Positions 1 through 64,000 of a stretch of DNA of 64,000 nt are shown one piece after another (the first letter of the stretch is position 1; each line of letters starts with the position of its first letter). A program made the translations under genes and the position numbers. The stretch covers positions 1-64,000 of the forward strand of contig NZ_AEUX02000003.1 of assembly GCF_000188015.2 (NCBI RefSeq). The letters run 5' to 3'. The notes under the pieces were generated by a model. It did not search any database, was not told the DNA's origin, and saw nothing but the letters and a program-made list of their open reading frames with translations. This DNA is from Streptococcus ictaluri 707-05 (GTDB lineage Bacteria; Bacillota; Bacilli; Lactobacillales; Streptococcaceae).

Positions 1-971
1 CTTGGGCGCTCATTGATGGCAGTAATATAATTGTCAAGTTCTTCAGAGGTTAGTGGATTAAGTGAGACTCCTTTAGGGACATATTCTCTGAGGAGGCCAT
101 TGAAGTTCTCGTTTTTTCCTCTCTCATGTGAAGAATAGGGATGTGCAAAGTAAACTTCAACAGCTTCTAAGTTTGAGAGTAAACTAAACTCAGAACCATT
201 ATCCGCTGTGATGGATGCAATAGGATACTGACTGATGAGATGCGTGACAGCACGGTTAATGGTTTGGGACTGCTTGTCTTCTAGCTTAACTCCTAGTGCA
301 TAGCGTGTCTGGCGCTCTACCAAAGTCAACATAACAGCTTCACCTTTGGTTTTCTTGCCGAGAACCAAATCAATCTCCCAATGCCCAAATTCAGAACGAT
401 CATTAATATATTCTGGACGTTCTTCGATAGATTTACCTAAAGTCTTCTTATTCGTCTTCATGACTTTCTTAGAACGTTTTCTGATACTAACCATCTTAGG
501 CAAATCGATTGGTTTAATAGCTAATACCCCCTCTTTGATATAACGATAAATCGTTTTGGTAGAGGGGACGACTTCTTCAGGATGGTTCACTTTGTAAGTC
601 TGAACAAAACTATCCACACTATGGAGACGAATGTTAGCCGTCAAGGCAGATTCTAATTGTTCAATGAACCTAGCGGAGCAGTCATTCAACTTGAGATAAG
701 AACTCTTTTGACGATTGGTTTCATAGACACGTTGCCCACTATCAGCGAAATAGGCGTTGAAGAAGGTTTGTTTTCCATTCTTATCCTTTACCTGTTCTAC
801 TGAACCACGTTTTATTTCTCGGCAGATTGTAGAACGGTGACGACCCAAGAGTCGAGCAATCTCAGCGGGTTTCTTTCCCATTTTAAGATAAGCAGCAATT
901 TCACCCCGTTCTGTGGCTGAAAGATGAGAATAGGATGATTTTCTGGTAGAATTAATGTTGGACATGTTCAT
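1..971 (-). CDS. IS30-family transposase (3' end beyond window)
   Basis: This is a DDE transposase that would cut and join the ends of its own element. The reading frame starts at the ATG at 969-971 and stays open to the left edge. Comparison with copy 2 predicts 342 residues in total, with the last 19 or so outside. The N-terminus has a helix-turn-helix (SATERGEIAAYLKMGKKPAE, then a RLLGRHRSTICREIKRG segment) typical of IS30. Catalytic acids fit DDE: Asp in GHWEIDLVLG, Asp in TADNGSEF, and Glu in KNENFNGLLREYVPKG. This copy has no visible lesion, so it could supply transposase in trans to the frameshifted second copy. Confidence 0.92.
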   Translation of the reverse strand, partial: MNMSNINSTRKSSYSHLSATERGEIAAYLKMGKKPAEIARLLGRHRSTICREIKRGSVEQVKDKNGKQTFFNAYFADSGQRVYETNRQKSSYLKLNDCSARFIEQLESALTANIRLHSVDSFVQTYKVNHPEEVVPSTKTIYRYIKEGVLAIKPIDLPKMVSIRKRSKKVMKTNKKTLGKSIEERPEYINDRSEFGHWEIDLVLGKKTKGEAVMLTLVERQTRYALGVKLEDKQSQTINRAVTHLISQYPIASITADNGSEFSLLSNLEAVEVYFAHPYSSHERGKNENFNGLLREYVPKGVSLNPLTSEELDNYITAINERP

Positions 972-1047
972 CTGCTTTCCATACTGAATTGGGGAATTCT
1001 AGTATATCAGACGAACATGTCTTTTTTGTTGCACTTCATTTTACAAC
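1..1047 (-). mobile_element. IS30-family insertion sequence, copy 1 (partial, cut by left edge)
   Basis: The sequence is the reverse complement of the element at 22134-23286, matching it through the transposase gene and the 76 bp between the start codon and the terminal inverted repeat. The outer repeat lies at 1028-1047 (GTTGTAAAATGAAGTGCAAC when read into the element). About 107 bp of the distal end lie outside the window. Unlike copy 2, this copy keeps the AAAACCAAAGG run around 336-348, so the transposase frame stays open. The family assignment rests on the transposase sequence and the DDE-type motifs. Confidence 0.93.
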
Positions 1048-1120
1048 GTGGGTTGTTTTTTACAAATAGATTTAAGTTATATTACTGTTTGTAACTCAAA
1101 AATGGAAATTGCTATAAAAT

Positions 1121-1150
1121 AAAGAACTTTGATGTCATCAAAGTTCTTTA
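1121..1150 (-). terminator. Rho-independent terminator of the permease gene
   Basis: AAGAACTTTGATG and CATCAAAGTTCTT form a 13-bp stem with a one-base loop, overlapping the permease stop codon. On the minus strand it is followed by TTTATTTTATAG, a fair U-tract. Confidence 0.75.
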
Positions 1151-2541
1151 TTAAAATGCTCTTTAGAATGCTTATAACCATATAATACATAAATTAGTGT
1201 ACCTATTAAAGTACTGATCGCAAATGCTAGCCAAGTAAAAGGCATATATTGACTCATGAAAGATGCACAAATAATAATGGCTAGAATTGGTAGAAAGGGA
1301 ACAAAGGGAGTTTTAAATTCACCTTGTTTAGGAGCTCCTTGACTTTTGCGCAGACGTATAATGGCAAAAGACATAATAATCAAATAGGCAAGTGTTGTGA
1401 TATTAACGAACTCTGCTAGGCTTGCTAAAGGAAATAGGCCAGCAAATATCATTGATAATAAGCCAACAACTAAAGTCGCATTTTTAGGAACTTTAGAGAT
1501 TGCTGTAATTTGATAAAGAGATTTTGGAAGTAATCCATCACGACTGATACTATATACAATTCTAGCAAGAGCATATGTCATTGAAATACAGACAGTAATC
1601 AAAGTTAAAATGGCTACAATAGAAACGTAATCAGCTGCCCAAGTTAATCCTACACTTCTTAAAGCAAAAGCTACAGCATCTGGAACGTTTAACTTCGTGT
1701 AATGTACAATACCAGTAAGTATCATTGTGACAACGATATATAAAATCGTCACTATAGTTAACGATAACACTATGCCTCTTGGAACTGTTTTTTGAGGATC
1801 TTTGACCTCATCAACTGTCATGGAAATGGATTCAAAACCTAAAAAGGCAAAAAACATGACTGATGCTCCCGCAAAGATACCAGTTTGACCACCATAAATT
1901 TGTCCAAGTCCATAAGGAGCAAAATTGGACCAATTTTGACCATCAATAAAGAAAATTCCTACTATAATAAAAAGCGCAAGTCCAGAGAATTTCAAAATCA
2001 CTAAAAAACTATTAAATCTCAAAGCTGCCTTTGAATTCATTAACACAATGGCAGTCACAAAAAACATAACTAAGACAGGTAATAAGTCAATATAGGTACC
2101 TTCTTTAGCATTATAAGTTCCATTCAATGCAGCAGGAAGTGTTATTCCATAGTTTGCAAGCATGCCTTTTAGATAACTTCCCCATCCTACAGCAACACTA
2201 GATATAGCAGTTAGGAACTCCATAATAATGTACCAACCTACTATCCATGCAGGAAATTCACCTAAAGTAGCGTAAACATAACTATATGCTCCTCCATTAG
2301 ATGGAATCCGAGAAGCAAACTCTGCATAAAATAAGGCAAGTATAGCAATTGCTATAGCTGATATAACAATAGATATTGTTAAAGCAGGTCCTGCATAATT
2401 AGCGGCACCAATTCCTGTGATAGTAAAGATACCAGTTCCAACCATGGAGCCGAGTCCTAAGAAAACAAGATCACTGACTTTCAAATGTCTATTCATTTCA
2501 GTTCTTGTGTCATTTTTGCTTTTTTTACGAAATATTTTCAT
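1138..2541 (-). CDS. APC-superfamily amino-acid permease
   Basis: A 467-residue polytopic membrane transporter of the amino acid-polyamine-organocation superfamily, probably for a basic or neutral amino acid; the substrate cannot be read from the sequence. After a charged N-terminal tail, the first helix carries the hallmark GSMVGTGIF, followed by about a dozen hydrophobic segments, a conserved FFAFLGFESISMTVDEVKDP stretch and a short basic C-terminus. It lies downstream of ftsH on the same strand but is separated from it by a terminator at 2611-2636, so it is probably transcribed alone. An AGGA ribosome binding site precedes the ATG. In related streptococci a permease follows ftsH before an rRNA operon; here an IS30 copy comes next. 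Confidence 0.88.
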   Translation of the reverse strand: MKIFRKKSKNDTRTEMNRHLKVSDLVFLGLGSMVGTGIFTITGIGAANYAGPALTISIVISAIAIAILALFYAEFASRIPSNGGAYSYVYATLGEFPAWIVGWYIIMEFLTAISSVAVGWGSYLKGMLANYGITLPAALNGTYNAKEGTYIDLLPVLVMFFVTAIVLMNSKAALRFNSFLVILKFSGLALFIIVGIFFIDGQNWSNFAPYGLGQIYGGQTGIFAGASVMFFAFLGFESISMTVDEVKDPQKTVPRGIVLSLTIVTILYIVVTMILTGIVHYTKLNVPDAVAFALRSVGLTWAADYVSIVAILTLITVCISMTYALARIVYSISRDGLLPKSLYQITAISKVPKNATLVVGLLSMIFAGLFPLASLAEFVNITTLAYLIIMSFAIIRLRKSQGAPKQGEFKTPFVPFLPILAIIICASFMSQYMPFTWLAFAISTLIGTLIYVLYGYKHSKEHFNKEL

Positions 2542-2610
2542 TGTTTTTTCCTAATTCAATGGTTTTATTCCAATAGTGTATCATTTTTTAGAAACATTGT
2601 AAATTTCATT

Positions 2611-2636
2611 AAAAAAGAGTCAGGATACCCTGACTC
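2611..2636 (-). terminator. Terminator after ftsH
   Basis: GAGTCAGG-ATAC-CCTGACTC is a perfect 8-bp stem, followed on the minus strand by six Ts. It lies 13 bp downstream of the ftsH stop and closes the tilS-hpt-ftsH transcription unit. Confidence 0.88.
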
Positions 2637-2648
2637 TCATTCGAACAG

Positions 2649-4634
2649 TTAAACTTGATCAGTTTTTTTTGTTTCTGACATTTTATCTTTGATTTCATCA
2701 TAAGATAAAGCATGAATTTCTTTTTCTTCTGCATCTGGATCATTAGGCATTTTACCAGTCTCATAAATAGACTTGATTTGAGCTGCATCCAATGTTTCAT
2801 ATTTAAGTAAGGCTTCAGCAATTAATTTATGAGTTTCTCGATGTTCTTTAATAATGTCTGCCGCTTGATTACGTGCTTGATTTAATAAGTCACGAACTTC
2901 ATCATCGATTAACTGTGCCGTCTGAGCAGAATAAGATTTTTCTGGAGACAATTGTCCTGGCATCATAGCATGATTGCCTTCATATTGAACCGGTCCAAGT
3001 TTTTCACTCATCCCATATTCAGTAACCATAGCACGAGCCATTTGTGTTGCTTGTTCAAAGTCATTTGATGCTCCCGTTGTCTGAGCATTGAAAATAATTT
3101 CTTCGGCAACACGTCCACCCATAAGTCCTGCTAATTGTTCTTTTAAATCGTCCTTAGAAAGAAGCATTTGATCTTCTTTTGGAAGTGCAATCATATAGCC
3201 TCCTGCACGTCCACGAGGAACAATTGTTACTTTATGAACAACTCGAGCATTTGATAAGACTAAACCAACAATTGTATGTCCTGCTTCATGATAAGCAACC
3301 ATTTCACGTTCTTTTTTGTTAACTTGTCTATCTTTCTTAGATGGTCCCGCAATAACACGGTCCTCTGCTTCGTCAATATCACTAGCATCAATTTTATCTT
3401 TATTGCGACGAGCCGCAACTAAAGCTGCCTCATTTAAGACGTTTTCAAGATCGGCACCAACAAAACCTGGCGTCTGCTGAGCAACAACTTTTAAGTTAAC
3501 ATCTTCAGCTAATGGCTTGTTTTTGGCATGGACACGTAAGATGGCTTCACGACCTTTGACATCTGGACGTCCAACTAAAATCTTACGGTCAAAACGACCT
3601 GGTCTTAAAAGGGCTGGATCAAGCACATCGCTACGATTGGTTGCTGCAATAACGATAATATTTTCATTGCCTTCGAAACCATCCATTTCAATGAGGAGTT
3701 GGTTCAAGGTTTGTTCACGCTCGTCATTACCACCGCCCATACCTGCGCCGCGACGACGACCAACAGCATCAATTTCATCGATAAAGATGATTGCACGTTC
3801 AGCTTTTTTAGCATCTTCGAAAAGAGAGCGAACACGACTAGCCCCGACACCGACAAACATTTCAACGAAGTCTGAACCAGAAATACTAAAGAAAGGAACG
3901 CCGGCTTCACCAGCAACAGCTTTAGCAAGCAGTGTTTTACCAGTTCCCGGAGGACCCTCTAACAAGACCCCAGCTGGGATTCTGGCACCGAGTGCTTTAT
4001 ATTTTTTAGGATTTTTAAGAAAATCAACAACTTCAACAAGCTCTTGCTTTTCTTCTTCAGCGCCAGCAACATCTGTAAAGCGAAATTTGACATCGCTTTT
4101 AGACTGTGATTTCGCTTTGTTTTTACCAAAACTCATGGCACCTCTAGCACCGCCGCCGCCTTGATTCATCATCATCATCATGAAAGCAGCAAAAATGATA
4201 ATTGGCAAGAAACTCATTAAGAAAGTGATCCAAGTACCACTTGAACTTTCTTGTTTGACATTAATTTCAGTATCTGTCTTATCCGCTGCCCCTGTCATTT
4301 CTTTCAAAATAGAATCAGTCGGCAAAACCAAAGACGTGAATTCTGTTACTTTTGTCGAAGTACCATTTCCTAAAAAAGATAAACCTGGTTCAACCGAAAC
4401 CTTTTGAGGTTTTTCGTACTTACCTTTTACTTCAATGATACTGCCACTTGGTTGATAACTAAGCGTTTTAATATCACCAGCTTTTAACTGTTTGATTAAT
4501 TTTGAATAACTAATCTGTTGGCTTTGTGTACTAGTTCCTTTTAAATAATATTGAAATCCTGTTATGACTACAACAATCATTAATATATATATGAAGGAAT
4601 TTTTTACAAAACCATTATTTTTATTATTTTTCAT
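2649..4634 (-). CDS. ftsH: ATP-dependent zinc metalloprotease FtsH
   Basis: Membrane-anchored AAA+ protease that degrades misfolded membrane proteins and short-lived regulators. The 661 residues show an N-terminal transmembrane helix (about 12-30), an extracytoplasmic segment, a second helix (about 134-156), then the AAA module with Walker A GPPGTGKT, Walker [10 protein letters not shown], a second region of homology with paired arginines (LLRPGRFDR), and the zinc motif HEAGH. The C-terminus is acidic and lysine-rich. It starts 21 bp after hpt, so hpt and ftsH are probably co-transcribed, as elsewhere in streptococci and bacilli. Length and motifs are complete. Confidence 0.98.
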
Positions 4635-4655
4635 ATAGTAATAATTGACCTTTTT

Positions 4656-5198
4656 CTATTTTGAATAGACTTCTTCCTTTAAGACTCCTACATATGGTAA
4701 GTTTCTATAATTTTCTGCGTAGTCCAAACCAAATCCAACAATAAATTCATTTGGAACATCATAACAGACATAATCCGCATCAATCTCTACCACACGTCCT
4801 TCTGGTTTATCAAAAAGAGTCGCAATTTTAATTGATTTTGCTTTACGATATTTGAACATGTCTCGTAAATATTTTAAGGTACGACCCGTATCGATGATAT
4901 CTTCAACAAAAATAATGTCTCGACCTTCAATATTGGTATCAACATCTTTTAAAATTTTGACCTCACCACTACTTATTGTACCACCATGATAGCTAGAAAC
5001 AACCATAAAGTCAATTTCTACGTGCGTATCAATATGTTTCATTAATTCTGCCATAAATGGAACAGAACCTTTTAAAACACCTACCATCAAAGGATTTTTC
5101 CCCTGGTAATCTTTAGTTAATTGTTCGCCAAGTTCTTTTGTTTTTTGAATAATGTCCTCTTCGGTATAAAGAACTTTTTTAATATCTTGCTCGAGCAT
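4656..5198 (-). CDS. hpt: Hypoxanthine-guanine phosphoribosyltransferase
   Basis: Purine salvage enzyme converting hypoxanthine or guanine plus PRPP to IMP or GMP. The 180-residue protein has the PRPP-binding signature [14 protein letters not shown] at about 94-107, the flexible-loop region with SSYHGG, and the C-terminal FVGFGLDY segment that contacts the purine. It sits 4 bp downstream of tilS, the same arrangement as tilS-hpt-ftsH in Bacillus and streptococci, and is therefore probably translated from one transcript with them. Confidence 0.97.
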
Positions 5199-5202
5199 GC
5201 TG

Positions 5203-6486
5203 TCACCTTTTTTCTAATTTATCAATATACAGTTTAGCCAACATTATATCATGTTTAGAAGCTTTTCTCAAATATGTTTTATCACCTACAATGACAAAAA
5301 TAATGCGATTATCTTGTTGTCCTATAATAGCATTTTGACGTTGCTTAGCAGTGAATTTTTCATCAATAAAGAGACGTCTTAATTTTTTTGAAAACTTCCC
5401 AAAATCAATACTATCTCCAGCTTGACGTCCTCGTAATTGAATTGATGATAAACTGTATAAAGGTATTTCTATATCAGTACTCTTTTTTAACTGCTCCTTT
5501 TTAAAAGCAAAGGAGTATTGCTGATATATAAGCACACTATCATATTCTAGCATTTGAGATGGTAATTTAAACTCCGTCTTAGGAATGATTTTAGTGATTT
5601 GAAAGACATCTTCCTCCAGTATCAGTGAATACTGGTTTTTTAGATAGATTGTGCCTTGTTTTTTCTCTTTAATTAATCTTAATAACTCTTTAAATTGCGC
5701 TTTTTTGAGTGTTAATTCAGGAATTTTATCAAGGTAATCTTGTAATAAAAAATATTGGACTGCTTCTGTTTGGTTCAAGAATTCACAACGATTAGTCACC
5801 TCTACATCCCGAGTTAATTCTCTAAAAGCTTGAAAGAGGTACTCGCTTTCAAAAGATAATTCTTGCAAAGCCTGTGTGATATTAGGATTTTCTTTTTTTA
5901 GTGTTTCTATGTACTGATGACGAACACGATTCCTAAAATAGGATAAACTATAGTTAGAATGATCTTCAAAATGATAAGGTATTGGCAAATCAGCCTTAGT
6001 CAATGTCAGAAAAGGACGAATAAGTTCTCCGTTACCAAATGGCTGACGATCTCTGATACCGACTAAATGTCTCAAACGACTTCCTCTTATGAGTCTCATA
6101 AGGATAGTTTCTGCCTGATCATCTGCATGATGAGCTGTGACTAAAGCGGTATAATTTTCTTTAAACATGATTTGCTTAAAGAACTGATAACGAAAAACAC
6201 GCGCCTTTTCTTCTGAGAATTCTCCATTGAAATAAGCTACGTGAAAAGGAATATCTTCTTTTCTAGCCCATTCTTTTAAATAAGTTTCTTCTTCTTCTGA
6301 TGCTTGTCTTTGTTTATGATTGACATGAGCAATCCCAATTTCAATCCCTAATTCTTTTTGAAAGGTATGCAAAAAGTGCAGTAAATTCATTGAATCTACT
6401 CCACCCGATACGGCAATCAGCACTTTTTGATGCTTTGAAAAATAAGCTTTAGATTGAATCAAACGATAAATTTCTTGATAGGTCAT
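5203..6486 (-). CDS. tilS: tRNA(Ile)-lysidine synthase
   Basis: Modifies C34 of the tRNA-Ile CAU anticodon to lysidine, switching both charging and codon reading. The 427-residue protein carries the N-type ATP-pyrophosphatase P-loop SGGVDS at about 28-33, the HHADDQAET motif, and a C-terminal TilS-type domain with LRGRQAGD. Its start overlaps the stop of the upstream gene in an ATGA arrangement (6483-6486), indicating translational coupling, and hpt follows after 4 bp. Confidence 0.96.
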
Positions 6487-7769
6487 TTTAAAATAGTATA
6501 GACATCATCAGCGATATTAGTAATGTCATCATAGGAAGCTTGATCGGTCATAATAGAGATAATAAATGGTGTATCTACGTATACAATAGCAACATCATGT
6601 TTAAAATCGTAGGCATCTCCAATTTTATGTGCTACAGGAACAGTTATATTTTTAGAAATACGTTGATTATCAAATTCGGTGTCAGATAAGTAAGAAATAA
6701 TCTCTCCATTTTGATAATAAATTGCTTCCATCATATTAGCAGCAGCTCGTGAAGAGAGTATACGTTCCTCCATATCCCAATTACTTCCTGTTAAAGCCCT
6801 TACTTCGTTCATGAAAGATTGGTCATATTGGTGACAGATATAATAACCTAAAATATTAGTAGCTACATTATCTGACTGTTGAGCAACAGCCTTTAATAGC
6901 GTCTCAACACTATATTCTTCTTTATTAGCTGTTTTACTAATTTTACCACTTCCTGATGGGTCATAATCCCCATAAAAATGATTAACTTTATCAAGGTATT
7001 TCAAAGCTTTATCTTTTCTTATTTTCCCTTGATTTAATTGCTTTTGGACATGATAAAGAGTTGCTAATTTGGAAATACTTGCAGCATACATGCGTTTATC
7101 TGCGTTTATTCCCGCACTAGCTTGGGTATTCAATTGTTTCACAAAAATAGAGTAATTCTCTTTTTGGTATTTTTGAGTCAACATTTCTTGAACTTTAAGC
7201 ATTCGATTATCTGTCATCGAAACTTCTAAATCATTGATCCAACCTTTTCCATCGACATACAGATAAGTGCCATGTTGGGTTTGAGCTGTTTTTTGAACAG
7301 ATAGCTTTTGTCCAAAGTCAAATGAAACATTAGCTTCTTTCACTCCCAAGACGTAAGGCTCTTGATATACTGTCATTTTTTTTTGCGCCCAAGCTGTCAT
7401 ATTCGTCTTTGATTCACTAATCATTACATCTTCAAAAACAATATGTCGACTAGCTTCTAGATAAGTCCCATCAGTTAATTCAAAAACAGGAATCTGATGG
7501 GCATTAATCAAAAGGGATTTAAGTTTAAGCTCTTTATTAGGCTCTAGTCTTTTTTGAACTACAGTTAATTCAGGATCTGTATAAACTTCTGTTTCTTGAA
7601 ACAAGTTTGGGTTAATTGGTAAGGAGTGATAATAAGTATTAGCTGTAACCACATCTTGACGTAATTGATAAAGTGTAGTATTTGAAAACGCCATTGATTT
7701 TTCAGTACTGATAACTGTTAAAGGTGTCAAGAAAAAGGTCATTAACATCACTGTTAATAACTTTTTCAT
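6483..7769 (-). CDS. Exported serine-hydrolase / class A beta-lactamase-like protein
   Basis: A 428-residue secreted or membrane-anchored protein with an N-terminal signal-like segment ([20 protein letters not shown]). The C-terminal half has the penicillin-recognising enzyme signatures in order: SxxK as SISK (about residue 231), SDN in QQSDNVATN, and an HKIGD segment in the KTG position. It resembles the SP_0010-type proteins found between divIC and tilS in streptococci. Whether it binds beta-lactams, acts on peptidoglycan or is only structural is unknown. It overlaps tilS by 4 bp and the small upstream ORF by 3 bp, forming a tightly coupled operon. Confidence 0.85.
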
Positions 7770-7900
7770 GACAATTCCTTTCTAGCAAGTGTTTTATCGC
7801 TCTTTTTTTCAACTAACTCTTGATTCTTTTTTTCAAGTTCTGCTAACTTGATATCTGAAAAAGATAAAAAGGTTTCGATTTTTTCAATAAGATTATCCAT
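7766..7900 (-). CDS. Small conserved 44-residue protein in the divIC-tilS operon
   Basis: A short reading frame of 44 residues starts at ATG 7898-7900 and ends in a TGA overlapping the next ATG (ATGA, 7766-7769). It translates to an acidic N-terminus (MDNLIEKIETFLSFSDIKLA) followed by a lysine- and glutamate-rich helical tail. There is a 2-bp gap to divIC. The equivalent position in pneumococcus (SP_0009) also holds a small hypothetical protein, which supports it as a real gene. Function is unknown; its place suggests a link with septum formation or coupling of the operon. Confidence 0.72.
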   Translation of the reverse strand: MDNLIEKIETFLSFSDIKLAELEKKNQELVEKKSDKTLARKELS

Positions 7901-7902
7901 TA

Positions 7903-8274
7903 TTATTTTGGTAGTAATCCAGGAACTGGATAAATCACTTCTCCTTCTCGTGATAAATAATATTTAGCACGTGCATATTTTTTAACAAATTCTTCGTTTT
8001 TTAACCGTTTGGCTAATTCTTTTTCCGCTTTGGTACTTTTGTTTAAGCTATCGTATTCTTTTTGCAATTTAACAACTTGTTCGTTTTGTTTTTCAAAACC
8101 AACATAACTTTTAACCAAATTATAAGTCGGCAAGATAAATAGAAACATCATACTCACCAAAATCCATCCCATAAAACGATTTCTCTTTTGAATTTCTTCT
8201 TCTTCAAAACGTTTTTTGAGATTTTCTTCGTTAATGTAGTGGTTATTTAATTGAACAACGCTAGACTTCTTCAT
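7903..8274 (-). CDS. divIC: Septum formation initiator DivIC (FtsB-like)
   Basis: Bitopic division protein expected to pair with FtsL and recruit septal synthases. From the ATG at 8274 it is 123 residues: a basic cytoplasmic part, one transmembrane helix ([18 protein letters not shown]), then an extracellular coiled coil rich in Lys/Glu/Gln and a conserved [20 protein letters not shown] segment typical of the family. A longer frame begins with GTG at 8295, but the internal ATG with an AAGGA site 10 bp upstream is preferred. The start overlaps the end of rqcP by 14 bp. Confidence 0.92.
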
Positions 8275-8533
8275 GACTTTCAATCCTTGTCTCACTGATG
8301 ATATCGTACATTTTTAAAGCATCTTCTTTTTTCGTACTATCTTTCATTTCCAGTACACGGACCGTTAATAGTTTATTTCCAAAACGAATTTCGATGGTGT
8401 CATTTAATTTTAAATCAGTTGAACTCTTAGCGAGTACTCCATTCACTTTGATACGTCCTTTATCTGCAACTTCTTTAGCAACAGGGCGACGTTTTATAAT
8501 TCGTGATACTTTCAAAAATTTATCTAATCTCAT
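8261..8533 (-). CDS. rqcP: S4-domain RNA-binding protein RqcP (YabO)
   Basis: A 90-residue protein made almost entirely of an S4 RNA-binding domain ([19 protein letters not shown], then GRIKVNG). In Bacillus the YabO/RqcP homologue works with RqcH in ribosome-associated quality control, stabilising the peptidyl-tRNA while alanine tails are added. It lies next to divIC as in Bacillus, which supports this identification over the heat-shock-protein-15 name often used for S4 proteins of this size. Confidence 0.88.
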
Positions 8534-8558
8534 ATATTACCCCACAATCCCTTTCATT

Positions 8559-10070
8559 TTACCATTTTTCCTTTATAAATGGTAGGAAAGACCATAATTT
8601 CTGATGGAAAACAAGGAATTTACGGCATAACAATAAGAAGACTAAAAGTCCACTCACAGCCACTATAAGTAAACTAGCTAAAGTTTGTAAACGTGTTTTG
8701 ACAGGTAAATAAGGCATTATCACATGCATCACCAAAATCATCACCAACAAAGCCAAAAAGTATTTAACATTAATGACAGTTGTTAAGTTTATTTGTGCCA
8801 AAAAGACATAAAGACATAGCACAAAAACAAGTGGTAGAAGTGTTGATAACGAACTCCCAAGAATTCCATAATAGTAAGTTAATATAGGTGTTAAGACTAA
8901 CTTCACTAAAATCCCAATACTTAAGATATAAAACGACTTCCGGCGAAGATTTTCAATAAAACATTTTTGGTGACAAAATTGGATAACACTAGACAAAAAG
9001 ATAACACCTAAATACAAAGCTAGTGGCAACCATGCTTGATTATCTTCAAATAATAACTGATTCATCAAATGCAAGATAGTGACATAACCAGCAGTCAAGG
9101 TTAAATTAAAATAACATATAAATTCAAAAAAGAATTGACTTTCTTTTTGGTAGTCTTTTTTATCATGATGATGCAATTGCGTCAAACGTGGTAAATAACT
9201 AGTAAATAAAGCAGTAGTAAAAATCAATCCAAATTGAATTAAAGGCTGACCTCTATCATATAGCCCTTTGGTAACCTCAGCTAGGATTTCTGAATAGCCA
9301 GAAGAAACAAGGCTATTTTTAACAAAAAAGGAATCGATTAATTGAAAAATTAAAAGGTAAATAGCATAAAAAGTAAAGATAAAAACAGATAATCCTATAT
9401 TTTTCATCTCCTTAAAAACTAAATGCCCTTTTAGAAAAGATATCAAGGAATAATCACTACGCTGTTTCAGATAAATTAAAACGATTAAGCTAGCAATTAA
9501 ATTACCGCTGGCCGCTACATTGGCCATAAGATAAATGGTCCAATCATAATAGAAACAGCATAAAGCAGCAACAATGATAATAACAATTCGGATGATCTGT
9601 TCCATAACTTGACTAATAGCGGTAGGTGCCATATCAAGTTTTGCTTGAGAAAGGCCTCGATAAAAAGAAATAAAAGGAACTGTTAACAAAGTACATCCTG
9701 TCAAGATAATAGCAGGTGCTAATTTAGGTGTTCCAATCCAAAATGCAAGCTGTCTATGCCAAATAAAAAGGCCAGTAGCAAATAAGACACTCAGTATTAA
9801 TTGTAAAGCAAACAAAGTCTTTAATTGATCAGGCTTCTTTCTTTGTGCAATGCTCGCAATCACATTAGGAAGAGCAGTTAAACTTAAAGCTGAAATAATA
9901 GCTAAAAAAGGGTAGATTTGCTGATAGGCGTAAAAACCCCTGTCACCAACTAGATTTTGATAGGGAATACGATAAATAGCTGCTAAAAATTTTGATACTA
10001 AACCACTAATGGTTATAAGCAGACTTGATTTTTTAGTTTGATCTGGTAACTTTTCTAGATTTAATCTCAC
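8559..10070 (-). CDS. MurJ/SpoVB-type polysaccharide or lipid II flippase
   Basis: A membrane protein of about 503 residues with 12-14 hydrophobic segments, belonging to the MOP exporter superfamily (MviN/SpoVB/Wzx). The N-terminal LVSKFLAAIYRIPYQNLVG segment is typical of the SpoVB/YtgP branch, which moves lipid-linked precursors across the membrane. I place the start at GTG 10070, preceded by GGAG at a spacing of 9; a TTG 15 bp upstream is also in frame. Either start overlaps the 3' end of mfd. The substrate, most likely lipid II, is inferred from family only. Confidence 0.82.
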   Translation of the reverse strand: MRLNLEKLPDQTKKSSLLITISGLVSKFLAAIYRIPYQNLVGDRGFYAYQQIYPFLAIISALSLTALPNVIASIAQRKKPDQLKTLFALQLILSVLFATGLFIWHRQLAFWIGTPKLAPAIILTGCTLLTVPFISFYRGLSQAKLDMAPTAISQVMEQIIRIVIIIVAALCCFYYDWTIYLMANVAASGNLIASLIVLIYLKQRSDYSLISFLKGHLVFKEMKNIGLSVFIFTFYAIYLLIFQLIDSFFVKNSLVSSGYSEILAEVTKGLYDRGQPLIQFGLIFTTALFTSYLPRLTQLHHHDKKDYQKESQFFFEFICYFNLTLTAGYVTILHLMNQLLFEDNQAWLPLALYLGVIFLSSVIQFCHQKCFIENLRRKSFYILSIGILVKLVLTPILTYYYGILGSSLSTLLPLVFVLCLYVFLAQINLTTVINVKYFLALLVMILVMHVIMPYLPVKTRLQTLASLLIVAVSGLLVFLLLCRKFLVFHQKLWSFLPFIKEKW

Positions 10071-13000
10071 TAAGTGCTTCTCCAAACGTTATCAATTCTT
10101 CTAAGATATCGTAAATCTTTTTATTTCTGATATCAAAGATAATATCAATTTTACCTTTATTTTCGCTAATTTTCGCTTTTAAACTCGTTTTTGATAAAGC
10201 TTCAAAATAATCTTGAGTTAAATAATATTGTAACGAGGCTTTTTCAAATCGCACAAGAAGTTGATTCGTTTTCTTTTCAAGTATTTCCACAAAGGCATTA
10301 TCTATATAATACTTAAGTAGTCCTATCTCTAATAAGTAAGCTACTTGATCTGGATATTCTCCAAAGCGATCCATGATTTCTTCTTGTAATTCAAGATAAG
10401 CATCCTTGCTATCAATTTCACGAATTCGTTTATAAATCTCAATTTTTTGACGTTCATCTTTTAAATATTCTGCTGGCAAGTAAGCATCAATTTGTAAATT
10501 AATCTCCGCATTTCCTTTTTTACGCACACTTGTTTTACCTTGTTTAGCCGCAATGGCTTGTTCTAGTAATTGTGAGTACATTTCAAAACCTACCGAATCA
10601 ATGAAACCACTTTGAGAAGCTCCCAGAATATTTCCTGCCCCACGAATAGATAAGTCTCTCATGGCAATTTTAAAACCAGATCCAAGCTCTGTAAAGCCTT
10701 TTATAGCTTCCAAACGTTTTTCAGAAACTTCCGAAAGCACCTTGTCTGGTCTGTACATAAGATAAGCATAGGCGATTCGATTGCTTCGTCCAACTCTTCC
10801 TCGAAGTTGATAGAGAGTTGACAATCCCATATGATCGGCATTCTCAACAAACAAGGTATTAACATTTGAAATATCGACTCCCGTTTCAATAATTGTTGTC
10901 GCTACTAAGACGTCGTATGCCCCATTAATAAAGTCAATTAATGTATTTTCTAGTTGAATTTCACTCATTTGACCATGAACAAAACCAATAGAGGCTTCCG
11001 GAACTAATTCTTGTAGTTCTGATAATTTCTTGTCAATCGTGTCAACTTTATTGTAAACGTAGAAAACTTGACCATTTCGGTCCATTTCCCTAATAATAGC
11101 TTCCCTAATAAGGCCTGGATTATTTTCTAAAACATAAGTTTGCACAGGATAGCGATTTGTCGGAGGCGTTTCAATAACGGATAAATCACGAATCCCTAAC
11201 ATAGACATGTGTAAGGTTCGAGGAATTGGGGTAGCAGTTAAGGTCAGGACGTCTACTTTGGTTTTCAACTCTTTTAATTTTTCTTTATGTTTAACCCCAA
11301 AGCGTTGTTCTTCATCAATTACGATTAAACCTAAATCTGAAAAAATAACATCTTTAGAGAGAAGACGGTGTGTCCCTATAATAATATCAACTTGTCCTTT
11401 TTTTAGTTTTTCAAGGGTTTGTGTTTGTTCTTTTTTACTTTGGAAACGGCTTAAAACAGCTATCTCAACGGGATAGTTTTCAAATCTGATTTTAAAATTA
11501 TCGTAGTGCTGTTGTGCCAAAACTGTTGTAGGGACTAAAATAGCAACTTGCTTATGGTCATTAACAGCTTTAAAAGCTGCTCTCATTGCCACCTCTGTCT
11601 TACCAAAACCAACATCACCAACCAATAAACGGTCCATCGGTTGACTGCTTTCCATGTCCGTTTTAATTTCTTTAATCGATCTGATTTGATCATCAGTTTC
11701 TGCAAAAGCGAAGTCATTATCAAAAGACTCTTGTAAGTCATCATCTTTTGAAAATTGAAACCCTTTTTGCTGACTTCTCTCAGCATACAACTTTAATAAA
11801 TCATCTGCTATATCTTCGACTTGTTTACTGACTTTTTGTTTGGTCTTTTGGAATCTACCGTCATTTAATTTGTTAATTTTAGGCTCTTTACCATCAGCCG
11901 AAACATATTTAGAAAGCTGTTCAATTTGTTCAACAGGTAAAGAAATGCGGTCTGAATTTTGATATTGAATAGTGACATAGTCTCTATGAATACCTTGAAT
12001 TTGGATTGTCTCAATACCTAAAAAGCGTCCAATCCCATGGACATTATGGACGACATAATCCCCTTTAGACAGTTCGTTATAATCTTTCAAGCGTTCGGCA
12101 TTACTAATGTTAGAACGGCGAACTCGTCTTTTTATCGTCTTATGATAGATTTCATGTTCTGTAATGAAAGCTACTTTTTCATCTGCAAAATAAAAACCAG
12201 TGGAAAGGTGATCAATAATGATTTGTGCTTTTCCTTTTTGAATAGCGTCAGCTGAAACAAGGGGAAGTTGAAACTGATAATCATCAAAGGATTTGAGTAA
12301 TCGTTCATAAGCTTGCTGAGACTCTACTTGAACCAAAACTGTGGCTTTTGATTTTTGATAACGGTTAATTTCATCAATTAACAAAGGAAATTGATTGAAA
12401 AATTCTTGCATCGCATATTGAGTCAAGCTATGTAAACGATCAAATTTAATATTACCTAGACCTTTATGAAAATTTGAGAAAAAGGTTGCCGGTTTATAAT
12501 TGCGAAATTGGCGATAATTATCTGCAAAATAAGTTTGACTTGCAATAGCTTTACATTGTTGTAAATCATCTGTCAACAGATGAGCTATTTCCAAGTCAAA
12601 TTTGGCATTACGATCCACAATTTTCTGAAAGTCATCTAAAAAGAGAGGAGTTCCCTTAGGGATATAATCCATAAGGGTCCAATTGTTATCATAAAAAAGG
12701 GCTTTAAACTTTCCAATATCTTTGTGTTTGAAACCGTCAGTAGTAACCGCTTTTACTTCTTCTAAATAGGTCCTTGTTTCAGAAGGTGCAGATAACATAG
12801 CTTTCTCTAAATTTTTTAACCCTCGTTCTAAATCCTCTTGACTGAAAATCAGGTCAGTTGCTGGTCCTATTTTAATGCTATCCATTTGCTTTAGAGATTT
12901 TTGATCATCCGTATCAAAACTTCTAATCCCATCAATCTCATCACCAAAAAATTCGATTCGAAAAGGAGTTTCTTCTCTTATTTCATAAATATCTAAAATA

Positions 13001-13533
13001 TCTCCTCTATGACTAAATTCGCCTGGAGCTATAACCTGAGATACTTTTTGATAGCCTAAACGATGAAGTTTTTTAGTGATTTGAGTAATATCTTCTTCTT
13101 GTCCGATAGTCAGTTGAAACTGACTCTTTTTAAAAAAATCTGGCTGTGGCAGGATCGTTCTAAGGCCAGCTAAAGAGACTAATAAAATACCTTTCGTTTC
13201 TTGTTGACTTAAAAAACTAAGAGCTTCTACTCGTGAAAGAGCCTTATCAAGTGATGAAAAAATAAATTCTGCTGCTGCAACATCATCTGCAAAAAATTGA
13301 TAAACGTATTCTTCGCCTAGCAAGACAGATAAGTCTGAAGCTAATTTTTCCATCTCGTTTTGACTGGAAGTTACAACGACTATTTTTTCTTCTTGGGTTA
13401 AATAAGCTGATGCGATAGCCATTGCTTTGCTTGACCCTGAAAGTCCCATCACTAGTTGTCTGCCTAATGTACTTAGTCCTGCCTGCCAATTTTGAATGAT
13501 CTTATTTTGACTAAATAATTCTAAATGATTCAT
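10033..13533 (-). CDS. mfd: Transcription-repair coupling factor Mfd
   Basis: An ATP-driven DNA translocase that removes stalled RNA polymerase and recruits UvrA. The 1166 residues show the UvrB-like N-terminal region, a CarD-like RNA polymerase interaction domain (GDYVVHNVHGIGRFLGI at about 493-509), the RecG-like helicase core with Walker A GDVGFGKTE and the DEEQ box in VIDEEQRFG, motif III TATPIPRT, and a C-terminal TRCF domain. It sits 4 bp after pth. Full length, with no lesion seen. Confidence 0.98.
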   Translation of the reverse strand: MNHLELFSQNKIIQNWQAGLSTLGRQLVMGLSGSSKAMAIASAYLTQEEKIVVVTSSQNEMEKLASDLSVLLGEEYVYQFFADDVAAAEFIFSSLDKALSRVEALSFLSQQETKGILLVSLAGLRTILPQPDFFKKSQFQLTIGQEEDITQITKKLHRLGYQKVSQVIAPGEFSHRGDILDIYEIREETPFRIEFFGDEIDGIRSFDTDDQKSLKQMDSIKIGPATDLIFSQEDLERGLKNLEKAMLSAPSETRTYLEEVKAVTTDGFKHKDIGKFKALFYDNNWTLMDYIPKGTPLFLDDFQKIVDRNAKFDLEIAHLLTDDLQQCKAIASQTYFADNYRQFRNYKPATFFSNFHKGLGNIKFDRLHSLTQYAMQEFFNQFPLLIDEINRYQKSKATVLVQVESQQAYERLLKSFDDYQFQLPLVSADAIQKGKAQIIIDHLSTGFYFADEKVAFITEHEIYHKTIKRRVRRSNISNAERLKDYNELSKGDYVVHNVHGIGRFLGIETIQIQGIHRDYVTIQYQNSDRISLPVEQIEQLSKYVSADGKEPKINKLNDGRFQKTKQKVSKQVEDIADDLLKLYAERSQQKGFQFSKDDDLQESFDNDFAFAETDDQIRSIKEIKTDMESSQPMDRLLVGDVGFGKTEVAMRAAFKAVNDHKQVAILVPTTVLAQQHYDNFKIRFENYPVEIAVLSRFQSKKEQTQTLEKLKKGQVDIIIGTHRLLSKDVIFSDLGLIVIDEEQRFGVKHKEKLKELKTKVDVLTLTATPIPRTLHMSMLGIRDLSVIETPPTNRYPVQTYVLENNPGLIREAIIREMDRNGQVFYVYNKVDTIDKKLSELQELVPEASIGFVHGQMSEIQLENTLIDFINGAYDVLVATTIIETGVDISNVNTLFVENADHMGLSTLYQLRGRVGRSNRIAYAYLMYRPDKVLSEVSEKRLEAIKGFTELGSGFKIAMRDLSIRGAGNILGASQSGFIDSVGFEMYSQLLEQAIAAKQGKTSVRKKGNAEINLQIDAYLPAEYLKDERQKIEIYKRIREIDSKDAYLELQEEIMDRFGEYPDQVAYLLEIGLLKYYIDNAFVEILEKKTNQLLVRFEKASLQYYLTQDYFEALSKTSLKAKISENKGKIDIIFDIRNKKIYDILEELITFGEALSEIKSRKVTRSN

Positions 13534-13536
13534 ATC

Positions 13537-14106
13537 TTATCCATTAAATTTCTGCATTGTTTTTTCAAAATCATCTTCTTGTAAATAGAAATTGACAGCC
13601 TTGACAACCTTGTCAAGTATCAATGAGATGGTAATACTGTCTTCAGTGTTAAATTGACCTAAAACGTGATTGATAACAGCCATGCCTTTGGGTGGTCTTC
13701 CAATACCAATTTTAATGCGGTCAAACTCTTGGCTTCCTAAATGAGTAATAATGGATTTAATTCCATTATGTCCCCCTGCTGAACCTTTTTGTCGGAAACG
13801 TATCTTTCCAACTTCCATATCCAAATCATCGTAAATCACAATCAAATCTTCAATAGCGATATTAAAATAAATACTTAATGCTTTAACTGCAATGCCACTA
13901 TTATTCATAAAAGTTGTTGGTTTTACAAAATAGACCTTTTCATGATTAATGAAAGTCGAACCAACTAAAGCTTTGAAATTTTTATCTTCTGTAAACTTGA
14001 TGTCAATATCATTGACAATTCTGTCAATTGCCATAAAGCCAACGTTATGTTTGGTGTGATTATATTTTGAACCAGGATTACCTAGTCCCACTATCATTTT
14101 AACCAT
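13537..14106 (-). CDS. pth: Peptidyl-tRNA hydrolase
   Basis: Releases peptides from peptidyl-tRNAs that fall off the ribosome. The 189-residue protein opens with the family signature [18 protein letters not shown] containing the catalytic His, followed by [12 protein letters not shown] and [28 protein letters not shown]. Adjacent to mfd with a 4-bp gap, as in most Firmicutes. Confidence 0.98.
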
Positions 14107-14135
14107 TTTTACCCTTTCTATTCTAATAGCAAAAG

Positions 14136-14158
14136 GGTTGGAATAACTTATTCCAACC
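14136..14158 (-). terminator. Hairpin between ychF and pth
   Basis: GGTTGGAATAA and TTATTCCAACC form an 11-bp stem. The minus-strand tail is only CCTTTTGC, so it is a weak terminator that may let some ychF transcription continue into pth. Confidence 0.5.
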
Positions 14159-14181
14159 TAATTCTGTTATTTTTCTCTTTC

Positions 14182-15297
14182 TTAAACGTTAAAGCGGAAC
14201 TCCATGATATCGCCATCTTGAACGATATACTCTTTTCCTTCTTCACGTAATCTTCCTGCTTCTTTAACAGCTTTTTCAGATCCATATGTGATTAAATCAT
14301 CATAAGACATGGTGACAGCACGAATAAAGCCTCGTTCAAAATCTGAGTGAATGATACCAGCCGCTTGAGGCGCCTTAATCCCACGTTTAAATGTCCAAGC
14401 ACGGACTTCTTTTTCACCTGCTGTAAAATAAGTGCCTAGTCCTAAGATATGATAAGCTGCTCTGGTCAATTTATCAACGCCTGATTCAGTAAGCCCAATA
14501 GCTTCCAAAAATTCTTCTTTATCCTCATCGTCAAGCTCTGAAATTTCTTCTTCTGCACGCGCTGAGATAACCACTACTTCAGCATTTTCAGTAGCTGCAA
14601 AGTGACGAATTTGTTTGACATAATCAATATCATCTGGATCAACAACTTTATCTTCATCAACATTTGCTACATAAAGTACTGGCTTAGTTGTTAACAAGAA
14701 CAGCCCTTTAACGACTTTTGCTTCTTCGTCGGTGAAATCAATAGTACGAGCTGATTTACCATCTTCAAGTACTGGTTTGATTTTTTGAAGAACATTAAAC
14801 TCTGCTACTGAGTCTTTGTCTTTTTGGGTACGAGCCATTTTTTCAACTCGAGCATAACGTTTATTGATAGAATCTAAGTCTGCTAAAATCAATTCTAAAT
14901 TAATGGTATCAATATCTGCCATCGGATCCACAAAAGCATCATCACGGCCTTGTTCACGCATGACATTTTCATCATCAAAAGCCCGAACAACGTGAACAAT
15001 AGCGTCCACTTCACGGATGTTAGCTAAGAATTTATTACCTAGACCTTCACCTTTTGAAGCACCTTTTACAATACCAGCAATATCAGTAAATTCAAATGTA
15101 GTTGGAACTGTCTTTTTAGGCGTAATAAGCTCTGTTAATTTGTCAAGTCGCTCATCTGGTACTTCAACCATCCCCACATTAGGATCGATAGTCGCAAAAG
15201 GATAGTTAGCAGCTTCTGCGCCTGCTTTTGTAATAGCGTTAAATAAGGTCGATTTACCGACATTTGGTAAACCAACAATTCCTGCTGTTAATGCCAT
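14182..15297 (-). CDS. ychF: Redox-regulated ATPase YchF (Obg family)
   Basis: Universally conserved P-loop protein that binds the ribosome and favours ATP over GTP. From the ATG at 15297 it is 371 residues, the usual family length; a longer open frame upstream lacks a good start. It begins [21 protein letters not shown] (Walker A GLPNVGKS), has the G3-like [20 protein letters not shown] region, a coiled-coil insertion and a C-terminal TGS-like domain. A GGAG site precedes the start. A probable promoter-proximal gene of the pth-mfd cluster. Confidence 0.96.
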
Positions 15298-15389
15298 ATT
15301 TACTAAGTCTCCGTTCAAATTTTCAATCAAGACTATTATAGCATAAAAGTATGAGAAAAAGCCTGTCAAATGACAGACTAAATCATGAA

Positions 15390-15770
15390 TTAGTAAAATA
15401 ATTGCCTTAAATTTTGGGGTGCTATTCCTAAAAAATCAAGAAAAAGGAAAATCGAATATAAAACAAAAAATGCTATTAAAATATTTCCGAAAATTAACCA
15501 AAAATTTCTGATAACTGCTTTTATATCATAAGGTTTATTCTCAATAATCCGTTCCACAGTTTTTTCTGGTTTTTTACCTAATATTAACTGGTCCAAACTG
15601 ACCTCAAAAATAGTAGCCAGTTTGATCAAATTTGTCATATCTGGACATGCTTCATTATTTTCCCACTTGGAAATGGCTTGTCTTGAAATAAAAAGTTGCT
15701 CTGCTAAATAATCTTGTGAAAAATTTTTTTCAAGTCGTAAATGTTTTAACTGCTCTGAAAACTTATTCAT
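15390..15770 (-). CDS. XRE-family regulator with C-terminal membrane segment
   Basis: A 126-residue protein. Residues 1-65 are an XRE/Cro helix-turn-helix (FSQDYLAEQLFISRQAISKW, then SLDQLILG). Residues 85-115 are strongly hydrophobic (one or two helices), so the DNA-binding domain is probably tethered to the membrane. It closely resembles the second XRE-membrane protein at 30484-30936, sharing ISRQAIS.WEN and SLDQLILG. It lies alone between ychF and the DUF951 gene, with no partner gene; its target and signal are unknown. Confidence 0.82.
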   Translation of the reverse strand: MNKFSEQLKHLRLEKNFSQDYLAEQLFISRQAISKWENNEACPDMTNLIKLATIFEVSLDQLILGKKPEKTVERIIENKPYDIKAVIRNFWLIFGNILIAFFVLYSIFLFLDFLGIAPQNLRQLFY

Positions 15771-15889
15771 AATAAATGTTCCTTTCTTTTAATAACTCTA
15801 TCATAATAAGTATTTTCATAAAAATATAGCACTTTTTGCAGCAACCAGAGCTAGCAAACTATCAGTATATAGTTATTTAAACAAGCTTT

Positions 15890-16087
15890 TTAAAGTTGCA
15901 ACACTTTTTTTAATTTTCGTTCAAAATCAAATCGGTTCATCATAACAATATGATCACAATTGGTGCATTGAATCTTAATATCGGCTCCCAATCTGATAAT
16001 TTTCCACTCATTGGCTTTTTTTCCTGTTGCTTTTACTGTACAGGCATGCGGTTTTTTCATTTCAACTAGTGATCCCAATTGGTACAT
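15890..16087 (-). CDS. DUF951 small protein next to dnaN
   Basis: A 65-residue basic protein (MYQLGSLVEMKKPHACTVKA) with two CxxC-like cysteines (IQCTNCDHIVMM) and an RFDFERKLKK tail, matching DUF951, a family found near dnaN/ychF in Firmicutes. The ATG at 16087 is chosen because it follows GAGG at a suitable distance; a GTG four codons earlier is possible. Function is unknown; the cysteines and charge suggest a nucleic-acid or zinc-binding role. Confidence 0.85.
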   Translation of the reverse strand: MYQLGSLVEMKKPHACTVKATGKKANEWKIIRLGADIKIQCTNCDHIVMMNRFDFERKLKKVLQL

Positions 16088-16127
16088 AACTTTCCTCACT
16101 TATCTTAGTTGCTATGTCTTATGATAA

Positions 16128-16161
16128 CAAAAAAAGCTCCCAGATGGGAAGCTTTTTTTAG
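16128..16161 (-). terminator. Terminator after dnaN
   Basis: AAAGCTCCC and GGGAAGCTTT pair around an AGAT loop. The stem is flanked by A- and T-runs on both sides, so it could work in both directions. It separates dnaN from the DUF951 gene. Confidence 0.8.
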
Positions 16162-17294
16162 TTAGTACGTACAGGCGTAATTAATTGGATAAAACTTTCT
16201 TCATCATCTCCTGGTGTTAAAGTGAAAGGTCTAACCGGAGATAAGAAATTAATTTTGACGGTTTCACTCTTAATAGCTTTTAAGGATTCGATTAAATAAG
16301 TTGGATTGAAACTGATGGTTAAATCGCTACCTGTTTGACTCACAACATCTAAGTCTTCATTAACTTTCCCTACTTCTGGGGAATTTACATGGGCAGAGAT
16401 ATGATTTCCCTCAATTTCTAATTTTACCGTCCCATTTTGAGTAGCATTTGAAATCAAGAAAGCACGTTCCATAGCATGACGTAACGATTGGGTATTAAAG
16501 ACCACTTCCGTTTCAAATTCTGTCATCAATAGACGATCCGTATCTGGGTAATTGCCTTCTAGTAAGCGCGTGTAGAAAGAAATATGCTCGCTTCTAAATA
16601 GCATTTGACTTGGTGAGAAAAAGACTTCTACGGTTTCAATATCATCTGTAAAGACTGATGCAAATTCTCTCAATGACTTACTTGGAATCACCACATCAAA
16701 GTCGTTTGAATTTTTATCAAGTGTGATCAAACGTTGACTCATTCGATGTGAGTCTGTTGCAACAGCTTTAAAATCTTTATGTTGACTCAAAACCATATGC
16801 ACACCTGTCAAGATAGGACGACTTTCTTGCAAACTAGCTGCAAATGCTGTTTTAGCAATAATCGATTTTAATAATTTAGTTTCTAAAACGAGAGGATTAG
16901 TCGTAGAAACTTCTTGGAGACGTGGGTATTGGTCAACGTCTTTTCCTTTTAGAGTGATTTCTGATTTTCCACTTGTCAATACAACTTGATGTTGCTCAAT
17001 TTCTTTAAATTCTAACGTATGGTCTGGAAGACTTGAAATGATATTAATAAAGAAATTAGCTTCTAATAAAACGGCACCTGTTGAAGTAATTAGTAAGCCA
17101 GCATTATCATTGCTAACAGGAATAGTGTTAGCAATTGAAATTTGTCCATTAGAACCAGTTAAGGTAATATCTGTTGTACTAACTTCGATTTTGATTGTGG
17201 ATAAAATAGGAATAGCATTTTTACTGCTAATAGCTCTTTTAGTAGCGTTTAAGGCTTGGATAAAAAGGGTACGATTTATGGAAAATTGAATCAT
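16158..17294 (-). CDS. dnaN: DNA polymerase III beta subunit (sliding clamp)
   Basis: The ring-shaped clamp that tethers the replicative polymerase to DNA. The 378-residue protein has the three repeated clamp domains with the typical start MIQFSINRTLFIQALNATKRA and a C-terminal LITPVRT tail. It follows dnaA after 155 bp that carry DnaA boxes, the standard dnaA-dnaN arrangement. Confidence 0.98.
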   Translation of the reverse strand: MIQFSINRTLFIQALNATKRAISSKNAIPILSTIKIEVSTTDITLTGSNGQISIANTIPVSNDNAGLLITSTGAVLLEANFFINIISSLPDHTLEFKEIEQHQVVLTSGKSEITLKGKDVDQYPRLQEVSTTNPLVLETKLLKSIIAKTAFAASLQESRPILTGVHMVLSQHKDFKAVATDSHRMSQRLITLDKNSNDFDVVIPSKSLREFASVFTDDIETVEVFFSPSQMLFRSEHISFYTRLLEGNYPDTDRLLMTEFETEVVFNTQSLRHAMERAFLISNATQNGTVKLEIEGNHISAHVNSPEVGKVNEDLDVVSQTGSDLTISFNPTYLIESLKAIKSETVKINFLSPVRPFTLTPGDDEESFIQLITPVRTN

Positions 17295-17352
17295 GAAAAC
17301 TCCTTTATTTATAAGTATTATATATAGTAGTAGTAGTAGGTCTTGTGTAAAT

Positions 17353-17445
17353 AGTGGATAAGTCTCTTAGATAGAGTCATCTCTAAGCAAAGGGACTGTT
17401 CACAACTTGTGGATAACTTTTACTAAAATGGAGAATTTATCCACA
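17353..17445. promoter_or_regulatory. DnaA boxes between dnaA and dnaN
   Basis: Three matches to the 9-mer TTATCCACA: AGTGGATAA at 17353-17361 (one mismatch), TGTGGATAA at 17408-17416 and TTATCCACA at 17437-17445 (both perfect). This is the second half of a bipartite streptococcal origin and may also autoregulate dnaA/dnaN. Confidence 0.85.
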
Positions 17446-17449
17446 AAGC

Positions 17450-18805
17450 TTATTTGATTTTATTTTTGATGGTTTCAATTTCGATGCGCAGACTCTCATC
17501 TTGGCTAATCATGTTTTTGATTTTGTTGTAAGCATGAAGTACAGTTGAGTGATCTCGTCCTCCAAACTCTTTTCCGATTTTAGGAAGACTGTTATCTGTC
17601 ATTTCACGCGCTAAAAACATGGCTACTTGTCTTGCTAAGACGATATCTTGAGTTCTCTTAGTAGCTTTAATTTCTTTTACGGTAACATCATAAAATTTAC
17701 CGACTTGAGATTGGATATCTTCAATCGGAATAATAGTCATTTTAGGTCCATCTTGTCTGCGAGCTCTAATGGCTTCAGCAGCGATGTCAACCGTAATAGT
17801 ATCAATTTGTTTAAAATTAGCTACTAGACTGATATCTTTCAAAGCTCCTTCTAAATCTCGAACATTTGAATCAAATTGACCTGCTAAATACTCAATTGTA
17901 TCCTGAGGAAAAGTAAAATGATAATCTTGAATTTTATTGGTTAAAATAGCTACACGCGTTTCAAAGTCTGGCGGGGTAATATTAACTGTTAACCCCCATT
18001 TAAAGCGGGTCACTAAACGATCTTCTAAATCGTTTAAATGGTCTGGAGTGCGGTCACTCGTGAGAACAATCTGTTTGTTATTATTATGAAGTGCATTGAA
18101 GGTATTAAAGAACTCTTCTTGAGTACCAGAGAGCGTTTTTTTCGCTAAAGACTGAATGTCATCAATTAATAGAAGATCTAAATTACGGAACTTTTCTTTT
18201 AATTCATCCATGGTATCAAGTCTGATGTGCACAACGAATTCATTAATGAAATTTTCAGCTGTAATATATTTGATACGGGCATTTGGATCCTCTTTTAAAA
18301 CGGAGTTACCAATAGCATTTAATAGATGGGTTTTACCTAATCCAGGGCCACCCCAAATAAAAAGTGGGTTATAAGTTGTTCCCGGAGTATTAGCAACTGC
18401 TATAGAAGCTGCTACTGCCCATCGGTTTTCATCTCCTTGGATAAAGTTTTCAAAGCTATATTTAGCATTAAGATCAGATTTAACTGCTGGTAATTGGGTG
18501 AAACTTGCTTGATTTTGATTAGAATAAGAGGTATTTTGTTGTGGCTCGATGGCTAAATCGTCTTCAAAAACATATTCTACAGAAATTTGAGCATTATAGA
18601 CTTCAAATCCTGCAGTTAAAATGACATCTTTGAGATTTTTTTCCCAAAAGAGTTCTTTCATACGATCTAAATAAATAGTTGCCACATGATTGTCCACTTT
18701 TAGTAAGCGAGCATCATGGACAAAAAATTCATAAGTTGCCTGTTTTAATTGGCTTTGAGCTAACTCTAAAACCCTATTCCAAAAAATGTGTTCATTTTCA
18801 GTCAT
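17450..18805 (-). CDS. dnaA: Chromosomal replication initiator DnaA
   Basis: Binds DnaA boxes at oriC and melts DNA to start replication. The 451 residues show domain I (helicase contact), a Gln/Asn-rich linker around 95-115, the AAA+ domain with Walker [16 protein letters not shown] and Walker [11 protein letters not shown], and the domain IV DNA-binding signature [14 protein letters not shown]. Flanked by DnaA-box clusters on both sides, it defines the chromosome origin. Confidence 0.99.
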
Positions 18806-19038
18806 ATTAGGTTCCTTCTTGTGGATAATTCTAGGACTATTCTATCATAAAAAACGATGGTTTTCCACAAAGCTCAAAGAAAAGTTTATAGTTACCCACA
18901 AGCTGTGGAAATCCTATACACATTGTTAACTGGAGTTTTCCACAAGCTGTGGAAAGTAAAATATTAAAGATAAAATCAAGGTTTTTGTCTATTTTTGGCT
19001 GTGGAAAAAGAAAACTAAAAAAACAGACTATCAACAAG
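18806..19038. other. oriC: principal DnaA-box cluster
   Basis: The 233-bp gap between dnaA and parB holds at least seven DnaA-like 9-mers: TGTGGATAA 18820-18828 (perfect), TTTTCCACA 18861-18869 and 18936-18944, TTACCCACA 18892-18900, TGTGGAAAT 18904-18912, TGTGGAAAG 18948-18956 and TGTGGAAAA 19000-19008. Two pairs are arranged as inverted repeats around AGC (CCACAAGCTGTGG). AT-rich stretches lie between 18957 and 18995. An apparent 66-codon frame inside is not considered a gene. Confidence 0.92.
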
Positions 19039-19812
19039 CTAAATAAGCTTGTTGATAATTCTGTTTAATTCTTCTTCATTGGAAAAAACTAACTGCACAT
19101 GGCCACTACCATCTTTTTTCAATTGTAAACTTGAGGGCAATCCTAAAGATTTTGAAATCTTTTTTTCTAAATGGTCACAAAAAATATCTTTTGGTTTAGA
19201 ATGTGTTTTTTTATTAGTCCCAGATTTGACAATATCTTCTAATTGTCGGACACTAAGTCCATCTTCTATAATTTTCTTGAACCAATATTCTTGTGTTTTG
19301 GAATCTGATAGAGCTAGTAAAGTTCGTGCATGACCTGCACTGATTTGCCCCTTTTCGACAGCAATAATCATATGAACTGGCAATTGTAGTAATCTCAAGG
19401 TATTGCTAATGTAGGGACGTGACTTCCCCATATATTTAGCGACTTCTTCATGTGTTAGTTTATTTTCTTCAATTAAAAGTTGATAAGCTTTTGCTTCTTC
19501 AATAGCATTTAAATCTGAGCGTTGAAGGTTTTCCACGATAGCTTGCTGCATGCTCTCTAAATTGGACATTTCTTTAACGATAGCAGGTAACTGTTTTAAA
19601 CCAGCTATTTTCGATGCTTTAAACCGTCTTTCTCCAGCAACTAACTCATAGCCAAAAATTTTTGATTTTCTAACAATGATTGGTTGAATGAGCCCGTTCA
19701 TTTTGATTGAATTGGCTAAATCATCCAATTCTTTTTGATTAAATTGAAGTCTTGGTTGATAAGGATTAGCTACTATATCTTCAATTGGAATGTGTATTAA
19801 TACTTCTTTCAT
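19039..19812 (-). CDS. parB: Chromosome-partitioning protein ParB (Spo0J)
   Basis: Binds parS sites near the origin, spreads as a CTP-dependent clamp and loads SMC. The 257-residue protein has the N-terminal CTPase motif region (NPYQPR, then GERRFKA), a helix-turn-helix (LTHEEVAKYMGKSRPYISNTLRLL) and a C-terminal dimerisation part. No parA gene accompanies it, as is usual in streptococci. It lies between htrA and oriC on the strand transcribed toward dnaA. Two parS-like sites occur in the window (21799 and 39583). Confidence 0.97.
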   Translation of the reverse strand: MKEVLIHIPIEDIVANPYQPRLQFNQKELDDLANSIKMNGLIQPIIVRKSKIFGYELVAGERRFKASKIAGLKQLPAIVKEMSNLESMQQAIVENLQRSDLNAIEEAKAYQLLIEENKLTHEEVAKYMGKSRPYISNTLRLLQLPVHMIIAVEKGQISAGHARTLLALSDSKTQEYWFKKIIEDGLSVRQLEDIVKSGTNKKTHSKPKDIFCDHLEKKISKSLGLPSSLQLKKDGSGHVQLVFSNEEELNRIINKLI

Positions 19813-19832
19813 AGTTACCTTTCGTCATGAAA

Positions 19833-19877
19833 AAATACCTTTACAATATTGTAAAGGTATTTGACAAACATTGTCAA
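19833..19877. terminator. Long palindrome between htrA and parB
   Basis: A 30-bp perfect palindrome (AAATACCTTTACAAT and its complement) at 19833-19862 is followed at once by TTGACAA-ACA-TTGTCAA at 19861-19877. The first can end htrA transcription or act on both strands; the second resembles an operator half-site pair. Their exact role in htrA-parB expression is not decided by sequence. Confidence 0.6.
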
Positions 19878-19886
19878 GTAAATGTA

Positions 19887-21104
19887 TTACTCTTTTTTAG
19901 TCAGATCTTTGGTTGTCTTGGATAGCTTAATGTCAACTTTTTTCTTACTAGTTCCTCTATAGAAGCTTATCTTGATAGTATCATTGATATTTTGTCCATA
20001 TAAGATACTTTGTAAATCACTGATAGAAGCGACATTTTTACCATTAATTTCTGTAATAACATCATATTGTTGTAATTTTCCATTAGCTGGCATGCCTTCT
20101 TGAACAGAAGCAACAACAATCCCATTTGTGACACTAGTTGGAATATTTATTTGACTCAAAGCATTGGTAGATAAGTCATTTAGGTTTACCATTGAAATTC
20201 CTAAAGCGGGACGTACAACTTCTCCGCTTGCTTCAAGTTGTTCAATGATTTTAACCACATCACTTGACGGAATAGCAAATCCAATACCTTCTACAGTACC
20301 ATTACCACCTGCTGGTGTGGATGAAATTTTACTAGAATTGATACCAATGACTTGTCCTTCAATGTTAATCAATGGTCCACCAGAATTTCCTGGATTGATA
20401 GCAGCATCTGTTTGAATGGCATTTGTTGAGACTGTTTCGCCATTTTCATTTCTCAAGGTTACAGTTCTACTTAAACTGGAAACAATACCTTCAGTAACTG
20501 AATTAGCATACTCTGTACCAAGCGGGCTACCAATAGCAATGGCTACTTCCCCGATATTAATTTTTGTTGAATCCGCAAATTCTGCGGTTGTTTTAATCTT
20601 GTCAGATGAAATCTTGACAACAGCTAAATCAGAATAAGTATCCGATCCGACTAATTCACCAACTACTTTTGTACCATCGGCCATAAGAATTTCAATTCTT
20701 TCAGCACCATCAATAACATGGTTATTAGTTACTAGATAGGCATATTTGCCTTCTTTTTTATAAATAACTCCGGAACCTTCACTAAAGATGCTATAGTCAT
20801 TATCTTTTTCTTGAGAAGGGCTTTGCTCACCAAAAAGTTCGCTATAAGGATTAGTAAGTGCTGCTGAGTTATCTTTTTTATAATTGATAACAGAGACAAC
20901 AGCATTTTGCACGACTTTGACGGCTTTAGTTGTATTAGTAGTGTTATTGTAATGGACTTTACTCGTAATTGCTGATTTTTCGGAACCAGATTTAACCAAT
21001 TCTGTTTGATTGGTATTGGTCATTACAAAAAAGGCTAAAATTCCTCCAATAAAGCCAATTAACAATACCCACAATGACTTTAAAAATTGTTTAAGTGTTG
21101 ACAC
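19887..21104 (-). CDS. htrA: Serine protease HtrA (DegP family)
   Basis: Surface-anchored stress protease and chaperone that handles misfolded exported proteins. The 405-residue protein has one N-terminal membrane anchor (LLIGFIGGILAFFVM), the trypsin-like domain with His in VTNNHVIDG, Asp in YSDLAVVKI and Ser in NPGNSGGPL, and one C-terminal PDZ domain (GIVVASVQEGMPANG). It starts with GTG at 21104 behind a strong GGAGG. A CiaR-type box lies 43-59 bp upstream, matching known CiaRH control of htrA in pneumococcus. parB follows downstream. Confidence 0.97.
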   Translation of the reverse strand: MSTLKQFLKSLWVLLIGFIGGILAFFVMTNTNQTELVKSGSEKSAITSKVHYNNTTNTTKAVKVVQNAVVSVINYKKDNSAALTNPYSELFGEQSPSQEKDNDYSIFSEGSGVIYKKEGKYAYLVTNNHVIDGAERIEILMADGTKVVGELVGSDTYSDLAVVKISSDKIKTTAEFADSTKINIGEVAIAIGSPLGTEYANSVTEGIVSSLSRTVTLRNENGETVSTNAIQTDAAINPGNSGGPLINIEGQVIGINSSKISSTPAGGNGTVEGIGFAIPSSDVVKIIEQLEASGEVVRPALGISMVNLNDLSTNALSQINIPTSVTNGIVVASVQEGMPANGKLQQYDVITEINGKNVASISDLQSILYGQNINDTIKISFYRGTSKKKVDIKLSKTTKDLTKKE

Positions 21105-21146
21105 ATGACCACCTCCAAATGTTTTTTATTAGCTTATAAAACTTTG

Positions 21147-21163
21147 CTTAATTATACCTTAAA
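21147..21163 (-). promoter_or_regulatory. CiaR-type direct repeat upstream of htrA
   Basis: On the minus strand the sequence reads TTTAAG-GTATA-ATTAAG, matching the published CiaR motif NTTAAG-N5-WTTAAG. A TATAAG -10-like element follows 8 bases later. htrA is a classic CiaR target in S. pneumoniae, so control by a CiaRH system here is likely but untested. Confidence 0.7.
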
Positions 21164-21180
21164 AGATGTAAAAAGAAAAG

Positions 21181-21276
21181 TAATCCACAGCTTGTGGAAA
21201 ACTTTCAGATAGCTATCAGAAAATGCTTGATATCAGAGTATTTTTAACGATTATACAGAAGTTAACATGTGGATAA
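21181..21276. promoter_or_regulatory. Third DnaA-box cluster, between htrA and rlmH
   Basis: TAATCCACA 21181-21189, TGTGGAAAA 21193-21201 and a perfect TGTGGATAA at 21268-21276 lie in the divergent region between htrA and rlmH, 2.2 kb beyond the main cluster. The first two form an inverted pair like those in oriC. They could extend the origin or titrate DnaA. Confidence 0.6.
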
Positions 21277-21313
21277 ACTGTGAAAAGAATCTTTTCTATG
21301 ATACAATAAAGGC

Positions 21314-21793
21314 ATGAAAATAAAAGTTATATGTGTTGGAAAATTAAAAGAGCATTATTTAAAAGATGGTCTTTCAGAGTATCAAAAACGTCTTTCACGA
21401 TTTTGTCAATTTGAAATGATTGAACTAGTAGATGAAAAAACTCCCGATAAAGCAAGCAATGCTGAAAATCAACTGATTATGGAAAAAGAAGCCGATCGCA
21501 TTGAAAAGAAAATTGGTCAACGTGATTTTGTTATTGCTTTGGCAATTGAAGGAAAACAGTTTCCCTCAGAAAAATTTAGTCAGCTAATAACAGATACCAC
21601 CGTTAATGGTTACTCTGATATTACTTTTATTATTGGTGGTAGTCTGGGATTAGCCCCTAAAATAAAAAAGAGAGCTAATCTGTTGATGAGTTTTGGTCTT
21701 TTGACTTTACCACATCAATTAATGCGTTTAGTCTTAGTTGAACAAATTTATCGTGCTTTTATGATACAACAAGGTAGCCCTTATCATAAATAA
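21314..21793 (+). CDS. rlmH: 23S rRNA pseudouridine-1915 methyltransferase RlmH
   Basis: SPOUT-family enzyme that methylates N3 of pseudouridine 1915 in helix 69 of 23S rRNA, using S-adenosylmethionine. The 159-residue protein has the knotted C-terminal SAM site [28 protein letters not shown] and the ending GSPYHK. It is transcribed divergently from htrA behind a TATGATACAAT -10 region and an AAAGG ribosome binding site. Confidence 0.98.
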
Positions 21794-21798
21794 GTTTT

Positions 21799-21814
21799 TG
21801 TTTCATGTGAAACA
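21799..21814. promoter_or_regulatory. parS-like ParB binding site
   Basis: TGTTTCATGTGAAACA differs from the consensus parS TGTTTCACGTGAAACA at one central base. It lies 5 bp after the rlmH stop and about 2.8 kb from oriC. It is flanked by T and A runs but lacks a U-tract after the stem, so a terminator role is less likely. The same 14-bp core recurs at 39584-39597. Confidence 0.8.
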
Positions 21815-21821
21815 AAAAAAG

Positions 21822-21854
21822 AAGTGCTCTAAATAAAGATGCACTTATTTTTGT
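21822..21854 (+). terminator. Terminator after rlmH
   Basis: AAGTGC and GCACTT pair across a 13-base loop and are followed by ATTTTTG. It lies between rlmH and the oppositely oriented tRNA-Arg gene. Confidence 0.65.
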
Positions 21855-21860
21855 AGATGA

Positions 21861-21934
21861 TGATCTCAGCAGGATTCGAACCTGCGACCGTTCGCTTAGA
21901 AGGCGAATGCTCTATCCAGCTGAGCTATGAGACC
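21861..21934 (-). tRNA. tRNA-Arg (anticodon TCT)
   Basis: The reverse strand folds as a 74-nt cloverleaf: acceptor GGTCTCA/TGAGATC, anticodon loop CTTCTAA giving TCT, T-arm GCAGG-TTCGAAT-CCTGC, discriminator A. CCA is not encoded. The position after rlmH matches other streptococci. Confidence 0.97.
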
Positions 21935-22133
21935 TCAACTTCATCATTTTAACAAAAAATAGGGGCTTCTGTCAATGGGCTGTAAGGAAAAATACTAATA
22001 CTATCTAAAAAAAATATTAGTATGAAAACAAAATGAGTTAAAAATGTTATTATAGATTTTCTGGGAAGAACATTTTTCATCTAAAAATAAGATAGAGCAT
22101 GCTTTAATTAAGTAATATCAAAAATTAACCCGC

Positions 22134-23286
22134 GTTGTAAAATGAAGTGCAACAAAAAAGACATGTTCGTCTGATATACTAGAATTCCCCAATTCAGTAT
22201 GGAAAGCAGATGAACATGTCCAACATTAATTCTACCAGAAAATCATCCTATTCTCATCTTTCAGCCACAGAACGGGGTGAAATTGCTGCTTATCTTAAAA
22301 TGGGAAAGAAACCCGCTGAGATTGCTCGACTCTTGGGTCGTCACCGTTCTACAATCTGCCGAGAAATAAAACGTGGTTCAGTAGAACAGGTAAAGGATAA
22401 GAATGGAAAACAAACCTTCTTCAACGCCTATTTCGCTGATAGTGGGCAACGTGTCTATGAAACCAATCGTCAAAAGAGTTCTTATCTCAAGTTGAATGAC
22501 TGCTCCGCTAGATTCATTGAACAATTAGAATCTGCCTTGACGGCTAACATTCGTCTCCATAGTGTGGATAGTTTTGTTCAGACTTACAAAGTGAACCATC
22601 CTGAAGAAGTCGTCCCCTCTACCAAAATGATTTATCGTTATATCAAAGAGGGGGTATTAGCTATTAAACCAATCGATTTGCCTAAGATGGTTAGTATCAG
22701 AAAACGTTCTAAGAAAGTCATGAAGACGAATAAGAAGACTTTAGGTAAATCTATCGAAGAACGTCCAGAATATATTAATGATCGTTCTGAATTTGGGCAT
22801 TGGGAGATTGATTTGGTTCTCGGCAAGAAAACCAAGGTGAAGCTGTTATGTTGACTTTGGTAGAGCGCCAGACACGCTATGCACTAGGAGTTAAGCTAGA
22901 AGACAAGCAGTCCCAAACCATTAACCGTGCTGTCACGCATCTCATCAGTCAGTATCCTATTGCATCCATCACAGCGGATAATGGTTCTGAGTTTAGTTTA
23001 CTCTCAAACTTAGAAGCTGTTGAAGTTTACTTTGCACATCCCTATTCTTCACATGAGAGAGGAAAAAACGAGAACTTCAATGGCCTCCTCAGAGAATATG
23101 TCCCTAAAGGAGTCTCACTTAATCCACTAACCTCTGAAGAACTTGACAATTATATTACTGCCATCAATGAGCGCCCAAGACGACTTCTTCAATATCAATC
23201 CTCAAAATTCCTGTTTGAGCTATCCCGAACAGCTTAACATCTGGAACTCTAGTTATCTATGAACTGGTTGCACTTGACTTGACAAC
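22134..23286 (+). mobile_element. IS30-family insertion sequence, copy 2 (complete ends)
   Basis: Left end GTTGTAAAATGAAGTGCAAC at 22134-22153 and right end (read inward) GTTGTCAAGTCAAGTGCAAC at 23267-23286 are imperfect 20-bp inverted repeats. The element is 1153 bp and appears to match copy 1 except for a one-base deletion near 22842. No clear target duplication is visible. It is inserted between tRNA-Arg and tRNA-Glu, 51 bp upstream of the tRNA promoter. Confidence 0.93.
22210..23237 (+). pseudogene. IS30-family transposase, frameshifted
   Basis: The reading frame from ATG 22210 runs to a premature stop at 22854, and the remainder continues in another frame from 22848 to 23237. Copy 1 has AAAACCAAAGGTG where this copy has AAAACCAAGGTG, so loss of one A near 22839-22842 explains the break. 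The first catalytic Asp (GHWEIDLVLG) is before the break; the second Asp (TADNGSEF) and the Glu are after it, so the truncated product cannot be active. IS30 elements use a single frame, so programmed frameshifting is not expected. The ends remain intact and might be moved by transposase from copy 1. Confidence 0.9.
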
Positions 23287-23336
23287 TTGCGTATCAAAAA
23301 ATATTGAAAAAAATTCAAATTTTTTCGAAAAAAGTA

Positions 23337-23364
23337 TAGACAAATAAAATTAGTCTGCTATAAT
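23337..23364 (+). promoter_or_regulatory. Promoter of the tRNA-Glu/Asn genes
   Basis: TAGACA (23337-23342) and TATAAT (23359-23364) are 16 bp apart, with AT-rich sequence upstream. tRNA-Glu begins 37 bp after the -10. The IS30 right end stops just upstream, leaving the promoter intact. Confidence 0.8.
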
Positions 23365-23400
23365 AATAAGAGTGTTAAGGAGAACTTCTCCAAAACTTCT

Positions 23401-23472
23401 GGTCCGTTGGTCAAGGGGTTAAGACACCGCCTTTTCACGGCGGTAACACGGGTTCGAATCCCGTACGGACTA
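23401..23472 (+). tRNA. tRNA-Glu (anticodon TTC)
   Basis: A 72-nt cloverleaf with acceptor GGTCCGT/ACGGACT, anticodon stem CCGCC/GGCGG around loop TTTTCAC (anticodon TTC), T-arm CGGG-TTCGAAT-CCCG and discriminator A. Confidence 0.97.
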
Positions 23473-23476
23473 TCAG

Positions 23477-23500
23477 AATTGTCGAGAAGACAATTTTTTT
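23477..23500 (+). terminator. Hairpin with T-tract between tRNA-Glu and tRNA-Asn
   Basis: AATTGTC-GAGAA-GACAATT is a 7-bp stem followed by a run of Ts. Lying between two tRNA genes with no obvious second promoter, it may attenuate the downstream tRNA or be a processing site. Confidence 0.65.
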
Positions 23501-23505
23501 ATTTT

Positions 23506-23579
23506 TCCGGCATAGCTCAGTTGGTAGTAGCGCATGACTGTTAATCATGATGTCGTAGGTTCGAGTCCTACTGCCGGTG
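23506..23579 (+). tRNA. tRNA-Asn (anticodon GTT)
   Basis: A 74-nt cloverleaf with anticodon stem CATGA/TCATG around CTGTTAA (anticodon GTT) and T-arm GTAGG-TTCGAGT-CCTAC. Acceptor TCCGGCA faces TGCCGGT, so position 1-72 is T opposite T rather than a pair; discriminator G. Confidence 0.95.
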
Positions 23580-23651
23580 ATAAGATATTTCCTGAGTTTT
23601 ACTTAGGATTTTTTTGAACTGTGATAGCCTGTTAAAATTATAAATATAAGA

Positions 23652-23685
23652 AAAGATGCATCAGATATTTATCTGATGCATCTTT
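23652..23685. terminator. Bidirectional terminator between tRNA-Asn and yfhO
   Basis: AAAGATGCATCAGAT and ATCTGATGCATCTTT form a perfect 15-bp stem with a 4-base loop and A/T tails on both sides, separating converging transcripts. Confidence 0.85.
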
Positions 23686-23693
23686 TAGTAGGG

Positions 23694-26294
23694 TTAAATA
23701 AGCTCTCTGACAACATTTTTAATGCTTAAAACTTCACAGTACCGTTTTACTAGTAAAAGATAGATAAGAAGGCTTAGAAATGATATCGAGATGCCTAGAA
23801 TGAATCCTTGTGGAATAAAAGTCAATGTAAGGACTCCTTCTCCTTTAGGGACAGCAACTTTTATAAAGCCATCCTGTGCTCTTTGGATAGGAACTGACTT
23901 TTTACCCAATTTGGCTTTCCAACCTTTATCATATGGAATTGTAAAAAGTAGAGAAGCTTTTGTTTTAGAGTGATAGTGACTAATGATTTTATTTTTTTGA
24001 ACCACAGTTTCTACTTTTTTAGCTTTAATATCATGAATAGCAGTTGTTAAAGAATTGATATCTAGGCTATAAAAATGAGGTTGATTCACCGTGATCTGTT
24101 TATTATTTGGAAAGATAAAGTCGACTGAAACAGTACTTTGCTTTTGAAAATAGCCTAGATCAAAAAAGCTAAAAGCATTATCTGTCGTATAATGGTAGGC
24201 GTGATTATTAACTCGAATAGTAATATTTTTACTATTGGGATTTGTGAATTGGATATTTGGTAAGCTAACGTAAAGTTGTTTATTGTTAGGAACTACTACT
24301 TGATAACTAATGATAGTTGGAACATTGCTATGAATTGCTTTACTTGACACTTGCTGGTTAAATAACTGTGCATTAGAAGTAAGTCGTGATGGCTCTAATT
24401 TAAAATAGGTGTATTCTTGTCCACTTAATTGGTTTAAAAAACGTGTTTGATTGTCAAGTGTATTGACACTTAAGTTGACATCTTTGTAAATCGTATTTGT
24501 CAAGATACCTAATGGTAAATCATAAGTATTTTGATAGAGATAGGTTTGTTTATTTTTTTTAATCTGATGAAAACCAAATTTATTAAGTTTTTGCTGACTT
24601 AGATTGTACTTAACACTTAAGAGGCTATCCATGAGAAGGGTATTATTTTGGTACCTTAGATTTAAGTTTGTGCCATCAGAACGATATCCCAAGCGATTTA
24701 ATAGAGAACTGGACTTGCGGTTTCTTACTGATGAAAATTGAGAGACACCTCTGTAATTAAATTTCATGCTATCATTACCGGTTTGAGGTATTTGACGTTC
24801 CATTCGAAAGAATGGTTTATCTTTTTTAGAAACTCCTTTGACAAGACTGTCAATTTCTTTTAAATGTCTTGCATAACCTTCTCTACTTGGAAATACCCAT
24901 TCCTTGTTAATACCACTTAATTGATAAGAACTATTAATTCCTAGCTCAAGGCAAGTAAATAATAGTGTAAACATCTTTAACATCTTTGTAAAGCTTTGCT
25001 TTTCTTGATTTAGTAAGAATAAAAGAGTATAAACTGTTAAGAATAGAAGGCTTAAAAAAAAGAGTCCTATTTGCAGAAATTGATATTTTTGGATAAATAA
25101 GTAGGGGAGGCTTAGTAAAAGACAAAGTAGTGTAAAAGACAATAAAAGTTGTTTTTTCTTAAAGTATTTTTCTTGATTTAAGACTTTAGCCGCTAAAGTT
25201 AAGATGATAATAGAAAAAGTCCAACTATAGCGATGTAAAAACATATTTGGGGCATGCATGCCTTGCCAGAGTAGATCTAATGGTTGAAGATAAAAGCTAC
25301 TGATAATAAAACTAAGTAATAAGCCATAAGCTAATTTGATTTGCCATGAAACTGATTTTAGAGTGAAGAAAAGACAACTCAAATAAAGAGGAAGGATACC
25401 GGTATAAATCATAGGTATGGCATCGAATTTAGTGGTATCATAAGCTCCTACTGATAATTTTGCTAATAAATCAAAGTACCAAGATTTATCTGTCAAGATT
25501 TGGTCAAAGTGTGTAAAGCTTTCACCATAACTTGATAGATCTAAATAGGTAGGAATAAGCATAAAAGAACTGGTTAAAGCAGACAATAGGGAAATTATGA
25601 CAAACATAAAAAAGGGGACTAAACGCTTTTTCCACGATTTTATTTCAAGAAGATTGATAAGACAATAAAGGAGTAAAAAGATAGCAACCATGTATCCAAA
25701 ATAGTAGTTAAGGATAAAAAGGGAACTTAAGGAAAAGTAGTAAAGCGCTGTTTTTCCTTCTTTGAGTAAAAGATGAATCCCCAGCAGTATTAATGGCAAA
25801 ATGATAAAGACATCTAGCCAACTATTTAGTTCTAATTGACTAGTGACAAAGCTCATTAGGCTATAAGAAATGGATAGAGAAAGGGTAAGATAAGCTTTAA
25901 TTTTAGGGTAAATGCGACCAAAGGAAAAATATGAGGATAGACCCATTAGACCAAACTTCAGAAGGGTTAAGAGGTAGATGGCATCGGGCATAGACTGTAA
26001 ATCAAAGAAGTAAACTAAAGGAGACAAAGGACTTCCTAAATAATAACTTATTAATGCCCAAAAATTTAACCCTAAACCACTCGTGAAAGTGTAAAAGAGA
26101 CTATCTGTACCATGTAAAATATTTCTTAAAGTTTGAGCAAAAATCACATATTGATGAAAGCCATCACTAGCTAAAATGGTATTACTTCCTTGATAAGAAA
26201 TTCCAAATGGTAAAAGGCACAGCCATAAAATAAGTATTGGTAGAAAAAAACTAGCCAGATAATAACATAAGGATTTCGTTTTCCTTCTTTTCAT
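23694..26294 (-). CDS. YfhO-family polytopic membrane protein
   Basis: A large membrane protein, 866 residues from the ATG at 26294. The first half has about a dozen hydrophobic segments and the conserved SDGFHQYVIFAQTLR and TFTSGLGLNFWALISYYLGSPL stretches of the YfhO family; the second half is extracellular, ending in a final helix (GISISFLSLLIYLLLV). YfhO proteins act in glycosylation of lipoteichoic or other cell-wall polymers in Bacillus and Listeria, where they are GT-C-like transferases. A longer frame to 26363 runs through the ABC-F terminator hairpin and is rejected. No partner gene lies beside it. Confidence 0.87.
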   Translation of the reverse strand: MKRRKTKSLCYYLASFFLPILILWLCLLPFGISYQGSNTILASDGFHQYVIFAQTLRNILHGTDSLFYTFTSGLGLNFWALISYYLGSPLSPLVYFFDLQSMPDAIYLLTLLKFGLMGLSSYFSFGRIYPKIKAYLTLSLSISYSLMSFVTSQLELNSWLDVFIILPLILLGIHLLLKEGKTALYYFSLSSLFILNYYFGYMVAIFLLLYCLINLLEIKSWKKRLVPFFMFVIISLLSALTSSFMLIPTYLDLSSYGESFTHFDQILTDKSWYFDLLAKLSVGAYDTTKFDAIPMIYTGILPLYLSCLFFTLKSVSWQIKLAYGLLLSFIISSFYLQPLDLLWQGMHAPNMFLHRYSWTFSIIILTLAAKVLNQEKYFKKKQLLLSFTLLCLLLSLPYLFIQKYQFLQIGLFFLSLLFLTVYTLLFLLNQEKQSFTKMLKMFTLLFTCLELGINSSYQLSGINKEWVFPSREGYARHLKEIDSLVKGVSKKDKPFFRMERQIPQTGNDSMKFNYRGVSQFSSVRNRKSSSLLNRLGYRSDGTNLNLRYQNNTLLMDSLLSVKYNLSQQKLNKFGFHQIKKNKQTYLYQNTYDLPLGILTNTIYKDVNLSVNTLDNQTRFLNQLSGQEYTYFKLEPSRLTSNAQLFNQQVSSKAIHSNVPTIISYQVVVPNNKQLYVSLPNIQFTNPNSKNITIRVNNHAYHYTTDNAFSFFDLGYFQKQSTVSVDFIFPNNKQITVNQPHFYSLDINSLTTAIHDIKAKKVETVVQKNKIISHYHSKTKASLLFTIPYDKGWKAKLGKKSVPIQRAQDGFIKVAVPKGEGVLTLTFIPQGFILGISISFLSLLIYLLLVKRYCEVLSIKNVVRELI

Positions 26295-26320
26295 AAGTAA
26301 ATTTGACTTTCTTTTGATTG

Positions 26321-26356
26321 AAAAAATACTAGAGCGAAATCGCCCTAGTATTTTTA
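26321..26356 (-). terminator. Terminator after the ABC-F gene
   Basis: AAAAATACTAG and CTAGTATTTTT pair around a GC-containing centre (AGCGAAATCGCC). It overlaps the ABC-F stop and ends before yfhO. Confidence 0.85.
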
Positions 26357-27973
26357 ATTCCAAAGTTGTGCTACTCGAGCTTGGACTTCTTCATTTTCAA
26401 GGAATTCATCGTAAGTTTCATCAATACGATCAATGACACCATTTTTAGAAATCACAACGATGTGGTTAGCAATTGTTTGAATAAATTCATGGTCATGACT
26501 GGCAAAGATAACAGATTCTTTGAAATCTTTAATACCATCATTCAGACTGGAAATAGATTCCAAATCCAAGTGGTTAGTAGGGTCATCAAGAATCAAAACA
26601 TTTGATTTCAACAACATCAATTTAGATAACATGACGCGAACCTTTTCACCACCGGAAAGAACATTAACGGATTTCTTAACTTCGTCTCCAGAAAAGAGCA
26701 TACGACCTAAGAAACCACGTAAGAAGGTATCATCATCTTCCCCTTTAGCAGCAAATTGACGTACCCATTCTAGGATAGATTCACTTGTCGCAAAATCTTT
26801 GCTATTGTCTTTTGGTAAATAAGAGCGACTTGTTGTAACGCCCCATTTGATTGTCCCTTCATAGTCAATGTCATCTGCTAGAGCACGCATCAAAGCAGTC
26901 GTTTGAATATCATTTTGTCCAATGATAGCTGCTTTGTCACCTGGACGAAGAATAAAGCTGATATTATCAATGATTTTTTCGCCATCAATAGAAACAGATA
27001 AGTTTTCAACAGAAAGGAAGTCATTCCCCATTTCTCGTTCAGCCTTAAAATTGATAAAAGGGTATTTACGACTAGAAGGAATAATTTCTTCCAATTCGAT
27101 TTTATCAAGCATTTTTTTACGTGATGTTGCTTGTTTAGATTTGGAAGCATTGGCAGAAAAGCGAGCTACGAATTCTTGTAATTCTTTGATTTTTTCTTCT
27201 GCTTTAGCATTTCGATCAGATTGAAGACGAGCAGCTAGTTCAGAGGATTGTTTCCAAAAATCATAGTTACCTACAAATAATTTGATTTTTCCAAAGTCTA
27301 AGTCAGCCATGTGGGTACAAACTTTGTTTAAGAAGTGACGGTCATGGGATACGACAATAACAGTATTTTCAAAATCAATTAAAAAATCTTCTAACCAGGA
27401 AATAGATTGAATATCAAGTCCATTGGTAGGCTCATCCAGAAGAAGGACATCTGGCTTACCAAAAAGTGCTTTGGCAAGGAGAACTTTAACCTTGTCTCCA
27501 TTGGCTAACTCACTCATGCTTTGATAGTGTAAGTCTTCTGAAATATTTAAGTTTTGTAAGAGTTGAGATGCTTCGCTTTCAGCTTCCCAACCACCTAATT
27601 CAGCAAAGGTACCTTCAAGTTCAGCAGCACGTACACCATCTTCTTCTGAAAAATCTTCTTTCATATAGATAGCATCTTTTTCTTTCATAATGCTATAGAG
27701 TTGCTCATTTCCCATGATAACAACATCAATAGCGCGTTCTTCTTCATAGTCAAAGTGATTCTGACGAAGGACAGAAAGGCGTTCATTTGGTCCTAAAGAG
27801 ATAGGACCAGTTGTTGGTTCAATATCTCCTGCTAAGATTTTTAGAAATGTTGATTTTCCAGCACCATTGGCTCCAATAAGTCCATAGGTATTACCGGCTG
27901 TAAATTTGATATTAACCTCATCAAAAAGTTTTCGGTCGCTAAAACGTAGCGATACATCAGAAACTGTTAGCAA
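26354..27973 (-). CDS. ABC-F family ATPase (YkpA/YbiT type)
   Basis: A soluble 539-residue protein with two ABC domains and no membrane part, which places it among the ABC-F translation factors that act at the ribosomal E site. The first domain has Walker A GANGAGKS and Walker B LLLDEPTNGLD; the second has GQNDIQTT in place of the usual Walker A GxxGxGKT, with a normal signature LSGGEKVRV and Walker B VLILDDPTNHLD. The first signature is altered to LANGDKVKV. The inter-domain linker (about 245-310) is charged, as expected. It is not recognisable as an antibiotic-resistance type. Confidence 0.9.
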   Translation of the reverse strand: MLTVSDVSLRFSDRKLFDEVNIKFTAGNTYGLIGANGAGKSTFLKILAGDIEPTTGPISLGPNERLSVLRQNHFDYEEERAIDVVIMGNEQLYSIMKEKDAIYMKEDFSEEDGVRAAELEGTFAELGGWEAESEASQLLQNLNISEDLHYQSMSELANGDKVKVLLAKALFGKPDVLLLDEPTNGLDIQSISWLEDFLIDFENTVIVVSHDRHFLNKVCTHMADLDFGKIKLFVGNYDFWKQSSELAARLQSDRNAKAEEKIKELQEFVARFSANASKSKQATSRKKMLDKIELEEIIPSSRKYPFINFKAEREMGNDFLSVENLSVSIDGEKIIDNISFILRPGDKAAIIGQNDIQTTALMRALADDIDYEGTIKWGVTTSRSYLPKDNSKDFATSESILEWVRQFAAKGEDDDTFLRGFLGRMLFSGDEVKKSVNVLSGGEKVRVMLSKLMLLKSNVLILDDPTNHLDLESISSLNDGIKDFKESVIFASHDHEFIQTIANHIVVISKNGVIDRIDETYDEFLENEEVQARVAQLWN

Positions 27974-28013
27974 TTTTTCACCTCATATTATTTCTCTAAG
28001 CTTCATTGTACCT

Positions 28014-28046
28014 AAAAAAGCCCCTTTTTTCAATCAGAAAGGGGCT
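28014..28046 (-). terminator. Terminator after yitT
   Basis: AGCCCCTTT and AAAGGGGCT enclose the loop TTTCAATCAG, with TTTTTTAGG following on the minus strand. It separates yitT from the ABC-F gene. Confidence 0.85.
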
Positions 28047-28052
28047 AGGCTA

Positions 28053-28928
28053 TTACATTGGTAATAAAACATCTTTGTCTTCTCTTTTGTATTGTTTGGT
28101 CAAGCTAAATCCACGCCCCATAACTTGTGCAGCAGGCATAACAACAATAAAAGCAGTATCATCAATTTCTAGAATTTTTTCTTGTAAAGCAGGAAGTTCA
28201 TAAGTAGAAACAATGGCCATTAACATGACTTTGTCAGATGTTGTGTAGCCTCCACGAATAGGAATTTTTGTTACACCCCGATCCATCACACCAGTGATAT
28301 AAGCTTTGATTGCTTGATAGTCTTTGGAAATAATCATAACATTCTTTGATGAATCAAATCCGTTTTCCATAACACTAATCACATAGCCGATTACTAAAAG
28401 CCCGATTGTAGAATACATGACATCATCTGCTGAAAGAGCGATCAGTCCCATAAGAACACTTATTCCATCAACGATAGTCATAGCTACTCCTAAAGAAAGT
28501 GGCGAATATTTATGTAAGACTTGCGTCAGAATACCGGTACCACCAGTTGAAGAATTTCCCCAAAAAACCATCCCTAATCCAATACCACAGATAATGCCTC
28601 CAAAAATAGCTGCTAAAAATTGATTATGTGTAATAGTTGGAAATTGATTAGTTAACCGAATAGCAATAGGGTAGATCCAAGAGCCATATAGGGTTCTTAC
28701 AAAATTTTGTTTGCCAAGGAAAAAGTAACATAGAATCAATAAAGGAATATTACTTAACATTAAAAAAAGGGAAGGACTGATACCAAATAGAGCTTTAACA
28801 ACTACAGATATCCCTACCATACCACCAGAAGCAATGTGATTATCTACAAACATGGTGTTAAAACCAATGGCTGTAATAAAAGAACCGATGGTTACCAGTA
28901 GAATATCCATTACCCTTTTTTTCATCAT
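28053..28928 (-). CDS. YitT family membrane protein (DUF161/DUF2179)
   Basis: A 291-residue protein with five or six hydrophobic helices (residues 10-190), including the conserved NTMFVDNHIASGGMVGIS and GNSSTGGTGILTQ stretches, and a C-terminal cytoplasmic DUF2179 domain (about 205-275; DRGVTKIPIRGGYT). The family is widespread in Firmicutes and its substrate is unknown. AAAGGAG precedes the ATG. It is monocistronic between the trpS leader and a terminator. Confidence 0.85.
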   Translation of the reverse strand: MMKKRVMDILLVTIGSFITAIGFNTMFVDNHIASGGMVGISVVVKALFGISPSLFLMLSNIPLLILCYFFLGKQNFVRTLYGSWIYPIAIRLTNQFPTITHNQFLAAIFGGIICGIGLGMVFWGNSSTGGTGILTQVLHKYSPLSLGVAMTIVDGISVLMGLIALSADDVMYSTIGLLVIGYVISVMENGFDSSKNVMIISKDYQAIKAYITGVMDRGVTKIPIRGGYTTSDKVMLMAIVSTYELPALQEKILEIDDTAFIVVMPAAQVMGRGFSLTKQYKREDKDVLLPM

Positions 28929-29024
28929 TTTAGTTATCTCCTTTAGTAAGCATTAAAATAGTAGACTTATTATCTCTCAAAAGAAGTCATAGAGTCAAGT
29001 ATTATTTCTAAAAACTGACTTAAC

Positions 29025-29053
29025 TTGACAAACTGTCTAGAATTTCATAGAAT
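29025..29053 (+). promoter_or_regulatory. Promoter of the trpS leader
   Basis: TTGACA (29025-29030) and TAGAAT (29048-29053) with a 17-bp spacer lie just before the T-box, predicting a start near 29060. Confidence 0.75.
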
Positions 29054-29090
29054 ATTTTTAAATTAGATGAGTAATTTTTAGTTTGTTTCT

Positions 29091-29312
29091 AGAGAGTTAG
29101 CGGTTGGTGAAAGCTAATAACAAAGAAAATGAATTGGGCTAATGGTTATATTGAAAGGAACGCATAACTTTCAGGTCTGGCACCCCTTATCGTGCAACTT
29201 CTAAAGAATTAAGAAGATGATGAGATGATGGAAAAACAGTTCTATCAATTGAGGTGGTACCGCGTATTTATTGTAATCACGCCCTCACGCTGGATGCGTG
29301 AGGTTTTTTATT
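29091..29312 (+). ncRNA. T-box leader of trpS (tryptophan specifier)
   Basis: A tRNA-sensing riboregulator. The T-box core AGGTGGTACCGCG at 29252-29264 and a terminator stem CCTCACGC/GCGTGAGG plus T-run (29283-29309) are clear. A TGG triplet near 29135 in the Stem I region would be the specifier for uncharged tRNA-Trp. Uncharged tRNA-Trp should favour antitermination and raise trpS expression. Stem I limits are approximate. Confidence 0.92.
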
Positions 29313-29341
29313 AGCAACTAAATTTACAAAAGGAGAGATAG

Positions 29342-30364
<1,023 letters not shown>

Positions 30365-30483
30365 TTGACATGTCAAAATAAAATGGACAGTAATCCTATC
30401 ATAAAAAAACAAGTATATGTCAGCAAGCCTGTCTTTACATCAATCGTTATTCCCTGTAAAGTAAAACTAAGAAAGGAGTATAC

Positions 30484-30936
30484 ATGTCTTTTAGTAGAGA
30501 AATCAAATCTTTAAGAGAAAGAGAGGGGATCACACAAGAAGAAATGGCAAAGCAGCTTACTATTAGCCGGCAAGCTATTTCTAACTGGGAAAATGATCGT
30601 CACTTACCAGATATAGAGATGCTTATTCTTATTTCTAAAACTTACAGTATTTCCTTAGATCAGTTAATTTTAGGGGGAGATACTATGACGAAAAAATTAA
30701 TTAGAGATGGTAGCCAAAACAAACGAGTTGCTATGAAATTGCGAATCTTACGACTAGGTTTTTATTTATTTTTACTTGGTTTAATTTTCTTTGTGATAGG
30801 ACTTTTAGGTCGTCCGAGTCTTGAACATTTCTTTGCTCAAGCGTCAACTATTTCCTTTACAGGAAGTCTAATTGCCTTTTTAGTTTTAGGCCTTAAAGGA
30901 ATTGTAGATTTATTGCATCCCATTCAGATACCTTAA
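30484..30936 (+). CDS. XRE-family regulator with two C-terminal membrane helices
   Basis: 150 residues: an N-terminal XRE/Cro helix-turn-helix (EREGITQEEMAKQLTISRQA) with SLDQLILGG at its end, then a basic linker and two hydrophobic helices (about 95-112 and 124-142). The same layout and shared motifs occur in the 126-residue protein at 15390-15770. It is transcribed alone, with AAGGAG ahead of ATG and a terminator after it. The regulated genes and membrane signal are unknown. Confidence 0.82.
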   Translation: MSFSREIKSLREREGITQEEMAKQLTISRQAISNWENDRHLPDIEMLILISKTYSISLDQLILGGDTMTKKLIRDGSQNKRVAMKLRILRLGFYLFLLGLIFFVIGLLGRPSLEHFFAQASTISFTGSLIAFLVLGLKGIVDLLHPIQIP

Positions 30937-30940
30937 GAAT

Positions 30941-30973
30941 ATCTCAAGCCAGTTTACCTGGTTTGGGATTTTT
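30941..30973 (+). terminator. Terminator after the XRE-membrane gene
   Basis: ATCTCAAGCCAG and CTGGTTTGGGAT form a 12-bp stem including G-T pairs, with loop TTTAC and a T-run. Confidence 0.75.
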
Positions 30974-31029
30974 AAATAGCTTTTAGTCACCACACTTATA
31001 CCATATGGGAGAAAAAGAGTCATAATTTG

Positions 31030-31057
31030 TTGACAAATGATTTTAGCGTGTTATGAT
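31030..31057 (+). promoter_or_regulatory. guaB promoter
   Basis: TTGACA (31030-31035) and TATGAT (31052-31057) with a 16-bp spacer. No riboswitch-like structure is evident in the roughly 60-bp leader. Confidence 0.8.
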
Positions 31058-31075
31058 AGTAACAATAAAAAATAG

Positions 31076-32602
<1,527 letters not shown>

Positions 32603-32623
32603 ACGTAACTATTTCTCTAAATA

Positions 32624-32659
32624 AAAGGGCAAGAAGGTAACTTCTTGCCCTTTATTTTT
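32624..32659 (+). terminator. Terminator after guaB
   Basis: AAAGGGCAAGAAG-GTAA-CTTCTTGCCCTTT is a perfect 13-bp stem followed by ATTTTTG. Confidence 0.9.
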
Positions 32660-32791
32660 GTGATAAATTATCAGAGCTTTTAGTGACACTATATTGTGTT
32701 TTAGACTTAAATGAGCTATAATAAACATTCGAATGAAAGCACTTTAAAAATAGTTCAAAAGTGCGATTTTAATATAAAAGGGGAGATTGTT

Positions 32792-33655
32792 TTGGAAGTA
32801 ATATTATATGCACTGGTGCCTATGTTTGCATGGGGTAGTATTGGATTTGTTAGTAATAAAATTGGAGGGAGACCTTCACAACAAACCTTTGGGATGACTT
32901 TAGGGGCCTTGTTATTTGCTTTTGTGGTATGGTTAATCGTTAGACCTGAGATGTCAATGAGATTATGGGTCTTTGGTATTTCAGGTGGTATTATTTGGTC
33001 AATTGGACAAACGGGACAATTCCATGCGATGCAATACATGGGTGTTTCTGTTGCCAATCCCTTATCTAGTGGTTCTCAGTTAGTACTAGGAAGCTTGATC
33101 GGAGTTTTCGTCTTTCATGAATGGACAAAACCTGTTCAATTTATTGTTGGTACCATTGCCCTTTTACTCTTAATTATTGGTTTTTACTTTTCCAGTAAGC
33201 AAGATGATAACAATACAGAAAAAAATCAATTACATAATTTTTCTAAAGGTTTTAGAGCATTAACTTACTCTACTATTGGTTACGTCATGTATGCCGTTCT
33301 TTTTAACAACATCATGAAATTTGATGTTCTATCAGTCATTCTACCAATGGCAGTAGGGATGGTTTTAGGCGCTACTATGTTTATGTCTTTTAAAGTTTCT
33401 TTTGATCAATATGTTATCAAAAATGGTTTGGTAGGTTTACTTTGGGGAATCGGAAACATTTTTATGTTACTGGCAGCCTCTAAGGCAGGTTTAGCTATTG
33501 CTTTTAGTTTTTCTCAATTAGGCGCCATTATTTCTATTATTGGAGGCATTTTATTCCTAGGTGAAACTAAAACCAAAAAAGAAATGCGATGGGTTATTTT
33601 GGGGATTATCTGCTTTATTCTAGGTGCCATTTTGCTTGGTATCGTTAAATCGTAA
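32792..33655 (+). CDS. GlcU/RhaT-type sugar uptake transporter
   Basis: A 287-residue membrane protein with about ten helices, similar to the glucose uptake protein GlcU of staphylococci and bacilli (10 TMS drug/metabolite superfamily). I choose TTG 32792 as start because GGGGAG lies 6 bp upstream and the encoded LEVILYALVPMFAWGSIGFV begins the first helix; a 27-codon in-frame extension is less likely. The motif GNIFMLLAASKAGLAIAFSFSQLG is typical of the family. Substrate is inferred only. Confidence 0.8.
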   Translation: MEVILYALVPMFAWGSIGFVSNKIGGRPSQQTFGMTLGALLFAFVVWLIVRPEMSMRLWVFGISGGIIWSIGQTGQFHAMQYMGVSVANPLSSGSQLVLGSLIGVFVFHEWTKPVQFIVGTIALLLLIIGFYFSSKQDDNNTEKNQLHNFSKGFRALTYSTIGYVMYAVLFNNIMKFDVLSVILPMAVGMVLGATMFMSFKVSFDQYVIKNGLVGLLWGIGNIFMLLAASKAGLAIAFSFSQLGAIISIIGGILFLGETKTKKEMRWVILGIICFILGAILLGIVKS

Positions 33656-33661
33656 GTATAG

Positions 33662-33706
33662 AGTATAAAAAGCACTTAAGCTATTGACTTAAGTGCTTTT
33701 TATACT
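33662..33706. terminator. Bidirectional terminator between transporter and recF
   Basis: AGTATAAAAAGCACTTAAG and CTTAAGTGCTTTTTATACT form a 19-bp perfect stem around CTATTGA, serving both converging genes. Confidence 0.9.
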
Positions 33707-34799
33707 AATCAGTTCTCACAGTTCCTTTTTTTATGTTAAAAATTTTCAATGAATCAGGTAATTGTGATAGATGATCTAGACTTGTTGTCGTGATAAAGGT
33801 TTGTACATTCTCATTAATGACTGTTTCAAGCAACTTAGTCTGACGTGTATTATCTAGTTCACTCATAACATCATCTAATAACAAGATGGGATTATCACCT
33901 GTTAATCGCTTCATCAGACTGACTTCAGCCATCTTAAGCGATAAAATAAGACTACGGTGTTGTCCTTGACTCGCAAAATTGGCATTCATCCCATTAATGT
34001 AAAAGTCAAGATCATCCCGATGAGGCCCAATACTGGTAGACTTTCTAAAAAAATCTTTTTGATGATTCTTTTCTAATTGCTTGAGAAAGTTAGTTTCAAT
34101 ATCAGATTTACAATCAAAGGTGACCGAGGATTGATAAACTAAAGAGAGATTTTCTAAGCCATTAGATATGGCATAATGGTGTTTACTGGCTTCTTGTTCT
34201 AGAGAAGCGATAAAATCCATACGATGTTCCATCACACGGCTACCATAGCTAGCCAATTGGTAATCTAAAACGGCTAAGAAATCAGCATCAATTTGTTGAG
34301 CGCTTTTTAAATAACTATTACGCTGTTTAAGCACATGATTATAGTGAGATAAATCAGAGAGATAGACAGGTTTGATCTGTCCTAAATCAATGTCAATAAA
34401 TTTCCGACGAAGACTAGGTGCTCCTTTAATAAGTTGGAGGTCCTCAGGAGCAAACAAGACAACCATCAGTTTTCCAATATAATCGGATAGTTTGGCTTGT
34501 TTCAGAGCATTGATTTTGGTAATTCGTCCTTTAGGAGAAAGGATAATATCCAAGTCAAGACGACCACTAACACGTTCAATTGTTCCAGAAAGGGAAAATT
34601 GTTCTTCATTAAAGTGAATCAGTTCTTTATCGGTTCGTGTCCGATGACTTCTAGTAAGAGAAAGAAAATAAATCGCTTCAAGGAAATTGGTCTTTCCTTG
34701 AGCATTGTTTCCAATGAAAACATTTAAACCTGGTGAAAAACTGGCTGAGATGTCTTGATAGTTGCGATAGTGATGAAGGGTTAATGCTTTAATCCACAT
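33705..34799 (-). CDS. recF: DNA replication and repair protein RecF
   Basis: SMC-like ATPase that helps load RecA at single-stranded gaps. The 364-residue protein has Walker [10 protein letters not shown] at about 30-38, signature-like [15 protein letters not shown] and Walker [15 protein letters not shown]. It is preceded by yaaA with a 1-bp gap, the same yaaA-recF pair found near many Firmicutes origins. Here the pair sits about 15 kb away from dnaN. Confidence 0.97.
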
Positions 34800-34800
34800 G

Positions 34801-35190
34801 CTATGTCCCCGGGAAGCGAACAGGCTGAGAAGATTTCTTTTTAGTCTTAGACATGGATTTTCGAGAAGGACCAGCAGAGGCTTTCTTTTTATTTTCCTGA
34901 TTCATTTGTTTAACCAATCTTGCCACACGCTCTTTTTCAGCTAAAGCCTGAGTATGAGCTTCTTGTTCTGCTTGACTAGGTTCAATTAAAGTGATGACTA
35001 AATCATGTGATGGAATAGTAATCGTGTCTCCAATTCTGATTTTTTTACCACGTCTTTGTTCTTCTTGGCCATTAAAAAGGACTTGAGTTTCTGCTAAAAA
35101 TCCTTTAATAGCACCTCCACTTTGGATAATTCCGACTTCTTTTAAGAGTGCCTGTAAAGTGATGAATTCAGTAAATAATTTATATTCCAT
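34801..35190 (-). CDS. yaaA: S4-domain protein YaaA
   Basis: An S4-like RNA-binding protein of 129 residues from the ATG at 35190 (GGAG 6 bp upstream); a longer frame to 35214 has no better site. The N-terminal domain ([20 protein letters not shown]) is followed by a lysine-rich tail of about 45 residues ending in [10 protein letters not shown]. It is coupled to recF. A role in 50S assembly has been proposed for homologues. Confidence 0.88.
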
Positions 35191-35360
35191 AATGTTCTCC
35201 AATTTATCATTCAAGTCATTATAGCATAAAAGAAGGGTAAATAATAATCCCTAACCTAACACAATTATAGGAGTTCTTAGGGAGGACACACTTATCATTC
35301 TACTAAGCAGAATAAAAATGGTATAATCATAGAGATTACACTATTTATTAAGGAAACATT

Positions 35361-36605
35361 ATGAAAATTGTTCAGGGAGTACAACTTCATCTGATAAAAA
35401 CACAAAAATTTAAAACAAACCAGATTACACTTCGTTTTTCAGGAGATTTAACACAAAAAACAGTAGCTAAAAGGAGCTTAGTTGCTCAAATGTTGGCCAC
35501 TGCTAATGAGGAGCACCCAACAGCAAAGTTATTTAGAGAAAAATTAGCACAATTATATGGAGCGAGCTTGTCAACTAATGTGTCAACTAAAGGTTTGGTG
35601 CATATCGTTGATATTGATATAACCTTTGTTCAAGATAAGTATACGTTTAATGGCGAAAAAATTTTGGGTGAAATCATCCAATTTTTAAAAGCAATGCTCT
35701 TTTCACCTCTGATTTCTGTGGCTCAATATCAACCCAAGGTATTTGAAATCGAAAAAAATAATTTAATCAATTATATTGAATCAGACAAAGAGGATTCTTT
35801 TTATTATAGTGCTTTAAAAACGAAAGAATTATTTTATGTCAATGATGCTTTACAGGTATCAAAATATGGTACTGCGGACTTAATTGATAAAGAGACAGCT
35901 TATACGAGTTATCAAGAATTTCATCGGATGCTGAAGGAAGATCAAATTGATATTTTTGCTTTAGGTGATTTTGATGATTACCGTATTGTTCAATTATTAC
36001 ATCAATTCCCCTTTGAAAATCGTAAAAAGAAATTGGACTTTTTCTATATTCAAAATCCAGTTAATATTGTGAAAGAGTCGATTGAAGAAAGAAGTGTTAA
36101 TCAAACTATTTTAGAATTAGCTTATCATTTTCCAATTATTTTTGGGCAAAAAGAACACTTTGCTTTGATTCTTTTGAACGGTTTACTAGTTTCTTTTACA
36201 CACTCTAGATTATTTACCAAAGTTCGTGAAGAAGCAGGGCTAGCTTATCACATTGGTAGTCGCTTTGATGTTTACACTGGTTTGTTTGAAATTTACGCAG
36301 GAATTGATGGCCAACATAAAACAAAAGCACTGCAACTAATTATTAAGGAATTAAATGACATCAAAATGGGTGGTTTTTCAAGTAGTCTAATTAAAAAGAC
36401 TAAACGAATGTTAAAAAATAATGTTCTGTTATCAGAAGACTATAGTAAAACCTTAATTGAAATGTCTTATACCAATTTTTATATTGACCCCAACTACTCT
36501 TTGTCAACTTGGATTGACGAGGTTGACAAAGTTAGTAAAGCTGACATTGTGAAAATTGCTAATTTATTAAAGTTGCAAACCTTATATGTTTTGGAAGGAA
36601 AGTAA
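35361..36605 (+). CDS. M16-family peptidase-like protein, inactive type (YmfF-like)
   Basis: A 414-residue M16/insulinase-fold protein. It lacks the HxxEH zinc motif that its neighbour has, so it is probably the non-catalytic half of a heterodimer. Its C-terminal half retains the REEAGLAYHIGSRFDVYTG segment of the family. It ends in TAA directly followed by the ATG of the next gene. Homologous YmfF/YmfH pairs precede rodZ and pgsA in Bacillus and streptococci; their substrate is not established. Confidence 0.88.
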   Translation: MKIVQGVQLHLIKTQKFKTNQITLRFSGDLTQKTVAKRSLVAQMLATANEEHPTAKLFREKLAQLYGASLSTNVSTKGLVHIVDIDITFVQDKYTFNGEKILGEIIQFLKAMLFSPLISVAQYQPKVFEIEKNNLINYIESDKEDSFYYSALKTKELFYVNDALQVSKYGTADLIDKETAYTSYQEFHRMLKEDQIDIFALGDFDDYRIVQLLHQFPFENRKKKLDFFYIQNPVNIVKESIEERSVNQTILELAYHFPIIFGQKEHFALILLNGLLVSFTHSRLFTKVREEAGLAYHIGSRFDVYTGLFEIYAGIDGQHKTKALQLIIKELNDIKMGGFSSSLIKKTKRMLKNNVLLSEDYSKTLIEMSYTNFYIDPNYSLSTWIDEVDKVSKADIVKIANLLKLQTLYVLEGK

Positions 36606-37889
36606 ATGACAAAATTAATTAAGAAAGAGTTTTCGCAAATAGGGGAAGAACTTTATTATGGGCAGTTAGACAACGGGTTACAATTATATATTATTAAAAA
36701 AACTCATTACTGTGAAAAGACTGCTATGTTTACAGTTAATTACGGATCTATTGACAATAACTTTACAGTTGACGGTAAAAAAATAGTAGCACCAGAAGGA
36801 ATAGCTCATTTTTTAGAACATAAATTATTTGAAGATGAAAATGGGGAAGATTCAGCTAATAAGTTTACTGAATTAGGCGCAGAAACAAATGCTTTTACAA
36901 CATTTGATAAAACAAGTTACTTTTTTTCAACAGCAAGGGAATGGGAAAAAAGTTTGGAGCTGCTTCAAGAATTTGTATTAACTCCTAACTTCACAGAAGA
37001 GTCTGTTAATCGTGAAAAAAGTATTATAGCCCAAGAAATTGATATGTATCAGGATGATGCAGATTATCAAGCTTATAGTGGAATTTTACGTAATCTTTTT
37101 CCTCATACAAGTTTAGCTAGTGATATTGCAGGTACAAAAGAGTCTATCCAAGAAATAACAAGCCATGTCTTGAAAAAGAGTCATAATTACTTTTACCGTC
37201 CCTTTAATATGAGCTTATTAATGATTGGTGATATGGACGTTGACACTGTGTTTACAGCAGTAAAAACCTATCAAAGCCAACTGAATCCTCGAAAAAAGAT
37301 GGCTATTCAAGTAGCACCTTTAGTCTATCACCCTGTTGTTAAGTCAAGTTCCATTGACATGGATGTGTCAACTTCGAAATTGGTAGTAGGATTTCGTGGA
37401 AAACTATTGAGTGAGGATTACTCACTTCTAACGTGTCGGTTAGCTCTTAGACTTTTATTGTCTATGTTGTTTGGCTGGACTTCTGAAACTTATCATGAGT
37501 GGTATGAGGAAGGGAAGATTGATGATTCTTTTGATTTAGAAATTGAAATCCAAGAACAATTTCAATTTATTTTGATTTCACTTGATACCAATCAACCCAT
37601 TGCCATGTCTAATTTGATACGAAAAAAACTTGAACTATTTCCTAAGTCAAATGATATTTCAACTGAACATCTTTTACTGTTAAAAAAAGAAATGTATGGA
37701 GACTTCGTTCAAAGTTTAGATTCAATTGAGCAATTGACTAGTCAATTTAATCTTTATTTATCATCACATGAGACTTATTTTGATATACCAGCTATTTTAG
37801 AAAAATTGACCTTAGAATATATTCTGATTATCGGCAAAGCCTTTTTTAAAACGGTTGAGGTTTCTGATTTCACGGTCTTTCCAAAATAG
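36606..37889 (+). CDS. M16-family zinc peptidase (YmfH-like)
   Basis: A 427-residue metallopeptidase with the inverted zinc site HFLEH at about 69-73 (EGIAHFLEHKLFED) and a downstream Glu in NREKSIIAQEIDMYQDD, which complete the metal site. It starts immediately after the YmfF-like gene with no gap, so the two are translationally linked and probably form a heterodimer. rodZ follows after 49 bp. Confidence 0.9.
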   Translation: MTKLIKKEFSQIGEELYYGQLDNGLQLYIIKKTHYCEKTAMFTVNYGSIDNNFTVDGKKIVAPEGIAHFLEHKLFEDENGEDSANKFTELGAETNAFTTFDKTSYFFSTAREWEKSLELLQEFVLTPNFTEESVNREKSIIAQEIDMYQDDADYQAYSGILRNLFPHTSLASDIAGTKESIQEITSHVLKKSHNYFYRPFNMSLLMIGDMDVDTVFTAVKTYQSQLNPRKKMAIQVAPLVYHPVVKSSSIDMDVSTSKLVVGFRGKLLSEDYSLLTCRLALRLLLSMLFGWTSETYHEWYEEGKIDDSFDLEIEIQEQFQFILISLDTNQPIAMSNLIRKKLELFPKSNDISTEHLLLLKKEMYGDFVQSLDSIEQLTSQFNLYLSSHETYFDIPAILEKLTLEYILIIGKAFFKTVEVSDFTVFPK

Positions 37890-37938
37890 TTTAAAATCTG
37901 CTATAATAGTTTTATTATAATATTTTTGAGGTACCTGT

Positions 37939-38946
37939 ATGAGTGAAAAGAGTCTGGGTGAATTATTAAGAGAATCACGTCTAGGAAAAAACATTACATT
38001 AGATGATATTGAATCCAAAACGGGAATTTCTTCTCACTATCTGTTAGCAATGGAATTGGATCAGTTTAAGATTATTCCAGAAGAAAAATTAGATGGTTTT
38101 TTAAAGCAATATGCAGATATTGTTGGTTTACCATTTGAAAATGTCAAAAAACTTTATCAGCTTCAAATGAGTTATAAAAGGGTTAGTGATACCCCAACCG
38201 TTACTCAAATTGTCGAAGAAAAGTTAAGCCAAAGAAGACTACAAGAACAATCCTCTTCAACTCAAGAGGTCACAGCAAGTAATAAAGCAGAAACGCTTGT
38301 TATACCTGTCAAAACAGTTGGAATAGATAGCCCGAAATCTTCCAAAGTTTTACCTTCTAAGCAGTTCAAGTCAGATGATCGTTTGGTACCTCAATCACAT
38401 AAAGGTTCAAGATTAAGTCGTTATGGTAAGAATGATGATGATAAAAAATCACTAATTCCTGCCGCTCTATTAGGTTTATTAGCTTTACTTTTGGTGGGAG
38501 TCATTTTCTTTGCGGTTTGGAAACAGATTGAAAAAAATCAAATGGCTAAGGAAAAGGAAAGTTCTTTAGTGAGCTCATCTCAAGCTGCTGATGAGACAAG
38601 TGATTCTAGTGCTAATCAACCTCAGACTCAAATTAGTGTGGAGGGAGCAGAAAATTACTTGATTGCTACTGTGACTAAATCTAAAGAAACTGTAGATGTG
38701 ACCGTTGCTTTGACAGAAGCTGATAGTAGTTGGATTTCTTTGACAAATTCGGAAATTGGCGAAGCTGGTATCACCTTAACACGTGACAATCCAAGCTATA
38801 CGGCTACTCTTCCAGCAGAAGTCGTTGAATCTCTCTTGACTTTAGGGGTAACGAGAGGGGTATCAGTTACTATTGATGGACAGGCTCTTGATTTATCAGC
38901 GTTAACAAGTACTGATATTAGTTACATCACACTTAGAATGCAATAA
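37939..38946 (+). CDS. rodZ: RodZ-like cell-shape protein
   Basis: 335 residues: an N-terminal HTH_25 domain (about 1-75; LGELLRESRLGKNITLDDI), a long basic/Ser-rich linker, one transmembrane helix (about 172-190; ALLGLLALLLVGVIFFAVW), and an extracellular DUF4115 domain (about 230-335). RodZ links the cytoplasm to peripheral wall synthesis (MreCD/PBP2 in cocci). It sits between ymfH and pgsA, the conserved order. Confidence 0.9.
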   Translation: MSEKSLGELLRESRLGKNITLDDIESKTGISSHYLLAMELDQFKIIPEEKLDGFLKQYADIVGLPFENVKKLYQLQMSYKRVSDTPTVTQIVEEKLSQRRLQEQSSSTQEVTASNKAETLVIPVKTVGIDSPKSSKVLPSKQFKSDDRLVPQSHKGSRLSRYGKNDDDKKSLIPAALLGLLALLLVGVIFFAVWKQIEKNQMAKEKESSLVSSSQAADETSDSSANQPQTQISVEGAENYLIATVTKSKETVDVTVALTEADSSWISLTNSEIGEAGITLTRDNPSYTATLPAEVVESLLTLGVTRGVSVTIDGQALDLSALTSTDISYITLRMQ

Positions 38947-38958
38947 TAAGGTATTAAA

Positions 38959-39501
38959 ATGACAAAAAAAGAAAATATTCCCAATTTACTAACCCTCATC
39001 CGTATTATGATGATTCCTCTATTTTTGCTTGTGACATCAGTTTCAACTTCAGTAGGGTGGCATATTTTTGCAGCAATTATTTTTGCGGTTGCTAGTTTTA
39101 CGGATTATTTAGATGGCTATCTTGCTAGAAAATGGCATGTGGTAACTAATTTTGGGAAATTTGCTGATCCGCTAGCAGATAAGATGCTTGTGATGAGTGC
39201 TTTCATTATGTTAGTAGGTTTGGATTTGGCACCTGCTTGGATTTCAGCTATTATTATTTGTAGAGAATTAGCTGTCACTGGACTTCGCTTATTACTAGTT
39301 GAGACTGGTGGGGAAGTTTTAGCGGCAGCAATGCCTGGAAAAATTAAAACAGTCACACAAATGCTGTCTGTTATTTTTCTATTAAGTCACTTGACCGTTT
39401 TGGGAACTATTTTTCTCTATATTGCCCTATTTTTCACTATTTATTCTGGTTATGATTATTTTAAGGGGGCTAGTTTCTTATTTAAGGATACGTTTAAGTA
39501 A
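38959..39501 (+). CDS. pgsA: CDP-diacylglycerol-glycerol-3-phosphate 3-phosphatidyltransferase
   Basis: First committed enzyme of phosphatidylglycerol synthesis. The 180-residue membrane protein has the CDP-alcohol phosphotransferase signature D-x2-DG-x2-AR-x8-G-x3-D-x3-D in YLDGYLARKWHVVTNFGKFA and following DPLAD, with about five helices. Its stop overlaps the ecfA1 start (TAATG). Confidence 0.97.
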   Translation: MTKKENIPNLLTLIRIMMIPLFLLVTSVSTSVGWHIFAAIIFAVASFTDYLDGYLARKWHVVTNFGKFADPLADKMLVMSAFIMLVGLDLAPAWISAIIICRELAVTGLRLLLVETGGEVLAAAMPGKIKTVTQMLSVIFLLSHLTVLGTIFLYIALFFTIYSGYDYFKGASFLFKDTFK

Positions 39502-40343
39502 TGACATCACATATTATCGAAGTTAAACAGGTAAGTTTTAAATATAGTCAAGAACAAGAAAATTATACTCTAAATAATATTTCGTTTCATGTGAAACAAG
39601 GAGAATGGTTGTCCATTATTGGTCACAACGGCTCTGGAAAATCAACAACAGTACGCTTAATAGATGGTCTATTAGAAGCGGGATCTGGTGAAATTTATGT
39701 TGATGGAGATCTGTTGACCGAACAAAATGTTTGGGATATTCGACATAAAATTGGGATGGTTTTTCAAAATCCTGACAATCAATTTGTGGGAGCAACTGTA
39801 GAAGATGATGTTGCTTTTGGATTAGAAAATAAGGGTGTTCCATATCAAGAAATGACAATTAGAGTGGAAGAGGCTCTTCGATTGGTTAATATGGAAAACT
39901 TTAAAGAAAGAGAACCGTCTCGCTTATCTGGTGGACAAAAGCAAAGAGTGGCTATTGCGGGTGCTGTTGCCATGCGACCAATGATTATCATCTTAGATGA
40001 AGCAACTAGCATGTTAGATCCTAAGGGGCGTTTAGAACTTATTAGGACTATTCAGTCTATTCGAAAGAAATATCAAATAACTGTTATTTCTATTACTCAT
40101 GATTTGGATGAAGTTGCTCTAAGTGATAGAGTTCTGGTGATGAAAAATGGTCAGATTGAATCAGCCTTATCACCAGAAGAATTATTTGCAAGAGGTGATG
40201 ACTTACTTAATCTCGGTTTAGACATTCCCTTTACCGCCTCTGTTATAAACATGCTTAAAGAAGAAGGTTACCCGATTGAGGGAAACTATCTCACAGAAAA
40301 GGAATTAGAAAATCAACTATGTCAATTAATTTCCAAGATGTAA
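39501..40343 (+). CDS. ecfA1: ECF transporter ATPase EcfA1
   Basis: First ATPase of the energy-coupling-factor module used by vitamin and metal uptake. 280 residues with Walker A GHNGSGKS, signature LSGGQKQRV, Walker [15 protein letters not shown] and H-loop ITHDLDEV. It overlaps pgsA by 1 bp and ecfA2 by 25 bp. A parS-like site lies inside it at 39583-39598. Confidence 0.96.
39583..39598. promoter_or_regulatory. Second parS-like site, inside ecfA1
   Basis: CGTTTCATGTGAAACA carries the same 14-bp core (GTTTCATGTGAAAC) as the site at 21799, with the same central C-to-T change from consensus. It encodes part of the EcfA1 N-terminus (SFHVKQ). About 20.6 kb from oriC. Confidence 0.7.
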
Positions 40344-41161
40344 GCTATACGTATCAAGTGGGGACACCTTTTGAAGGGCGTACCCTTTTTGACATTAATC
40401 TTGATATTATAGATGGCTCCTACACTGCTTTTATTGGACATACTGGATCAGGTAAATCAACCATTATGCAATTGCTGAATGGATTGCATGTTCCAACAAG
40501 TGGAACGGTAACGGTGGAAAATCAAACCATTACCAATCAATCTAAAAATAAAGAGATTAAGTCGGTTCGAAAGCATGTCGGCTTGGTTTTTCAGTTTCCT
40601 GAGAGTCAGTTATTTGAAGAGACCGTTTTAAAAGATGTCGCCTTTGGTCCACAGAATTTTGGGGTATCTAAAGAAGAAGCGGAAGCTTTGGCACGAGAAA
40701 AAATAGCTTTGGTCGGACTTTCGGAAGAATTATTTGACAAAAATCCTTTTGAATTGTCAGGTGGGCAAATGCGAAGAGTGGCTATTGCAGGGATTCTAGC
40801 GATGCAACCAAACATTTTAGTCTTAGATGAACCAACTGCTGGACTCGATCCTAAAGGCCGAAAAGAGTTAATGACCCTCTTTAAAACTCTTCATCAAACA
40901 GGTATGACTATTGTTTTAGTGACACATTTAATGGATGATGTTGCTAATTATGCTGACTTTGTATATGTTTTGGAGGCCGGAAAGGTTATTTTATCAGGAA
41001 AACCTCGAACAGTGTTTCAAAAAGTTACTTTTCTAGAAGCTAAACAATTAGGTGTTCCAAAAATTACAAAATTTGCCCAATCTTTGGTCACACGCGGACT
41101 GGATTTACCTTATTTACCTACGACCTTAGATGAGCTTAGAGAGGTATTAAGACATGGATAA
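40319..41161 (+). CDS. ecfA2: ECF transporter ATPase EcfA2
   Basis: Second ATPase of the ECF module. 280 residues with Walker A GHTGSGKS, signature LSGGQMRRV, Walker [15 protein letters not shown] and H-loop VTHLMDDV. It overlaps ecfA1 by 25 bp and ecfT by 8 bp, giving a tightly coupled three-gene operon. Confidence 0.96.
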
Positions 41162-41963
41162 ATTAATACTTGGTCGATATATTCCAGGAGATTCGATTAT
41201 TCATCGCTTAGACCCAAGAAGTAAATTGCTAGCTATGATTATTTATATTGTGATTATTTTTTGGGCTAATAATTTGGTGACCAATCTTATCATGTTAGTG
41301 TTTACTTTATTAGTAGTAATCTTATCAAAGATAAAATTGTCCTTCTTTTTGAATGGTGTTAAGCCCATGATTGGCATTATACTTTTTACCACGCTTTTTC
41401 AAATGTTTTTTGCACAAGGTGGACAAATTTTAATTCAATTTTGGATTTTTAAAATTACTGATTTTGGTCTGAGCCAAGCTTTGTTGATTTTTATGCGTTT
41501 TGTATTGATTATCTTTTTTTCAACCTTGTTAACATTGACGACGACACCTCTAAGTTTATCAGATGCGGTTGAATCCCTCTTGAAACCTTTTGTGAGATTT
41601 AAGGTTCCTGCGCATGAAATTGGCTTAATGTTATCCTTAAGCTTGCGTTTTGTCCCTACTTTAATGGATGATACCACTCGTATTATGAATGCTCAAAAGG
41701 CACGTGGGGTTGATTTTGGAGAAGGAAATCTTTTTCAGAAAGTTAAATCCATTATTCCAATTCTCATTCCTTTATTTGCATCTAGTTTTAAAAGAGCCGA
41801 TGCTTTGGCGATTGCTATGGAGGCAAGAGGCTATAAAGGAGGCGAAGGGAGAACAAAGTATCGCTTTTTAGATTGGAAAGGACAAGATACCCTTGCTGTT
41901 TTCATCGTTTTGTTACTAGGAATTCTTCTTTTCTTCTTAAAAAATCCCAATCAATTAATCTAA
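41154..41963 (+). CDS. ecfT: ECF transporter transmembrane protein EcfT
   Basis: The 269-residue scaffold protein that couples the two ATPases to exchangeable S-components. Six or so hydrophobic helices, with the two coupling-helix motifs of the family visible as AQKARGVD and [10 protein letters not shown]. No substrate-specific S-component lies beside it, so it probably serves dispersed ones. A terminator follows. Confidence 0.95.
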
Positions 41964-41983
41964 AACATTTTTAAAGACCTATT

Positions 41984-42022
41984 AAAAACTAGAAAAAATG
42001 ATTTTCTAGTTTTCTTTTTTTG
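41984..42022 (+). terminator. Terminator of the ecf operon
   Basis: AAAACTAGAAAA and TTTTCTAGTTTT enclose a short AATGA loop, with a T-rich tail. Confidence 0.85.
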
Positions 42023-42185
42023 TTTTTAAATGAAAAAATTCATGTAAAATGATAGCTCTTTCACGAAAAAAAGCTCAGAAATTCTTGTAATATCAATATT
42101 TATGTAATATTTTTAATATAGCCTCAACACCAAAGTAATAAATAAAAGCTATTATGGATATCGGAGAAAAGTGAGGTATATTTTA

Positions 42186-42800
42186 ATGTTTAAAAAAGAA
42201 AATTTAAAACAACGTTATTTTAGTTTTGGGGTTATAGCATTTGCGATTGCTTTATTAGCTATTCTTTTTGCTTTTTCAGGTAAAGATGTTAATACAGATT
42301 CTTATGCAAAAAAACCAGAAACTAAAGTCATTAAAGAAGTTAAAAAGTCAACAAAAGAAAAGAAACCAACTGAATCAGTTAAAAAAGAGCCTGTTAAAGA
42401 AGAAAAAGTTCAAGAAGCTCCAGCAGCAACTCCAGTTGTGGAAGAGACAGCAGCTCCAGTAGCAGCTCCAGCGGTTCAAGAAGTAGCAGCGACAACACAA
42501 TACACAGTAACTCCTGTTTCTTATAGCAATGGAGTTGTTCTATCTAATGGAAATACTGCAGGTGCAGTAGGTAGTCAAGCAGCAGCTCAAATGGCAGCAG
42601 CAACTGGGGTTTCACAAGCGACATGGGAAGCTATCATTGCACAAGAATCAAATGGTAATCCAAATGTTGCCAATCCATCAGGTGCTTCTGGTTTATTCCA
42701 AACTATGCCAGGTTGGGGATCAACAGCTACTGTTCAAGATCAAATTAACTCAGCTTTAAATGCTTATAACTCTCAAGGGTTATCAGCTTGGGGCTACTAA
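42186..42800 (+). CDS. Secreted lysozyme-like (SLT-type) cell-wall protein
   Basis: 204 residues from ATG 42186 (GAGG 10 bp upstream; a 5-codon GTG extension is possible). An N-terminal membrane/signal segment (about 13-31; [20 protein letters not shown]) is followed by a low-complexity Lys/Glu then Pro/Ala/Val linker, and a C-terminal lysozyme-like fold with [20 protein letters not shown] and LFQTMPGWG. The Glu in AQESNG fits the catalytic position of transglycosylases. Similar small proteins in streptococci act in wall turnover. Upstream TGTAATAT occurs twice (42086-42093, 42103-42110), which may be operator-like. Confidence 0.83.
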
Positions 42801-42823
42801 ACTTTTAACAGAATAATGAACAA

Positions 42824-42853
42824 GCATAGCAAATTGATTTGCTATGTTTTTTT
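42824..42853 (+). terminator. Terminator after the lysozyme-like gene
   Basis: CATAGCAAA and TTTGCTATG enclose TTGA, followed by seven Ts. Confidence 0.88.
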
Positions 42854-42868
42854 GGTTTCTTTGTCTTT

Positions 42869-43507
42869 TTAAAATAAAGAATTTAAAACAGGTAATAAAT
42901 TTAGTGGTTCATCGATGATGGCGTGAGCATTGTGTTCTATTAAACTTGCTTGATTTCCAAAACCCCAAGTGACACCCACTGTCAAAATTCCTGCTTCTTG
43001 ACCTCCAATAATGTCAAAGGCTGTGTCACCAATAATAGCAGCCTGCGAAGGTGAAATATGATGTTGGCTTAGACAAGCCTGTATGACATCAACTTTATGA
43101 TAGCGTTGACTAGTGGAACCAATTATTCCTTTAAAACAGCTAGTAATGCCTAATTCTGTTAGCATTTGGATAGCCATAGGTTGGTGTTTACTCGTAGTAA
43201 CGAATAAATCATAGTTAGCTTCTTCCAATGCCTTTAATAGTTGCTTGATTTCAGGATAAAGGGTTACTTGAGAAACACCTATTTCTTTATAAAACTGTCT
43301 AAAGTGATTAATGGCAGTTTCTACTAGAGAGGAATTCTTAAAAAAATGTTGGAAAGTTACCTCTAAAGGAGGTCCAATATAGGTTGATAGGATAAGATCA
43401 TCAGGACAATCTATCTCCATTTGTTTAAAGGTATATCTAAAAGCATTTAAGATTCCGATACTTGAGTCAACCAAGGTCCCATCTAAATCAAATAAAAGTG
43501 ATGTCAT
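42869..43507 (-). CDS. HAD-superfamily phosphatase (phosphoglycolate phosphatase-like)
   Basis: A 212-residue HAD hydrolase. Motif I DLDGTLVDS gives the nucleophile Asp, motif II is the VTTSK segment, and motif IV is IIGDTAFDIIGG. The cap is the small alpha-helical type. It most resembles phosphoglycolate phosphatase/pyrophosphatase PpaX-like enzymes, but the substrate cannot be told from sequence. It is followed on the same strand by the serine dehydratase locus upstream. Confidence 0.85.
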   Translation of the reverse strand: MTSLLFDLDGTLVDSSIGILNAFRYTFKQMEIDCPDDLILSTYIGPPLEVTFQHFFKNSSLVETAINHFRQFYKEIGVSQVTLYPEIKQLLKALEEANYDLFVTTSKHQPMAIQMLTELGITSCFKGIIGSTSQRYHKVDVIQACLSQHHISPSQAAIIGDTAFDIIGGQEAGILTVGVTWGFGNQASLIEHNAHAIIDEPLNLLPVLNSLF

Positions 43508-43532
43508 TGTTATTCCTTAATTAAATGCTGAT

Positions 43533-44407
43533 TTATTCTCCAAAAATATCCTTAGTGTATTGGCGTCCAGTTGGTGTAGCTGCGAGCCCACCTTCAGCTG
43601 TTTCCCGAAAGGCAGTCGGCATTGCAGATCCAACTTGGTACATGGCATCAATAACTTCATCTACAGGAATTTGAGATTTGATGCCAGCTAAAGCCATATC
43701 AGCAGCAACAATAGCAAAGCTAGCGCCTAAAGCATTTCGCTTAACACAAGGAACTTCAACTAAACCTGCAACAGGATCACAGATTAATCCAAGTAGATTT
43801 TTAATGACAAAAGCAATGGCTTGACTTGCTTGAAAGGCAGTTCCTCCTGCAGCTTTAACAAGAGAGCAGCTGCACTCATTGCTGATGCGGAACCTACTTC
43901 TGCTTGACAGCCTCCTTCAGCACCTGATATGGAAGCATTGTTCCCGATTACCAAGCCAAAGGCTCCTGCTGTAAATAGGAAGTCAAGTTGTTCAGCTTCT
44001 GTTAACTCTAGTTTATCGATAGCAGTAGCTAGAACAGCAGGTAGACATCCGGCACTTCCTGCCGTTGGAGTCGCACAAACGAGACCCATTTTAGCATTTA
44101 ATTCATTGACAGATATGGCATTTCTAACAGCAGTTAAAATAGTAGTATCTGAAAGACTTTTCCCTTTTTTGATGTATTGATCCATCTTTAAGGCATCTCC
44201 TCCAGTTAGTCCACTAATAGATTTACTGGATGTCAATCCGGTGACAATTGACTCTTTCATGACTTGTAAATTTCGAGACATGATAGCTATAATATCTTCT
44301 CGACTTCGGCCAGTCATTTCTATTTCAGTAGCAATCATTAATTCAGCTACATTTCCGTTAAATTGGTCTTCAGCTTGTTGAACAAGTTCTTCAATGGTGT
44401 AAAACAT
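43533..44407 (-). pseudogene. sdaAA: L-serine dehydratase alpha subunit, frameshifted
   Basis: Normally an iron-sulfur enzyme subunit of about 290 residues that converts serine to pyruvate and ammonia. The frame is sound from ATG 44407 (MFYTIEELVQQAEDQ) through CATPTAGSAGCLPAV and EGGCQAEVGSASAMSAAAL, then shifts at an AG repeat, 43861-43866 on the plus strand, which has three AG units where two would keep the frame. After the shift the rest is recognisable in another frame: VKAAGGTAFQASQAI through LICDPVAGLVEVPC to TKDIFGE and a stop at 43533. The conserved C-terminal cysteine region is lost from the product, so the enzyme should be inactive unless the 2-bp insertion is a sequencing error. 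Confidence 0.88.
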
Positions 44408-44417
44408 AGTTACCTTT

Positions 44418-45089
44418 CTAGTCAAAGAAGTTGACATTATAAAGATTAGGGATAGTAGCAATTTTCTTGACAGCTTCTTGACACTCACGCGAATCAATTT
44501 CGATAATCATGATGGCTTTTTCGCCGGCAGATTCCCTTGTTACGTTCATTTGAGCGATATTAATATTGCTAGCTGATAAGATATCTGTCACCTTTGCAAT
44601 CATTCCAGGAATATCCTGGTGAACAATGATTAAAGTTGGTGTATTGGTAGATAAGGATACCGAAAAAACATTCAACTCGGTAACTCGAATGTTACCACCA
44701 CCGATTGATTCCCCTGTGATACTCATGGATTTACCATTCTTTTTAACAACAATTTTAACGGTATTAGGGTGGGGGGCATTACTATCTTTTAAAATTTCCC
44801 AGTAAATTTTAACCCCTTTTTGATGGGCAATTTCAAGGGATGATTTAATATCAGGATTGTCTGTATCCATTCCTAAAATTCCTGCAACAAGTGCCTTATC
44901 AGTCCCATGTCCTTGGTAGGTTTTAGCAAAGGAATTATAGAGATGAAAGGTGACTTCATCAGGAATATCTCCAAAAATGGAATGGACAACTTTTCCAATT
45001 CTTACTGCGCCAGCTGTGTGACTACTGGAAGGTCCAATCATAACAGGGCCAATAATGTCAAAAACTGATTGAAATTTTTTTGTGTTCAT
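44418..45089 (-). CDS. sdaAB: L-serine dehydratase beta subunit
   Basis: 223 residues from ATG 45089, preceded by GGTGGAG; a longer frame to 45122 is less likely. The N-terminal SDH-beta domain has FDIIGPVMIGPSSSHTAGAVRIG, and the C-terminal ACT domain (about 150-223) has VHQDIPGMIAKVTDILSASN. It lies 10 bp upstream of the broken alpha subunit and is itself intact, but probably has no function without it. Confidence 0.92.
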   Translation of the reverse strand: MNTKKFQSVFDIIGPVMIGPSSSHTAGAVRIGKVVHSIFGDIPDEVTFHLYNSFAKTYQGHGTDKALVAGILGMDTDNPDIKSSLEIAHQKGVKIYWEILKDSNAPHPNTVKIVVKKNGKSMSITGESIGGGNIRVTELNVFSVSLSTNTPTLIIVHQDIPGMIAKVTDILSASNINIAQMNVTRESAGEKAIMIIEIDSRECQEAVKKIATIPNLYNVNFFD

Positions 45090-45170
45090 AGATTCTCCAC
45101 CGTATTTTTTAATCCCTTTCATTATAACAAAACATGGTATAAAATGTGATTTTTTTCTTAATAGATATTC

Positions 45171-46420
<1,250 letters not shown>

Positions 46421-46480
46421 AAAGGAAATAGCATAAGTCTAAGAAAAAAGAAAGTATTCGACAATTTTAAAATATTTGTT

Positions 46481-47442
46481 ACCCATGGTGCTAGTTAATT
46501 TCAAAATATCTCAAATTGTAAGCTAGTATGATTTGTTCAATCCTCAATTGCAGCCCTATCATGCCCCTAGCCAGTGTTCGTTCCATATCAAAAAGGGAAC
46601 AAAGTTCTGAAAATCTAGTCTCAATGGTTCGTCTCATAGCCATTAGTTTCCAATGATTATGCTGTTTAGCCCCTTCCATATTTTGACGCAAGGGAGTCCA
46701 GAGGTGATAGCCACTTTGCTTCAACTCATCTTTCAGCTCACGGTTAAGGTAACCTAAGTCTGCTAAAATGAGGGATTGTTCACACCTTTCTAGCAACTCG
46801 TAAACTGCCTTAATATCATGAACAGAGGCTGGGCTGACAACATAATTCAGAATGTAGCCTGATAAGGTCACTAGCATGTGAACCTTAAAACCGTAAAACC
46901 ACATATGTTTAGAGGCGGTGTAACCAATATTAGCTATCCCATTGAAAAGTCTGACCCTGTGGTTACGAATAGATTGACAAAGTGGCAAAGGAAAGCTGTC
47001 TATAATAACAATGGTATTGGGAGAAATTTGAGTGTTCATTGCCTGACGAATCACTTGAACCAGCCAAATCAACTGTCTTGCACGCCTATTAAAGCGACTT
47101 CTTTCTAGTAATGTACCGCAGGGAAATAGCTGACAAATCCTATAAAAGTGACGTTGTGATTTAATACCTAGTTCAGCTTGTAATAGCAGTAAAACTAGAA
47201 GAGATTGGTCTGAAACTTTGGACAGACAGACGTTACGACGGTGTTTGAAGTCTTCCGGACAATAATCCTGATAAAACTGAGAACAAATTTTTGATAATTG
47301 ACGCATATTCCATTGTAAGTGATGGGATTTAGCTGTATACTGTAAGTGGCTCATTTGGACTAACCTCCTGTTTGTGTAGGCACTTACAGTATAGTCCTTT
47401 TGGGCTTTTTATTGTATTTTGAGATTAACTAGCACCACGGGT
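46481..47442 (-). mobile_element. IS982-type insertion sequence with target duplication
   Basis: 962 bp bounded by inverted repeats ACCCATGGTGCTAGTTAAT (left) and ACCCGTGGTGCTAGTTAAT (right, read inward). A 7-bp direct repeat ATTTGTT flanks it at 46474-46480 and 47443-47449, which is a target-site duplication and shows transposition rather than rearrangement. It is inserted 60 bp after mnmA. Confidence 0.93.
46491..47354 (-). CDS. IS982-family transposase
   Basis: An intact 287-residue DDE transposase filling most of the element. Asp residues in IVIIDSFPLPLC and ILADLGYLN, and Glu in RRTIETRFSEL, suit the DDE triad with the Y-(2)-R-like spacing before the Glu. Basic charge and the lack of frame breaks suggest it may be active. 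The nearest IS982-type matches are in streptococci and lactococci; exact naming needs a database search. Confidence 0.9.
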   Translation of the reverse strand: MSHLQYTAKSHHLQWNMRQLSKICSQFYQDYCPEDFKHRRNVCLSKVSDQSLLVLLLLQAELGIKSQRHFYRICQLFPCGTLLERSRFNRRARQLIWLVQVIRQAMNTQISPNTIVIIDSFPLPLCQSIRNHRVRLFNGIANIGYTASKHMWFYGFKVHMLVTLSGYILNYVVSPASVHDIKAVYELLERCEQSLILADLGYLNRELKDELKQSGYHLWTPLRQNMEGAKQHNHWKLMAMRRTIETRFSELCSLFDMERTLARGMIGLQLRIEQIILAYNLRYFEIN

Positions 47443-47449
47443 ATTTGTT

Positions 47450-47698
47450 GGATTTTTCTATTATGGGTACTTTGTGTCACTAAGCGAAGTATAGATGGTT
47501 TTAGCAGTTATTGATAATGACATTCAGTTAAAAACATTTCCAGAAATAGCATTTAGTGACTCTGGTTAGGACAAACAATGACAGGTAAGTTTAAGTCTAA
47601 GGGGACCTAACATTTTGGGTTTACAGCTGTGTCAACTTATTTTGACACAATTTTAAAGTAAAAAGCTATAAGGCATCATTCATGGTTTAGGAGATAAG
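47450..47698. other. Non-coding gap before the Nudix gene
   Basis: No supported gene. A 24-codon frame at 47493-47567 (MVLAVIDNDIQLKTFPEIAF) has no clear ribosome binding site and may be a remnant. TGTGTCAA-CTTATT-TTGACACA at 47628-47649 is an 8-bp perfect inverted repeat about 50 bp before the Nudix start and could be an operator. Confidence 0.4.
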
Positions 47699-48166
47699 AT
47701 GGTTAGAGATTTTCGAGTCATAGAAGAAGACTGTGCTTTTGGACTTAGGGCCAGCGCCTTGATTATCAAAGATAATCAGATTTTCTTAACCAAAGACCAG
47801 AGTGGCTATTATTATACTATTGGTGGTGCCAGTTTAGTCGGTGAAACAACTCGGGAAACTGTTTTACGTGAAACCTTAGAGGAAATTGGTATTTCTGTAG
47901 AAGTAGGACCGTTGGCTTTTGTTGTCGAAAATCAGTTTTATAAAAAGGGTAGACTTTGGCACAATATTGAATGTCACTATTTTGTGACACCCTTGACTGA
48001 TCCGAACTTACAAATGTCTGAAAATGATAAGACACAGATTTGTGAATGGGTAGCTCTCGACCAATTGTCAACCATAAAGTTAGTTCCTGAATTTTTAAAA
48101 GAAGGTATCATTAATTGGCCAGGGCATATTGTACATGTAGAAAGCAGTGAAATTGACAAATCATAG
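47699..48166 (+). CDS. Nudix hydrolase
   Basis: A 155-residue hydrolase of nucleoside-diphosphate-linked substrates. The Nudix box G-x5-E-x7-RE-x2-EE-x-G is complete in [20 protein letters not shown] and the following IGI. The substrate is not predictable. It ends 43 bp before the mnmG start and may be co-transcribed with it. Confidence 0.88.
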
Positions 48167-48209
48167 AACCATGATAGAAAGTATTAAAACTGATAAAAGG
48201 GAAATAAAA

Positions 48210-50108
48210 ATGACACATGAATTTACAGAAGCCTATGATGTTATTGTTATAGGTGCAGGACATGCTGGGGTAGAGGCTAGTTTAGCTACAAGTCGTATGG
48301 GCTGTAAGACTTTATTAGCGACTATTAATTTGGATATGCTTGCCTTTATGCCTTGTAATCCTTCCATTGGAGGCACTGCCAAAGGAATCGTCGTTCGTGA
48401 AATTGATGCACTTGGTGGGGAAATGGGTAAGAATATTGATAAAACCTATATCCAAATGAAGATGCTCAATACAGGTAAAGGACCTGCAGTAAGGGCTCTA
48501 AGAGCTCAAGCTGATAAAAATCTCTATTCAAGAGAAATGAAGCATACCGTAGAAAAGCAAGAAAACCTCACCCTACGTCAAACTATGGTTGATGATATTT
48601 TGGTAGAGAATGGTAAGGTAATTGGTGTTTTAACAGCAACTGGTCAAAAAATTGCCGCTAAAGCCGTGGTTATCACAACAGGTACAGCTCTTCGTGGGGA
48701 GATTATTTTAGGAGAACTCAAATATTCTTCTGGTCCAAATAATAGTTTAGCTTCAGTTACTTTGGCAGATAATTTAAAGAAACTAGGACTAGAAATCGGT
48801 CGCTTTAAAACAGGGACACCACCGCGTGTTAAAGCATCATCTATTGATTATAGTTTGACAGACATTCATCCTGGGGATACCAAACCTAATCATTTTTCAT
48901 TTATGTCTAAAGATGAGGATTATTTACAAGATCAGATTCCCTGTTGGTTGACTTATACCAATCAAACGAGTCATGACATTATTAATCAAAATCTTCACCG
49001 AGCTCCGATGTTTTCAGGGATTGTCAAAGGGGTAGGCCCTCGCTATTGTCCTTCTATAGAGGATAAAATTGTGCGTTTTTCAGATAAAGATCGTCATCAG
49101 TTATTCTTAGAACCAGAAGGTCGTGATACTGAGGAAGTCTATGTTCAAGGTTTGTCAACAAGCCTTCCAGAGGATGTGCAAAAAGACTTGCTTCACTCTA
49201 TCAAAGGGCTTGAGCAAGCAGAAATGATGCGTACAGGCTATGCTATTGAGTACGATATTGTGTTACCACATCAACTGAGAGCAACACTTGAAACAAAATT
49301 AATCTCTGGTCTTTTTACAGCAGGTCAAACCAATGGTACTTCTGGCTATGAAGAAGCAGCTGGACAAGGTATTGTAGCTGGAATCAATGCAGCTCTTAAA
49401 GTCCAAGGAAAACCTGAACTGATTTTAAAACGTAGTGATGCCTATATTGGCGTAATGATTGATGACTTGGTAACCAAGGGAACCTTGGAGCCATATCGTT
49501 TGTTAACTTCTCGTGCGGAATACCGTTTGATTTTACGTCATGATAATGCTGACATGCGATTAACAGAAATCGGTCGTCACATTGGGTTAGTGGATGATGA
49601 GCGCTGGCAAGCTTTTGAAATCAAAAAAAATCAATTCGAGAGTGAATTAAAACGTCTTGATAGCATTAAACTAAAGCCCATTAAAGAAACTAACGCAAGG
49701 ATTCAAGAACTAGGCTTTAAACCTTTAACCGATGCTATGACTGCCAAAGAATTTATGCGTCGACCAGAGCTTGACTATCATCAAGCTGTTTCTTTTGTAG
49801 GTCCAGCAGCTGAGGACTTAGATGCTAAAATTGTGGAGCTTTTAGAAACGGAAATCAAATACGAGGGATACATCAAAAAAGCGCTTGATCAAGTGGCTAA
49901 AATGAAGCGCATGGAAGAAAAGCGGATACCAGCTGATATTGATTGGGATGCTATTGATTCTATCGCAACTGAAGCTAGACAAAAGTTCAAAAAAATCAAT
50001 CCTGAGACTATTGGTCAGGCAAGTCGTATTTCAGGGGTTAATCCCGCAGATATTAGTATTTTAATGGTTTACATAGAAAGCAATGGGAAAGCGCGTCGTA
50101 GGCCCTAA
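48210..50108 (+). CDS. mnmG: tRNA uridine-5-carboxymethylaminomethyl modification enzyme MnmG
   Basis: FAD protein that with MnmE builds the cmnm5 group at U34 of several tRNAs. 632 residues from ATG 48210, which follows AAAGGGAAA; an upstream in-frame extension of 21 codons overlaps the Nudix gene and is rejected. FAD motif [14 protein letters not shown] at about 11-24, conserved [11 protein letters not shown], and the C-terminal helical MnmE-binding domain. Confidence 0.97.
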
Positions 50109-50140
50109 GTCGTCATAGAATTGTAATCTCAAAGAACCTG

Positions 50141-50166
50141 ACAGCTCTGTATTTCAGAGCTGTTTT
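50141..50166 (+). terminator. Terminator after mnmG
   Basis: ACAGCTCTG and CAGAGCTGT enclose TATTT, followed by TTTA. A TATAAT at 50171-50176 immediately after probably drives gdpP. Confidence 0.8.
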
Positions 50167-50197
50167 ATGGTATAATATGGGCTTAAGAGGTTAGAGA

Positions 50198-52174
50198 ATG
50201 AAAAGATTTCGTTTTGAAACCATTCATTTAATTATGATGGGGTTGATTTTGTTTGGATTGTTAGCATTATGCATCAGAATCATGCAATCCAAAATGCTCA
50301 TATTATTAGCTGTTTTTCTAGTATTATTATTTGTCGTCGCTTTGCTTTTGTATCAAAAAGAAGTTTATGAATTATCTGATTTAGATCATATTGAATTGCT
50401 AAATGAACAAACAGAGGATAATCTTAAAACATTGCTTGATAAGATGCCAGTAGGTGTGATTCAGTTTGAACAAGAGACAAATGCCATTGAGTGGTATAAT
50501 CCTTATGCTGAGCTTATTTTTACCAATGAAGATGGTCGCTTGCAAGAGGAATTGATCCATCACATCTTATCAGAAAAGCGTCAAGGTGATATTTCACAGA
50601 CCTTTGAAATTCTTGGAAATAAGTACACATCTTATATCGACGTTCCTTCAGGTATCTTTTACTTTTTTGATAGCTTTGTGGGGAATCGTCAATCCATTGA
50701 CGCTAGTTTCCTGAGACCAGTAGTTGGGATTATTTCTATTGACAACTATGATGATATTACAGATAATCTTTCGGATGCAGATATCTCAAAAATCAATAGT
50801 TTTGTTGCCAATTTTATTACCAACTTTATGGAATCAAAAAATATTTTTTATTGTCGTGTCAATATGGATCGTTTTTACTTTTTCACAGACTATAAAACAT
50901 TGAAAGAGTTGATGGATGATAAATTCTCTATTTTAGACGAATTTCGTAAGGAAGCTCAAGATACCCAACGTCTTTTGACACTCAGCATGGGAATTTCTTA
51001 TGGCGAGGATAATCATAATCAAATTGGACAAGTAGCACTTGAAAACCTTAATGTTGCATTAGTACGTGGAGGAGATCAAATTGTCATTAGAGAAAACAAC
51101 GATCATGAGAGTCCTATTTATTTTGGTGGAGGCTCAGTTTCAACAGTAAAACGTTCACGGACACGTACGCGTGCTATGATGACGGCAATTTCTGATCGTA
51201 TCAAAATGGTTGACAATGTCTTTATTGTAGGACACCGTAAACTCGATATGGATGCCCTGGGTTCGGCTGTTGGGATGCAATTTTTTTCAAGTAATATTAT
51301 TGAAAATAGTTTTGCAGTCTATAATCCTGACGAGATGAGTTCAGATATTGAACGTGCTATTGAAAGGCTCCAAGCAGATGGGAAAACACGCCTAATTAGT
51401 GTTTCACAAGCTATGGGACTTGTTACACCTCGATCTCTTTTGGTTATGGTTGATCATTCTAAGGTCTCTTTGACGTTATCAAAAGACTTTTATGACCTCT
51501 TTAAGGATGTAATTGTCGTCGATCACCATCGAAGAGATGATGATTTTCCAGATAATGCTGTCTTAACCTTTATTGAAAGTGGGGCAAGTAGTGCAGCAGA
51601 ATTGGTGACAGAACTTATTCAATTCCAAAATGCGAAAAAACGCTTAAATAAAATTCAAGCAAGCATTTTGATGGCGGGTATCATGTTAGATACCAAGAAT
51701 TTTTCAACGCGCGTGACAAGTAGGACCTTCGATGTAGCAAGCTATTTACGTGGAAAAGGCAGTGACAGTGTCGAAATTCAAATGATTTCTGCTACAGATT
51801 TTGATGAATACAGACAAGTCAATGAAATTGTCCTTCGAGGAGAACGCTTTATTGATACTATTATGATTGCGACCGGGATTGACGATAAGCAATATAGCAA
51901 CGTTATTGCCAGTAAAGCAGCTGATACGATTCTATCAATGGCAAGCGTTGAGGCTAGTTTTGTTTTGGTCGAGACTCCAAGCCATAAAATTGCTGTATCT
52001 GCTAGAAGTCGCAGCAAGATTAATGTACAGCGCATTATGGAAAAAATGGGTGGCGGAGGTCACTTTAATCTGGCGGCCTGTCAGATGGAAGGTATTACTT
52101 TAACTGAAGCCAAGCAATTATTACTAGAAACAATAGAAAATACCATAAAAGAAGCAGGAGAGGTAGAAGCATGA
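50198..52174 (+). CDS. gdpP: Cyclic-di-AMP phosphodiesterase GdpP
   Basis: Membrane enzyme that hydrolyses c-di-AMP to pApA, tuning osmotic and wall stress responses. 658 residues: two transmembrane helices (about 10-50), a PAS domain (about 80-150), a degenerate GGDEF domain (about 170-300), then DHH and DHHA1 domains with [24 protein letters not shown] and [12 protein letters not shown]. Its stop overlaps the rplI start by 4 bp (ATGA), the conserved gdpP-rplI-dnaB order. Confidence 0.96.
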
Positions 52175-52623
52175 GAGTTATATTTTTAGCAGATGTCAAA
52201 GGTAAAGGAAAAAAGGGTGAGATTAAAGAGGTTCCAACAGGATATGCCCAAAATTTTTTAATTAAGAAAAATTTGGCTAAGGAAGCCACTTCTCAAACAA
52301 TTGGAGAATTAAAAGGGAAACAAAAGGCCGAAGAAAAAGCACAAGCTGAAATCTTAGCTGAAGCAAAAGCTATGAAAGAAGTGCTTAGTCAAGAAAAAAC
52401 ACGTGTTCAATTTACTGAAAAAGTTGGACCGGATGGGCGCACTTTTGGTTCAATCACCGCTAAAAAAATTGCAGAAGAGTTGCAAAAACAATTTAACTTG
52501 AAAATAGATAAGCGCCATATTGTCTTAGATCATCCTATTCGTGCTATTGGACTTATTGAAGTACCTGTCAAATTACATAAAGAAGTAACAGCAGAGATTA
52601 AACTCAGTGTGACAGAAGCTTAA
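52171..52623 (+). CDS. rplI: 50S ribosomal protein L9
   Basis: 150 residues. The N-terminal L9 domain begins [20 protein letters not shown] and is followed by a long charged connecting helix (about 42-75) and a C-terminal RNA-binding domain. Translationally coupled to gdpP by ATGA overlap. Confidence 0.98.
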
Positions 52624-52660
52624 CACAAGAAACATAGATAAGATTTGGAGGTGGTTAAGG

Positions 52661-54022
52661 TTGCCTGAAGTATCTGAATTACGTGTTCAACCTCAAGATT
52701 TGCTGGCAGAGCAATCTGTCTTAGGGTCAATCTTTATCTCGCCAGATAAACTCATTACGGTTAGAGAGTTTATTAGTCCTGACGATTTTTATAAGTATTC
52801 CCATAAGATTATCTTTAGAGCAATGATTACTTTAAGTGATCGTAATGATGCTATTGACGCAACGACAGTTAGAACTATCCTAGATGATCAGGGAGATCTC
52901 CAGAATATTGGTGGTCTTTCTTATATCGTTGAATTGGTTAACAGTGTTCCAACAAGTGCCAATGCAGAGTATTATGCTAAAATAGTCGCTGAAAAAGCTA
53001 TGTTGCGTGATATTATTGCTAGGTTGACAGATACTGTCAACTTAGCTTATGAAGGTGCTTCTGATTCTGAGGATATCATTGCAGGGGCAGAAAGAGCCCT
53101 TATCGAAATAAACGAACACAGCAATCGTAGTGGTTTTAGAAAAATATCAGATGTTTTAAAAGTTAATTATGAGAACCTAGAATTAAGGTCTAAGCAGACC
53201 TCAGACGTTACGGGATTACCAACAGGTTTTAGAGACTTAGATAAGATTACAACTGGTTTACACCCTGATCAACTAATTATATTGGCAGCTCGACCAGCTG
53301 TCGGAAAAACAGCTTTTGTGCTTAATATTGCTCAAAATGTTGGCACTAAACAAAAAAAAGCTGTTGCTATTTTCTCTTTAGAAATGGGAGCAGAAAGTTT
53401 AGTGGATCGTATGCTTGCAGCTGAGGGAATGGTTGATTCTCATAGTTTGAGAACAGGTCAATTGACAGATCAGGATTGGAATAATGTCACTATTGCCCAG
53501 GGGGCTCTGGCAGAGGCTCCAATTTATATAGATGATACACCAGGGATTAAGATTACAGAAATTAGGGCAAGATCACGTAAACTATCTCAAGAAGTTGAAG
53601 ATGGCTTAGGTTTGATTGTTATTGACTACCTTCAACTTATAACGGGAACAAAACCTGAAAATCGACAACAGGAAGTATCTGATATTTCTCGTCAATTGAA
53701 AATTTTAGCTAAAGAGTTAAAAGTTCCTGTCATTGCTTTGAGTCAGCTTTCTCGTGGCGTTGAGCAAAGGCAAGACAAAAGACCTGTTTTATCTGATATT
53801 CGTGAATCAGGGTCTATTGAGCAAGATGCGGATATTGTTGCCTTTTTATATCGTGATGATTATTATCGTAAAGAAGGTGATGAAGCCGAAGATGCTGTTG
53901 AAGATAATACCATAGAAGTGATTCTAGAAAAGAACAGATCAGGAGCACGTGGGACAGTCAAATTAATGTTCCAAAAAGAATACAATAAGTTCTCCACGAT
54001 TGCACAGTTTGAAGAGAGATAA
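52661..54022 (+). CDS. dnaB: Replicative DNA helicase DnaB-type (DnaC)
   Basis: Hexameric helicase that unwinds DNA at the fork; named dnaC in many Firmicutes. 453 residues starting with TTG 52661 after GGAGG. An N-terminal helical domain (about 10-110), linker, and RecA-like core with Walker A ARPAVGKTAF at about 208-217, Walker B LIVIDYLQLI, and an arginine-rich C-terminus (KNRSGARGTV). Confidence 0.97.
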   Translation: MPEVSELRVQPQDLLAEQSVLGSIFISPDKLITVREFISPDDFYKYSHKIIFRAMITLSDRNDAIDATTVRTILDDQGDLQNIGGLSYIVELVNSVPTSANAEYYAKIVAEKAMLRDIIARLTDTVNLAYEGASDSEDIIAGAERALIEINEHSNRSGFRKISDVLKVNYENLELRSKQTSDVTGLPTGFRDLDKITTGLHPDQLIILAARPAVGKTAFVLNIAQNVGTKQKKAVAIFSLEMGAESLVDRMLAAEGMVDSHSLRTGQLTDQDWNNVTIAQGALAEAPIYIDDTPGIKITEIRARSRKLSQEVEDGLGLIVIDYLQLITGTKPENRQQEVSDISRQLKILAKELKVPVIALSQLSRGVEQRQDKRPVLSDIRESGSIEQDADIVAFLYRDDYYRKEGDEAEDAVEDNTIEVILEKNRSGARGTVKLMFQKEYNKFSTIAQFEER

Positions 54023-54039
54023 GAAAGAGAGAGAAAAAA

Positions 54040-54318
54040 ATGAGTGATGCATTTGCTGATGTTGCTAAAATGAAAAAAATCAAAGAGGAAATTAAAGCCC
54101 ATGAAGGGCAATTGGTTGAATTAACCTTAGAGAATGGACGTAAACGTGAAAAGAATAAGATTGGACGTTTAATTGAAGTTTACACCTCTTTGTTTATCAT
54201 TGAATATAATGACAATTCAGATGTCCCAGGAGCTATTAACAATTCTTACGTAGAATCTTATACTTACTCTGATATTTTAACGGAAAAAACATTAATTCGT
54301 TACCTCGATCAAGAGTAG
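54040..54318 (+). CDS. veg: Veg family protein
   Basis: A 92-residue protein of the Veg family (DUF1021). It has a charged helix (VAKMKKIKEEIKAHEGQLVE) followed by a small beta-rich fold (NKIGRLIEVYTSLFIIEY). In Bacillus Veg affects biofilm matrix genes. It follows dnaB by 17 bp and is closed by a terminator at 54335. Confidence 0.85.
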   Translation: MSDAFADVAKMKKIKEEIKAHEGQLVELTLENGRKREKNKIGRLIEVYTSLFIIEYNDNSDVPGAINNSYVESYTYSDILTEKTLIRYLDQE

Positions 54319-54334
54319 GGATATGTCACATTTT

Positions 54335-54357
54335 AACCTCATAAGAGGTTTTTTCTT
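54335..54357 (+). terminator. Terminator after veg
   Basis: AACCTC-ATAA-GAGGTT followed by TTTTCTTT. Confidence 0.85.
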
Positions 54358-54424
54358 TACATTAAAGTTGACAGAATTGTCAATCTTCCATATCAGATAT
54401 TGAAAATCAAATAATAGGCAGGAA

Positions 54425-54467
54425 AAAAGGAAAAACTATTGTAAGTTTTTCCTTTTAATGCTATAAT
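54425..54467 (+). promoter_or_regulatory. rpsD promoter overlapping a long hairpin
   Basis: TTGTAA (54439-54444) and extended TG-C-TATAAT (-10 at 54462-54467) are 17 bp apart. The -35 region sits within the hairpin AAAGGAAAAACT-ATTGTA-AGTTTTTCCTTT (from about 54427 to 54455), which could stop read-through from upstream. Confidence 0.75.
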
Positions 54468-54473
54468 GTAGTT

Positions 54474-54623
54474 AGTGTGAAATAATAGCAGAAAAATATG
54501 AAGCTCGTCAACAGGTGGTTCTAAATTTAGTAACCTTAGCTGTTTAGGCGAAGACCCCCTGCACGAATCAGGATTTTTCAAACAGTTATTTCCTCATTAT
54601 TTTTTTAGAGGAGGACATTATAG
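54474..54623 (+). ncRNA. Candidate autoregulatory leader of rpsD (S4 leader)
   Basis: About 150 nt separate the predicted transcription start from the rpsD start, far longer than needed for a ribosome binding site. The leader has interleaved complementary segments, including TGCACGAATCA. Firmicutes S4 is known to repress its own mRNA by binding a leader structure; the fold here was not computed, so this is an inference from position and length. Confidence 0.55.
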
Positions 54624-55235
54624 ATGTCACGTTATACTGGTCCATCATGGAAACAATCACGTCGCCTTGGCTTGTCACTTACAGGCACAGGTAAAGAATT
54701 GGCACGTCGTAACTACGTACCTGGTCAACACGGTCCTAACAACCGTAGCAAACTTTCAGAATATGGTTTGCAACTTGCTGAGAAACAAAAATTACGTTTC
54801 TCATACGGTCTTGGTGAAAAACAATTCCGTAACTTGTTCGTACAAGCTACAAAAGTTAAAGAAGGAACTCTTGGTTTCAACTTTATGGTTCTTTTAGAGC
54901 GTCGTCTTGACAACGTTGTTTACCGTTTAGGTCTTGCAACTACTCGTCGTCAAGCACGTCAATTCGTTAACCATGGTCATATTCTTGTTGGCGGAAAACG
55001 CGTTGATATTCCATCTTATCGCGTTGAAGTTGGTCAAGTTATCTCTGTTCGTGAAAAATCAATGAAAGTACCTGCTATCGTTGAAGCAGTTGAAGCAATC
55101 GTTGGACGTCCAGCTTTCGTTTCATTTGACGCTGAAAAACTTGAAGGTTCATTGACTCGTCTTCCAGAACGTGAAGAAATCAACCCAGAAATCAACGAAG
55201 CACTTGTCGTTGAATTCTACAACAAAATGCTTTAA
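54624..55235 (+). CDS. rpsD: 30S ribosomal protein S4
   Basis: Primary 16S rRNA-binding protein that starts 30S body assembly. 203 residues, beginning [15 protein letters not shown], with an S4 domain at about 92-155 ([20 protein letters not shown]). GAGGAGG precedes the ATG. Monocistronic with its own promoter and terminator, and codon use typical of highly expressed genes. Confidence 0.98.
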
Positions 55236-55255
55236 TTTTAAGATTAAACTTGCTG

Positions 55256-55281
55256 AAAGCCTACTATTGTGGGCTTTTTGC
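55256..55281 (+). terminator. Terminator after rpsD
   Basis: AAAGCC-T-AC and GTGGGCTTT pair around TATT, followed by TTGC. A second hairpin AAAGGATTGA/TCAATCCTTT spans 55401-55439. No gene is visible in 55236-55493. Confidence 0.75.
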
Positions 55282-55493
55282 TTTGTCTTAAAAGGTTGAC
55301 TATGGGTCTTATTTTCTAAAAAAATGTCTAATGGGAGCAATTGATGTTGTGAGGTAAATCTTCCTATTTGGTATAGATAAGAAAAATCAAAGTAACACTA
55401 AAAGGATTGAGTCCTATACAATATAGAATTCAATCCTTTATTTTAACTATTATGGCTAATTTTTGGAAATCAGTACACTAAAGATGTCTTTCT

Positions 55494-56018
55494 TTATTTA
55501 TCTTTTACATTTAAAGTCCAGTAGTTATAATTTGAAACAAGTCCATTTTCGGTATGTCCAGATGGTGCGACTTGTCTTATCCATACTAAAAAGGCATCTC
55601 TATCTTCATTGTTGACAACAACTTGTTAAGTTTCTTTCATGTCAGTATATTGTGAAATAATTGATGTATTATTAGAAGGTGCTATATAAAAACCATCCCG
55701 CAATTTTTTGTTCTCATTTGCAATATAAGCACTTGGAAAGAGATCAGTCTCATATTCTTCTTGATTACTTGTTTCAGTATTAGCCTTTGATGGTGTACTT
55801 TCTACAGAAGAACTTGTCTGTGTTTTACTGGTTTGAGAGCTAGGTTCTGAGCTGCTTTCAGTTGTTGAATGTAGGGATTTATGCTTAGAAGTTTTTTTAC
55901 TAATTTGTTCTGACTTATCTTTTTTATCAAGTCCAGTTTTAGCTGTATTTTTGGGATGGTTAGAACAAGCGGTTAAAAGTAAGAGTGATGACAGTAAAAT
56001 AATTGTTTTCTTTTTCAT
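55494..56018 (-). pseudogene. Lipoprotein with internal stop codon
   Basis: A short lipoprotein gene: signal peptide with lipobox (MKKKTIILLSSLLLLTACS, Cys18), a Ser/Thr/Lys-rich linker, and a small folded part (about 90-174). The frame is interrupted by TAA at 55626-55628 after DMKET. The same frame continues for 43 residues (QVVVNNEDRDAFLVWIRQV, then APSGHTENGLVSNYNYW) to a stop at 55494. A CAA-to-TAA change is the simplest cause. The truncated product has 130 residues and would still be lipidated, so partial function is possible. I do not recognise the family. Confidence 0.82.
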
Positions 56019-56229
56019 TTTTAATACCTCTTTAAATGAATTATATCACGAGACGCTTTTTAAAAGAATCAAAAAACAATTTTTTTAAAAATTTATAAGG
56101 ATGAGAGAAAAAGGGACTAGTCGCATACTCTAGAATAATCATCTCAGTATCACGTCATCCAAATTTTATATCAAAAAGTAGTTGTAAGTTAATCTCTTCG
56201 TTTAAAAAAGAAATAGCTATTGTTAAAAT

Positions 56230-56247
56230 TTGTGAAATAATATACAA
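56230..56247 (+). promoter_or_regulatory. Rex-like operator upstream of the flavoprotein
   Basis: TTGTGAAATAATATACAA matches a streptococcal Rex consensus (TTGTGAAATATTTCACAA, from memory) at 15 of 18 positions. Rex senses NADH/NAD and controls anaerobic and fumarate metabolism, which suits the downstream gene. Weak evidence without a motif search. Confidence 0.35.
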
Positions 56248-56283
56248 TATTTAGTGTAAAGAATTTTATTTCAAGGGGGATTT

Positions 56284-57700
56284 ATGAAAAAAAACACTTT
56301 TTAGGATGCTTACTCTTTCAGTAGCCTTACTGATATTAGTGGCGTGTGGAAAAACAACCCATCAACCTGAGAAAACCAAGACAAGTACTTCTTCTAAAGA
56401 AGAGGTTGTTTCAGGAGCTTCAGAAAAAACCTATACCGACCCTTCTAAGCTAGCAAAATCATATGACGTGATTATCGTTGGTTCAGGTGGAGCAGGTATG
56501 TCTGCAGCCGTTTCAGCTAAAGATGCTGGTGCTAAAGTTGCTATTTTTGAAAAAATGCCAATTATTGGTGGAAACACAGCCAAATCATCAGCAGGAATGA
56601 ATGCTTCAGAAACGAAGTTCCAAAAGGAGCAAGGAATTGAAGATAGTAATGCTAAATTCTTTGATGAGAGTTTAAAAGGTGGTAAAGGTACTAATAATCA
56701 AGAACTACTTCATTATTTAGTAGACCACTCAGCTTCAGCAATTGATTGGCTAGATACTATGGGCATTACACTTAATAATATTACAACTACAGGAGGAATG
56801 AGTGTTAATCGAACACATCGTCCGTCAGATGGATCTGCTGTAGGGGGCTATTTAGTGGACGGTCTCTATGCAAACGTCAAAGAACGAAAGATTCCGATCT
56901 TTGTTAATGCAGATGTAACTGATATCTTAGAAAATAAAGGAAGTGTTTCAGGGGTTAAAGTTAGTATAGCTGGAGAGACTAAGAAGGTGTCTTCAAAAGC
57001 AGTTGTTCTATCTACAGGTGATGGTATTTTACTAGCAGAAGATGAAGGTGCTGATACGGTTGATATGCAAGAAATTCAAATCCATCCAACCGTAGAACAA
57101 GAATCAGCTTATTTAATCACAGAAGCTGTTCGTGGTGAAGGAGCTATTCTAGTTGATCAAAAAGGACAACGCTTTATTAATGAGTTAGAAACTCGTGATA
57201 CAGTTTCAGCTGCTATTAATAAGTTAAACCCTAACCATGCTTTTGTTATTTTCGACCAAGCCCTTAAATCTCGCGTACCAGCTATTAATCAGTATGAAGA
57301 GAAAAAATTAGTTGTTAAGGCAGATACTATAGAAGCCTTAGCTCAGAAAATAAAAGTTCCTGAAGAGAGTTTGAAAGCAAGTCTTGAAGCTTGGAATCAA
57401 GCTATAGCAAGCCAATCAGATGCTCTTGGTAGAACAACAGGGATGACACATGATCTTAGTCAAGCTCCTTTTTACGCTATTAAGATTGCCCCAGGTATTC
57501 ATCATACCATGGGAGGTTTAAAAATCAATACAGAGACCCAAGTACTGAAAAAAGATGGAACACCTATTGCAGGTCTTTATGCAGCAGGAGAACTGACCGG
57601 TGGTGTACATGGTAAAAATCGTATTGGTGGAAATGCGGTAGCAGACATTATTATTTTTGGTCGTCAAGCAGGTGAGCAATCAGCTAAGTATGTTAAGTAA
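56284..57700 (+). pseudogene. Fumarate-reductase-like flavoprotein lipoprotein, decayed
   Basis: A FAD-dependent fumarate reductase/flavocytochrome c-like protein. It keeps the dinucleotide motif VIIVGSGGAGMSAAVSA, catalytic-type residues in IHPT, ETRDTVSA and GIHHTMGG, and the C-terminal AAGELTGGVHGKNRIGGNA. Two lesions are visible. The ATG at 56284, which follows AAGGGGGA, hits a stop after six codons; removing one base from the A8 or T5 run restores MKKNTFRMLTLSV or MKKTLFRMLTLSV and lipobox LVAC. Near 57013-57020, VLSTG joins directly to DGILLAE, where family members have about 26 more residues (TGGFG to GATGDG). An ATG at 56306 could give a 464-residue product with a shortened signal. 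Confidence 0.78.
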
Positions 57701-57720
57701 ATAGAAAATACATATTAACA

Positions 57721-57757
57721 AAAAACTAGAACAGCTTTTGCAATCTAGTTTTTTTCT
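57721..57757 (+). terminator. Terminator after the flavoprotein
   Basis: AAAAACTAGA and TCTAGTTTTT pair around ACAGCTTTTGCAA, followed by TTC. Confidence 0.8.
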
Positions 57758-57764
57758 GTTTAAA

Positions 57765-57935
57765 TTAGTTGGAGTTCGTTAACATTTTGAGGACAAACTG
57801 AGTTAGCTGCTCTGGCGATTCTTTTTTACCACTGGCAATCCATGCTTGACAGATCCCAAAAAAAGCATAAGCAAAGTAAACTGCGCTGTATTCCTTTTCC
57901 ATATTATTGAGGTAATCGGTGTTTAAATTTTTGAT
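57765..57935 (-). pseudogene. TetR-family regulator remnant (C-terminal part only)
   Basis: A 56-residue open stretch ends at the stop 57765-57767 and is open upstream to 57935 with no helix-turn-helix. The translation has the TetR C-terminal pattern VYFAYAFFGICQAWIASGKK, then SPEQLTQFVLKMLTNSN. A TetR gene divergent from yhgE is a common pairing in Firmicutes. Here the N-terminal DNA-binding domain is missing and the promoter region of yhgE follows directly, so the regulator is lost. Confidence 0.7.
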
Positions 57936-57995
57936 TTACTTGTATAATATATTTTATCATAATTTTTGAACACCATGTCCAATTTAGGAGAAAAA

Positions 57996-60265
57996 ATGTT
58001 AGAAGAACTAAAAGCACTTATTAAAAATCCAAAACTTATTATTACTATGATTGGAGTTGCCCTAGTTCCAGCCCTATATAACTTAGCCTTTTTAGGTTCT
58101 ATGTGGGATCCTTATGGTCAAGTAAATCATCTACCTATCGCTGTTGTCAATAAAGATCGGCCAACAAAATATAAAGGTAAAACCTTTGAAATCGGTGACA
58201 ATATGGTGGACAAGATGTCTAAAAATAAAGACTTAGACTATCATTTTGTCAGCGAGAAGGTAGCTAAAAATGGTTTAAGACAGGGTGACTATTATATGGT
58301 AGTAACGTTACCAAAAAATCTCTCTCAAAAAGCCACAACCTTATTAGAGAAAGAGCCTGAAAAACTTGTCGTCTCTTATCAAACCAGTAAAGGTCATGGT
58401 ATGGTTGCCTCTAAGATGGCAGACACGGCCATGCATCAACTTAAAGAAAAGATTGCTACAAATCTGACAGAAAGTTATATTGCCTCTGTCTTTAAAAACA
58501 TGAGGCATCTGCAAAAAGGGCTTAAAAAAGCAAGTAATGGAGCCAGTCAGTTAAATGAAGGGGCACAGGTTGCACAAGATGGTAGTCAAACTTTAACCAA
58601 TGGTCTAAATCGATTCGCAAGTTCTACTCAAACTTTCGATCAAGGAGCTTCTCAATTTTCTAATGGTTTAGTGTCTTATACAGATGGTGTTGGTCAATTA
58701 CACCATGGATTAGGACAATTTTCTGAAAGCATGCCTAGTTACCTAAATGGTGTGACCCAATTAGCCAAGGGAGCTAATCAATTGTCAGATGGGATTAGGA
58801 AACTGGAAGGGGCTACTCAATTACCACCAGAAAAAAACAGGCAATTGAAAGCTTAATTGATGGTTTACCTCAATTAAACCAGGCTATTCAACAATTAAAT
58901 ATGAGCTTATCTCAGACGGGTATGCCATCAGTTGATCAAGGAGATATTAGTCAAAGACTAGCGGCTATAGGAGAACAAGCAAAACAGGTTATTGTTGACG
59001 CTAACATCTAAAATCAGAATGAGCTTAAGGCTCTCCAATCAACGACTACTTATCAAAGTTTGACTCCAGAACAACAAAATGAGCTTAGCTCAGCTTTAAC
59101 TAGTCAAACATCAAATGCCACACTAGCTGCTAAGGAGATCCTGACTAATCTACAGATGATAAAAGAAGGGTTGACAAGTTTGTCAACACAAGATGCTACA
59201 GCTCCGTTTGTCACATTAAAAGAGAGTGTAGCTCAGATAGCTAGCCAATCGAATCAGGCTTTACCAGCCTCAAGTACTGCTTTGCTAGAATTATCTCAGG
59301 GTCTCACAAAAGTACATACAGGTTTGTCTGATCAAGCTTTGCCCGCAACACACCAGCTAGCCAATGGCTTAGTTCAACTAGATGGTAAGAATGAGGCGGT
59401 CTTATCTGGTATTTCTAACCTTTCTAATGGAGCATCTCAACTAAACAATCACACAGGACAACTATTATCTGGGAATAAGCAACTTCTGGAGGGTTCTCAT
59501 CAGTTATCAGGAGCCTCTATTCAATTAGCAGATGGCAGTCAAAGCTTGACAAGTGGATTAACAGCATTGTCAACAGGGTTGACAGAACTAGATCATTCAC
59601 TATCAAAAGCTTCTCAACAATTATCTCTGATTTCTGTTACTAAAGATAATGCGAAAAAAGTGGCAAAACCTCTAACTTTATCTAAGTCAGATACCGATAA
59701 GGTAAAAACGAATGGGATTGCGATGGCGCCATACATGATAGCTGTATCCTTGATGGTAGTTGCTTTATCCACAAATGTTATTTTTGCTAATTCTTTATCT
59801 GGTCGTCCGGTCAATAGCAAATGGGATTGGGCTAAGCAAAAACTTGTCATTAACGGATTTATTTCAACAGTGAGCTCCTTTATTCTTTATTTTGCTATTC
59901 AATTATTAGGATTTGAGGCCAATCATAGCATTAAAACCTTAGCTTTCATTGTCCTTAGTGGATGGACCTTGATGGCACTTGTGACAGCCTTAGTTGGATG
60001 GGACGATCGTTATGGCTCCTTTGCTTCTCTTATTATGCTCTTATTACAAGTGGGTGCTTCGGGAGGTTCTTATCCTATCGAATTAAGCGGAGCCTTCTTC
60101 AGATATTTACATCCCTTTTTACCAATGTCTTATATTGTTTCAGGACTTCGTCAGACTATTTCACTTCGTGGGCATATTGGAACAGAGGTTAGCATATTAA
60201 CAGGGTTCTTAATTGCCTTTATGCTGATAGGTCTAGTGATTTACCGTCCAAAATCAAATGCTTAA
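57996..60265 (+). pseudogene. YhgE/Pip-family membrane protein, frameshift plus stop
   Basis: A large ABC-2-like protein (phage infection protein family) of about 756 codons. The N-terminal part from ATG 57996 (after TTAGGAG) has one transmembrane helix (IITMIGVALVPALYNLAFLG), the middle is a heptad-like NGxxQL repeat region, and the C-terminal part has five helices. The frame shifts at an A7 run (58831-58837); one more A would join the halves as PPEKKQAIESL. The second frame then meets an in-frame TAA at 59009-59011 (DANI-stop-NQNELKA). Two independent lesions make a sequencing error less likely. The C-terminal frame is open from 59012 to 60265. Confidence 0.88.
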
Positions 60266-60296
60266 AAAAGAAGTGAGACAGATTTTTTGAAACTAT

Positions 60297-60331
60297 AAAA
60301 AACTTCTAGACTAAATTCTAGAAGTTTTTTG
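60297..60331. terminator. Bidirectional terminator between yhgE and the DUF4097 gene
   Basis: AAAAAACTTCTAGA and TCTAGAAGTTTTTT enclose CTAAAT, forming a 14-bp stem with A and T tails. Confidence 0.88.
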
Positions 60332-60345
60332 TTAATGGTTTATTT

Positions 60346-61410
60346 TTAATGGATGTCAATATTTCCGGTGTTGACAGAGATGTCAACGAGATGGTCGGAT
60401 GCATTGTCTGTTTTAAAAATGGTTTTTCCTGAGCTAGACTCTTTAGATAGAGGAGTAGAGGCAAGTTTATCTCCTAATCGGATAGTGCCATTTACAGTTT
60501 CAGCTTGGTATTGAATTGCTTCACTATTAACTAGTGTCAAGTCCATGTCAATATTACCTCCCTGAAACTTATTTTTTCCAGTTAGTTTGACCTTATTAAA
60601 AGCGACAAGTGACACGGGTTGAGAAGAGTATTCGTCATTTTCTTTTGCAGCAGGTGTTGTAAACTGAATGGTGTAAATACTGCCATCATTACATTCAACT
60701 CCTCCAGGATTAATGGTGTGAATGCTGACATGACTTAATTGAGAGTTATAAGTCGTGAACCCTCCAGAAGCAATTGTAATATCACTATTTTCTAAGATAG
60801 AATCGGTTAGTGTGACAAGATTGTCTCCTGAATTAGCAGTAATCTGTTTTAAGTTGCTTCTAGTAGCAGTGAGTGGACCTTGAATGTCACCTTGTTCAAT
60901 CCGACTATCGATCAACTGTAAAGGAGCTGTTAACTCGAATTTTTTGATGGTAATATTATTTAGACTAACATAGAAGAAATTATGTCCTTTTAGTTCTTTT
61001 AAAACAGTATTTTTGGGTAAGGTAATAATGATTTGACGTCGATTAGCATGTCTTTGAAGATCATTGAATGTAAAGCCCATGATCTCTATGGCACCAGTAA
61101 CAACAAAATCTCGATACTTTTGGCTAATGTTTAGGGTTCCATTTGTAGCACTTACTTTGATAGGATCAAGAAATTTAGGATGGGTATAGTAAGAGACAGT
61201 AGGTTGTTTTATCTCACTTGTTTCAATAACGACCTCATAATTAGAAATCGCAAGGTCAATATCGTCAATCTTATTAAGGGTTTGAGTCACTTTTTTAGGA
61301 GCAGTTTATTGTTTAATGGCTTCAAATCCACCACCTAATAGGATGGCACCAAAGACAATACAAGTGACGCTAATCATAAAAAATCGTTTGGTTAAGGTTG
61401 CTGTTTTCAT
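60346..61410 (-). pseudogene. DUF4097 envelope-stress protein with early stop
   Basis: From ATG 61410 (overlapping the DUF1700 stop by 4 bp) the frame encodes MKTATLTKRFFMISVTCIVF, a single membrane anchor, and GAILLGGGFEAIKQ, then TAA at 61306-61308. The same frame continues without a break for the rest of the protein to 60346. The downstream part is a beta-helix-like repeat domain (GATEIMGFTFNDL-like and NITIKKFELTAPLQLID stretches) typical of DUF4097/adhesin-like proteins. Restart at GTG 61290 would give a 314-residue product without its anchor. A single nonsense change is the simplest reading. Confidence 0.85.
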
Positions 61411-61994
61411 ACGTACTCACCTCTTTTGTGATTAATCCATTTAACAAAGGCTACAAAGCCTCTTCCAGAATAGCGAAGAATAGTAGTGGCAATAATCCAA
61501 ATAAGAATGCCGCCACCAAAGCTTAAGAGAGATGCACCGATTCCCATGGATAGAGCAGGAAGAGATAAGCCTAGTAGGGTAAAACTTTCAAATAAGGTAA
61601 TGGCAGCTACAAGAATGCCACCCAAACCAAAAAGATAAGCGGCAAAGATGAGCATAAGCCCAGCTGCTAAACAAGCTAGAAGAAAAACAATTAATGAAAG
61701 TAATAGCGGTAAGGCCAAGGGTGCCGCAAAAAGAGATAAAATGGTTAAACCAATAATGGTTGCTCGACTCTTGGGTGTTTTATCGTTGTTGGCCAGATGT
61801 TTCCCCAAGACATTGGAAATAATCTCACTTGCAGCTTCTTTTGGACTACCCAATTCTTGGATAACATGCTCTTCACGTTCTGGTCCTGCTTCGTCAAAAT
61901 ACTCGATATAATAGTCCATGGCTTCTTGGTAATCTTCTTTTGGTAATTTTCGTAAGTATTTGTCTAGCTCAGCTAGGTATTCAATCCTTGTCAT
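61407..61994 (-). CDS. DUF1700 membrane protein
   Basis: 195 residues: an N-terminal helical DUF1700 domain (about 1-70; YLAELDKYLRKLPKEDYQEA, then YYIEYFDEAGPE) and three or four hydrophobic helices (about 78-180). Such proteins occur between a PadR regulator and a DUF4097 protein in many Firmicutes and are thought to act in envelope stress sensing. It overlaps padR by 14 bp and the DUF4097 gene by 4 bp. Confidence 0.85.
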   Translation of the reverse strand: MTRIEYLAELDKYLRKLPKEDYQEAMDYYIEYFDEAGPEREEHVIQELGSPKEAASEIISNVLGKHLANNDKTPKSRATIIGLTILSLFAAPLALPLLLSLIVFLLACLAAGLMLIFAAYLFGLGGILVAAITLFESFTLLGLSLPALSMGIGASLLSFGGGILIWIIATTILRYSGRGFVAFVKWINHKRGEYV

Positions 61995-62307
61995 GTCTCA
62001 AACTCCCTTCAATTATCCCATCTAGGGCTTCTTTATAGCTATTCCACTCTTCTTTCAGATAAACAAGCTGAGCTTGTCCTAGGGAGGTAATAGCATAGTA
62101 CTTACGTTTACGACCTTGATGTTCTTGACTATAAGTTGTTAAAAAACCTGATTTATCCAATTTTTTTAAAATAGGATAAAGGGTAGATTCTTTGATATTG
62201 GCTACTAATTTAATTGTTTGGCTAATATCATAACCATAAGAATCGTTTTTTTGAACAATAGATAAAATCAAAAATTCAATCAAGGTAGCTGATACTGGAA
62301 AATACAT
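61981..62307 (-). CDS. PadR-family transcriptional regulator
   Basis: A 108-residue winged-helix regulator: IEFLILSIVQKNDSYGYDIS, TLYPILKKLDKSGFL and the RKRKYYAITSLG wing are characteristic PadR features. It is the first gene of the padR-DUF1700-DUF4097 unit and probably represses that operon. A dyad-like TATATATAAT...ATATAAAG region lies just upstream (62325-62349). Confidence 0.92.
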   Translation of the reverse strand: MYFPVSATLIEFLILSIVQKNDSYGYDISQTIKLVANIKESTLYPILKKLDKSGFLTTYSQEHQGRKRKYYAITSLGQAQLVYLKEEWNSYKEALDGIIEGSLRHDKD

Positions 62308-62494
62308 ATCTTACTCCTTTATATATAATTATTTTACATATAAAGTATATGCCTTATCATTTGACTTGTCAATGCTTATCGTTAAAAAATTTGTTTTAGA
62401 AGGTGATTAAACACTAGGATACTTAGTTGACCAAAAGAACTTAATTTTATACTATAAAGAAGATTAATCAAATCATATGTAAAGAGGATAACAG

Positions 62495-63136
62495 ATGCGC
62501 AACTTAATTGAGAAATATCAACCTAAACCCATAGGAGAAAAAAGGCGCTATGCGGTTTTTATTCCCTTGATTTGGGAAAATAATGATTGGCATCTTCTAT
62601 ATGAAATCAGGAGTCAGCAGATCTCACAACCAGGTGAGGTCTCTTTTCCAGGGGGACGTGTAGAAGTAGGAGAAACATATCAAGAAGCGGCTGTTCGTGA
62701 AACGATGGAGGAATTAGCTATTTCATCAGATGCGATTGACCTTTGGGGCGAGATTGATTATTCAGTCCAGAGTCAAAGAACGATTCACTGCTTTGTTGGC
62801 CAATTAATGATTGATGATTGGCGTTTACTCAAATCAAACGATGAAGTAGAATGTTTTTTTACGGTGCCATTGTCACAACTAAGAAAACAAAAACCCGTTT
62901 ATTATGACCTACACTCACAACCCATAAAAACGCCTAGTTTTCCATTTGATCGTATTCGAAATGGCATCAAATACCCTTTTAAAAATCAGCAGTATGCGAT
63001 TCCCTTTTATGAACAATTTGATCATCTGATCTGGGGAATGACTGCACAGTTTACCAAATGTTTAACCGATATTCTAAATGATGAATCAATTGCAAAGAAA
63101 AACCCCTTAGATATTGAAAAATCTAAGGGGAGATAG
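62495..63136 (+). CDS. Nudix hydrolase (CoA pyrophosphatase-like)
   Basis: 213 residues. The Nudix box is complete in GGRVEVGETYQEAAVRETME plus ELAI, and the preceding IRSQQISQPGEVSFPGG segment resembles the UPF0035 motif of CoA-pyrophosphatases. The family hydrolyses CoA or related compounds; specificity here is only inferred. GAGG precedes the ATG. Its 3' end contains the terminator for the converging DUF368 gene. Confidence 0.85.
   Translation: MRNLIEKYQPKPIGEKRRYAVFIPLIWENNDWHLLYEIRSQQISQPGEVSFPGGRVEVGETYQEAAVRETMEELAISSDAIDLWGEIDYSVQSQRTIHCFVGQLMIDDWRLLKSNDEVECFFTVPLSQLRKQKPVYYDLHSQPIKTPSFPFDRIRNGIKYPFKNQQYAIPFYEQFDHLIWGMTAQFTKCLTDILNDESIAKKNPLDIEKSKGR
63098..63132 (-). terminator. Terminator of the DUF368 gene, inside the Nudix 3' end
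   Basis: On the minus strand CCCCTTAGAT and ATCTAAGGGG enclose TTTTTCAAT, followed by TTTTTC. It lies within the last codons of the opposite Nudix gene. Confidence 0.75.
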
Positions 63137-63182
63137 AGCACTAGTTTGTTGGCGTCAACTTTTTGTCAACGACCTGTAAAGG

Positions 63183-64000
63183 TTATTTGTATTTTTCTTC
63201 TAATTGACTCATCCAAAGTCCGAGCCAAATACCAAGAGCAAATAACACAAGGGCCATAAGCCAGGTTAAGATACCTGCATGACTGTAGGAAATAGACTCC
63301 GGACTACTACTATTTGGGATAAGAATTAATAGCGTGCTGGATAATACAATACCAATGATAAAGTGGTAGACTTTTGAATGATGGTGCTGTAAAGCATAAT
63401 CCATACTTTTAGAAAAAGCCAAGATTGCTAGGACTCCTCCGATAGCAATAGGTAAGAAAGTCCCTAATAAATCCAAAGATTTGAACCCTATTAACATAGG
63501 ACCATAGAGTCCTAAGATAAGTAAGAGATTTGACGGGCTTAGTCCAGGGACAAGTATTCCTAAAGCAATTAAGGCACCTGCTAAAACAAAGGTTAAAAAG
63601 TTAGCTGGTAAGGTACCGATTAAATCATTTAAGAAGTATAGACCTAGTCCCGAAATAACAAAGGTAAGGACTAGCCATAGCCAGTCAGCTTTGTCTCTTT
63701 GAGACTGCTTGGTTGACTCCTTAATCAGACTAGGAATAGTGCCGACAATAGCACCAGCAAATCCCCATAAGACGATAACTTGATAGTGCTTAAGTAAAAA
63801 CTCAACGGGGAAAGAAAAGAGAGCAATACCTAAAATACCACCAATTCCTACTGGTAAGAAAAATAAGACATTTTCAATAAAGTTATCCCTCATATGAGCT
63901 AAGAAGGAAATCATTCGCTCATAGATTCCTAAAATGGCTGCGAGAACACCACCGGATACACCAGGTAAAATAAAACCTAGTGCAATAATCATGCCCTTAA
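63183..64000 (-). CDS. DUF368 membrane protein (5' end beyond window)
   Basis: At least 269 residues with about eight or nine hydrophobic helices, beginning in the window with KGMIIALGFILPGVSGGVLA, which is the family's first-helix signature. The frame is open to the right edge through the codons for Lys-Gly before Met, and DUF368 proteins normally have some residues ahead of this motif, so the true start is outside. A second similar motif, LGILVPGLSPSNLLLILG, suggests an internal repeat. Homologues include polyprenyl-phosphate transporters (PopT type), so a role in lipid carrier recycling is possible. Confidence 0.85.
   Translation of the reverse strand, partial: KGMIIALGFILPGVSGGVLAAILGIYERMISFLAHMRDNFIENVLFFLPVGIGGILGIALFSFPVEFLLKHYQVIVLWGFAGAIVGTIPSLIKESTKQSQRDKADWLWLVLTFVISGLGLYFLNDLIGTLPANFLTFVLAGALIALGILVPGLSPSNLLLILGLYGPMLIGFKSLDLLGTFLPIAIGGVLAILAFSKSMDYALQHHHSKVYHFIIGIVLSSTLLILIPNSSSPESISYSHAGILTWLMALVLFALGIWLGLWMSQLEEKYK

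Follow-up and report, generated by a model that had tools for sequence, protein, structure and literature searches.

How did a YhgE/Pip membrane-protein gene on a Streptococcus ictaluri contig come to lie broken beside what is left of a TetR regulator, and which of the two was lost first? We address this in a window of 64,000 nucleotides (G000:C6:1-64000), part of a 2.23-Mb genome assembled in 8 contigs with completeness given as 99.98%. The broken gene and the TetR remnant had been described in an earlier note, and reading frames, homology and domain matches confirm that observation. We find that the locus is very probably a recently inactivated pair, descended from an ancestor in which tetR and yhgE stood divergently near rpsD with their control signals between them. 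In the parts of the literature on YhgE/Pip and related streptococcal genomes available to us, no treatment of this tetR-yhgE locus was found.

The yhgE/pip gene is read in two frames (Table 1). The N-terminal frame runs from the ATG at 57996 to a TAA at 58854-58856; homology resumes in another frame up to about 60256, the stop of which lies at 60263-60265. In tblastn, intact relatives used as queries align to the gene in frames +3 and +2. The switch of frame falls within 58817-58853, an interval that contains the run of seven A residues at which the earlier note had placed the break, and the TAA that it had reported as interrupting the second frame is borne out by sequence and tblastn alike. 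Its estimate of a gene of about 756 codons agrees with the 2270-nt span. None of 11 relatives carries an A run longer than four in the segment compared (relatives with longer or less similar yhgE middle regions are left out), the A7 run being special to the window's yhgE. Both pieces score above their family cut-offs, more than chance would give, the TIGR03062 score having been measured on 59060-60262; the two domains are not in one open frame, being separated by the switch and the stop. The window's yhgE is a broken copy and no working member of the YhgE/Pip family.

Table 1. Features of the tetR-yhgE locus (positions are those of the window)
Feature	Position	Strand	Evidence or remark
TetR_C_8-type regulator, C-terminal remnant	57765..57902	-	Pfam TetR_C_8; alignment with relative
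Junction region of the deletion of about 440 bp, best placed near 57923/57924	57899..57929	.	TetR homology, blastn, landmark distance
Place of yhgE -35 hexamer (GTTTAA in window, TTG core in relatives)	57921..57926	+	comparison, 10/10 relatives
Retained yhgE -10 TATAAT, TGTATAAT in window	57943..57948	+	TATAAT at matching place in 27/27 tetR-yhgE loci
Retained operator-like site near yhgE start, GAACACCATGTCC, putative second TetR site	57968..57980	+	alignment with relatives
Shine-Dalgarno-like AGGAG ahead of yhgE ATG 57996	57986..57990	+	sequence; similar in relatives
yhgE/pip, whole span	57996-60265	+	2270 nt
yhgE/pip N-terminal piece, 286 codons + stop	57996..58856	+	TIGR03061 198 bits, cut-off 96.15
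A7 run at frame switch, lesion 1	58831..58837	+	sequence, tblastn, relatives' segment
In-frame TAA of downstream frame, lesion 2, poorly conserved position	59009..59011	+	sequence, tblastn
yhgE/pip C-terminal piece including membrane domain	59012..60265	+	TIGR03062 202.7 bits, cut-off 102.2

The pieces resemble the family members Lactococcus Pip and E. faecalis PIP_EF in passing both terminal-domain cut-offs and in sharing the heptad repeats, stretches of which were recognised in the window's YhgE by profile search. An identity as type VII secretion protein EsaA was rejected (TIGR03929 scores 101.8 bits, below its cut-off of 122). The label "transporter" comes from Pfam ABC2_membrane_3, and a transport role of YhgE is putative on that family label. 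A second intact yhgE was sought in the genome and rejected: the TIGR03062 search returns a single match, at the window's locus, and the two YhgE matches that a genus-wide search gives for this genome both lie there. A similarity search with the C-terminal piece counted a second match in the genome, absent among the matches listed.

Of the regulator, 45 amino acids can be read from an ATG at 57902 on the reverse strand, the open frame to the previous stop comprising 56 residues. The Pfam TetR_C_8 score is 37.3 bits (cut-off 26.1), for a partial match over profile positions 62-102 of 103. The reduction of TetR to its C-terminal 56 residues holds as first described. The remnant aligns to residues 127-177 of an intact 177-aa relative with 63% identity. 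In that relative the N-terminal helix-turn-helix domain gives a TetR_N match of 30.6 bits; in the window, according to the alignments, it is deleted. The remnant shares with the TetR_C_8 regulators that diverge from yhgE in other streptococci the C-terminal end of the domain and the place, whereas its DNA-binding N-terminal domain and start region are gone. As candidates for an intact tetR elsewhere in the genome, three other TetR_C_8 matches were dismissed at 24-26% identity to the intact relative's TetR.

What removed the rest of the regulator? From a landmark in TetR to the TATAAT the window measures 107 bp, compared with 546-550 bp in each of the 10 relatives measured; hence about 440 bp (439-443 bp) are missing. 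TetR protein homology to three relatives stops at 57923, and in blastn against the three closest relatives homology on the left ends at 57899 or 57929 while that on the right begins at 57924. A MAFFT alignment assigns the last 25 or so left-side bases elsewhere in tetR, and a family search carries the TetR match past stop codons as far as 57968 (profile positions 38-102), beyond what the DNA comparison supports. The junction of the deletion is best placed near 57923/57924, with the exact base uncertain. Lost with the deletion were TetR residues 1 to about 126, including the DNA-binding domain, and the tetR start region, together with the operator-like palindrome on the tetR side and the TTG of the yhgE -35. 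In all 10 relatives checked that hexamer is separated by 16 bp from TATAAT; in the window it reads GTTTAA. The -10, the second operator-like site, the ribosome site and the yhgE start codon were kept.

Relatives of the window provide the intact state. Two samples of loci were compared, each species being represented by one genome. The first consists of the 20 loci whose yhgE ranks highest in similarity, the window's own locus set aside. All 20 have an open yhgE with a divergent TetR adjoining it. In 18 of them rpsD is found on the far side of TetR at a distance of no more than 1.6 kb, in some cases behind an intervening small gene; L046, where the contig ends, and L049 differ. The second sample consists of 15 loci ranking high by dnaB similarity (G015, G058 and G243 are left out, though ranked higher than the lowest of the 15). 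Seven carry the pair near rpsD (L060, L062, L064, L069, L070, L071 and L072); in three genomes, G203, G193 and G012, yhgE is found elsewhere on the contig, the tetR-yhgE pair of G193 being that of L049. Three more (G213, G071, G078) have a TetR without this yhgE near rpsD, and two (G159, G283) have neither gene there. Relatives thus do have the divergent tetR-yhgE pair in intact form, mostly close to rpsD, which is the comparison that the earlier note had proposed. Together with the single TIGR03062 match and the low identity of the other TetR_C_8 proteins, it supports the view that a regulator-transporter pair has been lost. A separate scan of contigs returned one distant relative alone, a Ruminococcus.

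The loci with a TetR alone are like the window in lacking an orthologous intact yhgE at the same place, but unlike it in that they encode a complete TetR of 178-180 aa and have no yhgE there. The TetR promoter region is followed immediately by a DUF1304 gene in G071 and G078 (L063:11304-12323, L066:5602-6664); in G200 (L060) the DUF1304 gene comes after yhgE. Genus-wide, a YhgE-like match is found in 267 of 284 genomes and in none of the remaining 17, which include G159; G071, G078, G213 and G283 retain more distant YhgE-like matches, with best E values of 1e-85 to 1e-92. In a single-gene tree of 33 dnaB sequences (L046 and L048, which lack dnaB, and the duplicate L049 left out), the five yhgE-lacking relatives and the window stand on different branches, most nodes nearby being weak (support 0.0 to 0.79). 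G159 and G213 group together, with weak support, and a single loss of yhgE may account for both. Loss of yhgE has likely recurred in this group, in a number that the tree does not firmly count, and judging by the gene content of these loci it does not need prior loss of the regulator.

The region between the two genes is conserved in the intact loci. Across L038-L072 the pattern includes a TTG -35 with a 16-bp spacer in each of the 10 loci checked, TATAAT in 27 of 27 tetR-yhgE loci and, about 50 bp before it, an operator-like palindrome with the core GACA-N3-TGTC in 22 of the 27 (absent in L050, L055, L056, L057 and L072). The interval scored for the palindrome begins at the TetR HTH codons and extends 200 bp beyond the annotated start of tetR; shuffled versions of each interval contain the core at most 2 times in 200, though the loci are related and the cases not independent. 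We infer that these palindromes are TetR operators. Some of the loci have a second, weaker operator-like site near the yhgE start. Among the three loci with a TetR alone, the core is missing from two and sits at a different place in L061. A regulon marked by the palindrome was also looked for across the window's genome and not supported: 10 forward and 10 reverse matches with one mismatch stand against 5 and 7 in a reversed control, which is no convincing excess because several matches are the two strands of one palindrome. The locus's own match in this search, at 57966-57983, lies over the second operator-like site.

The break in yhgE seems to be young. Columns otherwise invariant across 22 intact relatives were taken as the measure: over the last 215 residues of the C-terminal piece the window's yhgE departs from 0 of 97, and over the first 180 of the N-terminal piece from 3 of 65; similarly diverged intact sequences (L045, L046, L062) show 2 to 7 such departures. 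Since the conserved residues of the pieces are largely kept, the inactivation looks recent, and by this measure yhgE looks to have been under selection until lately, or to be intact in nature. Among the 35 best rows of the yhgE search (E <1e-160), 34 are open frames of 735-866 aa and the window's alone is split (488); the shortest open frame of these, that of G193, covers query residues 8-704 of 767. Within the same 35 rows, then, the relatives' orthologues are open at the same locus and lesions are confined to the window.

The sequence of events can be put together from these comparisons. In the ancestor a TetR regulator would have adjoined a YhgE/Pip membrane protein, divergently and near rpsD. 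The target of TetR probably lost its value or turned into a liability, for instance as a route of phage entry, and both genes would have been freed from selection. Comparison with the relatives shows that a deletion of about 440 bp took away the TetR N-terminal part, tetR start region, palindrome and -35 TTG, and yhgE carries a frame switch and a stop, which leave full-length YhgE unreadable even with ribosome slippage at the A run. Three events are required: deletion, frame switch and stop. As to their order, the earlier note had suggested that loss of repression might have preceded inactivation. This order does not follow from the comparison, as the deletion also hit the yhgE -35 and TetR persists without yhgE in three relatives. 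Because both the -35 TTG and the tetR-side palindrome were removed, the deletion was not a clean de-repression; it struck the predicted yhgE promoter as well as the repressor, and may itself have weakened or silenced yhgE instead of de-repressing it. An extended -10 can function without a -35, and the surviving -10 may drive some residual yhgE transcription. It is possible that the repressor was lost first and yhgE afterwards, but the persistence of TetR where yhgE is gone, in three relatives, indicates that the opposite order also occurs. This is ordinary gene loss, and the result a routine pseudogene pair.

A further question is whether the loss was selected. Infection of E. faecalis by phage requires PIP_EF (EF0858), an 888-aa protein conserved across E. 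faecalis strains and implicated in DNA entry, and phage selection there yielded frameshift, nonsense and IS mutations in its gene, according to the portion of that study available to us (PMC4999554). Phages that use YhgE/Pip for DNA entry could likewise have driven repeated inactivation in streptococci, a reading compatible with recent inactivation of the pair. The absence of orthologous yhgE near rpsD from five relatives on different branches of the single-gene tree speaks for it. Genes are, however, also lost repeatedly without selection, the tree support is weak, G159 and G213 may share one loss, and other YhgE-like genes, though more distant ones, are still present in G071, G078, G213 and G283; moreover, escape from phage leaves the damage to the regulator unexplained. 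The window's yhgE frame is broken twice, and a role in phage infection is known for some members of the family, PIP_EF among them. We know of no Pip-dependent phage described in Streptococcus. Phage-driven loss of yhgE may be called a fair hypothesis here, but we regard such selection as unlikely to be the explanation. We are similarly doubtful that, across the group, yhgE/pip was lost repeatedly under phage pressure by differing routes, namely clean removal of yhgE, with TetR left to drive a DUF1304 gene, loss of the pair, or, in the window's case, a deletion hitting both the repressor and the promoter of its target along with lesions in yhgE itself. In pneumococcus, a gene of the YhgE/PIP family is listed at 2.65 after cigarette-smoke extract in the portion of the report available to us (PMC6200755).

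Recent inactivation of the pair does not reflect a general decay of the region, which was considered and rejected. In a survey of 75 syntenic loci at contig positions 1156-96631 (51 in the window, 24 beyond), five have a single-frame coverage of 0.27-0.63, and three of these are truly broken or cut: yhgE, tetR and the gene for L-serine ammonia-lyase alpha. Apart from the tetR-yhgE pair there is one clear frame break among the 75. The low coverage at 34807-35226 reflects a longer frame in one relative (0.99 in the others), and a 135-aa relative covers about 54% of the short gene at 15552-15770. We count as intact two loci at 69820-71681, which had been flagged in two frames but reach a coverage of 0.97-1.0 in one. 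The alpha gene (43536-44407, reverse strand) switches frame between 43892 and 43871, where there is no homopolymer; it encodes 290 aa in all five relatives compared, and the adjoining beta gene is intact. Both of its halves match TIGR00718 and SDH_alpha, each alone falling below the TIGR00718 cut-off. We take the pseudogene level of the contig as ordinary; for S. iniae QMA0248, the part of the report that we could consult gives a total of 68 pseudogenes, with stops or frame shifts behind 14 (PMC9176272). Between rpsD and the TetR remnant, a flavocytochrome c-like gene (56306-57700, forward strand) lacks about 29 residues near residue 236. Among 59 genomes searched, 9 have close homologues of it (62-79% identity, 499-535 aa), which match in two pieces with extra sequence between, and in G004 and G057, which have no YhgE match, a homologue lies about 2 kb from dnaB.

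Could the frame switch and the stop be artefacts of sequencing or assembly, the gene being intact in the organism? One lesion does lie within a homopolymer, and the retention of nearly all conserved residues, with a near-absence of missense decay, fits a gene intact in nature. Against this stand two yhgE lesions of differing kinds with the 440-bp deletion adjoining them, the completeness and low contig number of the assembly, and 45 A/T runs of at least 7 inside 44 intact genes of the window (syntenic intervals of the contig survey), none of which is broken. A general homopolymer error is unlikely, and we consider artefact improbable as the explanation of the locus, although each of the two point lesions might reflect misassembly or a polymorphism of one strain. 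That the gene is split but working, by assembly of the N-terminal piece with a reinitiated C-terminal piece (AGAAGGG lies 9 nt ahead of a TTG at 59180 in the C frame) or by slippage at A AAA AAC (58832-58838), which we take to be a textbook -1 slippery heptamer in the N frame, is very improbable, for although the downstream frame is the -1 frame, the TAA at 59009 sits in it, so that slippage alone would give a truncated product and restoration of full YhgE by frameshifting is blocked, and all 11 relatives read in one frame through a segment without such an A run.

Recent inactivation of an ancestral divergent pair remains the reading that we prefer, and the value of the locus is comparative. 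The deletion falls on the control region of a conserved divergent tetR-yhgE locus. YhgE is a widespread membrane protein whose function is little understood; as yhgE seems to have been lost repeatedly among relatives, species that lost it can be compared with those that kept it to test that function and a possible role in phage entry in streptococci. If phage pressure did act here, the locus would document natural escape from Pip-dependent phages.
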